Assembly (NCBI GenBank): GCA_021824145.1
Contig: JAKALM010000007.1
Location: forward strand, 62,001 to 126,000
Length of the DNA stretch: 64,000 bases
From: Bacteroidota bacterium
Lineage (GTDB): Bacteria; Bacteroidota; Ignavibacteria; Ignavibacteriales; Ignavibacteriaceae
Reading direction: 5' to 3'
Positions 1 to 64,000 of the stretch are shown piece by piece. The notes under the pieces are model-generated. The model was not told the DNA's origin. It was given only the letters and a program-made list of their open reading frames with translations, and did no database searches. The translations under genes and the position numbers were made by a program. Position 1 is the stretch's first letter. Each line of letters begins with the position of its first letter.

Positions 1-2492
1 ATAATATTTGGCTGGCTTAAAGATACAAATACTGTATCATTCGATTTGAAAGTTTCATTTATTCCGGTAGAATCAATTACATTATAAGTTAGAGTGTCAG
101 AAAATACCACTTTATAAAGTTTATCTTGAACTGCAAGATTATTTAAGACTTGCATTTTAATTTTCCCCGTTGAGTTACCAGTAATCTGTTGAGGTGTTCC
201 ATCCAAACCTGCCTCAGCATTTTTTACTCCAGATGGCAAAGGGCCAGGGGTTGCTTCTGCAGTATTGACGTCAAATTTAAGTTTGCCAGTAATTGGATCT
301 TTGGAAATTACTGATTGACATTCAGATGGTGGAATACTAAACTGAATAGATCCCATATCGTAAGAAACTAAAGCATAATAGTATGTAACTCCATTCTGCA
401 CTGTTGAATCGACAAATTGGTGGACTAAACCAGTGTTGCTGCCAATATAATATTTTACAGCATGGCCAGTATATTCAACTGGAAAGAATCCAGATAGAGA
501 ATCAACTAAATCCCATTGAGCTCTTTTTCCAGTGTTAGGGTCAAACAAAGCCTGACCTAAAAATGGGGTTCCATTGCCATCAGTAATTGTATAAACATCG
601 CTAAAATTATAATCTCTGCTTCTATAAAGTTTATAACCTTCAAAGTCATTTATTCGTGTAAATGGATCAAATGATTTTTCAGCTTTTGTATCCCAATAAA
701 GTGTAACTCTACCATTGCCAGGCACAGCTGTAAGTGTTGGCTTGTCTGGTGGTTTTGCAAATCTGTAGGATGATTCTAAAATTCTTTGAGAAGTTTCAGC
801 ATTAAGGACTAATGCATCCAGATTATCACCGAATAAAATTGACATTGAAAATCTTTGTGATTGAAGTTTTTCTAATTTCATCGGGCCAGTATCAAAGTTA
901 AAAATATTATCACCTGGCTGTTGCAATAGTGTTTGGTTTGGATCAATACTATCTGATGAAGCCCATTCCCACATTAATGAATAATTCAATGGAACGTTCG
1001 GTAAGCCGTTTGTATACTGTGCTGCATGGAAAGCAGTTAATCCTAATTGATCTGATTCATTTACATCTCTCATTCCAAAATCTGGTTCAGAACCAGCCCA
1101 TAAATATCCTGGCAGTTTTTCGTCTGATATTGGTTCACCAGCGTCATATTTACCATTTCCATTTTGATCTAGAAACCAAGCCTGAGAAGGTTTACCATCT
1201 CCTTCGCCGTAATCTGGACCTGGATAGTTTGGTGAATTAGGGCCAATTCCATCGATACCAACATCGTCTTTTGATGGATCCCAATCGCCATTTTCATCAC
1301 CAGACCATCTTGGTTTTGGGGCACCATATACTGCGGTGTATTTAGTTACATCAGCTATTCCAGTGGTCAAAGGATATTTTATCCCGTCGATATAATAACC
1401 AGCTGAATTGTATGGACTTTCATCAATAATACCATCATCATCATTATCAATTCCATCAGTAGAATTTGTTGGTGATTCCAAAAATTTCCAACCAAAATAC
1501 CCAGGTACTAATCCGCCCATTCCTTTAAAGTCACTATCCCAAGCATAAACCATACTTCTAGCTCTTTGGTCGTATGCATCAGCAAGCGGACCTTTAGGAG
1601 GAATGAAGAAAGCAAGATCATCGCTGTAATCACTGTAACCGCCTATATGAGGATCGCCATGCATTCCAAAATAAACTTTTGGAAGATCTTTATCGCTCAC
1701 GTTTGTAATTTGATAAACTACAAATAAAATATCTTTAGCTAAGGCATTATTAAACTGAAAGATTCTAACAGCACAATCTAATCCCATACCTCGTTTAGTT
1801 GAATCATTTAAAAATGGATAGTATGGAAATTGCTTATTTGTATAATCATCCATAACGTAATATGCTTCTTCATCAGGTGCCGTTGCTTGATCTCCTAAGA
1901 AAGCTGGCCAAACATATTTTCCAATTCGAGGATCGTACCAGCTATCCGGCCAAGAATCCGGTTTGCCATCATGGTTATTATCGGGAGCATTTAAAGTAGC
2001 AATTGCGCCCTGATTTGGATCGGCGTATCCATCTTTCGGAAGCCAACCCCACTTCATTGTTCCATCTGGTGAATATGTTCCTTGAGTAGGAAGAATATGA
2101 GAGTTATCATCTACATGAAATGTGTCAATAGTACCATTTGTGTTTTGAACAGTAACTTCGCCTAATGCTAATGGGCCAAACTCAAATCCATACCCTAATC
2201 CTTTCCAAACTAAGTCTGCAATATTGCCTAAATAATTTGGTTTACATATTGAACCATAATTAAAAATAACTGTAGTAATTGCATTGCCATGAAGTATTAC
2301 TTCTTTAATGGCTCTATTATCGCCTTTAGTTTTAAATATTTTTCCCGGTAGATAAATACTGCCAAATATTCTCGCCATATCATCTTGGCTTAATCCTTTT
2401 ATGTTAATTGTATCTCTCCAATTAACTTGAGAATAATTTGTACTAACACTAAACAAGAAGGCAATAAGAATCAATAAATACTTTTTATTCAT
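1..2492 (-). CDS. Large secreted surface protein, partial (C-terminus beyond window start)
   Basis: About 830 codons are open from an ATG at 2492 to the window edge with no stop, so the C-terminus is missing. The start follows AAAGGA and opens with a signal peptide (MNKKYLLILIAFLFSVSTNY, then SQ). The middle has Asp/Asn/Gly-rich loops resembling calcium-binding repeats (for example GIDNDDDGIIDE and DQNGNGKYDAGEP). Further on is a fibronectin-III-like stretch (KPTLTAVPGNGRVTLYWD, then GYKLYRS). It lies 23 bases after a TonB receptor gene on the same strand, so the two are probably co-transcribed. I infer an exported, possibly T9SS-sorted surface protein; the C-terminus that would show a sorting domain is outside the window. 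No enzymatic motif was recognised. Confidence 0.75.
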   Translation of the reverse strand, partial: MNKKYLLILIAFLFSVSTNYSQVNWRDTINIKGLSQDDMARIFGSIYLPGKIFKTKGDNRAIKEVILHGNAITTVIFNYGSICKPNYLGNIADLVWKGLGYGFEFGPLALGEVTVQNTNGTIDTFHVDDNSHILPTQGTYSPDGTMKWGWLPKDGYADPNQGAIATLNAPDNNHDGKPDSWPDSWYDPRIGKYVWPAFLGDQATAPDEEAYYVMDDYTNKQFPYYPFLNDSTKRGMGLDCAVRIFQFNNALAKDILFVVYQITNVSDKDLPKVYFGMHGDPHIGGYSDYSDDLAFFIPPKGPLADAYDQRARSMVYAWDSDFKGMGGLVPGYFGWKFLESPTNSTDGIDNDDDGIIDESPYNSAGYYIDGIKYPLTTGIADVTKYTAVYGAPKPRWSGDENGDWDPSKDDVGIDGIGPNSPNYPGPDYGEGDGKPSQAWFLDQNGNGKYDAGEPISDEKLPGYLWAGSEPDFGMRDVNESDQLGLTAFHAAQYTNGLPNVPLNYSLMWEWASSDSIDPNQTLLQQPGDNIFNFDTGPMKLEKLQSQRFSMSILFGDNLDALVLNAETSQRILESSYRFAKPPDKPTLTAVPGNGRVTLYWDTKAEKSFDPFTRINDFEGYKLYRSRDYNFSDVYTITDGNGTPFLGQALFDPNTGKRAQWDLVDSLSGFFPVEYTGHAVKYYIGSNTGLVHQFVDSTVQNGVTYYYALVSYDMGSIQFSIPPSECQSVISKDPITGKLKFDVNTAEATPGPLPSGVKNAEAGLDGTPQQITGNSTGKIKMQVLNNLAVQDKLYKVVFSDTLTYNVIDSTGINETFKSNDTVFVSLSQPNI

Positions 2493-2515
2493 TATAAATT
2501 CCTTTAACTCATTTC

Positions 2516-5371
2516 TTAATTAAATAGAATTGAAAAGCCAAGTCTAACTTCGCGTGGAGCGTTTACTCTTTCCGGCCTTTGCGAATAATAATTATTGATT
2601 TGATTAATGCCGAAAAGTCCTGGATCGCCTCTGTTAATTCTATTTCTAATATCACTAAACTGAACTGCATTTTGAGTTTCTTCAACATTTGATAATGCTC
2701 TCCCTGAACTTGCATAAACAGCTAATTCATTTTGAGTATCAAATAAATTAAGAACTTGTAAAAATACTGAATAGTCTAATGCACCAATTCTAAAATATTT
2801 TTCAAACTTTAAATCTACATTCCAAATTACCGGCTGATTAGCTGAGCTTTGTTCGTAGGTTACATTTGTAAAACTAGCTGGAAGCTGCGGTGTATAAGGA
2901 GTTCCAGTTTCAAAATTGAAAATCATTCCTACACTCCAATCATTAGGCTGATTTAATGCAACAGTTCCGTTTATAACATGTGTTCTATCGAAACTAAGCG
3001 GTACCAAAAATGTTTCTGATCTTTGACCAGTTTGCTCACTAAAGAATATTTGGTCAGCAGGATAAGTTCTATTTCCTTCTGCAATTGAGAATGTATAATC
3101 TAAACTGGCAGAGAAAATATCTCCAGGTGAAGATCTTTTCAATAGTGAAATAGTAATTCCTTTAACGTTTGAATAAGCCAAGTTTGTTAGAACGAAATAT
3201 TCTCTACCTAAATCTGTGTAAACTGTTTCGGTATAAATATAATTGCTTACATCTTTATAAAAACCAGTAACATCAAATTTAAAATTATCTGTTAGTGCCT
3301 GCTGTAAACCAATTTCATATTGAATTGATTTTTGAGGCTCAACATTAGGATTTCCGAATGTAGGACTTGAGCCAAAATTCTGAACAAAGTATTGATTGTT
3401 TGCATATAGACTTGATAGAGAACCAATCTGATAGAAATGTCCATAAGAAAATCTTATTATACCCTTATCAGTAATTGGATAAGAAATACTAATTCTTGGA
3501 GCTAAAGTATTTTTTACTTTTGCCGGTATATTATAAGCGTTAATAAATCCAGATAATGAATCGGTTAAATTTTGAGATAAGTTCGGATTATATAAAGCAT
3601 CTGGATTGAACATTTCGTATCTTAATCCAACATTCAAAATCATTGTTGAAGCTAATTCAATCTTATCTTGAATATATGCAGCAAATTGTGTCGGCCTATT
3701 ATCAAATGATGAATAAAGCGCAGGTTGTGTATTAGGAATTCTTCTTACTAAAGTAAGTGTGCTGTCATATAATAAATCACTATTAGTTAAAGCACCTAAG
3801 GTACCGTCTGGATTTAGCTTTTCAATATCTACCGAATAACTTTCATAAGTTAAGTGATGCTGCCTTAATTCAAAGCCAGCTTTGAATTCGTGTGTTGGGA
3901 ATAATTGCGCAACAATATCTCCTTTCACACCAAGAGTGGTTGTTTTTCTAAATGATCTATAATTGTCTGTTCCGCCAGCATAAAATCCAGTGTTACCAAT
4001 TGAAGCTGAATAAAGATTTGGCAAATATCTTGGGTCAGTTGCGCTATTGTATAAATAATATTTCCCTTCATTGTAACCATATGAAAGCTGTAATGTATAA
4101 AACATTTTACTATTTATAGTATGGGTCAGTCCTAATGTTTGTATTAAACCGTCAACGTAATTGGTTCCAACCCCGTCAGGATTATATTTATACGCCATAC
4201 TATAATTTTTATATTGGCTATTATCAAATACTGCTTCATATTTTAATTTTATATTTGAAGATAACCTATAGCTTAAATTTCCTTGTAAATTATAACTTGA
4301 AGAAGGGTTCATCGAAACAATTTGTCCATTTCCGGTTGGAAGTCCCGCAGAATCTGGAAAATCATTATACGGATGGAAATAGTAAGGACCAGTTGAAATC
4401 CCATGTCGTGGGTCTGTAGTTTTAAAGTTATCTGGAGTTAAATATGAATCTGTCGGTTCATATAATTTTTGTCCGTAAAGATCACCTTTATAATTTTCAA
4501 AAATACCAGAAACATAAAAATGCAGATCATTAGAAATTGGAATGGGACCGCCTAAAGTAGCTTCTAACCTTCCTCTATTCAATGGATCAAATTTACTAAT
4601 TTCATTAGTAAAAAGACTTGTTCTTCCTGTTGCATAATCTCCGGCATAACCTCTAACACTAAAGTTTAATTTATTGCCACCTTCTTTAGTAATATAGTTT
4701 ACTACTCCGCTTAAAGCATTTCCAAACTCAGCACTAAATGTTCCTGTAGATACTGAAACTTCTTGAACTGCGTTTGTAGCAAGACCAATTGAATTCATAT
4801 TTCCATAAGGATCATTCAATGAAACACCGTTCAGTGTATATGCAATTTCATTTCCATAGCCGCCTCTAACATGTAAAGAACCATCATTTCCAGTAACAAC
4901 ACCAGCTTGCAAAGCAATAACATCTGAAATTTGATCAACAGGAAGTTCTTGAATTGTTTCATTTGTAATTGCTACAGTTGGATTTGTCAAATCTTGCCTA
5001 ACAAGTGGATTGCGTTCACCTCTAACTACAATGGTTGGCATATCAATAGCACCAGCAGTTAACTGAAAATTTAATCTTGTTGTAAAGTCAACATTAACTC
5101 TAACATTTTCAACAGTAACTTTTTGAAAACCAACAGCAGAAACCGTTACTTTATATAATCCTGGTGCAACATCAAGAATAATATATTCACCGTTCATATC
5201 AGCAGCATTACCTTTGCTTGTACCTTCTATCATAACATTTGCAAAAGGGACTGGTTCACCATTCGACTTATCAGTTATTTTGCCGGTAATTTTGCCTGAG
5301 GATTGCGGAAATATTTGGTATGTAAAAAAAGTTAGGATTGAAAAAATAAAAAGTAATCGAAATTTACCCAT
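2516..5371 (-). CDS. TonB-dependent outer-membrane receptor with carboxypeptidase-regulatory-like domain
   Basis: The protein has a signal peptide, then a CarboxypepD_reg-like beta-sandwich at about residues 25-110 (GKITGKITDKSNGEPVPFAN), a plug domain at about 120-235 (LHVRGGYGNEIAYTLNGVSL, FSAEFGNALSGVVNYITKEG), and a long beta-barrel to the C-terminus. It should sit in the outer membrane and import a substrate with TonB energy, or act as a SusC-like or secretion-linked receptor; the ligand cannot be told from sequence. A longer frame could begin at a TTG (5383), but the ATG at 5371 follows GAGG with six-base spacing, and that decides the start. It is the first gene of a pair with the secreted protein downstream. 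A sigma-70-like promoter and a 5' hairpin lie just upstream. Confidence 0.9.
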   Translation of the reverse strand: MGKFRLLFIFSILTFFTYQIFPQSSGKITGKITDKSNGEPVPFANVMIEGTSKGNAADMNGEYIILDVAPGLYKVTVSAVGFQKVTVENVRVNVDFTTRLNFQLTAGAIDMPTIVVRGERNPLVRQDLTNPTVAITNETIQELPVDQISDVIALQAGVVTGNDGSLHVRGGYGNEIAYTLNGVSLNDPYGNMNSIGLATNAVQEVSVSTGTFSAEFGNALSGVVNYITKEGGNKLNFSVRGYAGDYATGRTSLFTNEISKFDPLNRGRLEATLGGPIPISNDLHFYVSGIFENYKGDLYGQKLYEPTDSYLTPDNFKTTDPRHGISTGPYYFHPYNDFPDSAGLPTGNGQIVSMNPSSSYNLQGNLSYRLSSNIKLKYEAVFDNSQYKNYSMAYKYNPDGVGTNYVDGLIQTLGLTHTINSKMFYTLQLSYGYNEGKYYLYNSATDPRYLPNLYSASIGNTGFYAGGTDNYRSFRKTTTLGVKGDIVAQLFPTHEFKAGFELRQHHLTYESYSVDIEKLNPDGTLGALTNSDLLYDSTLTLVRRIPNTQPALYSSFDNRPTQFAAYIQDKIELASTMILNVGLRYEMFNPDALYNPNLSQNLTDSLSGFINAYNIPAKVKNTLAPRISISYPITDKGIIRFSYGHFYQIGSLSSLYANNQYFVQNFGSSPTFGNPNVEPQKSIQYEIGLQQALTDNFKFDVTGFYKDVSNYIYTETVYTDLGREYFVLTNLAYSNVKGITISLLKRSSPGDIFSASLDYTFSIAEGNRTYPADQIFFSEQTGQRSETFLVPLSFDRTHVINGTVALNQPNDWSVGMIFNFETGTPYTPQLPASFTNVTYEQSSANQPVIWNVDLKFEKYFRIGALDYSVFLQVLNLFDTQNELAVYASSGRALSNVEETQNAVQFSDIRNRINRGDPGLFGINQINNYYSQRPERVNAPREVRLGFSILFN

Positions 5372-5401
5372 TAACGACCTCAAACTTTTTAATCGATAAA
5401 C

Positions 5402-5429
5402 GGTATGATCACCTGATTCTGATCATACC
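5402..5429 (-). promoter_or_regulatory. Perfect inverted repeat in the 5' leader of the TonB receptor gene
   Basis: Two perfect 10-base arms (GGTATGATCA and TGATCATACC) flank an 8-base loop. The repeat lies between the predicted promoter and the start codon, so it would fold near the 5' end of the transcript. It could be an operator, an mRNA-stabilising hairpin or a regulatory leader. On the plus strand it is followed by TTTTT, but no plus-strand gene precedes it, so a terminator is less likely. Confidence 0.5.
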
Positions 5430-5448
5430 CCTTTTTAATTCGGGCGTT

Positions 5449-5477
5449 AATATAATACATGATAATTACTATGTCAA
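5449..5477 (-). promoter_or_regulatory. Sigma-70-like promoter of the TonB receptor gene
   Basis: Read on the minus strand, TTGACA (5477-5472) is followed after exactly 17 bases by TATATT (5454-5449). This is a full match to the -35 consensus and five of six to the -10. The predicted transcription start is near 5442, about 70 bases ahead of the ATG at 5371. The call rests on sequence match alone. Confidence 0.6.
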
Positions 5478-5656
5478 CGAACACACTAATAAAAAAGTTT
5501 TTATTTTTTATGTTGATTTTATAAAATATTAATTAATTAACTTTTAACCAAAATAGCCGATAACAATACTTAATAGTTAATATTTAATTTTCTTTAAAAT
5601 TAAATTTAACATTCTGATATTTGTACTATCATTGAATTATTTTTATGGGAGGAACA

Positions 5657-7015
5657 ATGTCTTCTTTGATGGTAAGTGTTTCTGGAATTAGAGGTATAGT
5701 TGGTGAAAGTTTAGATCCGGAAGTTCTGGTCAATTATACTTCTGCTTATGCTGATTTTGTTAAAAGCGGTAAAGTTGTTGTTGGGCGAGATGCACGAATT
5801 TCTGGAGAAATGGTTTTATCTATCGTTACTGGAACTTTGCTAGCCAAAGGTTTGGATGTTATTGAGATAGGCATTTGTCCAACCCCAACAGTGCAGTATA
5901 CTGTTAAAACAATGAATGCTAATGGAGGCATTGCAATTTCAGCAAGTCATAATCCAAATCAATGGAATGCATTGAAACTTCTTAATAATACGGGACAGTT
6001 TATGTCACCAGAACAAAATTTAGAAATGATTGAGATTCTAAATAGAAAAAATAAAATTTATAAGAAGTGGAATGAACTTGGAAAATTAACACACACTGAT
6101 GAAGGATTGAAACGGCATGTTGACGATGTTCTTAGCCTGAAATACATAGATATTGAAAAAATTAAGAAAAGAAAATTCCGCGTTTTGGTTGACTGTGTCA
6201 ATGGGGCTGGCGTTTATGTTATTCCCGATTTACTTCGAAAATTTGGTTGTGAAGTAATTGAAATGAACTGTGAACGTTCTGGAATATTCCCTCGCCTTCC
6301 CGAACCACTTCCAGAAAATTTAACTGATACGATGAAAGAAGTAATTGAAAATAAGGCTGAACTCGGTATTGTTGTTGATCCTGATGTTGATCGATTAGTT
6401 CTAATTACAAATGAAGGTAAGCCATTTGGAGAAGAGAATACAATTACCCAAGCTGTTAAATTTATTTTATCAAAAGAAAATGGGAATGTAGCAGTTAATC
6501 TTTCAACCACACGTGCCGTAGATGATGTAGCCAAAGCCGCTGGGTCAAAAGTATTTCGTTCTCCAGTTGGTGAAGCTAATGTGGTAAAAAAAATGAAAGA
6601 AGTTAATGCTATTATTGGGGGCGAAGGCAGCGGCGGAGTAATTTATCCAGCTCTTCATTATGGAAGAGATGCTTTAGTAGGAATCGCAATTACACTCCAG
6701 CATTTACTTGAGTTTGGTGGAACTATTTCTGAGCTTAAAAAATCTTTACCAGAATATTTTATTGCCAAAAAGAAAATCGATCTCGTTAATGTTAGTCCTG
6801 ATGAAATCATTTCTCAGTTAATTCAAAAGTATAAGAATGAAAATTGCAATACAGAAGATGGATTGAGAATCGATTTTTCCGATCACTGGGTTCATTTTAG
6901 GAAATCTAATACCGAACCGATTATCAGAATAATTACTGAAGCGAAACGTAAAGTTGATGCTGAGAATTTATCGGAAAAATATTTTGAAGAGATAAAAGGA
7001 ATTTTTAATAAATAA
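5657..7015 (+). CDS. glmM: Phosphoglucosamine mutase / phosphomannomutase family protein
   Basis: This is an alpha-D-phosphohexomutase that moves phosphate between C1 and C6 of a hexose or hexosamine phosphate, feeding peptidoglycan or polysaccharide synthesis. Visible motifs are the phosphoserine loop ISASHNPNQWNALK (active Ser near residue 97), the metal loop DPDVDRL, the sugar loop GGEGSGG and the C-terminal phosphate-binding region with RKSNTEPIIRI. Length (about 452 aa) is normal. The frame opens at an ATG at 5645, but its codons two and three form GGGAGGA, a Shine-Dalgarno for the ATG at 5657, which I take as the start. It is monocistronic and converges on the DUF58 gene with a 30-base gap. 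GlmM versus ManB specificity cannot be settled here. Confidence 0.85.
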   Translation: MSSLMVSVSGIRGIVGESLDPEVLVNYTSAYADFVKSGKVVVGRDARISGEMVLSIVTGTLLAKGLDVIEIGICPTPTVQYTVKTMNANGGIAISASHNPNQWNALKLLNNTGQFMSPEQNLEMIEILNRKNKIYKKWNELGKLTHTDEGLKRHVDDVLSLKYIDIEKIKKRKFRVLVDCVNGAGVYVIPDLLRKFGCEVIEMNCERSGIFPRLPEPLPENLTDTMKEVIENKAELGIVVDPDVDRLVLITNEGKPFGEENTITQAVKFILSKENGNVAVNLSTTRAVDDVAKAAGSKVFRSPVGEANVVKKMKEVNAIIGGEGSGGVIYPALHYGRDALVGIAITLQHLLEFGGTISELKKSLPEYFIAKKKIDLVNVSPDEIISQLIQKYKNENCNTEDGLRIDFSDHWVHFRKSNTEPIIRIITEAKRKVDAENLSEKYFEEIKGIFNK

Positions 7016-7045
7016 GAATCAGATTTTTGAAATTCATTTTTAATT

Positions 7046-7954
7046 TTAATAAAGCTTTCTTCGCTTTTGAATATAACTAAACAAAGCTTTATCAAATGGT
7101 GTTGATGTTTCGATCAGATTATATTCTATATTTGAATTCAGGCATTCTTTTTTAATCTTGTTGATAAACTCCTCCATCGCTTCCATATATGCTTTTTGGA
7201 TTTGATATGGCTGAGTGGTTATTTCATCTTCTGTTTCCAGATCTTTAAAAATAGCATCGTTTCCAAACGCAAAATTCCTCTCAAGCGGATCAATTATTTG
7301 AAATACTATTACTTCATTCTTTTGATATCTGAAATGTTTCAAAGCAGACATTATAGAGTTTACATCATCAAAAAAATCCGAAACAATTATTACTAATCCC
7401 CTTCTCTTAATTTTTTCTGCAATCGAATTTAAACATGATGCAGTATTGGTTTTATCTGAGGCTGATATTTCTGCTAACTGTTTAAGTAACTCTTGCAAAT
7501 AAGCTCTGCTAGATTTAGGTGGGAAGTATTTATTAATCTTTTCTGAATACAGCGTCAAACCTACTGCGTCTTGCTGCTTGTTCATCAAATAACTTAAACT
7601 GGCAACAAGTGTGGTTGCATAATCTAATTTAGATATATTTCCTTCGGATGCATATTTCATTGAACGGCTGGTATCTAATAAAATATAACTTCTTAGATTT
7701 GTTTCTTCTTCATATTGTTTGATGAAAAATTTATCAGACTTGCCGTACACTTTCCAATCAATATCTTTTAATCCATCGCCTTGCATGTATGGTCGGTGCT
7801 CAGTAAATTCAACGCTGAAACCATGATACGGACTTTTATGAAGCCCAACCATAAATCCTTCAACTACCAATCTTGCTCTTAGGTCTAAAGAATTAAGCTT
7901 AGAGATAATTGAAGGATTTAAATATTTTCTATAATCTCTATTTATTTGAGACAT
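7046..7954 (-). CDS. DUF58 family protein (vWA-like)
   Basis: The opening third carries the DUF58 signature (EFTEHRPYMQGDGLKDIDWK, then RSYILLDTSRSMKY). DTSRSM fits a metal-ion-dependent adhesion-site motif (DxSxS) of the von Willebrand A fold, and no membrane segment is seen, so the protein is probably cytoplasmic. In the family, DUF58 genes usually sit beside MoxR AAA+ ATPases and Bat-type membrane vWA proteins and are thought to act in chaperone-like assembly. No MoxR partner is visible here. Its start overlaps the end of the upstream TPR lipoprotein gene by 17 bases, so the two are translationally linked. The specific role is unknown. Confidence 0.8.
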   Translation of the reverse strand: MSQINRDYRKYLNPSIISKLNSLDLRARLVVEGFMVGLHKSPYHGFSVEFTEHRPYMQGDGLKDIDWKVYGKSDKFFIKQYEEETNLRSYILLDTSRSMKYASEGNISKLDYATTLVASLSYLMNKQQDAVGLTLYSEKINKYFPPKSSRAYLQELLKQLAEISASDKTNTASCLNSIAEKIKRRGLVIIVSDFFDDVNSIMSALKHFRYQKNEVIVFQIIDPLERNFAFGNDAIFKDLETEDEITTQPYQIQKAYMEAMEEFINKIKKECLNSNIEYNLIETSTPFDKALFSYIQKRRKLY

Positions 7955-8489
7955 TTACTTTCGAATCATTTTTTCTTTTCAGAATATCTTCAGGCGAAAG
8001 TCCCATGTTATTTAATTCTTCTTTTGCGGAAGAGACTAATTCATTGTTAGGATATTTTTGAATAAAAAGATTAAATGTTGCTGTAGCTTCATTAAACTGG
8101 TTTAAGTCATTTGATTGGATAAAGCCTGCCATGAACAGTGCCTTTGGTGCGTATTCACTTTGGGGATATTTATCAAAAATATTTTTAAATAAACTAATTG
8201 CTTTTTCTAATGATTGAGTATCGGTCATTTCGGCTTGTCCATTTGATTGATTATCGCTTTTTACCATTTTGTTTTGATAAAGCGTTGCAAGTTCAAACAA
8301 GGCTTGCGGAGCCATTGAACTGTTTGGATAATTTGTAACCAAATTTTGATATGCTTCAACTGCGGCTGGAATGTTTTTCTCCTCCACACTCTTCTTAGCT
8401 TGTCCCATGTAATAATCATCAGATTTTTTACTGCACCCTGTAAATGCAATTATCAGAAAAAGAAAGATGGGCAGATAAAATTTTCTCAT
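7938..8489 (-). CDS. TPR-repeat lipoprotein, BamD/YbgF-like
   Basis: The N-terminus is a lipoprotein signal (FLFLIIAFTGC, lipobox Cys near residue 19). The rest is made of tetratricopeptide-like helices, each resembling AxxAYQNLVTNYPNSSMAPQALFELATLY, the spacing seen in BamD, YbgF and CpoB proteins. At 183 aa it is shorter than canonical BamD. It is expected on the periplasmic face of the outer or inner membrane as a scaffold. It is the first gene of a two-gene unit with the DUF58 gene. It could be an outer-membrane assembly factor or a Bat-operon-type TPR partner; sequence alone does not decide. Confidence 0.7.
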   Translation of the reverse strand: MRKFYLPIFLFLIIAFTGCSKKSDDYYMGQAKKSVEEKNIPAAVEAYQNLVTNYPNSSMAPQALFELATLYQNKMVKSDNQSNGQAEMTDTQSLEKAISLFKNIFDKYPQSEYAPKALFMAGFIQSNDLNQFNEATATFNLFIQKYPNNELVSSAKEELNNMGLSPEDILKRKNDSKVNVSNK

Positions 8490-8589
8490 TTTAATCGTAT
8501 AAATTTGTTATTAAAATATTGATACCAAAATTATCAAATAACATTTGAAGTAGCAATTGATGAATTGAAATCTCATTTCATATTATAAT

Positions 8590-9588
8590 TTAATGTAAAA
8601 AATCCTCCACAGCTTTTATAAAAAGATTCGGTTGATCCACAAAAGTCATGTGCCCGCTTTTTGGGAAAATTACTAGTTCAGACCCAGAAATCTTTTCATG
8701 CATCTCTTTCGACAACGAAGGATCGCATTCATCATGGTCTCCGCAAGTAATCAGCGTGGGAATTTTTATTGTATGAAGTTGGTTTACATATTCAACCGAT
8801 TTCAAATTTCCATCAATTATAAATTCGCCGTCGCTTCCCCACATCTCTCTATAAAGATCCCACGACATAATTCCATTCGCAACCGGATCATAATTTGGAT
8901 CGGGATGATTTTGATAAAGATACGGGAAATATCCTTCTCCCCAGGCAGCAATCATATAATCATTTGTGTAACGATTTTTTTCATAATCTTTTCCATGGCC
9001 AAACAATCCTTCCTTTTCCATTTTATTAATTTTATCCCGAAGCTCCGGCGACATTTTTTCTTTCATTTTAACGAATACTTCGTTCATTTGTGAAGTACTG
9101 GGAAAGGTGCTGCATAAAATTAGATGAGTTAAATTCTTTTGATACTTTAATGCGTAAGCTTGCGCTAAAACTCCTCCATAAGAATGCCCCAACAATGTAA
9201 TCTTTCCAAGATCTAGAGCTTTGCGAACAGACTCAACATCTTCAACCATATTTTCAACTGTGTATTGAGATGCGTCTTCTAATTTTTCCGATTGTCCGGA
9301 TCCTCTTTCATCAATAAAAATCAATTTATATTTCTTTGCAAGCGGAATTAAATATGGTAGAAAATAATCATGCGATGCACCTGGTCCTCCGTGAACAATC
9401 ATTAATGGTTTTCCTTTGCCGAATTCTTCATAATAAATCATCACTCCGTTCGCATCAACAAATCCTTGCTGAATTTTATAGACATTATTATTTGAAGTTT
9501 TTGTTGCAATAGTTTTTGTTTCTTTTTGGCTGAAGGAAACTTTTGAAAGAAAACAAATTGCAATAATTAGGTAAATAATTTTTTTCAT
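8590..9588 (-). CDS. Secreted alpha/beta hydrolase, proline iminopeptidase-like
   Basis: The protein has a signal peptide (IIYLIIAICFLSKVSFSQ), then an alpha/beta-hydrolase fold. HGGPG is the oxyanion-hole motif typical of proline iminopeptidases (S33), followed by DERGSGQS, the nucleophile elbow GHSYGG, an acidic residue near CGDHDECDPS and the catalytic His in KSGHMTFVDQP. All triad elements are present. Substrates could be N-terminal proline peptides or other amides and esters; it is probably periplasmic. The frame extends to 9606, but AGGAG at 9595-9600 sits at the correct distance from the ATG at 9588, which I take as the start. Monocistronic. Confidence 0.85.
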   Translation of the reverse strand: MKKIIYLIIAICFLSKVSFSQKETKTIATKTSNNNVYKIQQGFVDANGVMIYYEEFGKGKPLMIVHGGPGASHDYFLPYLIPLAKKYKLIFIDERGSGQSEKLEDASQYTVENMVEDVESVRKALDLGKITLLGHSYGGVLAQAYALKYQKNLTHLILCSTFPSTSQMNEVFVKMKEKMSPELRDKINKMEKEGLFGHGKDYEKNRYTNDYMIAAWGEGYFPYLYQNHPDPNYDPVANGIMSWDLYREMWGSDGEFIIDGNLKSVEYVNQLHTIKIPTLITCGDHDECDPSLSKEMHEKISGSELVIFPKSGHMTFVDQPNLFIKAVEDFLH

Positions 9589-10040
9589 ATTTACACTCCT
9601 CATCAATTTTCGTTAATTAATTATAAAATGTACCGACCATTTCTGACTGCAATTTTTAGTATACTTTAATTTCACTGTATCGCATTTTAGCTCCCCAAGT
9701 ACGAATTATATATGCAAATTTATCCGGAATTCTTAAATGTTTTATATTATCATACACATTCCGTTTATAGCTAATCTTGAGAATAAGATTCTAACAGACG
9801 ATTTAAATTATGATATTAAAATAACAAGCCGAAGGAAGTTTCTTAATATTCCCGGAAGAGATCATTTGAAGAGTTCACTTCTAATAATCTTTTCATTAAG
9901 CTTCTTTCATAATTTAATTATTACATTTTAATTGTTTTGTAGTCATACAACTTCAATATACAAAAAAATCATTTAACTAAATTAAACACATAATAATTGT
10001 TTAAAGCTAAACTAAATATCAAAGTATTTTAAAATTTTAA
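9589..10040. other. Intergenic region of about 450 bases, no intact gene
   Basis: AT-rich spacer between the alpha/beta hydrolase and the C39-like peptidase gene. A 64-codon plus-strand frame (9737-9931) has no ribosome-binding site and no recognisable product. The only protein-like stretch is a minus-strand fragment at 9656-9790, listed separately. No RNA gene, repeat or clear terminator was seen. Confidence 0.6.
9656..9790 (-). pseudogene. Possible remnant of a discoidin-like (F5/8 type C) domain
   Basis: A 44-codon open stretch without a start ends in IIRTWGAKMRYSEIKVY followed by a stop. The ending resembles the C-terminal strand of F5/8 type C carbohydrate-binding domains, which often close with SEIEVY-type residues. 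It is bounded upstream by a stop at 9793-9791. It may be the tail of a decayed surface protein gene, or chance. Evidence is weak and rests on one short motif. Confidence 0.25.
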
Positions 10041-12434
10041 TTATTTCAACAGAACTAGTTTCTTTGTATTAATAAAATTGCCAGCAGTCATTCGATACAA
10101 ATAAATTCCGCTTGAAAGTCCATTCTTAATAGAATTTATATCAAAATTTATTGAATATATACCGCTCTTTTTATATCCATCAACAAGCTTTATAATTTCA
10201 TTTCCAAGAATATCATAAACAATAATGCTGACGTGAGAATCAAACGGTACTTGATAATTTATAGTAGTCGCCGGATTAAATGGATTAGGATAGTTTTGTC
10301 CAAGATTAAATTCTTTCAAGAAATTATTTTCATTCCTCGAAATGCTAGTTTCAATAGAATCGACAAAAGTAAACTTCATTGCATCAAAAACGATTGCCTG
10401 CCCTTGAATTCCTGCTGCATCACCAAGTCGAACGTATCCGGTATTGCCTTTATCAAACTTAAATTTACCAATTAGAACCCACGCATCTTTATATTTTTCT
10501 TGATTGATTATTACTGAATCCAATCCTTGTGCTGAATAAATTTTATATTTCGCAGTTTGAGCCTGGCTATAAGGAATATAAGCGTAAACATTATAATAGC
10601 CTGCTATAGAAAGATTGGGAGTCCAAGTTGCGTAACACGTATCGGTTGAAACTGATTTATTTGTAAACACAAACCACATGTGTCCGTTATATCCTTGGTT
10701 TAGATCTTTCCAACTGTACATAGAAGCCGGCGCATTATTGTTCATATAAAATCCGTTGTAGAAATCTAAATCATCTATAACTGTATCTGATTGAATTGGA
10801 GGCGTGTAATTATTTATCGCAACGCTCCAATAAACAATATTTAGATTCTGATATCCATTATTGTAGCCAGGCCAATCATATTTTACACTTTTACCATAAG
10901 GATTTGGATAACTAATATTTTTATTTCCATACGGATCATTAAATATTAGTGTATGGGATTGAGTTGCAACACCATGAGCCACCGTAATATGTCCGGCAGT
11001 TGTTAGTGCATTACAAATTACAAAAGGTTTACCGGAGTTTATTACATTAATTGCAGTTTGATATGACGGAGAATCTTCTCTTGTGGACGCTATTCCATGA
11101 TTATAAAAATAATTTACCATAGTTGAATAAGGGCTTCCGCTAGCCCACATAAAACCATAAGCGCCTTTTGCGGGCTTCCCGTTTGGATCATTACAAGTGC
11201 TTGTATAACTAAATTGTTTAAATCTATAAGCATCACATATATATCTGCCGTATGGACTATTGTGCCTTGAGGGTGATGAACACATAATATCCCATTCAGG
11301 TAGTATTTTATAAAATGCTAAAACCATCATTGCAGATGTTGGTCCGCATGCTGCACTTCCATTATAATAATCTGGAGTATCATACAATTGGTTGATATAA
11401 GGAATATTTAGTGTGTCAAAATCTTCAGTTGTCTTGATTGAGTTAAATTTTTGAATAATTGACGGCTTAATACTTACACTAAATTCATTTATTTTTCTAA
11501 ATGAAAGATCATCTTTTGAAAAATTAGCAGTTAATATCTTTTCGCTTCCGGATAATGAATACCCAATTTCAGAATCATTATTTCCAAAAGTAGGATCAAC
11601 TTCGAATTGATTTTTAGATGATGTTAGTTGATGAATTTCTGAACCAGTAAAATCAGAAATATACAAATCGCTATTCAACAGCTGCATGTTTTTTATTTCA
11701 TTTTTATAAAAGACAATTAAATGAGAATCGCTTAACCAAGCCGGCGATAAGCCTTCACCGACAAAATAAGTTTGATAGTTTTCTAAATCATAAACCTTTA
11801 TAACTCCGGAAAGACTTGAATATAAAATTTTCATTCCATCCGGCGACCAAATCGGAGAAAAGTAACCGCATGAATTATCTGTAATCTGTCTCCTTTCATT
11901 TGTAAGAAGATTTAAAAGGAAGAGTTTATCATTATCATTATTATAAACAGCAAAATTTCCATTTGGAGATATTGGAGTTATGTTAGAATAATTTCCTAAA
12001 TCATAAATTTTTTCTTTAACATCTTTTGAACGAACTATCAAATTATTGCCAATTGTAAATGCGATTGTACCATTATCTGCAAAGCTTACTTGCCCGGCAG
12101 ACTTAACTGAAGAATATAGTTTTGTTATTTCTTTGGTTTTTAAATTTATAATTGACGGAATTTGATTCCCACTCTCATCAATAAACTTAAATCCGATTAA
12201 GCTTTTATCTCTTGAAAAAGTAAAATAATTTCCGCAGCCAGGTGAGGATGTTAACAAAATCGTTTGATTATTCTGTAAAAGATAAATACTTGAATTTTTT
12301 GAATCAGTAAAAACAATACCAGATGAGGTTAAAATTGGATTGTGGATTTCTTCGTTTGAAATAGATTGTATTTTTTGAGGATAAAATTTCGCAGTAAAAA
12401 TTATTAAAGCAAAAACAAAAAGCATTTTTGACAT
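10041..12434 (-). CDS. T9SS-exported C39-like peptidase with TolB-type propeller and golvesin-like domain
   Basis: Domains in order: signal peptide; a WD40/PD40-like propeller at about residues 30-310 (FSPIWSPDGMKILYSS); a papain-fold C39-like domain at about 340-545 with Cys near 364 (SAACGPTSAMM), His near 483 (AGHITVAHGV) and Asp near 501 (NDPYGN); a golvesin-like beta domain at about 555-690; and a type A T9SS sorting domain at about 710-797 (LGQNYPNPFNPATTINY, then SGIYLYRM and KKLVLLK). All three catalytic residues of the C39-like site are present. The protein should cross the outer membrane by type IX secretion and act on peptides or peptidoglycan outside the cell. Stand-alone gene. 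Substrate unknown. Confidence 0.8.
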   Translation of the reverse strand: MSKMLFVFALIIFTAKFYPQKIQSISNEEIHNPILTSSGIVFTDSKNSSIYLLQNNQTILLTSSPGCGNYFTFSRDKSLIGFKFIDESGNQIPSIINLKTKEITKLYSSVKSAGQVSFADNGTIAFTIGNNLIVRSKDVKEKIYDLGNYSNITPISPNGNFAVYNNDNDKLFLLNLLTNERRQITDNSCGYFSPIWSPDGMKILYSSLSGVIKVYDLENYQTYFVGEGLSPAWLSDSHLIVFYKNEIKNMQLLNSDLYISDFTGSEIHQLTSSKNQFEVDPTFGNNDSEIGYSLSGSEKILTANFSKDDLSFRKINEFSVSIKPSIIQKFNSIKTTEDFDTLNIPYINQLYDTPDYYNGSAACGPTSAMMVLAFYKILPEWDIMCSSPSRHNSPYGRYICDAYRFKQFSYTSTCNDPNGKPAKGAYGFMWASGSPYSTMVNYFYNHGIASTREDSPSYQTAINVINSGKPFVICNALTTAGHITVAHGVATQSHTLIFNDPYGNKNISYPNPYGKSVKYDWPGYNNGYQNLNIVYWSVAINNYTPPIQSDTVIDDLDFYNGFYMNNNAPASMYSWKDLNQGYNGHMWFVFTNKSVSTDTCYATWTPNLSIAGYYNVYAYIPYSQAQTAKYKIYSAQGLDSVIINQEKYKDAWVLIGKFKFDKGNTGYVRLGDAAGIQGQAIVFDAMKFTFVDSIETSISRNENNFLKEFNLGQNYPNPFNPATTINYQVPFDSHVSIIVYDILGNEIIKLVDGYKKSGIYSINFDINSIKNGLSSGIYLYRMTAGNFINTKKLVLLK

Positions 12435-12588
12435 TATTAACTCGTCAAGTATATAATTAAAAAATTTCTAATGGAAAATATATTTTCTAATTCTTAACGA
12501 CAATTAGAATTTTATAATTATTTTTTTCTTGCTTTATAATTTTATACCAATTTGATTTTAACAAATCAAAATCGATTCTAAGTTTAAA

Positions 12589-14016
12589 CTATTTATTCTC
12601 TACTGAAAATTCTGTCCACGGTTCTGATGGCCTGTCTTTGAGCAATCCTTTCATCCAATCAAACTGAGGATGCTCTTCAAGATATTTCTTTGCATAAAAT
12701 GCACGGCCGCAAGCGGCTCCCCATCTGGCAATAAAGCTCATCTTCTTTGCCATTTTTGCATCAACAACTTTTCCATCAAGTGTTCCGAAAGCATAATATG
12801 GATTATCCGATGGAGGTGAAAATGAACCGATCGATTGCGGGTCAATATCAATATGCGCACACAAAGTTCTGCCATCAGGATTGATTTTGTTTAAATAAGT
12901 ATCATAATGATCTGCTTCAAATTTTTCCGCAAGATTGATATTAATTTTCCCGGCGTACTCTTTCATAAGCTGCTGCCATCTTACTCTACGGGCAACTGGT
13001 GAATATTTTATATTGGTTTCATTAATCTTTGTTTCAAAACGAAGAATCTTCAAATTTTCTGCTACGTTTGATCCAATAAAATATCCGTCTTTCTTTTTTT
13101 CAAATCCAACATATTTTAGACCGAGCTCAAGTCTTGCAATTTCATTTGTGTTTATATCGCCAAGCAGCCAAGCATTTGCATATCCGCCATTGTTCCCTTT
13201 TTTCATCATGTCACACCATTCATCTATCGAGTTCGCATATTGTGTAGCATGCCGCATTCTTGAAAATTCCGGAACACCTTTCGAATCAAATGGAAAGAAT
13301 CCTGAGATTGTTGTTTCGGAACCAACAATACCAGCATCTGTGATAAAAAAATCTGTCCCGCTGTGAATTAATCCAGGTGAAGTCTGCATTAAGATACGAT
13401 GACCTTTCTCTGGTTTAATATCTATGATAACGTTGCAAAGCGGATTCCAATAATCGCTCATCGTGTTATGACCAAGAACTATTTTTCCATCAGCAGTCAT
13501 ACGGCCAGTTGCTATAAACGAACTGCAAGATTCTTTTGCCGGATCTGGTGAGTTTGGGGAAATTGAATCTTTAACTGTTGGCCACCAATAAGAAATTAAT
13601 TCGATTGATCCGTTTAATGTTACAATTTCATCTCGTGTTGTTGAAACGCCGGCAGCTTTTAGTCCTTCAACTATTCCATCAATTTCCGAAAGATCTTCTG
13701 CATCAACTTTCGGAGTTAATATTTCGCCTCCTTTCTTAACTAACCATGACCAATCCATTCCGGTTAAATAGTTCCAACCTTTATTAAAGATATCTAGTGA
13801 TTCTTTAATCTCTTTTGCCAAAAGATAACCATGCTGAAATCCTCTTTCCTCTGGAGTACCTTCTATATGCAAATAAATCCATCCGTTTTTTTCATGGCGC
13901 TCTGCTTTTGCTAACCACTCTTTTTGAGTTTGAGTTAAGTTACTTTGAATTTGAGCACGAAGAAAAATTGGGAATATTAATATTAGAAGGGAAAAAAGAT
14001 AAAGCCGGTTTTTCAT
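12589..14016 (-). CDS. Secreted C45-type acyltransferase/hydrolase (phospholipase B-like)
   Basis: After a signal peptide (LYLFSLLILIFPIFLRAQ) the protein shows the Ntn-hydrolase pattern of the C45/phospholipase-B-like family: GTPEERGFQHGYLLA near the N-terminus, a candidate nucleophile Cys in ESCSSFIATG, then GKIVLGHNTMSDYW. In this family the chain self-cleaves before the Cys and the new N-terminus attacks amide or ester bonds. The expected site is the periplasm or surface and the substrate is unknown. The frame reaches an ATG at 14028, but GGAACT ahead of the ATG at 14016 and the signal peptide favour the shorter form; the choice is not certain. No operon partner. Confidence 0.75.
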   Translation of the reverse strand: MKNRLYLFSLLILIFPIFLRAQIQSNLTQTQKEWLAKAERHEKNGWIYLHIEGTPEERGFQHGYLLAKEIKESLDIFNKGWNYLTGMDWSWLVKKGGEILTPKVDAEDLSEIDGIVEGLKAAGVSTTRDEIVTLNGSIELISYWWPTVKDSISPNSPDPAKESCSSFIATGRMTADGKIVLGHNTMSDYWNPLCNVIIDIKPEKGHRILMQTSPGLIHSGTDFFITDAGIVGSETTISGFFPFDSKGVPEFSRMRHATQYANSIDEWCDMMKKGNNGGYANAWLLGDINTNEIARLELGLKYVGFEKKKDGYFIGSNVAENLKILRFETKINETNIKYSPVARRVRWQQLMKEYAGKININLAEKFEADHYDTYLNKINPDGRTLCAHIDIDPQSIGSFSPPSDNPYYAFGTLDGKVVDAKMAKKMSFIARWGAACGRAFYAKKYLEEHPQFDWMKGLLKDRPSEPWTEFSVENK

Positions 14017-14093
14017 GATCAGTTCCATTTAAAATATTGATTTATAATTTTGGCAAAGCTAACTAATGCATAATAAAAATGCTATAAATTTTT

Positions 14094-14585
14094 TTAGTTA
14101 TCAAACTTCTTGTTTTTATTCATCGATTCTTCTGCCATCTTCTTTTTATATTCTATCAATTTATTCCGAACTTTATCATCACTTGTTCCAATAATTTGTA
14201 TTGCAAGTAATGCAGCATTTTTAGCTCCATCAATTGCAACGGTTGCAACCGGAACGCCGCTAGGCATTTGAACAATTGAAAGAAGTGAATCGATGCCATT
14301 TAAAGTTTTGCTCATTATTGGTACGCCGATTACTGGAAGTATTGTATTAGCTGCTGTAACACCAGGTAAATGTGCTGCCCCGCCTGCAGCAGCAATAATT
14401 ACTTTTAATCCACGCGCTGCTGCAGTTTTTGAATATTCACTATGTTCGACAGGAGTTCTGTGTGCCGATAATATTTTTACTTCATATCCAATTTCAAATT
14501 CTTTACAAGTATCAATCGCTTTTTGCATAATTACTAAATCTGAATCGCTGCCCATTATGATTCCAATTTGAGGATTTGATTTCAT
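14094..14585 (-). CDS. purE: N5-carboxyaminoimidazole ribonucleotide mutase (PurE, class I)
   Basis: PurE moves the carboxyl group of N5-CAIR to give CAIR in purine synthesis. The 163-residue protein matches class I length. It shows [10 protein letters not shown] at the N-terminus, the active-site loop SAHRTP, and [12 protein letters not shown] with VIGVPI. It is cytoplasmic and octameric in known homologues. It lies 34 bases after comEC on the same strand, the last gene of that run. No purK is visible in the window. Confidence 0.95.
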
Positions 14586-14619
14586 ATTTTTCTTTCTAAA
14601 ATTTGATTAAAATATTTCA

Positions 14620-17013
14620 TTATAAATTTTTCCAATCAACCACTGAAACATACTCTCCATTTGATCTTAAAAGTAATCCACCGTTTTGATCTGTTCTATA
14701 AATTTTAGAACCGATTGATTTTAATCTTTCTAAAACTTCAAATGCTGGATGCCCGAATTTATTCATAACTCCATCGCTTATCATGCTTATCTTCGGCTTC
14801 ACAGAAAATATAAAATCAAAAGATGATGCTGTTTTACTTCCGTGATGAGAGACTTTTAATACGTCTGAATTTAAGAATTTTTTATAATTTTCTACATAAT
14901 GCGATTCATTTTTTTTTTCCAAATCGCCTGTAAATAAAAAACTGTTTTTTCCATATACAATTTTTAAAAGGCCGCTTTTCCCATTTGTTGTAGTTTTGAA
15001 ATTGTCTGGAAGATCATTCAATATATAAATTCGGCAATTTGAAATCTCTATATTTTTTTTCATGTAATGCTCTATGGGAATATTTTTGCTGTTGAGAAAT
15101 TTTTCATACTTAATATCTTTTACAAACAAAGTATCAATCTGAGGTTTGAATATTTTTTTAATTTTATTTGCATTGATCAAAGATATAAATCCTCCATAAT
15201 GATCAGCATCTACATGAGAAACAAATCCATAATCAATTTTATTTATATTAAAATAATTTAAAAGCGGTAAAATTATTTGTTCTCCAATATCATAATTAGT
15301 AGTTGTTAATCCAGCATCAATTAAAGCTGTCTTTCCATCTGGAAATTTTACAAGGAAAGAATCACCTTGGCCAACATCAATCATATATACGCTTAACTGG
15401 TTCTTCGGCATTATTTCTTTATCATCAATTTCGCTAAACAGCCAAATGTTAAATCCAATTAAAATTGATACTGCTAATTTTGCAGTTCTATATTTAAATT
15501 TTGCAAATGAAAATATGAGCATACCGATAAAAAAATAGAACATAATGGCATTGAATAATGAAAAATTTCGGACCCAGATAAAAGCAAATTCAAAGTTTCC
15601 GCTAAGTTTTACAATGTAAAATAATAAAGATGAAAAAAGATTATTCGTTGTTGCAAAATAAAACGCAAGAAATGGAAAAATTGAATTTAGAATTAAAGTA
15701 ATAATACCAAGTCCAACAATAAAACCAGCTAATGGTATAATGAAAAGATTCGTAAAGATTGCAATTAAAGACAATTTGCCAAAATAAATTAATGTAAAGG
15801 GTAAAGTTCCAATTTGTGCACTAATTGAGACAGCTCCAAACAAAAATATATTTTTTAACGCGCTATTTTTTATTTTAATAGAACAAATAATTTTTTGAAA
15901 TATTGGATAAATTAAAGCTATTGAAATTACTGCCGCAAATGAAAGTTGAAATCCAGGTTTAAAAAGTTCAGAAGGATCAATAATTAAAATAAACAAAGCA
16001 GCTAAAGAAATAGAATTAAATAAATTTGTTGAGCGATTCGTAATAAAACCGACTAGAATTACTGTTGACATAATTACTGCTCTAACAACTGAAGCAGGAG
16101 AATTAGTTAATACCATAAAACTAATTAAGCCGATAATTGTCAGCAAAGATTTTAAATAAACATTTAATCTTCCAAATAAAATTAAAAAGATCAAAACAAT
16201 ATAGCCTACGTGCAATCCAGATACAGCAAGGATGTGTATTACTCCGGAATTAATAAATTCAGTTTTTGTATTATAATCAATTTTACTTCTGTCTGCTAAA
16301 AGTAAACCTCTTAACAATGATGCTGTTTGAGTATCATGAAGATTAGAAATATTATTATCAATTGATTTTCTAACTCTATAAATAAAATTTGCAATTCTAT
16401 TTGTATTATTTTTTATAACTTTTAAATCATTGCAAGATTTGGCAATTAATATTCCAGCAATTCCTTGTTGACTAAGATATTCATCGTAATCAAATTCTCC
16501 GGGATTTCTTCTGTCTCTTCCCTTAAAAAATACTCCCCTCAACCTTACATAATTTCCGGGAGTAATAATATTTGAAAGTGAATCTAGTTTTCTACCGGTA
16601 TCTTTTAATCGGCACAAAAGAGAAATATTAGTTGAAAACTTTTCATTTCTGTATTTGATAGAATCGGTTTTCAAGTAAAAGATTAATTCTGATTCTTTAC
16701 TTAATTCTATATTCGAAATCTTACCTATTGCAGTAAAATCGTTTTGCCTTTCAATTTGCTTGGGTAAATATCTATAATTTGGTTTTTGAAATTCTGATAT
16801 AAATAATCCAGCAAGAATTACTAAAAAATAAACCGGGTATTGTAAAAATGGGTTTAACTTTTTATTGAAATTAAAAATAATTAGAATAACAAATGCGGTT
16901 GCAGTCAATCCTAGGTACAAAAAATAATTTTGTTTACATATTGGTAAAATATAGTTTAAAATGATTCCGATTATGAATAAGACAGTATATTTAATTACAG
17001 GATAATCTTTCAT
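14620..17013 (-). CDS. comEC: ComEC/Rec2 DNA-uptake channel with C-terminal metallo-beta-lactamase domain
   Basis: The N-terminus has several membrane helices and a soluble OB-like DUF4131 region. A polytopic competence domain follows (INSGVIHILAVSGLHVGYIV, the family signature). The C-terminal third is a metallo-beta-lactamase fold (MIDVGQGDSFLVKFPDGKTALIDAG, SHVDADHYGG, KVSHHGSKTA). Full length (about 797 aa) for a three-domain ComEC. In known systems it carries single-stranded DNA across the inner membrane and the MBL domain may act as nuclease. The frame can start at TTG 17019, but the ATG at 17013 gives an ATGA overlap with the upstream gene and is preferred. Confidence 0.95.
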   Translation of the reverse strand: MKDYPVIKYTVLFIIGIILNYILPICKQNYFLYLGLTATAFVILIIFNFNKKLNPFLQYPVYFLVILAGLFISEFQKPNYRYLPKQIERQNDFTAIGKISNIELSKESELIFYLKTDSIKYRNEKFSTNISLLCRLKDTGRKLDSLSNIITPGNYVRLRGVFFKGRDRRNPGEFDYDEYLSQQGIAGILIAKSCNDLKVIKNNTNRIANFIYRVRKSIDNNISNLHDTQTASLLRGLLLADRSKIDYNTKTEFINSGVIHILAVSGLHVGYIVLIFLILFGRLNVYLKSLLTIIGLISFMVLTNSPASVVRAVIMSTVILVGFITNRSTNLFNSISLAALFILIIDPSELFKPGFQLSFAAVISIALIYPIFQKIICSIKIKNSALKNIFLFGAVSISAQIGTLPFTLIYFGKLSLIAIFTNLFIIPLAGFIVGLGIITLILNSIFPFLAFYFATTNNLFSSLLFYIVKLSGNFEFAFIWVRNFSLFNAIMFYFFIGMLIFSFAKFKYRTAKLAVSILIGFNIWLFSEIDDKEIMPKNQLSVYMIDVGQGDSFLVKFPDGKTALIDAGLTTTNYDIGEQIILPLLNYFNINKIDYGFVSHVDADHYGGFISLINANKIKKIFKPQIDTLFVKDIKYEKFLNSKNIPIEHYMKKNIEISNCRIYILNDLPDNFKTTTNGKSGLLKIVYGKNSFLFTGDLEKKNESHYVENYKKFLNSDVLKVSHHGSKTASSFDFIFSVKPKISMISDGVMNKFGHPAFEVLERLKSIGSKIYRTDQNGGLLLRSNGEYVSVVDWKNL

Positions 17014-17912
17014 TTGCAAATCTTTATTATTGCAGGTTTAATCTGAGATAAATCATTTATCATGAAAGATAATTCTTCTGCAAATTTTCCGGCAGAGATT
17101 GTTAATGCAGGATTCAATGTATGAGATTTAGTTGATAAGTCTTCTAAGTTCCCATGATCAGAACAAACGACAAGTGTCATTTCATTTTTTAATTCAGTAA
17201 TAATTGTAAAAAGAAATTCATCTAAAACTTTTAAAGTTGATTGAATATCGCCATCATACCTTCCATGGCCAAGATGATCAGTTAAAAAATATTCATATAG
17301 CGTAAATGAATTCTGTTCGGCAATTCTTATTAGCCTCCTAGCAGCTGTTTTTGGTTTTAACACTTTTAGTTTGTAACCGAGTTTTAAATTCCAACGCTTG
17401 TTAGTTATTTCGGCTGTTAATGCATTCCCCTTTCTCACATCGTTTGATGAATTTAATTTTAAGCCTGATAATTTACAGCTTAAGGAAGTTACACTTAATC
17501 TTGATCTTCCAGATTTCAGGTAATTAAAAAATACTTTTGGATATGCGTTTGCAAAGAATGCTTTTTTTCCAACTGAAATAAAGTGCTTAAATATATTTTG
17601 TTCTTTTATAATAGGGATTAAAGTTGAGTAAGGGTAAGGGCCGAAATGTTTTCCAATAAATTTTGGTGCATTCATTCCGCAAAAGATTGATGTTTGTCCA
17701 GTTCCGCTTTGCGGTAAGCCATCTACACCAAGCTTTGCATCAGTTGGAAATAAAAAAGCATTTTTATTTTTCAGTGTTTGATTATTTAAAGATGGGATTT
17801 CTCCAAAAATTTCCGAAAAGGTTTTAAAACCAAATTTGAAGAACGGATTAAATTGGTAATCTTCATTTCCAATTCCAACACCGTCTAAAAATATCATCAA
17901 GATTGAATGCAA
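17010..17912 (-). CDS. Alkaline-phosphatase-superfamily metalloenzyme (iPGM/phosphopentomutase-like)
   Basis: The metal-binding pattern of the superfamily is present: FLDGVG at the N-terminus, a candidate nucleophile Thr or Ser in SGTGQTS, DHLGHG, CSDHGN and a late His (SHTLNP). At about 300 aa it is much shorter than cofactor-independent phosphoglycerate mutase (about 510 aa) and lacks its inserted domain, so it is probably a hydrolase or mutase of unknown substrate. It is cytoplasmic and overlaps comEC by four bases (ATGA). The start is a TTG at 17912; a weaker alternative is the ATG at 17897, which has no ribosome-binding site. Confidence 0.65.
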   Translation of the reverse strand: MHSILMIFLDGVGIGNEDYQFNPFFKFGFKTFSEIFGEIPSLNNQTLKNKNAFLFPTDAKLGVDGLPQSGTGQTSIFCGMNAPKFIGKHFGPYPYSTLIPIIKEQNIFKHFISVGKKAFFANAYPKVFFNYLKSGRSRLSVTSLSCKLSGLKLNSSNDVRKGNALTAEITNKRWNLKLGYKLKVLKPKTAARRLIRIAEQNSFTLYEYFLTDHLGHGRYDGDIQSTLKVLDEFLFTIITELKNEMTLVVCSDHGNLEDLSTKSHTLNPALTISAGKFAEELSFMINDLSQIKPAIIKICK

Positions 17913-17952
17913 AACAATCTTCTTTTTCTATTTGAATTTTAAACTTTTAAAT

Positions 17953-18405
17953 TCACTCTTTAGATTCAACAATTATTGTAACCGGACCATCATTTATAAT
18001 TTTCACTTCCATCATAGCGCCAAAAATTCCAGTTTTCACTTTTGAATCGCCCAAATTCATTTTTGTTCTTGCAATAAATTTTTCATAAAGCGGTATTGCT
18101 TCTTCGGGTTTAGCTGCTTCTATAAAACTAGGCCGGTTTCCTTTTCTAGCATCTCCATATAAAGTAAATTGTGAAATCACTAATATTTCTCCGTTTACAT
18201 CTTTAAGTGAAAGATTCATCTTTTCATTTTCATCTTCAAAGATTCTAAGATTGCAGCATTTATCAGCAACAAAATTTACATCTTCATTATTATCGCCGGA
18301 CTTTATTCCTAATAATATTACCATACCTTTTCCAATTTCAGAAGAATAATTATCTTTTGGAATAAACACACCGCCTTCTGAAACTCGCTGCACAACTGCT
18401 CTCAA
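17953..18405 (-). CDS. dtd: D-aminoacyl-tRNA deacylase
   Basis: Dtd removes D-amino acids (and glycine from tRNA-Ala) from mischarged tRNAs. The 150-aa length and motifs fit: MRAVVQRVSEGGV at the start, the catalytic SQFTLYGDARKGNRPSF stretch, and near the C-terminus FGAMMEVKIINDGPVTI, where the family's cross-subunit GPxT-type motif is visible as GPVT. Cytoplasmic homodimer. It overlaps prmC by four bases (ATGA), so the two are translationally coupled translation-quality genes. Confidence 0.95.
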   Translation of the reverse strand: MRAVVQRVSEGGVFIPKDNYSSEIGKGMVILLGIKSGDNNEDVNFVADKCCNLRIFEDENEKMNLSLKDVNGEILVISQFTLYGDARKGNRPSFIEAAKPEEAIPLYEKFIARTKMNLGDSKVKTGIFGAMMEVKIINDGPVTIIVESKE

Positions 18406-19256
18406 TTTAACTCTCCGCAGATTACTCTTTCAATATTTAGATAATCTTTTTGAATTTGAATATTGTTATAATTTTCATTTATCAAAATTTTTTTTACAGC
18501 CGATGCTTGGTTTTGCCCTATTTCAAAAAATATTTTACCATTTTTTTTCAAAAGAGTTTTGCCCTTTTTTGAAATTAATTCATAAAAACTCAATCCATTA
18601 GATTCATCAGTTAGCGCCTGACGAGGTTCGTATAATCTTAATTCTGGTTGAAGATTGAGAAATTCAGAAGAAGAGATATAAGGCGGATTTGAAACTATCA
18701 AGTCAAACTCATTTTCACTGCTGCTGGCAAACTTATTAAAATCTGAATCCATAAATGATATTTTTTCCTTTACTTGATTAAGTTCTGCATTTTCTTTTGC
18801 AACATTTATTGCATCTCTGCTAGAATCAATAGCAACTACTTCTGCATTCGGCAAATATTTCGCAAGACAAATTGCTATTATTCCGCTTCCTGTGCCTATA
18901 TCAAGAACTTTAATTTCATTTTGATTTTCATATTTTTTGATAATTGATTCAACTAAAATTTCTGTTTCTTGGCGTGGAATCAAAACTGATCGGTTAACTT
19001 CGAATTCCAAACCATAAAATTCCACAGATCCAACTATGTACTGAAGTGGTTCAAAGTTGCTTCGTCGTTTTATAAACTCTCTATATTGAATAATTTCTTT
19101 TTCAACCAATGGACGATCGAAGGAAAGATATAATTCTAATCTTTTACAATTTAAAATTTTTGCCAAAAGAAGTTCAGCATTTATCCTAGGTGATTCTATT
19201 CCTTTATTTTTTAGATAATCTGTAGATAAATTAATTGATTCTAAAACTGTCAGCAT
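18402..19256 (-). CDS. prmC: Release-factor glutamine methyltransferase
   Basis: PrmC methylates the Gln of the GGQ motif in release factors RF1 and RF2. The N-terminal helical domain is followed by the SAM-binding fold (VLDIGTGSGIIAICLA) and the substrate motif NPPYIS, which holds the amide. Length (about 285 aa) is normal. The frame could begin at a TTG at 19259, but the directly following ATG at 19256 is preferred; no clear Shine-Dalgarno is seen. The downstream dtd overlaps by four bases. Confidence 0.93.
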   Translation of the reverse strand: MLTVLESINLSTDYLKNKGIESPRINAELLLAKILNCKRLELYLSFDRPLVEKEIIQYREFIKRRSNFEPLQYIVGSVEFYGLEFEVNRSVLIPRQETEILVESIIKKYENQNEIKVLDIGTGSGIIAICLAKYLPNAEVVAIDSSRDAINVAKENAELNQVKEKISFMDSDFNKFASSSENEFDLIVSNPPYISSSEFLNLQPELRLYEPRQALTDESNGLSFYELISKKGKTLLKKNGKIFFEIGQNQASAVKKILINENYNNIQIQKDYLNIERVICGELN

Positions 19257-19348
19257 CAAAGTGATTTTTAAATTTTGTAATTAATTGTAAATATAAAATT
19301 TGCTTATTAAAGCATCAAATAAACATTTTTAAGAATACATTGTAATGG

Positions 19349-20080
19349 TTAATCAGTAAGAAAATAATATATCAGCATGCCAAAATTAATTTGAAGCGCA
19401 CCAAAAGTAATTCCACTTATCAAATCGTATTTTCTTGTTTGATTAAGATAAGAATTGTCTCCTGTATTTTGATATTGTGTAAAGTAGTCGTCTGCTTTTA
19501 ATTTGAAATAAGCAGAGACTGCTCCAAGCGTAACGATGCCGCCAATGAAAAACTTAAAAATATTTCTCTTAAAAAAGCTAACTTTATTTGGTTCTCCGGA
19601 ATAATTGAGATTAAATATTTTATTATCATCGAATGAATTTAACGTAATTGGAAGTTCCTTATAATTAGTTTTTTTCAATATTAAATTCTTAACATCAGTC
19701 GAAATAAACATAGGGGTATGTCCGATTAAAGAATCTCCGGAATAAATGAAAGCATCAGTTGGATTAGTTTGAAGATAAAACAAATTTTTAAATTTCAAAT
19801 TTATAATTTTATACTCATTACAACCTTGAACGGAAATTATATTATTCAATACTTCTGCATTCCATCTATTTATTGGTTCTCTTGCGGTTATATTATAAAA
19901 TCCTTTTTCTAATTCAAGATTTACATCCCCTTTACCAACAAATTTATGGTTTAAATAAATAAGCGAGCTATCTATATCAGTTTTAATAAAAACTCTACTC
20001 TTGCAGTTTTGTCCATTTAGTAAGTTATTAAAAAACAAAATCAGAGTAACAATTAATAAAAAATTACTTAACGATTTCAT
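19349..20080 (-). CDS. PEGA-domain protein, membrane-anchored
   Basis: A signal or anchor helix (FLLIVTLILFFNNLLNGQ) precedes two PEGA-type beta repeats (SRVFIKTDIDSSLIYLNHKF with GKGDVNLELEKGFYNI, and FYLQTNPTDAFIYSGDSLIG with HTPMFI). Two hydrophobic segments follow near residues 170-190 and 220-240. PEGA domains are found on surface and S-layer-like proteins and often bind cell-wall material. Its start overlaps the end of the upstream propeller lipoprotein gene by 17 bases. It is the third gene of the overlapping envelope cassette. Function unknown; a role with its two upstream neighbours is inferred. Confidence 0.7.
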   Translation of the reverse strand: MKSLSNFLLIVTLILFFNNLLNGQNCKSRVFIKTDIDSSLIYLNHKFVGKGDVNLELEKGFYNITAREPINRWNAEVLNNIISVQGCNEYKIINLKFKNLFYLQTNPTDAFIYSGDSLIGHTPMFISTDVKNLILKKTNYKELPITLNSFDDNKIFNLNYSGEPNKVSFFKRNIFKFFIGGIVTLGAVSAYFKLKADDYFTQYQNTGDNSYLNQTRKYDLISGITFGALQINFGMLIYYFLTD

Positions 20081-21212
20081 ATGCTTCTAATATATCATTA
20101 TCGTAACCAATGAATAAAGTATTTCTGAAATATAACGGTGTTAACCTTGCATGAGAAGGAAGAATAAACCGCTTGATTATTTTTCCATTTAAGGTTTCAA
20201 CAAAATCTAATTGGCCATCAAGATTTGGAATTATTAAATAGTTATTAGTTAAAAGCGGTGTAGCATTAATAACTCCGTTCAATTTGGTTAGCCAAATTGT
20301 TTTTCCATTTCCGATTTCAATTGCAAAAAATCTGCCGCCTAAATTTCCCACAAATACATTTTCGTTATTAAACACTGGAGTTGAAACAATTTCTGAACCA
20401 GTTTCAACCTTCCAAATAACTTTTCCGTTTTTTAAACTTACAGCATACAATGTCCCGTTTTTATCTCCTAGAAAAGCTGTAGAATCCGATATAGAAACAC
20501 TATTTGTAAATATATATCCTATTTTATTTTTAAATATTACATTTCCATTATAAGAGTTCAAACCAATTACTTCACCATTATCATTGCCGAAGATAACGAT
20601 GCCATTATTCATTGCTGGCGAACAGTGTGTCCTAACTTTTGTTTCTGTTTCCCAAACTTTAGAACCATTATAATTATACTTGTAAACATTTCCACTAAGT
20701 GTTACAAAAATAACTCCATCTTTTGTTTGAATTAACTCAGATATTATTTTGTCGATAATTTTAATTTTAAATATTGGTTCTCCAGTTCTTAAATTATAAT
20801 AATTTAGTAAAGAATAATTTTCGTTATTCAATGCAATAGGATAGATCAAAGTATTATTATTAATAATTGGCGAAGAAAATATCGCTCCTTTATCTTTAAG
20901 TTGTCCTAATTGTTTTCCTGTATTCACATCTAAACAAGTTATCCATCCTGACAAATCATTAATAAATAAATAAGAGTTATAAATTGTAACTGTTGAATTC
21001 GTTATTCCACCGTTAATATCTTTTTTCCATTTAAGTTTTAATGAATCGCTAATTGAAATTGGAACAAAAAAATCGCGGCTAGGAATTTTACCAAACATTG
21101 TGTATGGATCTGGATCTGGTTTAACATTAAGTTTGATAACGGATGGGAAACATCCTTCTAAAAAAATTAATAAAATAAATATTATGTAAAAGTATAATTT
21201 CAAAAATCCCAT
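20064..21212 (-). CDS. PQQ-like beta-propeller lipoprotein, BamB-like
   Basis: The N-terminal hydrophobic segment ends in a lipobox (FLEGC, Cys near residue 21). The body has successive PQQ-type repeats of about 40 residues, each with a blade ending like GKVIWKVETG or NGKTIWLTKLNG. This resembles BamB, the scaffold of the outer-membrane assembly machine, but also other propeller lipoproteins. It overlaps the upstream metallopeptidase/barrel gene by 13 bases and the downstream PEGA gene by 17, so all three are translationally linked. A role with the barrel protein as partner or scaffold is inferred from this linkage. Confidence 0.7.
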   Translation of the reverse strand: MGFLKLYFYIIFILLIFLEGCFPSVIKLNVKPDPDPYTMFGKIPSRDFFVPISISDSLKLKWKKDINGGITNSTVTIYNSYLFINDLSGWITCLDVNTGKQLGQLKDKGAIFSSPIINNNTLIYPIALNNENYSLLNYYNLRTGEPIFKIKIIDKIISELIQTKDGVIFVTLSGNVYKYNYNGSKVWETETKVRTHCSPAMNNGIVIFGNDNGEVIGLNSYNGNVIFKNKIGYIFTNSVSISDSTAFLGDKNGTLYAVSLKNGKVIWKVETGSEIVSTPVFNNENVFVGNLGGRFFAIEIGNGKTIWLTKLNGVINATPLLTNNYLIIPNLDGQLDFVETLNGKIIKRFILPSHARLTPLYFRNTLFIGYDNDILEAYEIVK

Positions 21213-24019
21213 CCGAAAAAGAACTGATAAAAAAGTCTTGGCTGAAAATCATTGAAATTGTTTTCGATTCGTTTGCCAACATCGTATCGAAGCACTAAAG
21301 CTCCAAATAAATTAATTCTAATTCCTGCTCCAATGCTTCCTAAAGTAGTTAAATAGTTTGTATCCCAAGCGCTGCCGGCATCAAAAAAAAGCGCTCCTCG
21401 TATACCAAAAAAACCTAGATTCATAAATGGAAATTTAACATTCAACTGGTCTATCAAAGGAAACCTTAATTCAACAGAGCTAAGCCACATTTTTTGCCCT
21501 CGAATTGACCACAAAGGCCAGCCTCTTAAATCCCAGCTTCCGCCCATAAAATATCGCCGTGCTTCTTTACCTTGATTATAAAATAATGCACCACGAAATG
21601 CTATAGCTGAGCTGTAGCCAAGTCTAAAATATTGTCGGTAATCCGCAATAATAGAATAATAATTTACATTGCTGTATTTTATATCGCTAGTATAACCAAG
21701 AAGAACTCTTGCTCTAATTCCATCTAACGGACCGGTTGGGCCCCAAAGTGAATTATCATAAACATAAGAAAGAGTGTTACTTACCATCAAAGCTTTACGT
21801 TCAATTTCACCTGTATAGACCTGTTTATCAGAATTTATAATTGAAACGTCAGATTCAATTCTATCAAAAATTGAAAGAGGATAATACAAGAGAAAAAATC
21901 CTCCAAAACTTCTTTCAAAAAAATATTCATCCGATTGAGTTATATCATATCTATCGCCGCTGAAATGGAACACACCATAGCCATAATTTGCTCGCTGCCC
22001 AAGATTAATTCTCTCAATTTCAACATTAAAACTTTTTAAAATATCACTTTGAACCTGAGCCGTATTATAAATTAAGAAATAATATTTATCATTGCCTAAA
22101 AGATCGCTCAATGAAATTATTGCACCGCCTCGAGTTCCAAAAACAGGATCTGTTGATACCTGACTTTGTGCGTAATCTATGCTGTATTCTCTCTGGTAGG
22201 CTAATTTTTCTTTTTCAGCACTTCGTGAAAGAGATGTAGGTTCCCAAATACCTGCTGTCGAATCAATCTGCATTGTAATGTACTGTTCTGTATCAATAGC
22301 AGGCTTATCTAATTTCGTTTTGTATAAATTAAATGAAAAATTTTGGAAACCAGAAAAAACTATTTCGTTAGAATCAATATAAACCGGATTGAAAGCACTT
22401 GTTATAAAATTTGTTATTCTTTTTATCCTATGCAAAAACATTTCATCGGCTACATTCATTTCATAAATATTTCTTACTCCGTCTAATTCTGATGTAAAGA
22501 GCAGAGTTTTTTTATCAGGCGAAATTATTGGAGAATAGCAATTCGAATTAAGATAAGTTATATAATTAATATGATGTGTAATTAAATTATATGAAAATAA
22601 ATTGTAAGTCATTTTATATTTTCCAGCGGTGCGATCTGATGAAAAAACAATTTGATTGTCGCTTAAACCAAAAGTTGGATCGTGATCATCATAAATATCA
22701 TTTGTTATTCGCACAAGTGAATCGGACGGGATATCAAACATAAAAATATCACTAAAACCTTTTTGATCAACAGCCTGAAATACTATTCTATTTCCATCAT
22801 GAGAAAATTTTGGTGATGATATGCTAATTAAATCTTGGTTCTTGTAATTTTTAATAATTTTATTTTTTTTGATTGAAAAAAAATGAATTGCATCTGTGCC
22901 GCCATCTTTAGTTACAAATGCAATTATTCCTTCTTTGGAGATATCAATTGAAGATTGAAATAAATGAAATGCTTCCAACTCTTGAGTTTTTTCACCCCTA
23001 AGAACTAATTCCGGTTCGTTGAATTCTTCTTTAGTTTTTTCTTCTTTTACTCTGTACAAAGAAGAATAACCATCACGATTAGCAACAAAATAAATATATT
23101 TTGTTCCATTTATTTCATACGGAACGGGTGAAAAATTAAATCCAAAGTTTGTAATTTTTTCCGATGCATTATCTGGCGGAGCTTTATCCTTTATTAAAGG
23201 ATAATATTTTCTCTTTAAATAAAATGTCCAATCTTTATCAATGTCCTTTAATGGTTCATCAAGAGTATATTCCATTACTTTGTTGAAACTTGAGTACATC
23301 CAAAAATTATCAAGTATTTGAAGAACTTTTTCTTTGCCAAATTTGTGCGCAACAAATTCTAAAAAATTTTGTCCTTCTTTATACATTAAAAAAGTTCCGC
23401 TTATTTGATAAATATTTTCTAAATTAAAAAAATATCCATCGATAACAGCATCGCGCATTACCATTCTTGCTTGTGAATCTTCATCAGTTGAGATATATTC
23501 TGCCAATCCTTCTGTATACCAAAGCGGAGGATAATAATCGTCTGGCAAGCGATGATCTTTAAATACTCGATAAAGTTTTGCCGTCATAAAAACGTGAGTT
23601 AATTCGTGCCGAATTACATGTTTAAAATCATGAAGCGAACCTGTGTTAGGAATTACTACTCTGCCTTTCATGTATTCAAAAAATCCGCCTACACCTTCGG
23701 GAATTAAGCCTGGAGTTGTGTTTGTTTGTTCAAATTGATTTGAAGTGTTGTAAAAAATTAAAGGAATCCGGTGAGATATTACAATATTAAATCTTACTTT
23801 GTATTCTTCATAAGTCTGCTCAGCTATTGAAGCACCAATGTTGGCAACTTCTCCCATTTCATCATAATAATAAATGTTGAAATGTTTTGTGCGGAGAATT
23901 TTCCAATCAAACTTTTGATATTGGACTTTGTTTCTTCCAAAATCATAATATTGCCCCAAAAGGTTTTCGTTCAGAATAATTAATAAAAAAAGAATAAAAT
24001 ATTTTATTAGTCTGTTCAA
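21200..24019 (-). CDS. Peptidase MA-like / PD40 propeller / outer-membrane beta-barrel fusion
   Basis: Domains in order: signal peptide; a gluzincin-type metallopeptidase domain at about 40-270 with HELTH near 138-142 and a downstream Glu in WYTEGLAEY; a TolB-like PD40 propeller at about 290-600 (SPKFSHDGNRIVFQA, SPIISPDKKTLLFTSELDG); and a C-terminal Omp85/BamA-like barrel to 939 (YFMGGSWDLRGWPLWSIRGQ, then LFFDAGSAWD and GAGIRINL), ending in the aromatic WDF. The zinc-site residues are intact. The protein should be anchored by its barrel with the peptidase and propeller in the periplasm or outside. The start is TTG at 24019 with AAGG eight bases upstream; no ATG exists ahead of the signal peptide. 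Confidence 0.8.
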   Translation of the reverse strand: MNRLIKYFILFLLIILNENLLGQYYDFGRNKVQYQKFDWKILRTKHFNIYYYDEMGEVANIGASIAEQTYEEYKVRFNIVISHRIPLIFYNTSNQFEQTNTTPGLIPEGVGGFFEYMKGRVVIPNTGSLHDFKHVIRHELTHVFMTAKLYRVFKDHRLPDDYYPPLWYTEGLAEYISTDEDSQARMVMRDAVIDGYFFNLENIYQISGTFLMYKEGQNFLEFVAHKFGKEKVLQILDNFWMYSSFNKVMEYTLDEPLKDIDKDWTFYLKRKYYPLIKDKAPPDNASEKITNFGFNFSPVPYEINGTKYIYFVANRDGYSSLYRVKEEKTKEEFNEPELVLRGEKTQELEAFHLFQSSIDISKEGIIAFVTKDGGTDAIHFFSIKKNKIIKNYKNQDLISISSPKFSHDGNRIVFQAVDQKGFSDIFMFDIPSDSLVRITNDIYDDHDPTFGLSDNQIVFSSDRTAGKYKMTYNLFSYNLITHHINYITYLNSNCYSPIISPDKKTLLFTSELDGVRNIYEMNVADEMFLHRIKRITNFITSAFNPVYIDSNEIVFSGFQNFSFNLYKTKLDKPAIDTEQYITMQIDSTAGIWEPTSLSRSAEKEKLAYQREYSIDYAQSQVSTDPVFGTRGGAIISLSDLLGNDKYYFLIYNTAQVQSDILKSFNVEIERINLGQRANYGYGVFHFSGDRYDITQSDEYFFERSFGGFFLLYYPLSIFDRIESDVSIINSDKQVYTGEIERKALMVSNTLSYVYDNSLWGPTGPLDGIRARVLLGYTSDIKYSNVNYYSIIADYRQYFRLGYSSAIAFRGALFYNQGKEARRYFMGGSWDLRGWPLWSIRGQKMWLSSVELRFPLIDQLNVKFPFMNLGFFGIRGALFFDAGSAWDTNYLTTLGSIGAGIRINLFGALVLRYDVGKRIENNFNDFQPRLFYQFFFGWDF

Positions 24020-24162
24020 TACGGCTGCCTTAGATTTTTCCGAATTGATTAGAGGTTTTATTTATCTAGTTTTTAATTCTGAAAGAAATTTTTCGAATAA
24101 TATATTTATCAAATGAATTTGAAAAACTAAAACTCGACCTTTTACTTGAATTTATACTTTGT

Positions 24163-25197
24163 TCATCCAAGTCTTTGTTTTAATATATTTATGTTTTCAA
24201 TTTCTGTTGGATCAAAACCTCTTAATACGGCTGTGTAATAAGTTATCCAATCCTCCAAATAAATCAAATCCATTAATCTTAGTTTATATTCTTTTTCTTT
24301 GCTTTGCAGTTTAATTACCTCAGCGCCATTTTTAGAAGCCAGCTCTGATGTTATTTCAAATCTCTTTTTTATTTGAGTTGGATAATCATCATCCCAAATT
24401 GTAATTAGCTTTGTATGAAATTGTTTTTCTTCAAATGACTCCCAACCAATAATTTCATTGTGGTTTAATTCTGGAATTACATTATGAAACGCATGGAGTT
24501 TTGAATTTTCGTTGAATTGACATTTGAATCTGTAGCCGACTGCTGATGTTAAATCTGCAGCAGAATAAATTGTGGGAATAAAGCCAAGTAATTCTTCAGC
24601 TAATTTAATTGCATTATTGTTCTCTTGTGAATACTCAATTCCTTTTTTCTTCCAAAGCTCAACAATTTGATTGACAATGTTATTTTGATTAGGAATCAAT
24701 TCGATATCTTGAAGCGCTTTTAATAAAGAAAAGAAACTTAATCCCAAAGAATATCTTGGTTGAAATCCAGGGAGTACTTTTATTATTGGGATATTATTTT
24801 GTAAAGCAATTTTTTCAACTTTTCCGCCAGTAGTAATGCAGAACATTTTACATTTTTTTGACAGCGCCGAATTAAAAACCTCAACCGTTTCTTCAGTGTT
24901 ACCTGAATATGATGAAACAACAACTAAAGTATTTTCATCAGCAAATGAAGGTAAGAAATAATTTCGGTTAACTATAAAAGGTATCTTAATTTCGCTTCGT
25001 AAATAGTTCTGCATAAGATCAGCACTTATAGCAGAACCGCCAAGCCCGGATACAATAACTGAATTGAATTTTTTATTCTTAAGTGAACTCAAATCAAATT
25101 TATTATTCCATGCAAACTCAATTTGTTCATAAGTTTTTATTAATACATTAAATTGATTTTCCGGATCGTATTTTTTTACATATTCTGAAATGTTCAT
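24163..25197 (-). CDS. Bifunctional phosphoglucose/phosphomannose isomerase
   Basis: An SIS-domain protein with the two ligand loops VSGLGGSAISAD and VSSYSGNTEET and the C-terminal motif LNHNEIIGWE, whose Glu and His are catalytic in the archaeal-type PGI/PMI family. It would interconvert glucose-6-P, mannose-6-P and fructose-6-P. The open frame continues back to 25257, but the ATG at 25197 has AGGA six bases upstream and starts eight bases after the ptsI stop, so the shorter form (about 344 aa) is taken; it matches family length. It is the last gene of the fni-ptsI operon. Confidence 0.85.
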   Translation of the reverse strand: MNISEYVKKYDPENQFNVLIKTYEQIEFAWNNKFDLSSLKNKKFNSVIVSGLGGSAISADLMQNYLRSEIKIPFIVNRNYFLPSFADENTLVVVSSYSGNTEETVEVFNSALSKKCKMFCITTGGKVEKIALQNNIPIIKVLPGFQPRYSLGLSFFSLLKALQDIELIPNQNNIVNQIVELWKKKGIEYSQENNNAIKLAEELLGFIPTIYSAADLTSAVGYRFKCQFNENSKLHAFHNVIPELNHNEIIGWESFEEKQFHTKLITIWDDDYPTQIKKRFEITSELASKNGAEVIKLQSKEKEYKLRLMDLIYLEDWITYYTAVLRGFDPTEIENINILKQRLG

Positions 25198-25204
25198 TTT
25201 TTTC

Positions 25205-26971
25205 CTATATAATGTTTCTGGTTCTTGTAATTGAATTTTCGGTGAAAAATCTTTCAAGTTTTTCTGTAATTTCTTTTTCAGTTGAGCAGGCTAAACATTC
25301 GTCAGCTAATGTTTTCGCTTTTTGATATGATATACTTCTTATAATTCTTTTTGCATATGGAATTGTAGTAGGAGATAAACTTAAAATTGGCAATCCCATT
25401 CCAATTAAAAGTGGAATAGCGAGCGTATCTGCAGCCATTTCGCCACAAATACTCACTGTCTTATTTGCCCTTGCTGATTCTTTAATAATATGATGCAACG
25501 TTCTTATAACCGAAGGATGAAATTCCTGATAAAGATCTGAAACTAAATCATTGCCTCGATCAACTGCCATTAAATATTGAATTAAATCATTTGTGCCAAT
25601 GCTAATAAAATCAGTATAAGTTGCAAGTTCAAAAGTCATTACTGCTGCAGATGGAACTTCAATCATTATTCCGATTTTAATATTTCTATCAAATGGAATT
25701 TTCTCTGCACGAAGTTCTTCTTTACATGCAGAAATAATGGACATCGATTTTTTTATCTCAGAAATTGTTGTGACCATAGGCAGCATAAACAAAATATTTT
25801 TATGTACACTAGATTGAAGTACTGCTCTAATTTGTGTCTTAAATAATTTCTCATTTTCCAAAAGTAATCTTATGCCCCGTAATCCTAAGAATGGGTTGGG
25901 TTCTGTAAAGCTTAAGAATTTAAATTTATCGCCGCCGATATCAAATGCACGAATTGTTAATGGAGAGGGATAAATTCTAGTGGCAAGGTTTGTATAAATT
26001 TTAATCTGTTCGCTTTCAGATGGAAATTCTCCATGTTCCTCTAAAATTTGTTCAGTCCGATATAATCCTATTCCCTTTGCACCATTTGTAATTACAAGAT
26101 CAATTTCACCAGTCACATCAACATTTGCAAGAAGTGTAATTTCTTTACCATCTTTAGTTTCTGCTGGTTGATCTTTTAATTCCTTTAAACTTTTTTGAAG
26201 TTCTGCTAAATGATCTACTTTGGTTTTGAAAAATTCTAGTTGTTCATCTGTTGGATTTATTATAACATAACCATGAAATCCATCAACAATAATTACATCA
26301 CCATCTTTTATTTTCTTTGTTGCATTATGTGTACCTACAACTGCAGGAATATCCAAAGATCTTGAAACAATTGCTGCATGCGAAGTCAATCCGCCATGAT
26401 CAGTTACAAATCCTTTTACGTTGCATCTTGAAAGAAGAATTGTATCGGCAGGCGTAAGTGAGTCGCTTACTACAATTAAATCATTTGTAATTCTCGATTG
26501 CCATCTTTTCTTTTGCAAGTTTCTAATGATTCTGTTTTTAATATCTTCAATATCATTTGCTCTTTCATTCATATATTGTTCATGAGCAACTATCATTAAG
26601 TGCTGATATTTAGATATTTCATCGTTTACAATATATTCAGGCTGCCTTTTTTCTTTTCTAACTCTGTTTTTAATATTTTCAATCAAGATTGGATCATCAA
26701 GGATCATCAGTTGAGCTTCAAAAATTGCTGCACGAGTTTTATCCATTTTTTCTTTTGCAATCGCAAAAATTTTATCCAGTTCTTTTTTAGATTTACTAAG
26801 TGCTTCATCAAAATTTTGAATTGCTATTTCAATATCCAAAATTTCTGAGTCATTTATATCTAGCTTTTCTTTTGTAAATAAATAAACTTTAGAAATAACA
26901 ATACCTGGAGCAGCCGCAATTCCAGTAATTTTATTTTCAGCTTCTTTAAATATTTGTTTAAATGATTTCAC
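25205..26971 (-). CDS. ptsI: PTS phosphotransferase enzyme I
   Basis: Enzyme I takes phosphate from PEP and passes it to HPr. The 588-residue length matches the family. The phosphohistidine loop GGLTSHAAIVSR (His near 198) and the PEP-binding C-terminal barrel with FRTEQ-like, SIGTNDL and CGEMAAD motifs (GLYRTEQ, FISIGTNDLIQY, SICGEMAAD) are present. It starts at a GTG overlapping the HPr stop (GTGA), so translation is coupled. Cytoplasmic. No enzyme II gene lies in the window. Confidence 0.95.
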   Translation of the reverse strand: MKSFKQIFKEAENKITGIAAAPGIVISKVYLFTKEKLDINDSEILDIEIAIQNFDEALSKSKKELDKIFAIAKEKMDKTRAAIFEAQLMILDDPILIENIKNRVRKEKRQPEYIVNDEISKYQHLMIVAHEQYMNERANDIEDIKNRIIRNLQKKRWQSRITNDLIVVSDSLTPADTILLSRCNVKGFVTDHGGLTSHAAIVSRSLDIPAVVGTHNATKKIKDGDVIIVDGFHGYVIINPTDEQLEFFKTKVDHLAELQKSLKELKDQPAETKDGKEITLLANVDVTGEIDLVITNGAKGIGLYRTEQILEEHGEFPSESEQIKIYTNLATRIYPSPLTIRAFDIGGDKFKFLSFTEPNPFLGLRGIRLLLENEKLFKTQIRAVLQSSVHKNILFMLPMVTTISEIKKSMSIISACKEELRAEKIPFDRNIKIGIMIEVPSAAVMTFELATYTDFISIGTNDLIQYLMAVDRGNDLVSDLYQEFHPSVIRTLHHIIKESARANKTVSICGEMAADTLAIPLLIGMGLPILSLSPTTIPYAKRIIRSISYQKAKTLADECLACSTEKEITEKLERFFTENSITRTRNII

Positions 26972-27237
26972 AATTCGTCAAAACCTCTATTAAAATAATC
27001 ACAAATTTCTTCCGAAGCTTGCTGCTCATCTTCGCCATCGAAAGTTAAGGATAGCTCCGAACCCATTTCGGCAGCAAGTGTCATTACGCCAATTATACTT
27101 TTCCCATTTATATTCAAACCATCTTTCGAAATATAAAATTCACATTTATATTTTGCAGCCAATTTAACAATTGTTGCAGCTGGTCTAGTATGCAACCCGG
27201 CTTTATTAATTATTTTTACTTTTTTTTCAATCATCAT
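26968..27237 (-). CDS. ptsH: HPr phosphocarrier protein
   Basis: HPr carries phosphate from enzyme I to enzymes II. The 89-residue protein has the active-site His in AGLHTRPAA (His16) and the regulatory serine region NGKSIIGVM (Ser47, equivalent to Ser46 of Gram-positive HPr). The presence of the serine suggests possible HPr-kinase control, but no hprK gene is in the window. It overlaps both neighbours by four bases. It may serve in regulation as well as sugar transport. Confidence 0.95.
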   Translation of the reverse strand: MMIEKKVKIINKAGLHTRPAATIVKLAAKYKCEFYISKDGLNINGKSIIGVMTLAAEMGSELSLTFDGEDEQQASEEICDYFNRGFDEL

Positions 27238-28223
27238 TTATTTCTGTTGATTAATAATTCGGCGAGCCAAATAAAATGATTTCGATTCTCGCTACTTAAA
27301 TCCTTTATTGCATTAAGTGCTCTATTAGTATATTTTTTTATTTCTTTTTTAGCTTCATTCAAAACACCTAGCTGAATATATAAATCTTTATAGTCTGAAA
27401 TTTCATGATTCGCAATTCCTTTTTCTTGTATTACTTTAAGAAGTTTTTTACGAGCATTTCCTTTAGCTTTTTCTAATGCTTTTATAAAAAGGTATGTTTT
27501 TTTACCTTCAACTAAATCGCCACCAATAAATTTACCTAATTCAATTTCATTTCCAGTGATATCAAGCAAATCATCTTGGATCTGAAATGCAATTCCAATA
27601 TTTTTTCCAAAACTTGAAAGCGCTTTAATTTCCTTATCACTTCCATTTCCTAAAATCGCACCAATCTTACAGCACATTTCGATCATCGCCGCAGTCTTTA
27701 ATTGAATCATTAAAATATATTCATTGAGTAAAACATCTTTACGAATTTCAAATTCTTTGTCAAGGCTTTGTCCTTCACAAACATCAACTAACCCTTTTGT
27801 AAATGCTTCAAGAATTTTTTTAGAATTTCCATTACAATCTTTTAAAAGAAATTCATAAGCAACTGAAAGCAAACTATCTCCAGCAAGTATTGCTGTGTTT
27901 ACATCATACTTTTTATGAAGTGTAACTTTACCTCTACGCTTTTCAGCATTATCCATAATGTCATCATGAACCAAAGTAAAATTGTGAAGAAATTCTACAG
28001 CAACTGCCGCATTATAAGCATTAGATAATTTTCCACCAACAGCTTTCACAGACATCAAAACTAATAATGGCCTTAATCTTTTTCCGCCTTCTTCCATTAC
28101 ATAAAATCCTGGCTCATATAAAGATATAGGTTCCCTATTTTTTAGAGAACGTGAAATTTTCTTTTCAATTTTTTTTCTTTCTCTTTCAAAGAACAATTCA
28201 AATTTTTTTACTTCACTCCCCAT
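27234..28223 (-). CDS. Polyprenyl synthetase (farnesyl/geranylgeranyl diphosphate synthase type)
   Basis: Trans-prenyltransferase that condenses isopentenyl diphosphate with allylic diphosphates. The first Asp-rich motif is in LVHDDIMDNAEKRRG and the second in FQIQDDLLD. Length (330 aa) fits FPP/GGPP synthases. The chain length cannot be set from motifs alone. The ATG at 28223 is preferred over a TTG at 28226 that directly precedes it. It directly follows fni, linking both isoprenoid steps, and overlaps ptsH by four bases. Confidence 0.9.
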   Translation of the reverse strand: MGSEVKKFELFFERERKKIEKKISRSLKNREPISLYEPGFYVMEEGGKRLRPLLVLMSVKAVGGKLSNAYNAAVAVEFLHNFTLVHDDIMDNAEKRRGKVTLHKKYDVNTAILAGDSLLSVAYEFLLKDCNGNSKKILEAFTKGLVDVCEGQSLDKEFEIRKDVLLNEYILMIQLKTAAMIEMCCKIGAILGNGSDKEIKALSSFGKNIGIAFQIQDDLLDITGNEIELGKFIGGDLVEGKKTYLFIKALEKAKGNARKKLLKVIQEKGIANHEISDYKDLYIQLGVLNEAKKEIKKYTNRALNAIKDLSSENRNHFIWLAELLINRNK

Positions 28224-29269
28224 CAATTTAATTTTTCCTTTCTTATTATTTTTTTATTTCTTAGCTCAGAAATATTTTGTGAACCCGTTAAGAACATGAT
28301 TTGCCGGACAATTTCAAACCAACCTTCAATTAAATCTATGACACCTTCTGAGCTGTTTTTTTTTAATTCTTGTAATATTATTCTTGCAGATGCCGTAATA
28401 TCTGCGCCTAAAGCTAAAGCCTTTGCAATATCAAATCCATTTTTGATTCCACCGGAACCAATTAACATGAAATTAAACTTACTTTTTAATTTGGCAACAG
28501 TTCTGATACAATAAGAAGTTGGCAAACCCCAATCCCAAAATTCATTTTTACCTTGATGATTATTTCTAAGAAGCTCAACTCCAGTCCAACTTGTACCGCC
28601 TGCACCAGCAACATCAATACCTTTAACACCAACATTAATTAATTTTTCTGCTACTTTTTTAGAAATACCGGCGCCAACTTCCTTTACAATTATTGGAACT
28701 TCTAAATATTTAACTAACTTTTCAATCAATTTTAGTAATCCAGTAAAATTTGGCTCACCTCTATCTTGAATTAATTCTTGCGCCGGATTAGTGTGAATTA
28801 CCATTGCATCAGCTTCAACTAAATCAACTAAAATTTTTATCTTTTCAAAAGTTTTAAATTGGACAATTTGTGAAGCTCCAATATTTCCAAGTACCGGAAT
28901 TTTAGGGGCATTTTTTCTGATAACTTTATATGATTTATGAAATAATTCATTCTCTAATGCTTGTCTCTGGCTTCCAACTCCGAGCGGAATATTTAACTGA
29001 TTAGCAGCAATCGATAATCGAGCATTGATATTTTCTGCTTCGGTTACTCCGCCAGTCATACAAGAAATTAGAAATGGATAACCAATTTTTTTATTAAAAA
29101 ATTTAGTCCCAAAATCAATTTTGGAAATTTCAACTTCAGTTATCGCGCAGTTTATAAACTCGTAATTTTCAAATCCATTTGTTTTATTTTTAAATGATAC
29201 TTCGTCTGTCAAACATAACTCAAGATGCTCTTTTTTCCTTTGAGATATGGAATTAGTTTTTACCGGCAT
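28223..29269 (-). CDS. fni: Type 2 isopentenyl-diphosphate delta-isomerase
   Basis: FMN- and NADPH-dependent enzyme that interconverts IPP and DMAPP. The family motifs ISCMTGGV, LGVGSQRQALEN and AGAGGTSWTGVE are present and length (348 aa) is normal. It opens a five-gene minus-strand operon (fni, prenyl synthase, ptsH, ptsI, PGI/PMI) with overlaps or very short gaps throughout. No clear promoter was recognised upstream; the 178-base gap to the divergent transporter gene probably holds it. Confidence 0.95.
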   Translation of the reverse strand: MPVKTNSISQRKKEHLELCLTDEVSFKNKTNGFENYEFINCAITEVEISKIDFGTKFFNKKIGYPFLISCMTGGVTEAENINARLSIAANQLNIPLGVGSQRQALENELFHKSYKVIRKNAPKIPVLGNIGASQIVQFKTFEKIKILVDLVEADAMVIHTNPAQELIQDRGEPNFTGLLKLIEKLVKYLEVPIIVKEVGAGISKKVAEKLINVGVKGIDVAGAGGTSWTGVELLRNNHQGKNEFWDWGLPTSYCIRTVAKLKSKFNFMLIGSGGIKNGFDIAKALALGADITASARIILQELKKNSSEGVIDLIEGWFEIVRQIMFLTGSQNISELRNKKIIRKEKLN

Positions 29270-29359
29270 ACAAATTTTATTAACTAAAGAAAATTAAATT
29301 TACTGAAAAGATATTAAAATTTAACAAAAAATCCTCAAACTGAACTGATTGTTTATTTC

Positions 29360-29376
29360 ATTTTCGCGAAGAAAAT
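29360..29376. promoter_or_regulatory. Inverted repeat in the divergent promoter region
   Basis: Arms ATTTTC and GAAAAT flank GCGAA, with a perfect TTCGCGAA palindrome in the centre. It lies in the 178-base region between fni (minus) and the SLC45-like transporter (plus), about 70 bases ahead of the latter. It could be a repressor operator for the sugar transporter, but no regulator or second copy was found. Confidence 0.3.
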
Positions 29377-29447
29377 ATTTAAGACTTTTAATACTATTTC
29401 ATTTATTTTAAGCACTAAATTTTTTAAACTACTTGAAAGATCATTTA

Positions 29448-30962
29448 ATGGAGAAACCTCGTCTAAGCTTCTTGCAAATCTGGAATATGAGTTTCGGATT
29501 TCTTGGAATTCAATTTGGCTTTGCTCTTCAAAATGCAAATGTAAGCAGAATCTTTGAAACTCTCGGAGCTAAGATTGATGCAATTCCAATTTTATGGATA
29601 GCCGCACCAATCACTGGTTTAATTGTGCAGCCAATTATTGGGCACATGAGCGATAAAACTTGGGGTAAACTTGGAAGACGTCGTCCTTATTTTTTATCTG
29701 GTGCAATCCTTGCTTCTTTGGCTTTGTTGATTATGCCTAACTCTCCTGTCCTTTGGTTTGCCGCAGGAATGCTTTGGATTATGGATGCTTCAATTAATAT
29801 TTCAATGGAGCCATTCAGAGCTTTCGTTGGCGATATGCTTCCTTCAGAACAAAGAACTATTGGATTTTCAATGCAGAGTTTCTTTATTGGCATTGGTGCC
29901 GTAGTTGCGTCCGCACTTCCATATATGATGACTAATTGGTTTGGAATTAGTAACACTGCGCCGGAAGGAATGATACCAGAATCAGTTAAATTTTCCTTTT
30001 ATATCGGTGGAACGATTTTCTTTCTCGCTGTTCTCTGGACAGTTATCAGCTCAAAAGAATATTCACCTGATGAATTAAAAAAATACAGCCAAGAATCAGA
30101 TAGTTCGTCTCATAAACATTATGATGAAACTCCAATTGCTTACTCTAAGTTTTTTAAAAGAGGAATGATCTGGACATTAGTTGGTGTTGCACTCTTCCTC
30201 ATTTTCGATTTATTTATTTATATGGATTATGGTTTGGGAGTATTCTTCGGAGGAATTGCTGTCTTCGGAATTCTTCAATTAATTGTTGGATCAATGACAA
30301 AACAAAATAATACGAATAATGGCTTTGTTATTGTAATGAATGATCTTTTTAAAATGCCGAAAACCATGGTCCAGCTTTCTTACGTTCAATTCTTTTCGTG
30401 GTTTGCGCTTTTTGCAATGTGGATTTACACTACTCCAGCAGTTACGCATCATATTTACGGAACTTCTGATACAACTTCGGCATTATATAATAAAGGCGCA
30501 GACTGGGTTGGCGTTTTGATGGCTGTTTATAATGGTTTTGCCGCAGTGATGGCCTTCCTATTAATTTGGCTAGCAAAAAAAACAAGCAGAAAAACTGTTC
30601 ATGCTATAAGCTTAATTTGCGGCGGTTTAGGTTTAGCTTCTTTTTATATTATAAAGAATCCTAATCTTCTTATAATTTCTGAATTAGGAATTGGACTTGC
30701 TTGGGCTTCTATTCTTGCTATGCCGTATGCAATTTTAACTGGTTCGCTCCCTTCGCACAAGATGGGTGTTTACATGGGAATTTTTAATTTCTTTATCGTT
30801 ATTCCACAAATTACAGCTGCAGCAATTCTTGGATTCTTTGTTAAAAATCTTTTTGGAGATGAAGCAATTTATGCTCTTTTACTCGGCGGAGTTTCTTTCG
30901 TAATTGCTGCTTTACTTGTAATGAAAGTTGATGATGTAGATGAAGCTAAAACGCGACACTAA
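29448..30962 (+). CDS. SLC45-like MFS sugar transporter
   Basis: About twelve membrane helices with the SLC45/sucrose-transporter hallmark GKLGRRRPY after helix two and a second similar region in the C-half. Related bacterial proteins are linked with maltose and maltooligosaccharide uptake; the ligand here is inferred from the nearby GH13 amylase. Length is about 504 aa. A TTG-led frame begins at 29433, but the ATG at 29448 with GAAAGA upstream is preferred. It converges on a second related transporter with a terminator hairpin between them. Confidence 0.85.
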
Positions 30963-30982
30963 TTTTTTTAATTATCATCACT

Positions 30983-31021
30983 AAAAAGTTGAGGTGATAG
31001 AAATGTCTATCGCCAATCAAC
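30983..31021 (-). terminator. Rho-independent terminator of the minus-strand transporter gene
   Basis: A stem of GGTGATAGA/TCTATCGCC (one G-T pair) with an AATG loop and an outer GTTGA/TCAAC extension occupies 30988-31021. Read on the minus strand it is followed by TTTTT (30987-30983). On the plus strand the following T content is weak, so it serves mainly the 31051-32517 gene, although it may also stop read-through from the convergent plus gene. Confidence 0.65.
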
Positions 31022-31050
31022 ATTTATTGGAAATTCATTTAAGTAATAAC

Positions 31051-32517
31051 TTATGCGGTAGCTTCTTTATCTTCTTTCACGAAGAACCACAATGTTGCCG
31101 AAATTGCCAAAGTTATTGCACTTACTATAAAAATTAAACTTTTATCTGAGGCTTTACCGACTGCTTGTCCAACACCAAAGCTTGCAACTAATTGTGGAAG
31201 AACAACAGATAGATTAAACAATCCCATAAACAATCCCATTTTTGCTTGATCAACTTTCTGCGACATTATTGCAAATGGTAAACTTATTGTTGATGCCCAA
31301 CCAATTCCAAGAAATGCCATTAGTAAATATATAACTATCGGTTGAAAGCCAAACAGAAACATTCCTAAATAACCAATCGCCATTGTCGAAATACAAATTG
31401 CATGAGTCTTCACTCTTCCAATTTTTCTTGTCAGCGGTTCCAATATAAATGCAGGCAAAATTGCGCCAACTGCATTCAATATTAAAAAACTGATCGAAAC
31501 AATTCTTCCCATTTCAATTTGAACTGAATCTGAGATAGGAGCATTTGCAGAAATATTATAGACTTTGAACTGAACATAAGCAAACATGTAAACAAACATC
31601 GTCTGAATACCAATCCACGTAAATGAATGAGCAGCCAAAACCTTTTTAAATCCAATTAATCCGGCTGAACTTTTAGATTCTCCATCTATATTTTTTAATA
31701 TTACTTTCATTATGAAATAAATAGTAATTACGAAACAGATAATTTCAACGTAATAATTATTCATTTCTATGTGAAGCAGTCTCATAGTAATTGCATAAAT
31801 TGCATAAATCAAAAATCCCCAAAGAGGTTGAATTGAATTTAATATTTCTCCAAAAGATGTTTTGGAAGATTTAGTCTTTTGTTCTGCTGAATTTTCACTT
31901 TTTAAATTTCTTGGCTCTTCAATAAAAAATGTTGGTAATATTGATAATGCAAGAACTAAAAACACACCTATATAAATTAAAACATAATTATTCCATACCG
32001 CACCAATAACATAAGCCAGTACACCAAAAGTTCCCGAAATTGTTTGCATCCAAGCATAACCTTTTGTTCGCTCAACGCCTTCCGGAGTAACATCTGCAAT
32101 AATTGATCTTGTTGGATTAAAGCTTACATTAATTGCAAGATCAAGTGTAAGTGCAACAGCAATTGCAACACCAAGAATTCCAGAAAAACCAAGTGATGAT
32201 GAAATAACATCAATATTTGGCAAAGCAAGAAGCATCAATGCAGCAAGAAACCCACCAATGAATATGAACGGCCTTCTCCTTCCATTCCAAAGCCAAACAT
32301 TATCGCTTATAATTCCTACAATTACTTGCCCTAAAATTCCGGCAATTGGACCTGAAGCCCAAACTAGACCTACGTCTTCAATTCGTAAATGATATTTTGT
32401 GCTAAGTATCCAACTTAAAGCTGATATTTGAATTGATAATGCAAATCCCATTGCAGTTGCCGGAAGACTAAGAATTGAATAGAAAGAATTAGTCAGTTTC
32501 TTTTGTATTTCAAGCAT
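31051..32517 (-). CDS. SLC45-like MFS sugar transporter (second copy)
   Basis: A 488-residue polytopic protein with about twelve helices and the motif WNGRRRPFIFIGG, matching the GRRRP loop of the other transporter at 29448-30962. The two are clearly members of the same family but differ in much of their sequence. It follows the GH13 amylase gene by 114 bases on the same strand, so it is the likely importer for the products of that enzyme. Inner membrane; probably proton- or sodium-coupled by family analogy. Confidence 0.83.
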   Translation of the reverse strand: MLEIQKKLTNSFYSILSLPATAMGFALSIQISALSWILSTKYHLRIEDVGLVWASGPIAGILGQVIVGIISDNVWLWNGRRRPFIFIGGFLAALMLLALPNIDVISSSLGFSGILGVAIAVALTLDLAINVSFNPTRSIIADVTPEGVERTKGYAWMQTISGTFGVLAYVIGAVWNNYVLIYIGVFLVLALSILPTFFIEEPRNLKSENSAEQKTKSSKTSFGEILNSIQPLWGFLIYAIYAITMRLLHIEMNNYYVEIICFVITIYFIMKVILKNIDGESKSSAGLIGFKKVLAAHSFTWIGIQTMFVYMFAYVQFKVYNISANAPISDSVQIEMGRIVSISFLILNAVGAILPAFILEPLTRKIGRVKTHAICISTMAIGYLGMFLFGFQPIVIYLLMAFLGIGWASTISLPFAIMSQKVDQAKMGLFMGLFNLSVVLPQLVASFGVGQAVGKASDKSLIFIVSAITLAISATLWFFVKEDKEATA

Positions 32518-32631
32518 AAAATTCCCTCTTACTTATTTAGAATATTATTAAAAAATTAAAAATGAATTTTACTTCAAATGAACAGCGAAATTTGAATTGT
32601 GAATTTAAAGATTTTAAGAATTGAAATTCTA

Positions 32632-34470
32632 TCATTTCAAAACTTGAAATAAGTTGCTAGAATAACCATCTACACTAAATTTTTTATCTTCGTTTATATT
32701 ATAAACCTTCCCTGTTACCAAGTTTTTTAATTGTTTTGCTCCTTCTAACTGGTCTTCAACTTGTTTAAGATTGACATCTGTTTTTTCTTTATTATTATTC
32801 ATAATAATCATCATCTTTTCATTATTATAAATCTTAAAATATATAAAGACTTCGCTATTATAAGGTGGAAACTGAATTAATTTACCTTCTCTTAAAGATT
32901 TATAAGTTTTCCTTAACTGCAATAATTTATGAGTGAAATTAAAAATCTCATTTTCAGTTTCAGTTCTTCCTTGTTTTGTAAATGCATTTCTTGTATCGCC
33001 AGGAAAGCCGCCAGGAAAATCTTCTCGAATTGAACCATCTCCGTTTCCGCCTTTTAATCCTAGTTCTGTACCATAATAAATTTCTGGAATTCCTCTGGAA
33101 GTAAGAAGCATCATTAATGCCATCTCAAATTTTTTTATATTGCCATTAGCTTGTAAAAAGGAACGAGGGACATCATGATTATCTATAAATGTCAATAAAT
33201 TTTCCGGATCTTTATAAATAAAATCTTTGGCAAAATCTTCATAAATACTATAAATATTTGAAGTGCCTTTTAGAAAAGCAGTATATATATCGTAAGTTGC
33301 ATAATCAGTTAACGAAGGTAAATTAGAATCTAACTTATGTGGATAGTAAGAATCTCGCTGAAAACTTGAAAGAAAAACAGCATCGCCAGTCCAAACTTCT
33401 CCAACAATATTAAATTTTGGATATTCTGTTAAAATTGCTTTCGCCCAATTCGATAAATATTTTTGATCGCTGTATGGATAAGTATCTTCTCTAATTCCAT
33501 CAATTCCAGTCGATTCAATCCACCACAAAGTATTTTCAATTAAATAATTACTTAAATAAGGATTTGACTGATTTAGATCAGGCATTTCATTTGTGAACCA
33601 GCCTTTGGTTGTATTCAAAATTGTACTTGAATCTCTATAAATATCCGCAAAGGCAAGTTTATCATGCTTTGTCATTTGATGATTTTGAATTGTGCCGTTT
33701 ATCCAATTTTGAAAAGGTAAATCTTTCATCCAAGGATGATCAATACTAATATGATTACTTACATGGTCTAAAATAATTTTTAATCCTATTGAATGTGCAT
33801 CGTTTACAAGTTTTTTGTACAAATCAAAATTTCCAAAGCGCGGATCAATTTTATAGAGATCTGTTGCAGAATAACCATGATAACTGATATGAGTATTATT
33901 TTCTATCAAAGGATTTATCCAAATTGCGGTAGCTCCAAGGTCCTTTATATAGCTAAGATGATTTATAATTCCTTGAATATCACCGCCGTGCCTGCCCGAC
34001 GGATTATTTATATTATACTCGTTAATCATTCCTTTAATAATATTATTGGAAGTATCACCATCTGAAAAACGATCTGGAGTAATAAGGTAAATAACATCAT
34101 TTCGATTGAAGCCTTGATATTGATTTTTGAAAGATTTCCTTCCAAAGATAGGATAGTTTATTTCATAAATAGATTTACCATTTTTTAAAACCAATTTATA
34201 AATGCCAGGATGAAGTGTTGAGGGAATTTCAAAATTTATAAATGAATAAGATGAACTTTCCGCATTGTGAACTGAAATTACTTTTAATTCTTTATTTTCA
34301 AATTTGGCAGATAAATCTTTAAGATTGGAACCATAAATCATTAATTGAACTTTATTCCACTTCATACCAACCCACCAATTTGGCGGTTCAATTTTTTCAA
34401 CTTTTATATTTTGTGAAAAGCTATAAGAAACAAAAAGAAATAAAATCAGTAAAACTTTTTTATGCACCAA
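32632..34470 (-). CDS. Secreted GH13 alpha-amylase / neopullulanase (SusA-like)
   Basis: Signal peptide (LLILFLFVSYSFSQ), an N-terminal cyclomaltodextrinase-type beta domain at about 20-115 (EPPNWWVGMKWNKVQLMIYG) and a GH13 barrel. Conserved regions are present: DHVSNH, GIDGIREDTYPY (nucleophile Asp), NIVGEVW (acid Glu) and FIDNHDVPR. The match to SusA-type neopullulanases is close, so starch, pullulan or maltodextrins are the likely substrates in the periplasm. The start codon is TTG at 34470 or GTG at 34467; GGAG lies at a workable distance for both. Confidence 0.9.
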   Translation of the reverse strand: MVHKKVLLILFLFVSYSFSQNIKVEKIEPPNWWVGMKWNKVQLMIYGSNLKDLSAKFENKELKVISVHNAESSSYSFINFEIPSTLHPGIYKLVLKNGKSIYEINYPIFGRKSFKNQYQGFNRNDVIYLITPDRFSDGDTSNNIIKGMINEYNINNPSGRHGGDIQGIINHLSYIKDLGATAIWINPLIENNTHISYHGYSATDLYKIDPRFGNFDLYKKLVNDAHSIGLKIILDHVSNHISIDHPWMKDLPFQNWINGTIQNHQMTKHDKLAFADIYRDSSTILNTTKGWFTNEMPDLNQSNPYLSNYLIENTLWWIESTGIDGIREDTYPYSDQKYLSNWAKAILTEYPKFNIVGEVWTGDAVFLSSFQRDSYYPHKLDSNLPSLTDYATYDIYTAFLKGTSNIYSIYEDFAKDFIYKDPENLLTFIDNHDVPRSFLQANGNIKKFEMALMMLLTSRGIPEIYYGTELGLKGGNGDGSIREDFPGGFPGDTRNAFTKQGRTETENEIFNFTHKLLQLRKTYKSLREGKLIQFPPYNSEVFIYFKIYNNEKMMIIMNNNKEKTDVNLKQVEDQLEGAKQLKNLVTGKVYNINEDKKFSVDGYSSNLFQVLK

Positions 34471-34830
34471 CTTTTCTCCACAAAAATATTTTAATGAAAA
34501 TTAGAAATTTTTACTTTTAACTACCCTTCCAAATGGGTAGCATTTTTTATATTCACTATTACTCTTGTATTTACAAAACCTTATAAATCTTAAATTTACA
34601 CTGAAGCTGATAAATATTTGGTTAAATTTAAAGTAATCATAAATTAATAGATACTACCCTATTGGAGTGATTTTAAAAAATTTTTCAACCAATGTTAACA
34701 GTATTAACTGCCCATTTTGATTTCTGTATCCTTGTTATAAGATTTATATTAAAAATAGTATCTTTGTGAAGAAAAATTCTTGCTTTTCAAGTACAATAAA
34801 AATATTTTTTAGACTAATTTTTTAAATTTT
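34471..34830. promoter_or_regulatory. Divergent regulatory region between GH13 and smpB, with hairpin 34521-34540
   Basis: This 360-base AT-rich spacer holds the promoters of both divergent genes. At 34521-34540 an inverted repeat (CTACCC and GGGTAG, loop of eight) lies in the expected 5' leader of the GH13 gene. On the minus strand TTGTAA and TATAAA with 19-base spacing precede it. A further CTACCC occurs at 34654-34659. These may be binding sites for a regulator of the amylase gene. On the smpB side TATCTTTG at 34759-34766 is a weak promoter candidate. No RNA gene was recognised; in particular no tmRNA. Confidence 0.4.
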
Positions 34831-35292
34831 ATGATTAAAGACAGCGATGAAGAACGTGATATAACTGTTAACCGAAAAGCAAGACACGAATACACGATTA
34901 TTCAAACATATGAAGCTGGAATTGTTCTTCAAGGCACTGAAGTAAAATCACTAAGAATGGCTAAAGCAAATCTTGTTGATAGTTATGCAATTGTTAAAGA
35001 TGGTGAAGTTTGGTTAGTAGGTACCCATATTAGCATTTATGACCAAGGAAGCATTAATAATCATGAACCAACCAGAACAAGAAAATTACTTCTTAACAAA
35101 AATGAAATTAGAAAGCTAATTGGCAAAGTTAAAGAAAAAGGTTTAACCTTAATACCATTAAGATTATACTTCAAAAATGGCAAAGTAAAAGTTGAATTAG
35201 CATTAGTTAAAGGCAAAAAGAGTTATGATAAACGAGAAGCTATTGCCAAAAAAGATTTTCAAAGAGATCAGGAAAGAAAAATAAAATATTAG
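34831..35292 (+). CDS. smpB: SsrA-binding protein
   Basis: SmpB binds tmRNA and rescues stalled ribosomes. The 153-residue length, the opening [11 protein letters not shown], the [17 protein letters not shown] stretch and the basic C-terminal tail (KRDQ-type, here [14 protein letters not shown]) fit the family. Cytoplasmic. It begins a plus-strand run with tyrS, the arginine decarboxylase and TerC; the 105-base gap to tyrS may hold a separate promoter. Confidence 0.95.
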
Positions 35293-35397
35293 ATTTTTAT
35301 TTATGAATAGATTTTATAAAATATCTTTTGAATTTTTGAATTATTTTTCTTTTAATTACATATAAATTTGTTAATTGACTGAAATTTATTGAGGATA

Positions 35398-36624
35398 ATG
35401 ACAAAAAATTTATTTCCCCCTTTAAACGAACAAATGGACCTCATTAAAAGAGGTGCTTTCGAAATCATTCCAGAAGAAGATTTAGTTCAAAAAATTGAAA
35501 AATCATTAAAAGATCAAAAGCCATTAAACATAAAACTTGGTTGCGATCCTAGCAGACCTGATCTCCATATTGGCCATTCTGTTGTGTTAAGAAAACTTTC
35601 GCAATTCCAATCTCTTGGTCATCAAGCAATATTAATTATTGGTGATTTTACCGGAATGATTGGCGATCCTTCAGGAAGAAATGTTACTCGCCCCGCACTT
35701 TCTCTTGTGGAAACAAGAATAAATGGACAATCATATCTAGAACAAGCTTCAAAAATTTTAAATAAAGAAAAAACAAAGATTGTTTACAATTCCGAGTGGC
35801 TTGGAAAAATGAGTTTTGAAGATGTTATAAAATTATCTTCAAAATATACTGTGGCTAGAATGATTGAACGAGACGACTTTACAAAAAGATTTAAATCCGG
35901 CGAACCAATTAGTCTTCATGAATTTCTATATCCTCTTGCCCAGGCAATGGATTCTGTGGCTATAAAAAGTGATGTTGAACTTGGCGGAACAGATCAAAAG
36001 TTTAATTTGCTGGTAGGTAGAGATATTCAAAGAGAATTTGGAATTGAACCTCAAGTTATTTTAACTATGCCTTTAATAGTTGGGACTGACGGCGTGGAAA
36101 AGATGAGTAAGTCGTATAATAATTATATCGGAATTTCAGATTCACCAAAAGATATTTATGGAAAAACTCTTTCCATTCCCGACACTTTAATTTATAATTA
36201 TTATGAACTTGCAACCGATATTTCAAATGAAGAATTAAAATCTATTCGAAATCAATTAAATGATCCCAAAACAAATCCGCGGAATTTGAAAAGACAGCTT
36301 GCCAGAACTTTAGTCTCGATGTACCATAGCGAATTAGCAGCTAAAGAAGCTGAAGAAGAATTCGACAAAATTTTCATTAAAAAAGAAATACCAGAAGAAA
36401 TACCAGAAATAAAATTAGAAGATAATTTAAGCAAAATTGGAATTTTAGATTTATTAGTAAAAGTTAATTTCGCTCCGTCAAAAGGTGAAGCTAGACGTTT
36501 AGTAAGTCAAGGAGGTGTAACATTAGACAGCGAAAAGATTAATGATATAGCGGCAGTTATAAATCTGAAACAAGAATCCATACTAAAAGTAGGCAAAAGA
36601 AAATTTGTAAAAATAAAAAGATAA
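35398..36624 (+). CDS. tyrS: Tyrosyl-tRNA synthetase
   Basis: Class I synthetase that charges tRNA-Tyr. The HIGH motif appears as HIGHSVVL, the KMSKS loop as EKMSKSY, and a C-terminal S4 RNA-binding domain is present (APSKGEARRLVSQGGVTLD). Length is about 408 aa. The open frame begins with a TTG at 35389, but GAGGA at 35391-35395 sits just ahead of the ATG at 35398, which is chosen. It is followed 20 bases later by the arginine decarboxylase gene. Confidence 0.97.
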   Translation: MTKNLFPPLNEQMDLIKRGAFEIIPEEDLVQKIEKSLKDQKPLNIKLGCDPSRPDLHIGHSVVLRKLSQFQSLGHQAILIIGDFTGMIGDPSGRNVTRPALSLVETRINGQSYLEQASKILNKEKTKIVYNSEWLGKMSFEDVIKLSSKYTVARMIERDDFTKRFKSGEPISLHEFLYPLAQAMDSVAIKSDVELGGTDQKFNLLVGRDIQREFGIEPQVILTMPLIVGTDGVEKMSKSYNNYIGISDSPKDIYGKTLSIPDTLIYNYYELATDISNEELKSIRNQLNDPKTNPRNLKRQLARTLVSMYHSELAAKEAEEEFDKIFIKKEIPEEIPEIKLEDNLSKIGILDLLVKVNFAPSKGEARRLVSQGGVTLDSEKINDIAAVINLKQESILKVGKRKFVKIKR

Positions 36625-36644
36625 CTTAGAAAGGAGATGAGAAT

Positions 36645-37190
36645 TTGTATGTTCCATCAAAAATATTTTTTACCAAAGGGGTAGGAAGACATAAAGAATA
36701 TCTAACTTCATTTGAACTTGCTTTACGAAGTGCCGGTATTGAAATCTGCAACTTAGTAACTGTTAGTAGTATCTTCCCAGTTAATTGTAAGAGGATTACT
36801 AAAGAAGAAGGATTAAAAGAATTAAAGCCTGGGCAAATTACATTTTGTGTAATGGCTCGTAATTCTACAAATGAACCTAACAGATTAATAGCTTCATCAA
36901 TTGGAGTTGCTATACCCGCAGACAATAATCAATACGGATATCTTTCAGAACATCACCCATTTGGAGAAACTGAAAAAGTTGCCGGTGAATATGCTGAAGA
37001 TTTAGCAGCAACAATGCTTGCAACTACACTTGGCATTGAGTTTAATCCTGATGTTGATTGGAACGAAAGAGAAAATATTTATAAAATGTCTGGAAAGATT
37101 GTTAGATCTTTCAATATTACTCAATCTGCTGAAGGCGATAAGAACGGATTGTGGACAACTGTAATTTCTGTAGGAGTATTACTTCCATAA
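36645..37190 (+). CDS. pdaD: Pyruvoyl-dependent arginine decarboxylase
   Basis: The enzyme makes agmatine from arginine, the first step of polyamine synthesis, using a pyruvoyl group formed by self-cleavage at a serine. The cleavage region LVTVSSIFP (Ser41-Ser42) and the C-terminal catalytic stretch with the Glu in [10 protein letters not shown] fit the family, and length (181 aa) is normal. The start is a TTG at 36645; AAGGAG (36631-36636) lies eight bases upstream, while the nearby ATG is out of frame. Cytoplasmic. It lies between tyrS and TerC in a likely operon. Confidence 0.92.
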
Positions 37191-37204
37191 TAGGATAAAA
37201 AAAT

Positions 37205-38125
37205 TTGTTTAATCAAGTAACTTTTTGGATTGTTTTTATATGTATTGCTTCAATAATTATTTTTATAGACCTATATGCAACTGATCATAGACATGGTAAA
37301 ATTGGATTAAAAAGAAGTTTAATTTGGAGCGGTATTTGGATTTCTACCGCTCTTTTATTTTGTGCGCTTGTATATTTTTATTCCGAAAATGGGGTTCAAC
37401 GAGGGATTGAATTTCTAACCGGCTATCTTATTGAATATTCACTATCGATTGATAATCTTTTTGTCTTTTTAATGATTTTCAGCGTTATGAATGTATCTAA
37501 CATTAATCAGCCTCACGTATTGAAATGGGGAATTTTAAGTGCAATTGTTTTTAGAATAATTTTCATTTTAGTTGGAGTACAGCTTATAAACTTATTTCAT
37601 CCTATAATTTATTTTTTCGGAATAATTTTACTATATGCTGCATTCAAAATGGCATTTGGTGAAGAAAAGAAGATAGATTATGAAAAGAATCCAATTTTAA
37701 GATTAATTAGAAAATATTTTAATGTTGATTCTAGCTATGAAGGTAGAAAATTTTTTATAAAAAAGAATAAAAGAACTTTTGTCACTCCCCTATTCTTAAC
37801 ATTTTTATTAATTGAATCTTTTGATATTGTTTTTGCTGTTGACTCAATACCGGCAGTTATTGCGATAACAAGAGATCCGTTTGTAATAATAACATCAAAT
37901 ATTTTTGCTGTGTTAGGATTGAGAGCATTATATTTTTCTTTAGCCGGAATAGTAAATATGTTTTATTATTTGAAATATGGTGTCGCAATAATATTATTTT
38001 TTGTTGCAATTAAAATGCTCACTTCTGAACTTATTATTATTCCAATTCATTTATCTTTGATTATTATTGTAACATGTCTTGCGGCATCAGTTATACTTTC
38101 ATTGCTGAAAAAGAGGACTTCTTAA
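37205..38125 (+). CDS. TerC-family integral membrane protein (Alx-like)
   Basis: A 306-residue protein with about eight to nine helices. The family hallmarks are EYSLSIDNLFVFLMIF, with acidic residues inside the membrane, and DSIPAVIAITRDPFVIITSN. TerC/Alx proteins are linked to manganese efflux and metal loading of exported enzymes. The start is TTG at 37205 with AGGA upstream; no suitable ATG lies nearby. Its 3' end overlaps the convergent symporter gene by 35 bases. Confidence 0.9.
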   Translation: MFNQVTFWIVFICIASIIIFIDLYATDHRHGKIGLKRSLIWSGIWISTALLFCALVYFYSENGVQRGIEFLTGYLIEYSLSIDNLFVFLMIFSVMNVSNINQPHVLKWGILSAIVFRIIFILVGVQLINLFHPIIYFFGIILLYAAFKMAFGEEKKIDYEKNPILRLIRKYFNVDSSYEGRKFFIKKNKRTFVTPLFLTFLLIESFDIVFAVDSIPAVIAITRDPFVIITSNIFAVLGLRALYFSLAGIVNMFYYLKYGVAIILFFVAIKMLTSELIIIPIHLSLIIIVTCLAASVILSLLKKRTS

Positions 38126-39503
38126 ATATAATTCCCCACAAATGAATTAGTACCGCGCCAATTAACCCTACCAACATTGGCTCTATTTCACTTAAAAAAG
38201 AATTATTGCTTATAAAAGTTGCACGAATAAAATACCAAGATACACTTAATATCACCGCCATTATTATTTCGAATAAAATAATTGAGTTATCAATTTTTAT
38301 TTTTGGATAATACGCACTTATAATAGGAATAATTATCCCGGGAATACAAAATGAACCGACTGTATACCATATTTCAATTACTGATGGTATAAAGTAAGCA
38401 ACAATTATAGAAACAATTCCGGAAATGATAAGGCCAATTATCGTATATTTTTTTAATTCTTCTTCTCGTCCGTTCTTATTAAGCTTAAAAATAAAATCTC
38501 TTCCAATTGTCGTTCCGCTTAAAAAATAAAAACTATTTAATGTTGACATGATAGTTGCAAACATTGCTGCGTAAAACAATCCTTTTACTCCGGGTCCTAA
38601 TATTTTTTCAGCAAACATTGGAAAAGAAAGAACTGGATTTTGCAAATTAGGAAGAAGTGCTCTAGCATATAATCCGGTTGTTGTAGTTAGAAAATCAAAC
38701 AAAGCAAAGAAGAAAATTGAAATAATTATTCCTTTAGCAGCAATATTTCCATCTTTTGCCGCATAACATCTTTGATGAAAACCTGGATCAGCGAATGTCC
38801 ACAAAGCAATAAGAAACCAAACAATAATATAAGTTGGCGATGCTCCTCCTGTAATTTGAAGATGATCTGCTGGCAAATTATTTTGTAGAAAGCTAAATCC
38901 ACCAAAAGAAAAAGCTGCAATTAAAACAACCACAATAAAACCGCCAAACATTACAAAAAACTGGATTGCATCTGCATAAATATTTGCTCTAAATCCTCCA
39001 TTCAATAAATATAATACTGAAAGAAGAACCCCAATAATAAGACTAAGCACAATTCCAGTTCCAAATAAAAGAGACAATAAATTTGCAGTCATTAATAAAT
39101 ATGGTGCAGGAGATACTAGAATAAAAACTAGGACTGCCGATGCTAATCCAACTTTCTTATCATAAACTTGAGATAACTTATCGGGAATTGTAAAAAGAGA
39201 AGCTGTCCTAATTTTTTTTGCAAAAAATATTGCAAACAAAAATGCAAATAAGTAATAAGGAAAACCTTGAGTAAACCAGCTCATAATTCCGTAGCGGTAA
39301 GTAAACTCCCCTATTCCTAAAATTCCGCCATACCACGTAGATACATTAGTCAAAACAAATAAAAATAATCCAACTTTTCTTCCGGATAATAAATAATCAT
39401 TTGCATCTTTTTTTGTCTGCCTTCCGAAATAAAATCCGAATAATAATACAGCAGCAAAAAAAATAATTATGATTAAATAATCAGCAATACTAAATGAGAC
39501 CAT
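38091..39503 (-). CDS. Sodium:solute symporter, candidate thiamine transporter
   Basis: A 470-residue polytopic protein of the SSS family, with about twelve to thirteen helices and the family's early stretch NDYLLSGRKVGLFLFVLTN. It starts inside the end of thiN (14-base overlap) in a run led by a TPP riboswitch and a TonB receptor, so I infer that it moves thiamine or a thiamine precursor across the inner membrane. SSS proteins in TPP-controlled operons have been proposed as thiamine-related transporters (ThiV). The substrate remains inferred. Its end overlaps the convergent TerC gene. Confidence 0.75.
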   Translation of the reverse strand: MVSFSIADYLIIIIFFAAVLLFGFYFGRQTKKDANDYLLSGRKVGLFLFVLTNVSTWYGGILGIGEFTYRYGIMSWFTQGFPYYLFAFLFAIFFAKKIRTASLFTIPDKLSQVYDKKVGLASAVLVFILVSPAPYLLMTANLLSLLFGTGIVLSLIIGVLLSVLYLLNGGFRANIYADAIQFFVMFGGFIVVVLIAAFSFGGFSFLQNNLPADHLQITGGASPTYIIVWFLIALWTFADPGFHQRCYAAKDGNIAAKGIIISIFFFALFDFLTTTTGLYARALLPNLQNPVLSFPMFAEKILGPGVKGLFYAAMFATIMSTLNSFYFLSGTTIGRDFIFKLNKNGREEELKKYTIIGLIISGIVSIIVAYFIPSVIEIWYTVGSFCIPGIIIPIISAYYPKIKIDNSIILFEIIMAVILSVSWYFIRATFISNNSFLSEIEPMLVGLIGAVLIHLWGIIFKKSSFSAMKV

Positions 39504-40143
39504 TATTCTTCAGCAGATTAAAATCTCTAATAACAAAAATTTTACCTCCTTTAATACTCAACTTAACTTTATTTGACAAAGCAATATTACTAGTACTTTC
39601 CTTTTCACCAAAAGGCAACGCGACATTTTTAAGAGGATATTTTAGTCCTTCAGAAATAATTTTTGTTCTTGGTGATATTCCATAAATTGAAATTGTTTCA
39701 TCTGGTACCGTCATCAATTCAACACTGCCGGAATAAGCAGACAAAAAAGAATTCTCTGCTATTATTTTTAATGAGACCAAATGAAAAAACTTTAATACGA
39801 TACCGAGATTACAAAATGTATGATCTAATCTATCACCAGTAACACCAAGCAATATTGCATCATCAAATTTATTTTTAATTGCATACTTCAAACATTTTTC
39901 AACGTCAGTATCGTTTTGTCTTTTTAATCTCACAATCTTTGATCTACTTTTATAAAAATTATAAGTTGTTGGTTTAATCGAATCTAAATCGCCAATAATA
40001 ATATCTGGAATAAGATTTAATTTCTTTGCAGAATTAGCACCTCCATCAGCACAAATTAAATAGTTAAAGTCTTTACTTTGCAAATAAGAAATTACTTTCT
40101 TCTGCGGTGGTTTTCCGTTAGCTAGGATAATGCATTTTTTCAA
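39490..40143 (-). CDS. thiN: Thiamine diphosphokinase
   Basis: ThiN makes TPP directly from thiamine and ATP. The N-terminal nucleotide fold has ICADGGANSAKKL and DIIIGDLDSI, and the middle QNDTDVEKCLKYA and GVTGDRLDHTFCNL, which are family signatures. Length is 217 aa. The start is TTG at 40143 with AAAGGA six bases upstream; no ATG is available. It lies between the riboswitch-controlled TonB receptor and the SSS symporter, forming a complete uptake-to-cofactor route. Confidence 0.93.
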   Translation of the reverse strand: MKKCIILANGKPPQKKVISYLQSKDFNYLICADGGANSAKKLNLIPDIIIGDLDSIKPTTYNFYKSRSKIVRLKRQNDTDVEKCLKYAIKNKFDDAILLGVTGDRLDHTFCNLGIVLKFFHLVSLKIIAENSFLSAYSGSVELMTVPDETISIYGISPRTKIISEGLKYPLKNVALPFGEKESTSNIALSNKVKLSIKGGKIFVIRDFNLLKNNGLI

Positions 40144-40202
40144 AAAGTTTCCTTTATTCTAATTGACAATATTTTTCTGCAACTTTTTTATATTAATTTG
40201 TC

Positions 40203-42671
40203 TCATAAACTTATATTCAAACCAGCAATAAAATTTCTCTCTGCCCATGGGAAGAAATATTGACCAATTGCATTTGCTGAAAACAAACTATTAAAAATAT
40301 TATTTACTTGAACAAATAATTTGGAAGATTGTAATGATAAAATATTTTTTAATTCATACGAAGCAAAGAAATCAGCCGTAAAGTATGCGTCGTTAACGTT
40401 ATCATTATATGAGACAAAATTAGGAAATTGTATTAAATAATTTTTTAGATTTTTATCAAAGTTATCTGAATAAAATTTGCCTACATATCTGCCATTAAAT
40501 TGCACCAGAAGTCCATTCCAATTATAATTAATTCCAAAATTAGTTAAGAAATTTGGAAATCCGTTTATCGTGTTTCCATTCAAATTAATAAAATGATCAG
40601 CATCAATGAAGTATGTGCCATTTAAGATTTTATTTGATGATAATGTAGCGTTCAAATAAAAATTGATTTGATTTGTAAATCTTATTTTTGAAGATAATTC
40701 AATTCCCGAATGAACTGTGCTTTTCATATTGCCAATTATTGGCTGGCCATATATATCAACTTTCCCATTATCAACAATCTCATCTTGAAAAAGCATATAA
40801 TAATAATTTAAGGAAACATTAAATATTTTATTAATGTAAGAGGTACCAAATTCAAAATCATTCATAGTTTCCGGATTTACAAGAGGTTTACTATAATTAT
40901 AGCTTCCATCCGGATTCAATTCGAACTGCGGAGTTGCACCACCGCTGGATTCATCAGCATTATAATAATCAGATAGTCTTGGCTCATTTGAAACACGCGC
41001 AAATGAAAAGAAAATATTTTGTTCATTATTTAATTTATAATTTATTCCAACTTTCGGGTTCACAAATAGATTGGCAACTGAGAATTCATTACCAAGATAT
41101 TTTTCATTATAAAATCTATATTTGTGATATGCAAATTGTATTTCTCCTAGTAAATTAATTTTATCATTTAAATTATAAGTTTCATGAACATAAAAATTGC
41201 CAATATCTTTTGCTCCATTATAAAAATAATATCTATAATTTTTTGATAATCCTTCTGGAAGTTCTTGTCCAAAATCTATGCTTCCCCAGTGCGTCGAACG
41301 ATGTAATCTAATTTCACCACCAACTATTAATTCGCCGTTATTATGCTTAATGCTTATTCGCGGTACCCATCCAATTTGTGTATTATCAACTTCAGCTTTA
41401 ATTAAAACATTTTGAGGATTTGATAAGGGATGAAATCCATATTGAGAAGTTAATCGTAAATAAGTTGTATCAGCCCAAGAACCGTCGAAATCAAAAAATC
41501 CATTTCCAATTACTAAAAACAAAGCTGAATTCAAGGTGATATTTGGATTTATTTTTAGTTCATTAAGTAGTTCAAAATGCGGTTGTGTAAAGTTTTCAAT
41601 TTCGGTTGGCCTTCTTAAAACAGTATAAGTATAGCCGCTTGAATCTGTTCCCCAATCAGAATAATTCGCTTTTCTTAAATTCTTATCTTTAATAGCAAAT
41701 TTTGGCAAACCAGTATACGCAAGACCATCAGCGATAGGGCCTCCGTACAAATTGATTTGTGTTGTAAAATTTTTATCATATCTAACTGCAGACAAATAAT
41801 ATGCATTGTACTGCACCCATGAATTATCTCTATATCCACTGCTAAGGATTTGAGACAACTTAGCATAAATTGAATATTTATTATCAATTAATCCACTACC
41901 GAATGATGCGCTGTATTTTCTTGTGTTGAAAGTTCCGAGAGAATAAGAAAAATCAATTTGTGGACTATTGGAAAATGTAGAAGTAATTATGTTTATCGAA
42001 CCGCCGATTGCTGGATAACCAATTATTCCAGAACCAGCACCGCGTTGAACTTGAATAACAGCAGTATTGCCAAGAAGGTCTGGCATATCAAGCCAATAAA
42101 CATTATGATCTTCGGGATCATTCTGAGGTATTCCATTAACTGAAACTGAAATTCGTCTTTGATCAAATCCTCTAATGTTTAGATAATTGTAACCAATCCC
42201 ATTTCCATTTTCTGAATAAAATGTTGTTGACGGCAATTGACTTAAATATTCTGGAACATCTTGAACAACATAATTTTTTTGAATTTCTTTTTGTGTAATT
42301 ACGTTGAACGCTAAAGGGCTTATTCCTTCTTTTCCGATGCTACCTTCTACTAAAACTGTTTGGGATGGAATTACTTTCTGAACTAGTTTTATTGTCATAA
42401 ATTGATTAAAGTCAGTTTCTGTTATTTTGATTTTTGCAGTCGAATATCCAACAAAACTAACTACCAAAATATCCTGTTGCGTAATTTTCCCTTTTAGTTC
42501 AAATTGGCCATCTAATTTTGTAGTAATACCAATGTTTTTCCCTTCAATATAAACATTTGCATTTTGAAGCGGTAGAAGAGTCGCAGAATCAATTACTTTT
42601 CCTTTGAGTAATTTTTCTTGGGGTAAAATAATTTGACTAAATAGTACAAAAAAAATAATTAAGTTTTTCAT
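40203..42671 (-). CDS. TonB-dependent receptor for thiamine (TPP-riboswitch controlled)
   Basis: Signal peptide, then a CarboxypepD_reg-like domain at about 18-105 (GKVIDSATLLPLQNANVYIE), a plug at about 120-230 (YNYLNIRGFDQRRISVSVNG, IQVQRGAGSGIIGYPAIGGS) and a beta-barrel ending in an aromatic-rich C-terminus. Outer-membrane importer. A TPP riboswitch 60 bases upstream and thiN downstream indicate thiamine or a related vitamer as the ligand; this is inferred from context, not from the barrel sequence. The ATG at 42671 follows GAGGAT. Confidence 0.88.
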   Translation of the reverse strand: MKNLIIFFVLFSQIILPQEKLLKGKVIDSATLLPLQNANVYIEGKNIGITTKLDGQFELKGKITQQDILVVSFVGYSTAKIKITETDFNQFMTIKLVQKVIPSQTVLVEGSIGKEGISPLAFNVITQKEIQKNYVVQDVPEYLSQLPSTTFYSENGNGIGYNYLNIRGFDQRRISVSVNGIPQNDPEDHNVYWLDMPDLLGNTAVIQVQRGAGSGIIGYPAIGGSINIITSTFSNSPQIDFSYSLGTFNTRKYSASFGSGLIDNKYSIYAKLSQILSSGYRDNSWVQYNAYYLSAVRYDKNFTTQINLYGGPIADGLAYTGLPKFAIKDKNLRKANYSDWGTDSSGYTYTVLRRPTEIENFTQPHFELLNELKINPNITLNSALFLVIGNGFFDFDGSWADTTYLRLTSQYGFHPLSNPQNVLIKAEVDNTQIGWVPRISIKHNNGELIVGGEIRLHRSTHWGSIDFGQELPEGLSKNYRYYFYNGAKDIGNFYVHETYNLNDKINLLGEIQFAYHKYRFYNEKYLGNEFSVANLFVNPKVGINYKLNNEQNIFFSFARVSNEPRLSDYYNADESSGGATPQFELNPDGSYNYSKPLVNPETMNDFEFGTSYINKIFNVSLNYYYMLFQDEIVDNGKVDIYGQPIIGNMKSTVHSGIELSSKIRFTNQINFYLNATLSSNKILNGTYFIDADHFINLNGNTINGFPNFLTNFGINYNWNGLLVQFNGRYVGKFYSDNFDKNLKNYLIQFPNFVSYNDNVNDAYFTADFFASYELKNILSLQSSKLFVQVNNIFNSLFSANAIGQYFFPWAERNFIAGLNISL

Positions 42672-42689
42672 TTTTATCCTCTAATTAAT

Positions 42690-42714
42690 AAAAAAGCCGT
42701 TTATAGAAACGGCT
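42690..42714 (-). terminator. Riboswitch-controlled terminator of the thiamine locus
   Basis: On the minus strand AGCCGTTT and AAACGGCT form an 8-bp stem with a CTAT loop followed by six T (42695-42690), a Rho-independent terminator between the TPP aptamer and the receptor start. Its 5' arm with the preceding TTTT can instead pair with the 3' arm of the aptamer P1 helix (AAACGGGCTAAAA, one bulged G), making an antiterminator. Confidence 0.88.
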
Positions 42715-42731
42715 AAAACCTAATTATTTTT

Positions 42732-42825
42732 TAGCCCGTTTCCCTACGCTGGCATTATCCAGATCAGGTTTTAGGGTTTGTTCTCAGTCATCCCGATACA
42801 AACGGGGCAACACCCCTAACGGCTA
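42732..42825 (-). promoter_or_regulatory. TPP riboswitch (THI element)
   Basis: The minus strand shows the conserved core in order: AGGGGTG, CTGAGA, AACCTGATCTGGATAATGCC and AGCGTAGGGA. P1 is formed by TAGCCGTT at the 5' end and AACGGGCTA at the 3' end. It controls the TonB receptor, thiN and symporter genes. With TPP bound, P1 forms and the downstream terminator can fold, so expression should fall when TPP is plentiful. Confidence 0.96.
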
Positions 42826-42902
42826 TAAGTTAAATAAAATTTTTCAGAACTATTTTAAATAGAAAATCTCTAAAATAAAAGCGATAATAAAAGTAACATT
42901 AA

Positions 42903-45758
42903 TTATTCAACTCTAATTTTTTGTCCAATCTTTATTTCAGAACTAGAAAGTTTGTTAAGCTTTTTCAATTCTTCAAGGCTCATATTATGAGCTCTAGCAA
43001 TTGAATATAAAGATTCGCCTTTTCTTACTTTATGAATTTCTAATTTTTTATTTGCAATTTTTTCTACAGATGATTTTTTATTAATTTTTTCTTTAACTGC
43101 TTTTTTCGATGCTTCAGCAACAACTTTTAATTTTGTTCCAGCAGTAATATTATCATCCGAAAGACCATTCCACTTTTTAATGTCTTTTACAGAAACTTTA
43201 TTTTTTTCTGCAATTTTACTGATTGTATCTCCGCGTTTTACATTATAATATTCAGCACCGGATTCATCAGATGAATTATCCCCTATGTCATTTACATCAG
43301 AATCAGAGTAAATTTTTAATGTTTTACCAGCTTCAATTTTATTGCTTCTTAAATTATTCCATTTTCTAATGCTGGTAACAGAAACATTATAAAGGTCAGC
43401 AATCTGACTTATAGCATCGCCTTGTTTTACTTTATAATAATTTATATTTGCGGATGTTTTTGGAGAATTGTCACCTAAAGATTCTGCATTGTCATTCTCA
43501 TAAATTTTTAGAGTTTGTCCAATTCTTAAATTGTTTTTTTTCAGTCCATTCCATCTTTTCAATGTCACAATCGGAACTCCAAACTTAGAAGAAAGTTCAT
43601 AAATTGAATCACCGCGTTTCACTTTATATCTATAAATATTTGATCTGGAATGAACAGTACTTTTTTCTACAGCAGCAATATATTTTTCAGATCTATTTGA
43701 ATATATTTTTAATTTATCTCCATAATTAATTTTGTTTCCTTCAATTTTATTCCATTCTTTTAAGGAATTAACATCAACTCCAAATTTATTAGCTATTAAA
43801 TTAAGATTATCGCCTCTTCTAACTCTGTAATATATAACTTCGTTATTCTGTTTTAACAAATTTGATTTAGAAGAAGTTTTTTCTGCTGCAGTTTGGTTAT
43901 CTAAACTTGCATAAAAATCTTTTTTATCTGAAGGTACATAAACAACAAGTTCTTGCCCAACAGAAATGCTTTGTGTATATGGAATATTATTCCAATTTCT
44001 TATATCAATAACTTTTGAATTAAAAAGATCTGCAATGCCTAAAAGATTATCATTCTTTTTTACTTTATAATGAACTGCGACCATACCTTCTGGCACTAAA
44101 GCTCTTTCAGATACTGTATTGTTTTCGTCACTTTGATCTGTATTGTCTGTAGAAGCTATATCTTCGCTTTGTTTATCTATGTTTAAACTATCACTGCTAT
44201 TATTTTTATTCAAAGAAAGATACGGAGAAACATATTCGTCAGAATCTGTTTCATCAACAGCTAATTCAGTATCATGTGTATTTTGATTTTTACTAGAATT
44301 ATCTTCTGCAGTTTCAATATTTGTATTATATGCAAAATTATCATCTGAAATGTTCGATACAGGAATTCTTAGTTTTACACCTTTATAAACTCTTGATCTA
44401 ACTGAAATATTATTTGCTTCAGCTAAATCATATTTAGAGACCCCATAATGAGCAGCAATTCTGGCCAATGTTTCACCACGACGAACTGTATGTACCAAAT
44501 AATTTCTCATTGCACTTTGTGGAATATTTACCACATTAGCTGCAAAGGTTTGCAATGATGTTTTTGGTATTTTTAATGGATATCCGTCAGCTATTCCAGC
44601 AGGTGTGCTCATTTGAGTAAGTTCAGGATTCATTTCTTGCAAAGTCTCAACATCTACGTTAGCACATTTTGCAAGATAATTTAGATCAACTGCACCTTTA
44701 ATTTGATATGTTGTATATTCAAATGGTTTCTCATAATTAATATTTGTAAAACCATATTTTTCTGGATTCATTGCAATCAGACTTACTGCAATGTACTGAG
44801 GTACATAACTTCTTGTTTCTCTGGGTAAGTATTCTCGCGAATCCCAGAAATTATTTTCTCCGGATCTTTGTACTGCACGCATAATTCTACCTTCACCAGC
44901 ATTATAAGCAGCTAGTACAAGATACCAATCACCTAAGTCATTATATAAATCTTTTAAGTGTTTGGCTGCAGCCATAGTTGCTTTTTCCGGATCACGTCTT
45001 TCATCATAATAAAAATCAGAATGTAAACCGTAAAGTCTTCCAGTCGATTTTATGAATTGCCAAAGCCCAACTGCACTAGCCCATGAGCGAGCTGTTGGAT
45101 TTAAGCCACTTTCTACCATACTTAAATATATCAACTGTGTGGGCAAATTCTCTTGCTTAAAAATTTTAGTCATCATTGGAAAATATCTACCTGATCTCTC
45201 TAGCCAAAGCTGCATATGATCTCTTCCTCGACCAGTAAAATAATCAATCCACTGATCGACATAAGAATTTTCTTCTAACGGTATTTCTGAAGCAACAACT
45301 GTTTTAGTCGATTCTTTTGTTTTTTCCGGAGCTTTTTCTTTCACTTCAGGCATAGACTTTCCCATCCATTCTTCCAAAGCAGCAAATGATACATTTGATG
45401 GAAGTTCCGGAAGTCCATCTACATATTTTTTATAATCGTCTATAACAGATTTTTCTAATTCAAGGTAGGCTTCGTTTTGTTCAATTCCAGGATAGTAACT
45501 TAAATTATTTATTATTCTAAGAGCGGATTCATAATTGGAAACAGCTTCTGTAGTACTATTTTGTTCTTCTTTTGCTAGTGCAGCAACATAATATTGTCTT
45601 GCTTGCTCTAACATTTCAGAAACTATTCCAACTTTTTGAATTGTTGTTTGGTTACTTTTGGAATTTTCATCCTTTGATATTTCTTTATTCGATCCACATG
45701 AATTTAATAATAGCCCGAATAAAGAGATAGCAATGACTGGTAAAATTCTTTTAATCAT
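42903..45758 (-). CDS. mltD: MltD-like membrane-bound lytic transglycosylase with seven LysM repeats
   Basis: The lipoprotein signal has its Cys at about 21 (LLLNSC). A helical region is followed by the SLT domain at about 170-330, with the catalytic Glu near 216 (MVESGLNP) and [12 protein letters not shown] degenerate LysM-like stretch precedes seven clear LysM repeats (first near 424, the rest from about 555 to the end), separated by acidic Ser/Asn/Asp-rich linkers. The enzyme cleaves glycan strands of peptidoglycan in the periplasm and the LysM units bind it. At 951 aa it is about twice the length of E. coli MltD because of the added LysM units. It has its own promoter at 45789-45817. Confidence 0.92.
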
Positions 45759-45788
45759 GCTTTCTCCATATTTTTAAATTACACTTTC

Positions 45789-45817
45789 AATATAAGTCCT
45801 ATAAACTGTTTAATCAA
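45789..45817 (-). promoter_or_regulatory. Sigma-70-like promoter of the mltD-like gene
   Basis: On the minus strand TTGATT (45817-45812) and TATATT (45794-45789) are separated by exactly 17 bases, about 30 bases ahead of the start codon. The arrangement matches the promoter at 5449-5477, including an identical TATATT. Confidence 0.5.
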
Positions 45818-45877
45818 GTAAAAAATGAAATAAAATTCATAATTTATCATTTATTAAGGGGTTAGTTAATTAAAAAA

Positions 45878-47422
45878 TCATAATGGGATATTCCCATGCT
45901 TTTTCTTAGGGTTTTTATCTACTTTAGTTTTTAATATTTTATATGCATTAATCAATTTAATTTTAGTGTCTTTTGGCAATATTATATCGTCAATATATCC
46001 TCTTTCTGCAGCAATATAAGGATTTGCAAATTTTTCAATAAATTCAGATAATTTGTTCTCCAATTCTTTTTCTGGCTCTTTAGAATTTGAAATTTCTTTT
46101 TTAAATATAATTTCTACAGCACCTTTTGGTCCCATTACAGCAATTTCAGCAGAAGGCCAAGCAAAATTAAAATCACCTCTAACATGTTTTGAATTCATAA
46201 CGTCATAAGCGCCGCCGTATGCTTTTCTTGTAATTACAGTAACTTTAGGAACAGTCGCTTCGCAAAATGCATATAAAAGTTTAGCACCATGTCTAATAAT
46301 TCCATTCCATTCTTGTTCTGTTCCAGGAAGGAAACCAGGTACATCAACTAAAACTAAAAGTGGAATATTAAACGCATCACAAAACCTAACAAATCTCGCG
46401 CCTTTAACAGAAGCGTTAATATCCAAAACTCCAGCAAGAATTTCGGGCTGATTGGCGACAATTCCGACGGACATTCCGCCAATTCTTGCAAAACCAACAA
46501 TAATATTTTCGGCATAATTTGATTGAACTTCCATAAAATCATTATTGTCTACAATCAAATTAATTATCTGCTTCATATCATATGGTTTATTGGAATTTTC
46601 CGGAACTATTTCATTTAATCTTTCATCTGGAAAAAGATCTTCAAAATTAAATTCTACATCTATCGGTTTATCCATAAAATTTTGAGGCAGAAAGCTCATT
46701 AGACGTCGAACATTTGTCAAAGTTTCTATTTCATTCTCATAAATAAAATGCGCTACTCCACTTTTAGAAGCATGAGTTTCGGCTCCTCCTAAATCTTCAA
46801 AACTGACTTCTTCATGAGTTACAGTTTTTACAACATTTGGTCCCGTAACAAACATATAACTAGTACTTTTTGCCATAAAAATAAAATCAGTAATTGCCGG
46901 CGAATAAACAGCACCGCCTGCACAAGGACCAAGCACGACTGAAATTTGAGGTACAACTCCTGATGCTAATGTATTAAGAAGAAATATATCTGCATATCCA
47001 CCTAAACTAACAACACCTTCCTGAATTCTTGCTCCTCCAGAATCATTTAATCCAATTACAGGAACACCAATTTTCATAGCCATTTCCAATATTTTAACAA
47101 TTTTTTCTGCATGCGCTTCTGATAATGAGCCGCCAAAAACCGTAAAATCTTGACTAAATAATGCAACTTGCTTGTTGTTTATTTTTGCGAATCCGGTTAT
47201 AACTCCATCTCCAGGATAATGCTGTTTGTCTAGTCCAAAATCTGTTGCTCGATGTTTGACGAAAATATCGATTTCCTCAAAACTGCCTTCATCTACTAAT
47301 AATTCAATTCTTTCTCGGGCTGTTAATTTTCCTTTTTTATGCTGGCTATCTATTTTATCCAAACCGCCGCCAAGTTTCGCTTCTTCTTTCCTTTTAATTA
47401 GTTCATCATTTTTATTAATCAT
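45878..47422 (-). CDS. Acyl-CoA carboxylase beta subunit (carboxyltransferase; propionyl/methylmalonyl type)
   Basis: A 514-residue carboxyltransferase with both crotonase-like halves. The N-half has [20 protein letters not shown] and [13 protein letters not shown], the C-half [20 protein letters not shown] and [12 protein letters not shown]. It moves carboxyl between biotin and acyl-CoA, as in propionyl-CoA carboxylase or the alpha subunit of methylmalonyl-CoA decarboxylase. No biotin carboxylase, biotin carrier or membrane decarboxylase subunit lies nearby, so the partner is encoded elsewhere. It lies 104 bases after the ABC pair. Confidence 0.92.
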
Positions 47423-47526
47423 TTTTATCTCATTTATTAAGAGAATTATAAATTATATGATGAGAAAAATTTAATGAGTTTGAAATCATTTTTTATCATT
47501 ATTAATGTAATTCTAAACAATATTTG

Positions 47527-48288
47527 TCACTTGTAAGACTTTTCAATCAAAAGCTTAATTGAATTATAATAATCAGAATTCAAATCTAAATTTTGTTTTT
47601 TATCAATTTCAAATTCATTAATAATTTTTCCTGGATGAGAGCTCATTAACACAATTTTATTAGAAACTGATATTGCTTCATTAATATTTGAAGTGGTATA
47701 GAGAATTGTTAGGTTCAATTTATCGGTCAAATTATTAACAAGTGAAATTATTTCACTTTTTGTTTCACCATGCAAATTTCCGAAAGGATTTTCAAATAAA
47801 ATAATTTTGGGACTGACAGCTAAAGCACGAGCAAAAGAAATTCTAAACCTAAATCCTAAACTTTTATCGTGTGGGAAATGATTCTCATATCCATCTAATC
47901 CAACTGATGAAATTAATTCATTTATTATTTTTTGATTATTCGTAATATCGTTTTTTAATTCATATGCATATTGAATATTTTGTTTTACACTCATCCAAGG
48001 AAAGGAAGATGGTTCTTCTGGAATGTAAGCAATATCACCAGTTGGTTTATTATATTCCTTCCCAAATAAAATGATATTTCCCTGTGATGGTTTTTCGATA
48101 GAAGAGATAATTTTAAGAAGTGTAGTTTTACTTAAAGAATTTTGTGCTAGAATAGAAACTATATTTCCTGAATTAGAATTGTTTTTTATTTTAAAACAAA
48201 TATCATCTAAAATTAATTGTTTAGCTCCAGCAAGTCCATAATTCCACTTTGAAATATTATTTACTTCTAATAAAAATTCAGAACTCAA
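47527..48288 (-). CDS. ABC-transporter ATPase-like protein with degenerate catalytic motifs
   Basis: The fold matches SsuB/TauB/ThiZ-type ATPases, but every motor motif is altered. Walker A reads AQNSLSKTT instead of GxxGxGKST, though Lys and Thr remain. The Q-loop region is YIPEEPSSFPW, with the Q lost. The signature is KSLGF instead of LSGGQ. Walker B ends ILFENP, so the catalytic Glu is Asn. The switch His region is TTSN instead of THD. The reading frame is intact, so it is probably expressed but unlikely to hydrolyse ATP normally. The start is a TTG at 48288 with GGAG six bases upstream, overlapping the permease stop as TTGA. Confidence 0.8.
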   Translation of the reverse strand: MSSEFLLEVNNISKWNYGLAGAKQLILDDICFKIKNNSNSGNIVSILAQNSLSKTTLLKIISSIEKPSQGNIILFGKEYNKPTGDIAYIPEEPSSFPWMSVKQNIQYAYELKNDITNNQKIINELISSVGLDGYENHFPHDKSLGFRFRISFARALAVSPKIILFENPFGNLHGETKSEIISLVNNLTDKLNLTILYTTSNINEAISVSNKIVLMSSHPGKIINEFEIDKKQNLDLNSDYYNSIKLLIEKSYK

Positions 48289-49046
48289 ACAAAACTCCAA
48301 TGATAAAACTTGTTTTTCAAATAAAGGATTAATTTAGACCCAATGTAAACGCTGATACCAGTAATAATTAATAAGGTGAAAAGTGCTGACAAATCTTTAT
48401 ACTCTAATGCATGTTTATAAATAATTCCTAAACCATTTCTATTGCTAATGTATTCAAAAACTATAATAAGCGACCATAATTGGAAATTCAAAATTCTTAA
48501 ATGATCAAATATTTTCGGCTGCGATCCTTTCCAAATAATTTTTTTAGCAATATTTTTTTCATTTGCTCCTAAAGAAACCGCTGAGTCGATATATTCATTT
48601 TTAATATTTTTCATTTCTTTCTTTAAATGTGTGATTATTGAAAAAAATGAAGTGGAAAAAATAAAAATATATTTAACATATTCTGAAGAAGGAAGCCAGT
48701 ATATCAAGAATATGCCTATAATTATCCAAGGGACAAATTCTCCAAACCAATGTAGAGAAAAGATAAAATCAGATATCACATGATTACTCTTTATTAAATA
48801 AACTCTTAGCAGCCATACAGTAAAATAAGCTAGCGCCATGGAAAAATAAATTGCAAATACAGTTGAAATAAAATTTAATGGTAATTTATAATCGTTCCAT
48901 AAAGCACTAAATGATAACAAAACTACCGATGGTTTTGGTAAGATATTATTGACTGGTAAAATAAATTCAAAAAGTAAAATCCAAAGAATGAAATAAAGAA
49001 AGAGTAACTTATGAAAATTTTTTACTGCGTTTTTTTTCATTCTCAT
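48285..49046 (-). CDS. ABC transporter permease, SsuC/TauC/ThiX-like
   Basis: About six helices and the BPD_transp_1 cytoplasmic loop (EYIDSAVSLGANEKNIAKKI), which docks to the ATPase and here matches the EAA-loop pattern with substitutions. The pair with the degenerate ATPase (four-base overlap) resembles the sulfonate/taurine/HMP importer group, but no substrate-binding protein is present. The frame opens at a TTG at 49076; ATGs at 49046 and 49040 are better starts, but no Shine-Dalgarno decides. The substrate is unknown. Confidence 0.75.
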   Translation of the reverse strand: MRMKKNAVKNFHKLLFLYFILWILLFEFILPVNNILPKPSVVLLSFSALWNDYKLPLNFISTVFAIYFSMALAYFTVWLLRVYLIKSNHVISDFIFSLHWFGEFVPWIIIGIFLIYWLPSSEYVKYIFIFSTSFFSIITHLKKEMKNIKNEYIDSAVSLGANEKNIAKKIIWKGSQPKIFDHLRILNFQLWSLIIVFEYISNRNGLGIIYKHALEYKDLSALFTLLIITGISVYIGSKLILYLKNKFYHWSFV

Positions 49047-49130
49047 AGAATGTTGGTTTTTAAAATATTTGAACAAAATTGTATAAAATATTTATTTGAA
49101 TATATCTAATCTGAAAATATATATCAACAA

Positions 49131-49787
49131 TTAGGATTTACTAAATTCGTGTAAGAAAGGATTTTCATTTTTTTCTAACCCAATCTTACTACTTTCGCCA
49201 TGGCCTGGATAAATGGTTACATTTTCTGGAAGCGAAAATAATTTTGTTTTAATAGATTGAATTAAAGTATTATAATCGCCTCCCCAAAGGTCTGTTCTGC
49301 CAATACTATTTTTGAAAAGTACATCACCAGTAATACAAAATGCTTCTCTTTCAAAATAGATACAAAATTCGCCAGGTGTGTGCCCGGGCGTATATAAAAA
49401 TGTAATTATAGATCTGCCCAATTGTAATTGCAATTCTTCTGATAAATAATTGTCAGGTTTTGGAAGCTTTTTAATTTCCAATCCAAATGCTGAAGCTTGA
49501 ATTTCAGCTCTATCAAGAAGAAATAAATCTCTTTCGGGAATAAAGTAAATTGGATTATATTTTTCTTTAACAAAATTGCAACCCAAAATATGATCGATAT
49601 GGCAATGAGTATTTATTAAATATTTTACTTCAAGATTATGTTCAGAAATATAATTTGATAATTTTTCCTCTTCAGAAATATTTGAACAGCCAGGATCTAT
49701 AATCGCACTTTCTTTTGTTAATTCATCCCAAACAACATAAGTTATTTCAGAAAATAAATTAAATGTAAAACTTTTTATAACTATCAT
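49131..49787 (-). CDS. MBL-fold metallohydrolase (glyoxalase II-like)
   Basis: The zinc-site motif THCHIDH and the later His and Asp sites (TPGHTPGEF, FCITGDVLF and YPGHG) are present, as in hydroxyacylglutathione hydrolase-like proteins. The 218-residue length is that of the short thioesterase-like group (YcbL-like). Cytoplasmic; the substrate may be a thioester. It follows aroC by 29 bases and precedes the ABC permease, so it is likely in the same transcript. Confidence 0.85.
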   Translation of the reverse strand: MIVIKSFTFNLFSEITYVVWDELTKESAIIDPGCSNISEEEKLSNYISEHNLEVKYLINTHCHIDHILGCNFVKEKYNPIYFIPERDLFLLDRAEIQASAFGLEIKKLPKPDNYLSEELQLQLGRSIITFLYTPGHTPGEFCIYFEREAFCITGDVLFKNSIGRTDLWGGDYNTLIQSIKTKLFSLPENVTIYPGHGESSKIGLEKNENPFLHEFSKS

Positions 49788-49816
49788 AACTCAGCTTTCA
49801 GTAATATGAAGTATTT

Positions 49817-51028
49817 TTACTTTTGGAAATTTTTCTTAATCCTATTATTTAATTTTTGCTGATATAATTTATAATTATCTTTTGTTTCTTCTAACGAATC
49901 TCCGCCAAATTTCTCAATAAAATACTTTGCAAGGCTCCATGCTAGCATAGATTCACCAATAACAGCACATGCTGGTACGGCAACAAAATCGCTCCTTTCA
50001 CGGCGAGCATCAACAGATTTCATAGTTTGCAAATCAACACTCTCAATCGGACTCATTAAAGTTGCAATCGGTTTCATCGCTGCACGAACAATGATAGGAA
50101 GTCCAGTAGATATTCCGCCTTCAATCCCACCGGCTCGATTTGTTTTCCTCGAAAAAGTTTTTTCCTTTAAAATAATTTCATCATGCGATTCCGATCCAAA
50201 TTTTTCTGCTGCTTCAAATCCGGTTCCAATTGAAACTGCTTTAACTGCATTTATAGACATAAAGGAATGAGCGATTTCTGCATCAAGTTTTGTATCATAA
50301 TGAACGAAGCTTCCTAATCCAGTTGGAACTCCAGTGGCAACGACGAAAAAAGTTCCGCCAAGGGTGTCTCCTTTTTTCTTAGCTGTTTTTATTTTATTAA
50401 TAATTTTTTCTTCGTGATCTTTTTCTAAAACTCTAACTTCACTTTTATCTGCTTGTTCTGATAAATCCCAACCATTAAATTTTTTTGGCAGATCATTATT
50501 AAAAAGATTTTTTGCGAAATTATTTTTAGGATAAATTCCACCAATACTTTCTACAAAACTGCCGATTGAAATCCCAAATTCTTCTAAAAATTTTCTCGCA
50601 ATTGAACAAGCAGCAACTCTTGCGGCGGTTTCTCTAGCGCTCGATCTTTCAATTGAATTTCTAATATCATCAAAATTATATTTTGAAATGCCTACTAGAT
50701 CAGCGTGGCCTGGGCGTGGAATTGTAATTTTTTCTACTTTGGATTTTTTATTTTCCGGAGACAGTTTTTCAATCCAATTTTCCCAATCTCTGTTTCGAAT
50801 TAACAATGAAATTGGAGAACCAAGAGTTTTTTGAAATCTAATTCCCGAAAGTATTTCAGCAGTATCAGATTCAATTTTCATTCTAAGGCCTCTGCCGTAA
50901 CCTGCTTGTCTGCGTTTCAAATGAAAATTTAGATATTCATTTTCGATTTTTAAATTTGATGGAAATCCTTCAACAATAGTCGTCAAAGCTTTTCCATGAG
51001 ATTCCCCCGCCGTAAGAAATCTAATCAT
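49817..51028 (-). CDS. aroC: Chorismate synthase
   Basis: AroC makes chorismate from EPSP with reduced FMN. Family signatures are present: GESHGKALTTIVEGFP near the start, RRQAGYGRGLRMKIESD, and the final SVDARRERSDFVAVPA. Length (403 aa) is normal. It lies just downstream of the htrA terminator, with only 36 bases between the hairpin and the start, so a separate promoter must overlap the htrA end or the gene depends on read-through. Confidence 0.97.
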   Translation of the reverse strand: MIRFLTAGESHGKALTTIVEGFPSNLKIENEYLNFHLKRRQAGYGRGLRMKIESDTAEILSGIRFQKTLGSPISLLIRNRDWENWIEKLSPENKKSKVEKITIPRPGHADLVGISKYNFDDIRNSIERSSARETAARVAACSIARKFLEEFGISIGSFVESIGGIYPKNNFAKNLFNNDLPKKFNGWDLSEQADKSEVRVLEKDHEEKIINKIKTAKKKGDTLGGTFFVVATGVPTGLGSFVHYDTKLDAEIAHSFMSINAVKAVSIGTGFEAAEKFGSESHDEIILKEKTFSRKTNRAGGIEGGISTGLPIIVRAAMKPIATLMSPIESVDLQTMKSVDARRERSDFVAVPACAVIGESMLAWSLAKYFIEKFGGDSLEETKDNYKLYQQKLNNRIKKNFQK

Positions 51029-51058
51029 TTTTTCTCCAAATATTTTAGGAGTAAATAT

Positions 51059-51089
51059 AAAAAAAACGCCCGAATGTTCTTCGGGCGTT
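51059..51089 (-). terminator. Rho-independent terminator after htrA
   Basis: A perfect 10-bp GC-rich stem (AACGCCCGAA/TTCGGGCGTT) with a five-base loop at 51065-51089, followed on the minus strand by a run of eight T that begins within the stem's last two pairs (51066-51059). It ends the htrA transcript and lies 36 bases ahead of aroC. Confidence 0.9.
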
Positions 51090-51114
51090 CGTCATAAATT
51101 TATAATTCAAGCTA

Positions 51115-52593
51115 TTATTCAGGAATCTCGAGACCAACAAACATGCTGGTACCTTTGCTATCAACAACCTTAACTAAAATTGCAGAACCTTTCTTAGAGT
51201 CAACAATCTTTTTAAAGTCTGTGACATTTTTAATTGGTTCTTTATTTACTTCAGTTATTACCATTCCTTGTCCAAGCTGCTGATTTTGGGCTTCGCCGTA
51301 AGGTTTAACATCAGAAATAATAATTCCGTTTGATACTTTATAATCTGATCTTTCTTGAGAAGTTAAGTTTCTAACACTTAGCCCAATACTTTTTAGATCA
51401 ACCGTATTGGATTCAGAATTATTTTCATCTGAATTATCTTTGTTAATAACAGGTTCGTTCTTTGTATCATCAGCTCTTTCTTTTAACGTTACTGATCTGT
51501 CGATTTCTTTTCCGTTTCTAAAAATTGTGAGATTAACTTTTGAGCCTGCGGATTTTGTTGCTACCATTGCCTGCAATTCATTTGGTTTATTAACAGATTT
51601 TCCATCAACTTTTAGAATAACATCGCCAGGTTTAATATCTTCTTTTGAAGCAGCACCACCTGGAACTATTGACTGCACAATTACACCTTCAGGCTTATTC
51701 ATTCCAAGAGATTTAGCAATTGCATCATCAACTTCGCCAATTTGAACTCCAATATATCCTCTTGTAACTTTTCCATAAGCGATTAATTCTTTTGAAACTG
51801 ATTTTACTAAATTAATTGGAATTGCAAAACCATATCCAATATAACTGCCAGTACTTGTTGCAATTGCGGCATTAACACCAACTACCGCACCGGAAAGATC
51901 TACTAAAGCTCCGCCGCTGTTACCAGGATTAATGACGGCATCTGTTTGTATATAATCTTCAACTCCGTAGCTATTATTAATTAATCCAAGACGACCTCGT
52001 CCCAATGCACTTACAATTCCTTGTGTTACAGTTGATGTTAAAGATAAAGGATTTCCAATTGCCATTACCCATTGCCCAACTTTTAAACTATCTGAGTCGC
52101 CTAAATAAGCAACAGGTAAATTACTTGCATTAATTTTAATAACAGCAATATCTGTAAGTGGGTCAGTACCAATAACCTTAGCTGTAAATGTTCTGCCATC
52201 ATATAAATTAACTTTTACTGATTTAGCATCTTTAACAACATGGTTATTTGTAATTATATATCCATCATGCGTAATTATAATTCCACTTCCAGAACCTTCC
52301 TCTTCTTTTGGCATATTCTGAAATGGGAAAAAGAATAAATTACCATGTGGATTTTCTGTTTTAGCAACAACTGTAATTTGAACTATTTCTGGCGTTACAT
52401 TTTTTGCTACTTCAATAAATGCTTTACTAAATTCCGAAGCATTAGCATTTAAAGTAACTGGAGGCATTGGCGCGCCTAATTTAATATCTGCCATACTTGG
52501 TCTAACTAATCCAAATCCAGAAACAAGAACTGCCCCGAAAATAATACCAACGAATACTAAAGCTAATGCACCCCATAAGCCTTTCGATTTCAT
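51115..52593 (-). CDS. HtrA/DegQ-like periplasmic serine protease with two PDZ domains
   Basis: An N-terminal hydrophobic segment (ALALVFVGIIFGAVLVSGFG) anchors or exports the protein. The trypsin-like domain has an intact triad, His118 (TNNHVV), Asp148 (TDPLTDIA) and Ser226 (NPGNSGGAL). PDZ1 spans about 280-375 (GYIGVQIGEVDDAIAKSL), followed by an acidic Asn/Ser-rich linker and PDZ2 at about 400-490. It degrades or refolds misfolded envelope proteins. The start ATG follows a strong CGGAGG. The gene ends at a strong terminator. Confidence 0.94.
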   Translation of the reverse strand: MKSKGLWGALALVFVGIIFGAVLVSGFGLVRPSMADIKLGAPMPPVTLNANASEFSKAFIEVAKNVTPEIVQITVVAKTENPHGNLFFFPFQNMPKEEEGSGSGIIITHDGYIITNNHVVKDAKSVKVNLYDGRTFTAKVIGTDPLTDIAVIKINASNLPVAYLGDSDSLKVGQWVMAIGNPLSLTSTVTQGIVSALGRGRLGLINNSYGVEDYIQTDAVINPGNSGGALVDLSGAVVGVNAAIATSTGSYIGYGFAIPINLVKSVSKELIAYGKVTRGYIGVQIGEVDDAIAKSLGMNKPEGVIVQSIVPGGAASKEDIKPGDVILKVDGKSVNKPNELQAMVATKSAGSKVNLTIFRNGKEIDRSVTLKERADDTKNEPVINKDNSDENNSESNTVDLKSIGLSVRNLTSQERSDYKVSNGIIISDVKPYGEAQNQQLGQGMVITEVNKEPIKNVTDFKKIVDSKKGSAILVKVVDSKGTSMFVGLEIPE

Positions 52594-52666
52594 TTTTTCC
52601 TCCGATTAATAAATCATTATTTTTTTATCAAAATTGTATTTAAATAAACTTTCGATACTGTAACTT

Positions 52667-53407
52667 TTATTTGAAAATTTTTAACGACTGAATTCCTCTG
52701 AAATCCGGAATATGAAACATTAAATATTTTTCCATGAATAAAATAGATTTTTCTGCTACCGAAACATTTGTTAATTCTATTTTTTTGTTAAACTTTAGAC
52801 AATTCAAATAATTAAAAAGTTCCGGATTTATGACGTAGGACTCAAGATGATTATGCCTGCATTCATCGCATAAAATACCAATTTCTAAATTATATGACAA
52901 TTCTTTATTATAAATGTTTGTTTTACCGCATACAGAACATTCATCAAGCTGAATTGCATAGCCCAATTCTTCTAAAAAAAATATAAAAAATCTACCAAAT
53001 AGAATTATAGGCATTTCATTAGATGAATTTAGCAAAGCTAAGATTCGAATAACTCCCCTAAACAATCTATGGTTAATTTCATGTTCAACTGTTAATTTTT
53101 GTAATAACTCGATAATTGCTTGAGCAAATTTTAATTTATCAAAATCATCTTTAATTTTTAAGAAAGGAGAAAGTAATGAGGCATCGGAAATGACCTGAAT
53201 TTCTCGAGTATCTTTTTTGTATAAAATAATTTGGATATGATTCAGAACATCTACTACCAATCCAATTTTAGATTTTGCGTTCCTTCCACCTTTTATAATG
53301 GCAGAAAGTTTACCAAATTCATTTGTATACAATGAAACTATTTTACTTGAATCGCCATAATTTAATTTACTTAATACTATAGCTTCAGTTTTTACAATCT
53401 CATTCAT
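52667..53407 (-). CDS. recO: DNA repair protein RecO
   Basis: RecO loads RecA through the RecFOR pathway. The N-terminal OB fold opens with TEAIVLSKLNYGDSSKIVSL, and a zinc-ribbon-type pair is seen in CSVCGK and CDECR. Length (246 aa) fits. Cytoplasmic. It overlaps mtnA by four bases (ATGA), so translation is coupled. Confidence 0.92.
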   Translation of the reverse strand: MNEIVKTEAIVLSKLNYGDSSKIVSLYTNEFGKLSAIIKGGRNAKSKIGLVVDVLNHIQIILYKKDTREIQVISDASLLSPFLKIKDDFDKLKFAQAIIELLQKLTVEHEINHRLFRGVIRILALLNSSNEMPIILFGRFFIFFLEELGYAIQLDECSVCGKTNIYNKELSYNLEIGILCDECRHNHLESYVINPELFNYLNCLKFNKKIELTNVSVAEKSILFMEKYLMFHIPDFRGIQSLKIFK

Positions 53408-54417
53408 TTTATAAAATTGTATGGAAAAGTATAAATCTTATCTTCAGTTATAATTCCGCTAATAAGGTGTGAAGGAGTGACATCAAAAGCTGGTGAAAAA
53501 GTTTCATAATGATTTGGAGCAACCTGAATCCCATTAATCGTTAGTAATTCTTTTTTATTTCTGATTTCAATTTCTATTTCTGATCCAGTAGCAATTTTAT
53601 TATCAATAGTTGTGGTAGGCGCAGCAATGTAAAATGGAATATTATGATAATTACAAAGTACAGCAAGATTATAAGTCCCAATTTTATTTGCTGAGTCGCC
53701 ATTTAATGCAATCCTGTCGGCGCCAGCAATTACCAAATCAATTTTTGATTGCTGCATTAAAACAGCCGCCATTGAATCTGATTGGATTGCAAATGGAATT
53801 CCATTTCTTTCCAGCTCAAAAGATGTTAATCGTAAACCTTGAAGCAAAGGACGAGTTTCATCAGCATAAACAAATTCTACAAGTCCTTTCTCAAATCCTT
53901 TTTTAATAACACTGAAAGCTGTCCCATCGCCACCGGTAGCAAGCTTTCCAGTATTGCAATGTGTTAGAACCGTAGATTTTTTTTTGAAAATTGCTAATCC
54001 ATTAAATCCAATTCGTTCACACTTATCTATATCTTCTTGATGAAATTGTTTTGCTTTTTCTAAAACAATCTGATAAATATCTTCCGAATTTTTATTCGCT
54101 TCAAAAACGTTTTTAATCTCATTCAAAGCATGAAAAAGATTAACTGCGGTTGGTCTAGTTCGATGAAGTCTATTAAACGCTAAATTAAACTTTTCAATTA
54201 AAACTTCTTTTGATGCATTTTTTATTGATAATGCAAGCGCATAAGCAGCAGCAATACCAATTAACGGAGCTCCTCTAATTTCAAGTTTCTCTATAGCTTC
54301 GGAAATTCTTTCGTAGTCATCAGATGTAACATACTTTTCTTCTAAAGGAAGTTTCGTCTGATCTAAAAAGATCAAATTATCATTTTCAAATTTTATGGAA
54401 AAATATTCTTTACCCAT
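53404..54417 (-). CDS. mtnA: S-methyl-5-thioribose-1-phosphate isomerase
   Basis: MtnA converts methylthioribose-1-phosphate to methylthioribulose-1-phosphate in methionine salvage. The family signatures are RGAPLIGIAAAYA, the active-site Cys in LTHCNTGKLATGG and the catalytic Asp in IAGADRIALNGDSANKIGTY. Length (337 aa) is normal. It follows a PfkB kinase gene by 55 bases and overlaps recO by four. No other salvage gene (mtnB, mtnP) lies in the window. Confidence 0.93.
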   Translation of the reverse strand: MGKEYFSIKFENDNLIFLDQTKLPLEEKYVTSDDYERISEAIEKLEIRGAPLIGIAAAYALALSIKNASKEVLIEKFNLAFNRLHRTRPTAVNLFHALNEIKNVFEANKNSEDIYQIVLEKAKQFHQEDIDKCERIGFNGLAIFKKKSTVLTHCNTGKLATGGDGTAFSVIKKGFEKGLVEFVYADETRPLLQGLRLTSFELERNGIPFAIQSDSMAAVLMQQSKIDLVIAGADRIALNGDSANKIGTYNLAVLCNYHNIPFYIAAPTTTIDNKIATGSEIEIEIRNKKELLTINGIQVAPNHYETFSPAFDVTPSHLISGIITEDKIYTFPYNFIK

Positions 54418-54472
54418 TTTAAAATATTTTCAAACTTCCAGAAAAGAAAAGTTAGGAATTTATTTAACAGAT

Positions 54473-55387
54473 TTATTTATCATCAAATCTTGATAGATCA
54501 AGAAATTCTCTATATCTATCATGGACACGAAGATATTCTAAATCTTCTAATCCTTTGGTACTAAATTTTTCTACACAAAATGAAGCCATTGCACTTCCAT
54601 AAATTACAGCTCGCTTCATATTTTCGTGGCTCAAATCTTGCGTTTTATGAAGATAACCAGTAAAACCTCCTGCAAATGAATCACCAGCGCCAGTCGGATC
54701 ATAAATCATTTCCATAGGATATGCTGGTGCAGAAAAAACCATATCATCTGCAAATAAAAGTGCACCATGCTCACCTTTTTTAATTATCAAAATTTCCGGA
54801 CCCATGTCCCTAATTTTTTTTGATGCTTTTATAAGATTTGCTTCCTTGGCTAACAGTCTTGCTTCCGAATCGTTAATTATTAAAACATTAACTCTTTTCA
54901 ACAGCACGGAAAGTGCATCCATTTTGCCTTCAATCCAATAATTCATTGTATCGCAAACAACAAATTGCGGGTTTTCCATTTGATCTAAAACTTTTATTTG
55001 AAGTGTTGGATCAATATTACCAAGACAAACAAATTTTGATTTCTTAAATTTATCGGGAATAATCGGATTAAATTCTTCAAAAACATTCAACTCGGTTAAT
55101 AAAGTATCTCGAACATTTAAATCGTAATGATATTTTCCAGACCATCGAAAAGTTTTTCCACCTTGCACGATTTGAAGTCCTTCAAGATCTATATTATGAT
55201 TTTCCAAAAGTTTAATATATTTTTTAGGAAAGTCTTCGCCAACTACTCCAACCAAATAAATTGGTCCGCTAAAATAACTAGCTGCAAGAGAAATATAGAC
55301 AGCTGAACCACCTAATGCGTTTTCAACTCTATCAAAAGGCGTTGCAACTGTATCCAAACCGAGTGAACCAACAACTAATAATCCCAA
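54473..55387 (-). CDS. PfkB-family sugar/nucleoside kinase
   Basis: Ribokinase-fold protein with the early glycine pair (NALGGSAVYISLAA) and the C-terminal catalytic motif DPTGAGDSFAGGF, whose Asp is the base. Length (304 aa) is normal. The substrate cannot be set; adenosine, ribose or methylthioribose-like substrates are possible since mtnA follows directly. The start is TTG at 55387 with AAGGA upstream; no in-frame ATG is near. Confidence 0.88.
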   Translation of the reverse strand: MGLLVVGSLGLDTVATPFDRVENALGGSAVYISLAASYFSGPIYLVGVVGEDFPKKYIKLLENHNIDLEGLQIVQGGKTFRWSGKYHYDLNVRDTLLTELNVFEEFNPIIPDKFKKSKFVCLGNIDPTLQIKVLDQMENPQFVVCDTMNYWIEGKMDALSVLLKRVNVLIINDSEARLLAKEANLIKASKKIRDMGPEILIIKKGEHGALLFADDMVFSAPAYPMEMIYDPTGAGDSFAGGFTGYLHKTQDLSHENMKRAVIYGSAMASFCVEKFSTKGLEDLEYLRVHDRYREFLDLSRFDDK

Positions 55388-55479
55388 AGTTTTATCCTTA
55401 ATTTGTCTTAAAAAATTGTTATCAAAAATAAATAAAACGTTACTTAAACCATAATTTTTAATCTGAATAAAATAATAAT

Positions 55480-55498
55480 GGGACGTTGTTCACGTCCC
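55480..55498 (-). terminator. Terminator hairpin after the BNR-repeat gene
   Basis: A 7-bp stem GGGACGT/ACGTCCC with a five-base loop (GAACA on the minus strand) lies 16 bases after the stop of the 55514-58717 gene. A T-rich tract (ATTATTATTTTATT) follows. The loop sequence is identical to that of the htrA terminator. Confidence 0.7.
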
Positions 55499-55513
55499 TT
55501 GTGTATTAAAGTT

Positions 55514-58500
55514 TTATTTCAGAATAATTTTTTCTCCAGCTAACAATATTGGTAAACTTTTACCAGATGCTAATGTATTAAATTCCGGAATTGAAGTCCC
55601 TAAAATTTCATTAAACTTATCTAGATAAATTTTTAACTGTCCTTCAAGCTCATTCATTTGATCTAATTGGACTTGAGATGGTGCTTTATCATATGCACCA
55701 GCAATAGAATAATAAAGCCCGCCAAACCAATCATGGAAGTGAGAAAGATAATGGATATCATCTTCACCTACACCTTTCTGAGCTTTAGTTGATAAGATTG
55801 TATCTTTCAATGCAATTAATGCCGAGTCAATTTGATGGCCTTTAAATAAAATTGGGTGGTATTCATTTTCATTATCTAAAGGTTTACTGGTAATTCCTTT
55901 TACTGAGGAATTGAAATTTTCAATTTGATTATGAATAACATCAATTCGATTTAACATTGCATTCATTGTAGAAATATCGTCCTGTACTTTTTTAACAGCA
56001 GCAAACTGAGATTTCGCAGCTTCAAAATTATAATTCATTCGAGGATCAGCTTTCACTTCAATATTTTGAGTTTCAGTTTTTCCATCTACAGTAATTGATA
56101 TTTTATAAGTGCCTGGTAATACTTCAGGTCCATAATGTACCCCACCTCTTCTACCATGAACTGTATCGGCAGCAAGCGGAACGCCGCTTTTGTAATGAAG
56201 ATTCCACTCCAACCGATTTAATCCTTCTTTTGTGGTTCCATGAAGTGTATCTATCTCACTTCCATCCATGTTTAGAATTTTTATTAATACAGGCACTGAA
56301 TCATGCTTGCCTTTTTCTTTTGAAGGTTTGATTTCTGATTTTAAATAATAATTAATTACAGCTCCTCCAGGAGGATTTGGTGCTGAGTATTTACCAGGTT
56401 CATCAAATCCGCCTTTCCACCAAGTGTATAATTGATAAACCGGCAGAGTTGTAAAAAATGTAAAATCATTTTCTTCAACTTTTTTATCAAAATTTTCAAG
56501 AGGAGTAATATTATCTAAAACAAAAATTCCGCGGCCGTGAGTCGCGACAACAAGATCGTGAGTCTGCTTTACGAATTTTAAATCAAATACTGGAGCCGTT
56601 GGAAAATTACTTTTCATTTTAGTCCAATTGTTTCCATTATCAGTTGAAAAATACAAGCTCGTTTCAGTTCCTAAGAATAAAAATCCTTTTTTGTTTGGAT
56701 CTTCTCTCACTACATGTGCTGGTTCATCATCTGGTAAATTTTTTGTAATTAAAGTCCAAGTTTTTCCGTAATCATCTGTTCTATAAACATAAGGTTTTCG
56801 ATCATCAAGCATATGTCGGTCATCTATGATGTAACAAGTTGAAGGTGAAAATGGCGAAACATCAATCTGATAAATTTTTCCCCATTCCGGAAGATTAGGA
56901 ATATTTCTAGTTACATTAGTCCAATGCTCGCCGCCATCTTTTGTATATTGAACTTGGCCATCATCAGTTCCAATCCAAATTACTTTTGAATCTTGAGGAG
57001 ATAAACTAATTGAAATTATAGTTCCATAAGTTTCTGCACCGCTGATATCATAGTTGATTGGGCCGCCGCTAATTTGCTGTTTGGATTTATCATCCCTTGT
57101 TAAATCCGGACTAATAACTTTCCAAGTATCTCCACCATCCGTTGTTTTGAATAAAACATTTGCACCAAGATAAACTTCATTTGCATTGTGGTATGAAACT
57201 GCAATTGGCGTTGTCCAATTGAATCTATATTTTAAGTCAGCAGGTTTTTTATCTCCAGCATCAAAAAGATATGGACGGATTTCATAACGTAATCCAGTTT
57301 TCAAATCAAGACGATTTAAAAATCCATCTTGCGATTCAGAATAAATTATATTTGGATCGCTAGGAGCTGGCACAACATATTCGCCGTCACCGCCGGCAAC
57401 AGGAAACCAATGATAGCCATCAATGTTTCCGCCGTTAAGATTATGTGAAGGGCCATACCAAGCGTTGTTGTCTTGCAAACCGCCTCCAATATTATATGCA
57501 AGCAAAGTGTCGGTTGCACATTGATAGAATTGTTCAATTGGAATATTATTAAAATATCTCCAGTTGTTTCCGCCGTTTAATGACTCATAAGCACCGCCGT
57601 CATTTCCTTCAATAATTCTTTCTGGATTTATCGGATCAATCCAAATTGCATGATGATCAACATGTATTGAATTATTTATTGATTTTGTTGTTCTGCCACC
57701 GTCAGTAGATTTTGTTATTAAGAATGAAAGGAAATAAACAGTTTCATCGTTATTGGGCGCAACTTCCATTCTAGAAAAATAAAATGGACGTACATTCAAG
57801 GTATGATTGTTACTAACCATATTCCAATGGTCTCCAAAATCATGGCTGTCCCAAAGTGTTCCATGATTCGATTCTATCAATGCGTAAACATGTTGAGGAT
57901 TACTTAACGAAGTTGCAAAAGAAATTCTTCCAATCAATCCTTTTGGTAAACCTTTATCCAGTCGCTTCCAAGTTTCACCGCCGTCTTTCGATTGATAAAC
58001 TCCGCTGCCTTTTCCACCGTCAATTAGTCCCCAAGGATGTCTTACGACTTGCCACGTTCCAGCTAAAAGTATTTGAGTATTTCCTGGTTCAAAAACTACA
58101 TCGCTTACACCAGTTGAATCATTTACAAACAAAACTTTTTTCCATGTCTTTCCCCCATCAATTGTTTTGTACAATCCTCTATCTTCATTTGGGCCCCATG
58201 CGTGGCCAATAGCAGCAACAAAAATTATATTAGGATTATTTGGATCAATAATTATTTTCGAAATTTGCCCAACATTTTTTAATCCCATAAAATCCCAGGT
58301 TGTTCCACCGTCTGGTGAATAATAAATACCATGTCCATCTAGAACATCATTACGAATATTGGCTTCGCCGGTACCAACCCAAATTAAATTTGGATTTGAA
58401 GGAGCTAAAGCGATCGCACCAATTGAAGAGGGATATTTTTCAAAAATCGCTTTCCATGAACTTCCTTCATCAGTGGTTTTCCAAACGCCGCCGCCCGCAG

Positions 58501-58717
58501 CACCTACATAATAAATGCTTGGGTTATCTGGAACTCCAACTACTGCACTTACTCTTCCGCCAGCAACTGCAGGGCCAATATTTCTAAATTTCAAATCGGC
58601 AAAAAGATCCGTTGAATCCTTATGCATAGCTTTTTCTTTTTGCTGAGGCATTCCATAGATTGAAATCAATGATAAAAAGAAAAGTAATAGAAAATAATTC
58701 AATACTTTCTTTAACAT
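55514..58717 (-). CDS. Secreted sortilin/VPS10-like BNR-repeat protein
   Basis: Signal peptide (YFLLLFFLSLISIYG) and then a large propeller made of many Asp-box blades (TTDEGSSW, SPDGGTTW, KDGGETW, TTDGGDTW, TKDGGEHW, STDNGNNW) at about 45-730. The rest has a FlgD-like beta domain (PVLIKILNMDGSEIDTLHG) and a helical C-terminal region. Such proteins occur widely in Bacteroidota and are annotated as sortilin-like or exo-sialidase-like, with unproven function. No sialidase RIP motif is evident, and no T9SS domain. The start ATG follows GGAGC. Monocistronic with its own terminator. Confidence 0.85.
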   Translation of the reverse strand: MLKKVLNYFLLLFFLSLISIYGMPQQKEKAMHKDSTDLFADLKFRNIGPAVAGGRVSAVVGVPDNPSIYYVGAAGGGVWKTTDEGSSWKAIFEKYPSSIGAIALAPSNPNLIWVGTGEANIRNDVLDGHGIYYSPDGGTTWDFMGLKNVGQISKIIIDPNNPNIIFVAAIGHAWGPNEDRGLYKTIDGGKTWKKVLFVNDSTGVSDVVFEPGNTQILLAGTWQVVRHPWGLIDGGKGSGVYQSKDGGETWKRLDKGLPKGLIGRISFATSLSNPQHVYALIESNHGTLWDSHDFGDHWNMVSNNHTLNVRPFYFSRMEVAPNNDETVYFLSFLITKSTDGGRTTKSINNSIHVDHHAIWIDPINPERIIEGNDGGAYESLNGGNNWRYFNNIPIEQFYQCATDTLLAYNIGGGLQDNNAWYGPSHNLNGGNIDGYHWFPVAGGDGEYVVPAPSDPNIIYSESQDGFLNRLDLKTGLRYEIRPYLFDAGDKKPADLKYRFNWTTPIAVSYHNANEVYLGANVLFKTTDGGDTWKVISPDLTRDDKSKQQISGGPINYDISGAETYGTIISISLSPQDSKVIWIGTDDGQVQYTKDGGEHWTNVTRNIPNLPEWGKIYQIDVSPFSPSTCYIIDDRHMLDDRKPYVYRTDDYGKTWTLITKNLPDDEPAHVVREDPNKKGFLFLGTETSLYFSTDNGNNWTKMKSNFPTAPVFDLKFVKQTHDLVVATHGRGIFVLDNITPLENFDKKVEENDFTFFTTLPVYQLYTWWKGGFDEPGKYSAPNPPGGAVINYYLKSEIKPSKEKGKHDSVPVLIKILNMDGSEIDTLHGTTKEGLNRLEWNLHYKSGVPLAADTVHGRRGGVHYGPEVLPGTYKISITVDGKTETQNIEVKADPRMNYNFEAAKSQFAAVKKVQDDISTMNAMLNRIDVIHNQIENFNSSVKGITSKPLDNENEYHPILFKGHQIDSALIALKDTILSTKAQKGVGEDDIHYLSHFHDWFGGLYYSIAGAYDKAPSQVQLDQMNELEGQLKIYLDKFNEILGTSIPEFNTLASGKSLPILLAGEKIILK

Positions 58718-59004
58718 TTTGCTGCTCCTTTCTTAAATAAATAAAAATACAAAATTGATATTGTAAAACTATATTATGACTTTAAACTTTTTAAAATATT
58801 CATTAGCAATTCTATAATTGAAAAGTTAAAAAGTTATTGATATTTATCATCGGATAATAATTCGTGGTCATTTGAAGTTTAAATATGGGGAATCATCTTA
58901 ATTTATCGTCCAACATATTTCTTTATCTGAGCATTTAATTAAAGCGGCATGAAAATAATAATTTCCATTAAGAATAAAAATTAATTTTACATGATTGGCT
59001 TTTA

Positions 59005-59469
59005 CTATTTGATTTCAATCTCAACAAAATTTAAGAATTTAATTTTCTTTGTGAAGTAATCAGTAATAATATCAACAGAATTTTTTTGGCCCGGCCAGGC
59101 TAACATTTTTTTCGCTTTAGTTGGACTCACCCATTTATAATCGGAATGCTCATCACTAATTTTAACTTTCGAACCTTCATCCACTAAAACAGCAAACACC
59201 GGCAAAATAGAAACATAATCTTTTTCTGGATAATAAAATGAATTTATGTTTGGTGCTGTCCAAAATTTATGCGGTTTTAATCTAGTTTCTTCTTTTATTT
59301 CTCTTAACGCAGCTTCAAATGCTTTTTCTCCTTTGCGTATTTTACCTGAAACCATTTGCCATAAGCCTGGATAAATTTCTTTTCCAGATCTTTTTAAAAG
59401 TAAAAATTCTATACCGTTTTTAGTTTTTCTAAAAACATGAGCCTCAATTAGTTCAGAGATAATTTTCAT
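59005..59469 (-). CDS. NUDIX hydrolase
   Basis: The Nudix box (GKIRKGEKAFEAALREIKEE, then T) matches GX5EX7REUXEEXGU. The 154-residue protein resembles dihydroneopterin triphosphate and nucleotide pyrophosphohydrolases of the MutT group (QMVSGKI before the box). Cytoplasmic. It follows the large envelope protein gene by 58 bases on the same strand. The substrate is not clear. Confidence 0.88.
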   Translation of the reverse strand: MKIISELIEAHVFRKTKNGIEFLLLKRSGKEIYPGLWQMVSGKIRKGEKAFEAALREIKEETRLKPHKFWTAPNINSFYYPEKDYVSILPVFAVLVDEGSKVKISDEHSDYKWVSPTKAKKMLAWPGQKNSVDIITDYFTKKIKFLNFVEIEIK

Positions 59470-59527
59470 TTAGTAACCTTTTTTTAGATTGAATAATGTT
59501 AGTGTTATTCTCGTTTTAATTTTTAAT

Positions 59528-62500
59528 TTAAAAGAAAGCTCTTACCTCTGCGCGCAGTGTATGCACAGTTTTATCACCGCCTTGGGCTCTTCCATCATAG
59601 CTTACAGTTGATTGCAAATTTGCAGAAAGTCTGTAATCAAAATTAAAACGCCAAAAATAATTTTTCCCGACCAAATTTCCTTGAGTCATTTCAAATGGAA
59701 TATAATTTTGCGTTGTGTTCGCATTTAATTCGTCTCGCTCAAATTCAATTCTTAGTCTTCCACTTCCTGCAAAGGAAAAATTGAATCTTAACAGCTGAGA
59801 ATTTATGTCTATTATTGTCGGGTTTACTGGAAGATCATCTTCTCTTTTACCGACAGAAAATTTAAAACCTACTTCAATATTTTGCTGCGGCCGATAAGAA
59901 AAATCTGAGTTAATACTATTTCCTGTAATTTCTCTTCTTCTTGTTGAAGTAATTGGAGCGTTAACATTATCGCTTTCATTTACCAAATCAGTTTGATTAC
60001 TAATTTCAGTAATCATTTTAAAATTTAATCTTAAGCTTCTCTCTCGGTTATAGCCGCGTTCAAATCCATCGCTGTATTGGTTTAGACTATTTTTTTGAGA
60101 ATACCTAATTCGCGCAGAAAATTCCGGATCATTTTCAAAAAGGTAAATATCCTGTTGAATAAAATTTGAGCCGTTTAGTGTTTTTTCGGGATTTAAAAAA
60201 TCCGAGAATTGTAGTAAATAAATTTTCTTATAATCTTGCTCTTGACTATTTTCTTCAACTCGCCAAAATGTTTCTGATGAAAACGGTTTTAAAATTTTTC
60301 CCATTAATGAATTCTGATCAAACATATCTTTATAATTAAATTTCCAGCGAGTGCTTGTCTTTAAATTAATTACAGGATAAAGTTTATCTGTTGGAACTGT
60401 AACTAAAACATAATCGCCGTCATAAAGGGTCGGCTGAAATTCATTTTCATCTTGAACGCCGTTATGATTAAGATCGCCAAGATAAATATAATTTCCTGCG
60501 CCTTTAGCAACTTGTACAAAAACCCTCTGAAGTTTAGCTGATCTTTGAGTTGAAACTTCATAATAAAGATCGCCATTTGCTGGAGTACCGAAATTAAATC
60601 TGCTTTGCGTTCTAACTAGAATAGTTTGATTATTTAAATAACCAAGTTTCTTAAAAGAATCGTTATAATTTTTATTTACAACCGTTAAGTTCAGTGTTGA
60701 ATTTACTTGTCTGATTCCGCTATAATTAAGTTCAAACGTTCCACCTGTAGATTTTGCTTGTTCGGTCATTATTCCATTTAGCGGCAGATAGTCTTCTCTC
60801 AAAGAATATTTAGTCGTCAATTTAAAACCATAAAATTCAACCAAATCTAAAAAAGGATCAATCTCATAATATTTCAAGCTTGTAACGAAAAGCGAATCGA
60901 TTCCTGATTGAGTATCTTTTTTGTCTTCAGCAAGAAAACTTATTCCAGGTTTTAATTTCCAGAACGAATAATATCCGCTTCCTTGCTGCCTAAGCCAATT
61001 AGTTTTTAAAGATGCATTATCCGAAGAAACATAATCTAAATTATAACTCAACGAATAATTTTTATTGTCTGTAAAATTTAAAACGTTATTAAATCTATCA
61101 GAATAAAAATCTTCGCCGCGTTTTAAATAAGAATAAGAAGAATTTAAATTCAGCTCATTTATTGGAATCAAATTTAAGTTAAGTTCACGCAATGTTTCAC
61201 TTTCCGGAGTCTGAGTATTTGTAACATTAAAATCGCGATTAAATTCAATCGAATTAATTCTGTCGAGAGAAGAATAGCGATCTTGAATAAATCTATCTTT
61301 ATAAGAAATTCCCATTTGTCCCAAACTCAAATTTCCGATTTCAATTTTTCTTGGATTAATTTTAAAAAAGATATTTCTGGCGTATCCAAAATCTTTGCTT
61401 TTATCAATTGAAGAAAATTTATTTTGATTAAAATTGCTTCCGGCTAGCTCTATGGACAAACTGATTCCTTTCTCTGGGAAATAATTTAAATTTAAATCAC
61501 CGACTTGAGTTTGCTGAGGCAGCGGCAAAAAGATTATTGGTAAGTAGTCGCCTTGCTTAATTCCTACAAATTTAAAATTGCCGATGCTTTGGCGAATATA
61601 ATCACCTTGCTGAGTTCCGACATAACTGAATGAAACATTGTAAATTGAATTTGTATTTCCAGGATTATATAAATAATATGAATATGTTTGCCCGTTTATT
61701 AAAGTATCAATTTTTTGATAAAGCCCACGAATAACTCCCTGAGAATCCGGTGGCGCTAAAGACACTCCGGTTTTTGTTGCTTTAAATCTATCATTTCCTG
61801 CAGCAGCTAAAATAGTTTTATCAGAATCCGAAAGTGTAATATCAACTGGAGAATTTTCATCATCGCCTTCCTGCAAATATTGGAAATTAATCCCAAGTTT
61901 ATTATTGAAAAGTTTCGATTCAACTCCGGCTCCGAAAAAATTTCTTGAATATTGTCTGTCAGTATATTCAAAGTCAATCGTAACTCTGCTGGCAGCGGTT
62001 ATTAATCGATTTGGTGTAAAAGTTATTTGAGCATTCGCATAATCAATAATATAATCGTTTCTCTCACCGCGTTTAACTTCATTTCCATCAATATAAACTT
62101 TTTCAGTACCAGCAATTATTATAATATTTCTTTCGTTGTTTGCTCCATAAAGTTGATATGGGCCTTGAACTCCATCGCTGCCGTTAAATTTGTTAGTTGT
62201 AAACTTGCCTTTTGAACTTGCGATTGCAATGAAAGCTTTTTGTCCATTATAATTAAATTCACCAAGCAGTCCTTGAAGTTTTCTATCTATTAAACCAAAC
62301 TCACCGCTTTGTTTTTGCAGTTCATAATCTCCAAAAGTTCCAATTGCATTCGGATGTTTCACTTGAATAAAAACTTTATCCAATTCTTCAAGTGTCGCAG
62401 TATTACCTTCCGGTTGAATTGGATTATTTTCATCAGTTAAAGCAGCAACTACTTCAATATCTTTTGAAAGCCTTCCAGAAAGCTGCAGACGCAACCCGCT

Positions 62501-62995
62501 AGTTAAAGAAAAATCTTTTGTAGTGCCAACAGAAAATCCTCTTACAATTGTTCCACTTTTTTCAATTCCGCTGCCGAAGATTGACTCGGATGATAAAATA
62601 TTCTCAGCACTCTGAATCGCTCTTAATGTATCGCCTGTTTTTTCCTCAAATTTATAAACGAGAATATGTTTTTCATATTCATTCCTAAGTAAAATTCGAA
62701 CCGCTTGGTATGTAATAAAAATGGTATCAAAAATAGAATAATGAAGCGAATCGGATAATTTAAAGGAAGCGTTTTGATAAGAAATCTGATAATCATTTTT
62801 GCTTAAGAGTCTTTTATTCAAGCGGACGGTTTCTGTAAAAGGAATTATAGCCGGGTGTGAAAGTTTATAAGAGTTTTCAAAATTAACATGAAGTGTATCG
62901 GTAACAATTGAAGTATAATATTTTTCTTGTGCAGAAATTAACTGACAAAAAGTTAAACCTGCAAAAATGATGAAGAGTATATTCTTTAATCTCAA
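59528..62995 (-). CDS. Very large outer-membrane/envelope protein of unknown function
   Basis: The protein has a signal peptide (ILFIIFAGLTFCQLISAQ). Most of the 1155 residues are strand-rich with alternating polar and hydrophobic positions and many Asn/Tyr/Phe, which suggests a large beta-barrel or barrel-like structure. A stretch near residue 330 (IIDYANAQITFTPNRLITAA, then SRVTIDFEYTDRQYSR) resembles repeats seen in SprA-like proteins, but overall similarity to SprA (over 2000 aa) is not evident. It ends with an aromatic residue (RAEVRAFF), as outer-membrane barrels do. The start is TTG at 62995. I do not recognise a specific family. Confidence 0.7.
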   Translation of the reverse strand: MRLKNILFIIFAGLTFCQLISAQEKYYTSIVTDTLHVNFENSYKLSHPAIIPFTETVRLNKRLLSKNDYQISYQNASFKLSDSLHYSIFDTIFITYQAVRILLRNEYEKHILVYKFEEKTGDTLRAIQSAENILSSESIFGSGIEKSGTIVRGFSVGTTKDFSLTSGLRLQLSGRLSKDIEVVAALTDENNPIQPEGNTATLEELDKVFIQVKHPNAIGTFGDYELQKQSGEFGLIDRKLQGLLGEFNYNGQKAFIAIASSKGKFTTNKFNGSDGVQGPYQLYGANNERNIIIIAGTEKVYIDGNEVKRGERNDYIIDYANAQITFTPNRLITAASRVTIDFEYTDRQYSRNFFGAGVESKLFNNKLGINFQYLQEGDDENSPVDITLSDSDKTILAAAGNDRFKATKTGVSLAPPDSQGVIRGLYQKIDTLINGQTYSYYLYNPGNTNSIYNVSFSYVGTQQGDYIRQSIGNFKFVGIKQGDYLPIIFLPLPQQTQVGDLNLNYFPEKGISLSIELAGSNFNQNKFSSIDKSKDFGYARNIFFKINPRKIEIGNLSLGQMGISYKDRFIQDRYSSLDRINSIEFNRDFNVTNTQTPESETLRELNLNLIPINELNLNSSYSYLKRGEDFYSDRFNNVLNFTDNKNYSLSYNLDYVSSDNASLKTNWLRQQGSGYYSFWKLKPGISFLAEDKKDTQSGIDSLFVTSLKYYEIDPFLDLVEFYGFKLTTKYSLREDYLPLNGIMTEQAKSTGGTFELNYSGIRQVNSTLNLTVVNKNYNDSFKKLGYLNNQTILVRTQSRFNFGTPANGDLYYEVSTQRSAKLQRVFVQVAKGAGNYIYLGDLNHNGVQDENEFQPTLYDGDYVLVTVPTDKLYPVINLKTSTRWKFNYKDMFDQNSLMGKILKPFSSETFWRVEENSQEQDYKKIYLLQFSDFLNPEKTLNGSNFIQQDIYLFENDPEFSARIRYSQKNSLNQYSDGFERGYNRERSLRLNFKMITEISNQTDLVNESDNVNAPITSTRRREITGNSINSDFSYRPQQNIEVGFKFSVGKREDDLPVNPTIIDINSQLLRFNFSFAGSGRLRIEFERDELNANTTQNYIPFEMTQGNLVGKNYFWRFNFDYRLSANLQSTVSYDGRAQGGDKTVHTLRAEVRAFF

Positions 62996-63079
62996 ACGTT
63001 GATTTCAGTTTTGTGTATGCCAAATCTAATTTTACGTGATACTTTTATCAAGTCCATTAGATATAATTTTAAGAAAAAA

Positions 63080-64000
63080 TTAAAAAAGTATATTATCTTT
63101 TTTGCTGTTTGATAAAGCATTTTTTACAAAAATGCCCCAATATGAAGTTGGAGTATAATTCCAATCTGAAATTAAACAAGGATAGGCTGAAGGATGAAAA
63201 GACCAAGCAGTCCAGCTCAAATTCCTAGAATTTATATATTGAATAATTTCTTGAGCCCAAATATTGGGATCTGCTTGATAAGGATCTGGTTGGCAGCCAA
63301 CTTCACCAATATAAACAGGATGATAGTTAGAAATTAATCCGGCATGCAAATCCCAAGTAATAAAATCAGAACCTTTCCATGGATAAATATGAGAGCCATA
63401 AATAATTCCGTTACCGTTTGGATCTGATAATTCGTAGCCCTTTAAAACTCCGCTAAGATCATAGCCCCAATCCAAACCATTAATTATTACTAAATTTCTT
63501 GCGCCTTCAGATCGAATTGAATCAATTAAATTTTGCAGTCCAATAGAATTATAAGAAATATTATTTCCATTAATAATTTCTGAAACTTCACCGCCACTTT
63601 TCCAAATATTCCAATCAACATCATGTGGCTCATTGTAAAGGTCAAAAAGAACTCCGGGATTGTTTGAATATTTTTTTGCAAAATCTTTCCAGAAAATTAA
63701 GCTATTTTGATCAGGCATTTTATGCTGGCCCAAATAACTGCCCCAAATTCCGGCATCAGACCAATGAAGGTCAATAACTGCGTAAGCGCCGAGATTAATT
63801 GTTTGATTTATAGCCATTTCAACAATTGTTTTATATGATTTTCCACTGTCGCTTTGTCCATCAGCTTTTCCAAACCATCTATCTTGACATACTGGAAATC
63901 TGATTACATCAGCATTCCATTCTTTTACAGCTACTTGAATTGATTGAGAGATATGCTCACCTTGATTCGACCATTCAAGGCTTGGAATGTTTACCCCAGC
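63080..64000 (-). CDS. GH5-family glycoside hydrolase (cellulase-like), partial (N-terminus beyond window)
   Basis: The frame is open to the window edge at 64000, so the start lies outside. The barrel has GVNIPSLEW near the N-terminal end of the visible part, DLHW, the acid/base Glu in LYNEPHD and the nucleophile Glu in YIGEVG, all in GH5 order. It would cleave beta-1,4-linked glucans or mannans. The stop at 63080 comes soon after the barrel, so no sorting domain follows. It lies 84 bases ahead of the large envelope gene. Confidence 0.88.
   Translation of the reverse strand, partial: AGVNIPSLEWSNQGEHISQSIQVAVKEWNADVIRFPVCQDRWFGKADGQSDSGKSYKTIVEMAINQTINLGAYAVIDLHWSDAGIWGSYLGQHKMPDQNSLIFWKDFAKKYSNNPGVLFDLYNEPHDVDWNIWKSGGEVSEIINGNNISYNSIGLQNLIDSIRSEGARNLVIINGLDWGYDLSGVLKGYELSDPNGNGIIYGSHIYPWKGSDFITWDLHAGLISNYHPVYIGEVGCQPDPYQADPNIWAQEIIQYINSRNLSWTAWSFHPSAYPCLISDWNYTPTSYWGIFVKNALSNSKKDNILF

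Follow-up and report, generated by a model that had tools for sequence, protein, structure and literature searches.

A permease–ATPase gene pair of the type I importer kind lies in the window (the whole 64,000-nucleotide stretch of DNA analysed here), and we consider it fairly probable that the pair encodes an ancient pseudo-ABC-transporter, with a nucleotide-binding domain (NBD) that was disabled for efficient hydrolysis before the families of the order diverged and that now serves assembly, sensing or passive passage. Since this engine-less pair occupies the same chromosomal position in dozens of related genera, it has the look of a machine of another kind that has been preserved, rather than of a pump that broke recently. 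The preliminary description had proposed a structural or regulatory pseudo-ATPase, which is the best fit. Folds and ancestry are ordinary; a conserved importer-type pair with its sole NBD degenerate is not, and no description of such a family was found in the open-access literature.

Gene pair, folds and known relatives

The ATPase scores 58.3 bits against Pfam ABC_tran (cut-off 25) and thus belongs to the ABC NBD family, and the permease scores 43 bits against BPD_transp_1 (cut-off 26.4), as a type I permease of the NrtB/SsuC/TauC type (Table 1). A coupled start and a partner permease had been described, and the ATPase start does overlap the permease stop; the TTG at window positions 48286-48288 (-) is likely an alternative ATPase start, in place of the TTG at 48300. 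A longer permease frame opens at a TTG at 49076 (48285-49076 (-), 263 codons), but the orthologue alignment fits the originally proposed ATG at 49046 (MRMKK) better. The flanking MBL hydrolase and carboxyltransferase genes are housekeeping genes that are uninformative on the role of the pair, and they are probably not functional parts of it.

Table 1 Features of the gene pair and its surroundings, in window coordinates
Feature	Position	Strand	Description	Basis or canonical form
Pseudo-ATPase (NBD) gene	47527..48300	-	257 codons, TTG start at 48300	Pfam ABC_tran
Alternative ATPase start	48288-48286	-	TTG, 253 aa; 4-nt TTGA overlap with permease stop	
Partner permease gene (type I importer transmembrane subunit)	48285..49046	-	253 aa, ATG at 49046	BPD_transp_1 and orthologue alignment
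MBL-fold hydrolase gene	49131..49787	-	Upstream neighbour	Conserved synteny
Acyl-CoA carboxyltransferase gene (mmdA/pccB-like)	45878..47422	-	Downstream neighbour	Conserved synteny
Permease EAA (coupling) loop	48510..48599	-	Residues 160-189 of the 263-codon frame	Pro replaced by Lys183
Degenerate Walker A	48124..48147	-	AQNSLSKT, residues 52-59; Lys58 and Thr59 retained	GxxGxGK[ST]
Q-loop	48016..48018	-	Gln to Glu95	Motif table
Docking-side segment after Q-loop	47977..48015	-	Residues 96-108 (EPSSFPWMSVKQN)	Family-conserved
Segment before signature	47866..47913	-	Residues 130-145	Tyr138 81/81, His141 about 80%
Altered signature	47842..47865	-	KSLGFRFR, residues 146-153	Replaces LSGGMRQR
Degenerate Walker B	47782..47799	-	LFENPF, residues 168-173; Asp170 to Glu, catalytic Glu171 to Asn	LLDEPF
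Switch His	47689..47691	-	His to Ser204	Motif table

The AF2 model of the ATPase, whose input alignment comprised 40 canonical homologues, reached a pLDDT of 94.7 and a pTM of 0.90; its nearest solved folds by Foldseek are NrtD/CmpD (TM 0.80-0.89), and the NrtC/NrtD and CmpC/CmpD subunits are its best sequence relatives in the PDB. The permease model has a pLDDT of 80 on a shallow alignment and lies nearest to CmpB/NrtB by the same search (TM 0.6-0.7). These models agree with the earlier statement that the fold is kept and the chemistry gone, in that the NBD fold is predicted to be retained while the catalytic motifs are altered. Alignment with NrtC bears out each substitution first named: GHSGCGKST to AQNSLSKTT in the Walker A region, LSGGMKQR to KSLGFRFR in the signature, LLLDEPFGALD to ILFENPFGNLH in the Walker B region and VTHD to TTSN in the switch region. 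Walker A and the signature, first described as lost, nevertheless keep some of their residues, namely Lys58 and Thr59 in the former and Ser147 and the second Gly (Gly149) in the latter; conversely, the preliminary description did not name the changes of the Q-loop Gln to Glu95, the D-loop Asp to His177 and the A-loop aromatic residue to Asn20. All members of the functional motif set (Walker A, Q-loop Gln, LSGGQ, Walker B D-E, D-loop Asp and switch His; motif roles in ABC NBDs are reviewed in PMC7756269) are altered in the window, and judged by these motifs the protein would not be a functional ABC ATPase.

Both subunit folds and the permease–ATPase gene arrangement are common to the window pair and the type I importers NrtBCD/CmpBCD, SsuBC and TauBC. 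Unlike these systems, the window pair has no substrate-binding protein of the types searched for, and its family is without the switch His, the Q-loop Gln (kept by 2 of 81 members) and the first signature Gly, with Lys in place of the EAA-loop Pro. The top NCBIfam models for both proteins are those of SaoA/SaoP, the Sec-assisted organometallic ABC system, but membership was rejected because the scores, 142 and 52 bits, are far below the respective cut-offs of 360 and 295; no binding protein adjoins the pair. FtsEX, BceAB and similar complexes use ABC architecture for signalling or mechanical roles instead of substrate pumping; their ATPase subunits are active and their permease fold differs from that of the window pair. 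Work on degenerate ABC sites has usually dealt with asymmetric pairs, in which such a site makes up one half. Heterodimeric exporters such as TAP, CFTR, MRP1 and Pdr5 have degenerate sites with similar changes (Walker B Glu to Asp/Asn, signature and H-loop), and in eukaryotic exporters such sites hydrolyse ATP poorly (PMC7756269). Whereas those exporters combine one degenerate with one active site, the window pair is of the bacterial importer type and its sole NBD gene is degenerate; a homodimer would therefore hold two degenerate sites.

Two steps of motif loss within one order

Whole-genome searches of relatives recovered the pair from the genus and family to which the window genome belongs and from two others of the order's families, giving an orthologue range of one order, three families and dozens of genera. 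At class level, the permease profile matched 63 of 391 genomes at E <= 1e-20, each with a single copy and all within the order, and ATPase profile matches of at least 220 bits came from order members only; the best out-of-order ATPase matches inspected were TauB-like proteins whose motifs, LSGGM and TH[DN], are canonical. In the phylum-wide search, family-level matches came from 30 genomes, every one of them a member of the order. At every one of the 77 loci read, the permease gene is followed directly by the ATPase gene on the same strand (gap <= 12 nt) and the frames of the pair are open; the carboxyltransferase gene lies downstream in 69 and the MBL hydrolase gene upstream in 55. A recent frameshift or assembly artefact is ruled out by these loci and, because dN/dS is also far below 1, the pair is not a product of chance or artefact, which upholds the original contention that it did not decay by frameshift.

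Motifs were tallied in 81 orthologues and 52 canonical relatives. The switch His is present in none of the orthologues versus all 52 relatives, the Q-loop Gln in 2 versus 52, and the first signature Gly in 0 versus 49; in its place the family has a hallmark signature, S-x-G-F-R-F/L-R, with Ser in 74, Gly in 78, Phe in 78 and Arg in 82 of 82 rows. The Walker A GK[ST] is intact in 69 of the 81, each of which also has the Walker B Asp, and the catalytic Glu is retained in 40, with Asp or Asn in most others. Walker A and both Walker B acids are found together in 37, and these members may, to go by their residues, have residual ATP hydrolysis. In a tree computed without the motif columns, the family forms one side of a branch with SH-aLRT 93, and the Walker A state changes at least nine times, as counted on a quick tree with many weak inner branches.

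Together, tally and tree point to two steps: hydrolysis-critical residues were lost early and family-wide, and nucleotide-binding residues later, repeatedly and in separate lineages, among them the window genome and its sister G012. As read from the alignments, the losses in the signature, in the Q-loop and at the switch His are old and family-wide, whereas the loss of Walker A in the window is a later step, since the motif is intact in most orthologues. Canonical motifs in close relatives had been proposed as a sign of recent decay, and the answer is split accordingly: 69 of 81 orthologues have a canonical Walker A, the loss of which came later here, and the other three losses run through the family.

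Selection and the proposed docking surface

Compared with its nearest relative, G012, the window has a Nei-Gojobori dN/dS of 0.20 in the ATPase gene (dS 1.15) and of 0.11 in the permease gene, about 2-5 times the values of most neighbours (about 0.045 for the carboxyltransferase, aroC and degP). Another pair of genomes gave 0.14 (G010/G003) and a Walker-A-less pair 0.24 (G031/G052). The comparison of dN/dS and motif columns that had been suggested earlier gave clear purifying selection, at about 0.2 for the ATPase and about 0.1 for the permease; neutral decay is excluded by these values, yet constraint is weaker than on the neighbours.

Catalytic columns average 2.28 bits in the family versus 3.50 in canonical relatives. 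In residues 130-145 conservation is instead raised by 0.60 bits, a value reached by 0 of 20,000 random column sets and 5 of 164 contiguous windows of residues, and in residues 96-108 by 0.24 bits, reached by 2% of random sets and 17 of 168 contiguous windows. Arg153 is present in all 81 orthologues, and Trp102, Asn108, Tyr138, His141, Phe150 and Arg153 are retained in nearly all 12 members without Walker A. Conservation has thus moved from the catalytic residues to the helical subdomain on which the permease would dock, the docking assignment being made by homology to MalK. In MalFGK2 the coupling helix docks into the helical-subdomain cleft of the NBD (PMC3150292), and the Q-loop region lines this cleft (PMC7658222).

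The permease has changed on its side as well. The EAA-loop Pro, present in 10 of 10 sampled canonical permeases, is Lys in 61 of 76 orthologues; the loop is still recognisable in the window protein despite this replacement, and the GxG motif is nearly invariant in the family. The distances of the two proteins are correlated once six neighbours have been corrected for (partial r 0.46, 0 of 2,000 permutations), which we take as supporting evidence only because a control pair, degP-LysM, reaches 0.69.

Alternative explanations and proposed role

An alternative interpretation is slow decay, in which a relic importer under weak constraint is being lost lineage by lineage without any special new function. 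At least ten genomes have the MBL gene directly adjoining the carboxyltransferase gene, and as nothing lies between the two, the pair has been cleanly lost there. Genomes with this junction are G013, G022, G024, G037, G041, G048, G051, G055, G060 and G073. Shrunken pairs occur at the same chromosomal position in G017, G042, G056 and G038 (L301, L302, L303 and L154), with permeases of 212-220 aa that are missing the N-terminal part and ATPases that are even more degenerate. These junctions and remnants, the repeated loss of Walker A and a dN/dS above that of most neighbours all favour slow decay, and the raised dN/dS and clean losses together do indicate a function that is dispensable and weakly constrained. 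We nevertheless consider decay without function unlikely because frames are open at 77 loci, dN/dS is 0.1-0.24, and Tyr138 and Arg153 (81/81 each), Phe150 and Trp102 are near-invariant even where Walker A is absent; family-specific residues kept across three families argue that the gene is not useless. A recent loss of function restricted to the window genome or its genus is by far the least credible reading: the window changes in Walker A, the Walker B Asp and the A-loop are indeed lineage-specific, but practically every orthologue sampled, across three families, has lost the switch His and the signature and Q-loop residues, and for these three motifs the orthologue table refutes it.

The pair could instead be a working ATP-driven importer whose unusual NBD hydrolyses by other residues and whose binding protein, of an unrelated family, is encoded elsewhere. 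Intact Walker A and Walker B Asp in 69 of 81 members, the catalytic Glu in 40, the retained signature Ser and second Gly and the nearly invariant permease GxG are what such an importer would have, but it is an improbable reading, since the switch His occurs in 0 and the Q-loop Gln in 2 of 81, the window member has neither P-loop glycines nor Walker B acids, and a TauA/SsuA-type binding protein was not found in the genome. As first described, no binding protein adjoins the pair; profile searches of the genome found no PF13379 protein and a single PF09084 match, PhnD in its own phn operon, so that no cognate binding protein is adjacent and none of these two types was found in the genome. An NMT1-type candidate at G000:C36 was rejected as this PhnD, in a phnD-phnC-permease operon. 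Slightly less probable again is that an active ATPase encoded elsewhere forms a heterodimer with the NBD or takes its place, as in degenerate-site or shared-ATPase transporters, a pairing that had been raised at the outset. Multitask ABC ATPases provide a precedent (PMC7658222), and the genome has an orphan UgpC/MalK-type ATPase (G000:C35:79631-80737; L315:5632-6738). However, this orphan is explained by an SBP-MalF-MalG importer on another contig (G000:C14, around 21000-23700; L309) that has no adjacent ATPase in the stretch read, the two forming an MsmX-like shared ATPase arrangement. The genome search that had been recommended returned neither an active TauB/SsuB-like ATPase, which an obligate heterodimer would need, nor a second TauC/SsuC-like permease; of 24 other ABC ATPase matches, 23 were readable, all with a canonical Walker A, and the next-best are at most about 30% identical to the window ATPase. 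The EAA loop has, moreover, diverged family-wide along with the pair's own NBD.

An ancient pseudo-transporter of this kind would probably descend from an importer like NrtBCD/SsuBC from which the binding protein and the hydrolysis-critical residues were lost; a permease dimer and an NBD dimer would still assemble, by way of a docking surface that has been remodelled. Most members have Walker A intact, and in these ATP would probably still bind and hold the NBDs together, as a switch that is slow or independent of hydrolysis and turns over little or not at all. In the window lineage the P-loop glycines are lost too and, in the window itself, also the A-loop aromatic residue and Walker B acids; going by these residues, nucleotide binding by the NBD is doubtful in this lineage, and the domain would probably serve the permease in assembly and gating without any need for nucleotide. 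With such an NBD, the complex would be a sensor or scaffold, or would allow passive, binding-protein-independent passage, and would not be a pump. We advance more tentatively the stronger proposal of an order-wide, vertically inherited ABC complex in which no member hydrolyses ATP, several independent lineages including that of the window use no nucleotide and the NBD is a gating or assembly subunit.

If true, a conserved importer-type complex with its sole NBD degenerate would be a natural experiment on ABC domains without hydrolysis. The family holds graded states (Walker A intact, Walker A lost, shrunken remnants and clean loss), and the sequence of steps by which an ATP motor is taken apart is therefore readable and testable. 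The automatic annotation 'ABC transporter ATP-binding protein' would then overstate transport capacity in these genomes.

Other genes were seen in related genomes. In G019 and G044, from which the pair is absent, a secreted, barrel-like ORF of 358-388 aa lies between the MBL and carboxyltransferase genes, and such an ORF also adjoins the pair in G017 (L296 2607-3680(-), L297 2276-3439(-) and L301 4295-5440(+)). G083 has, besides the degenerate pair, a complete canonical TauABC-type system with permease, ATPase and two SBP-like proteins (L314 4148-9195(-)).
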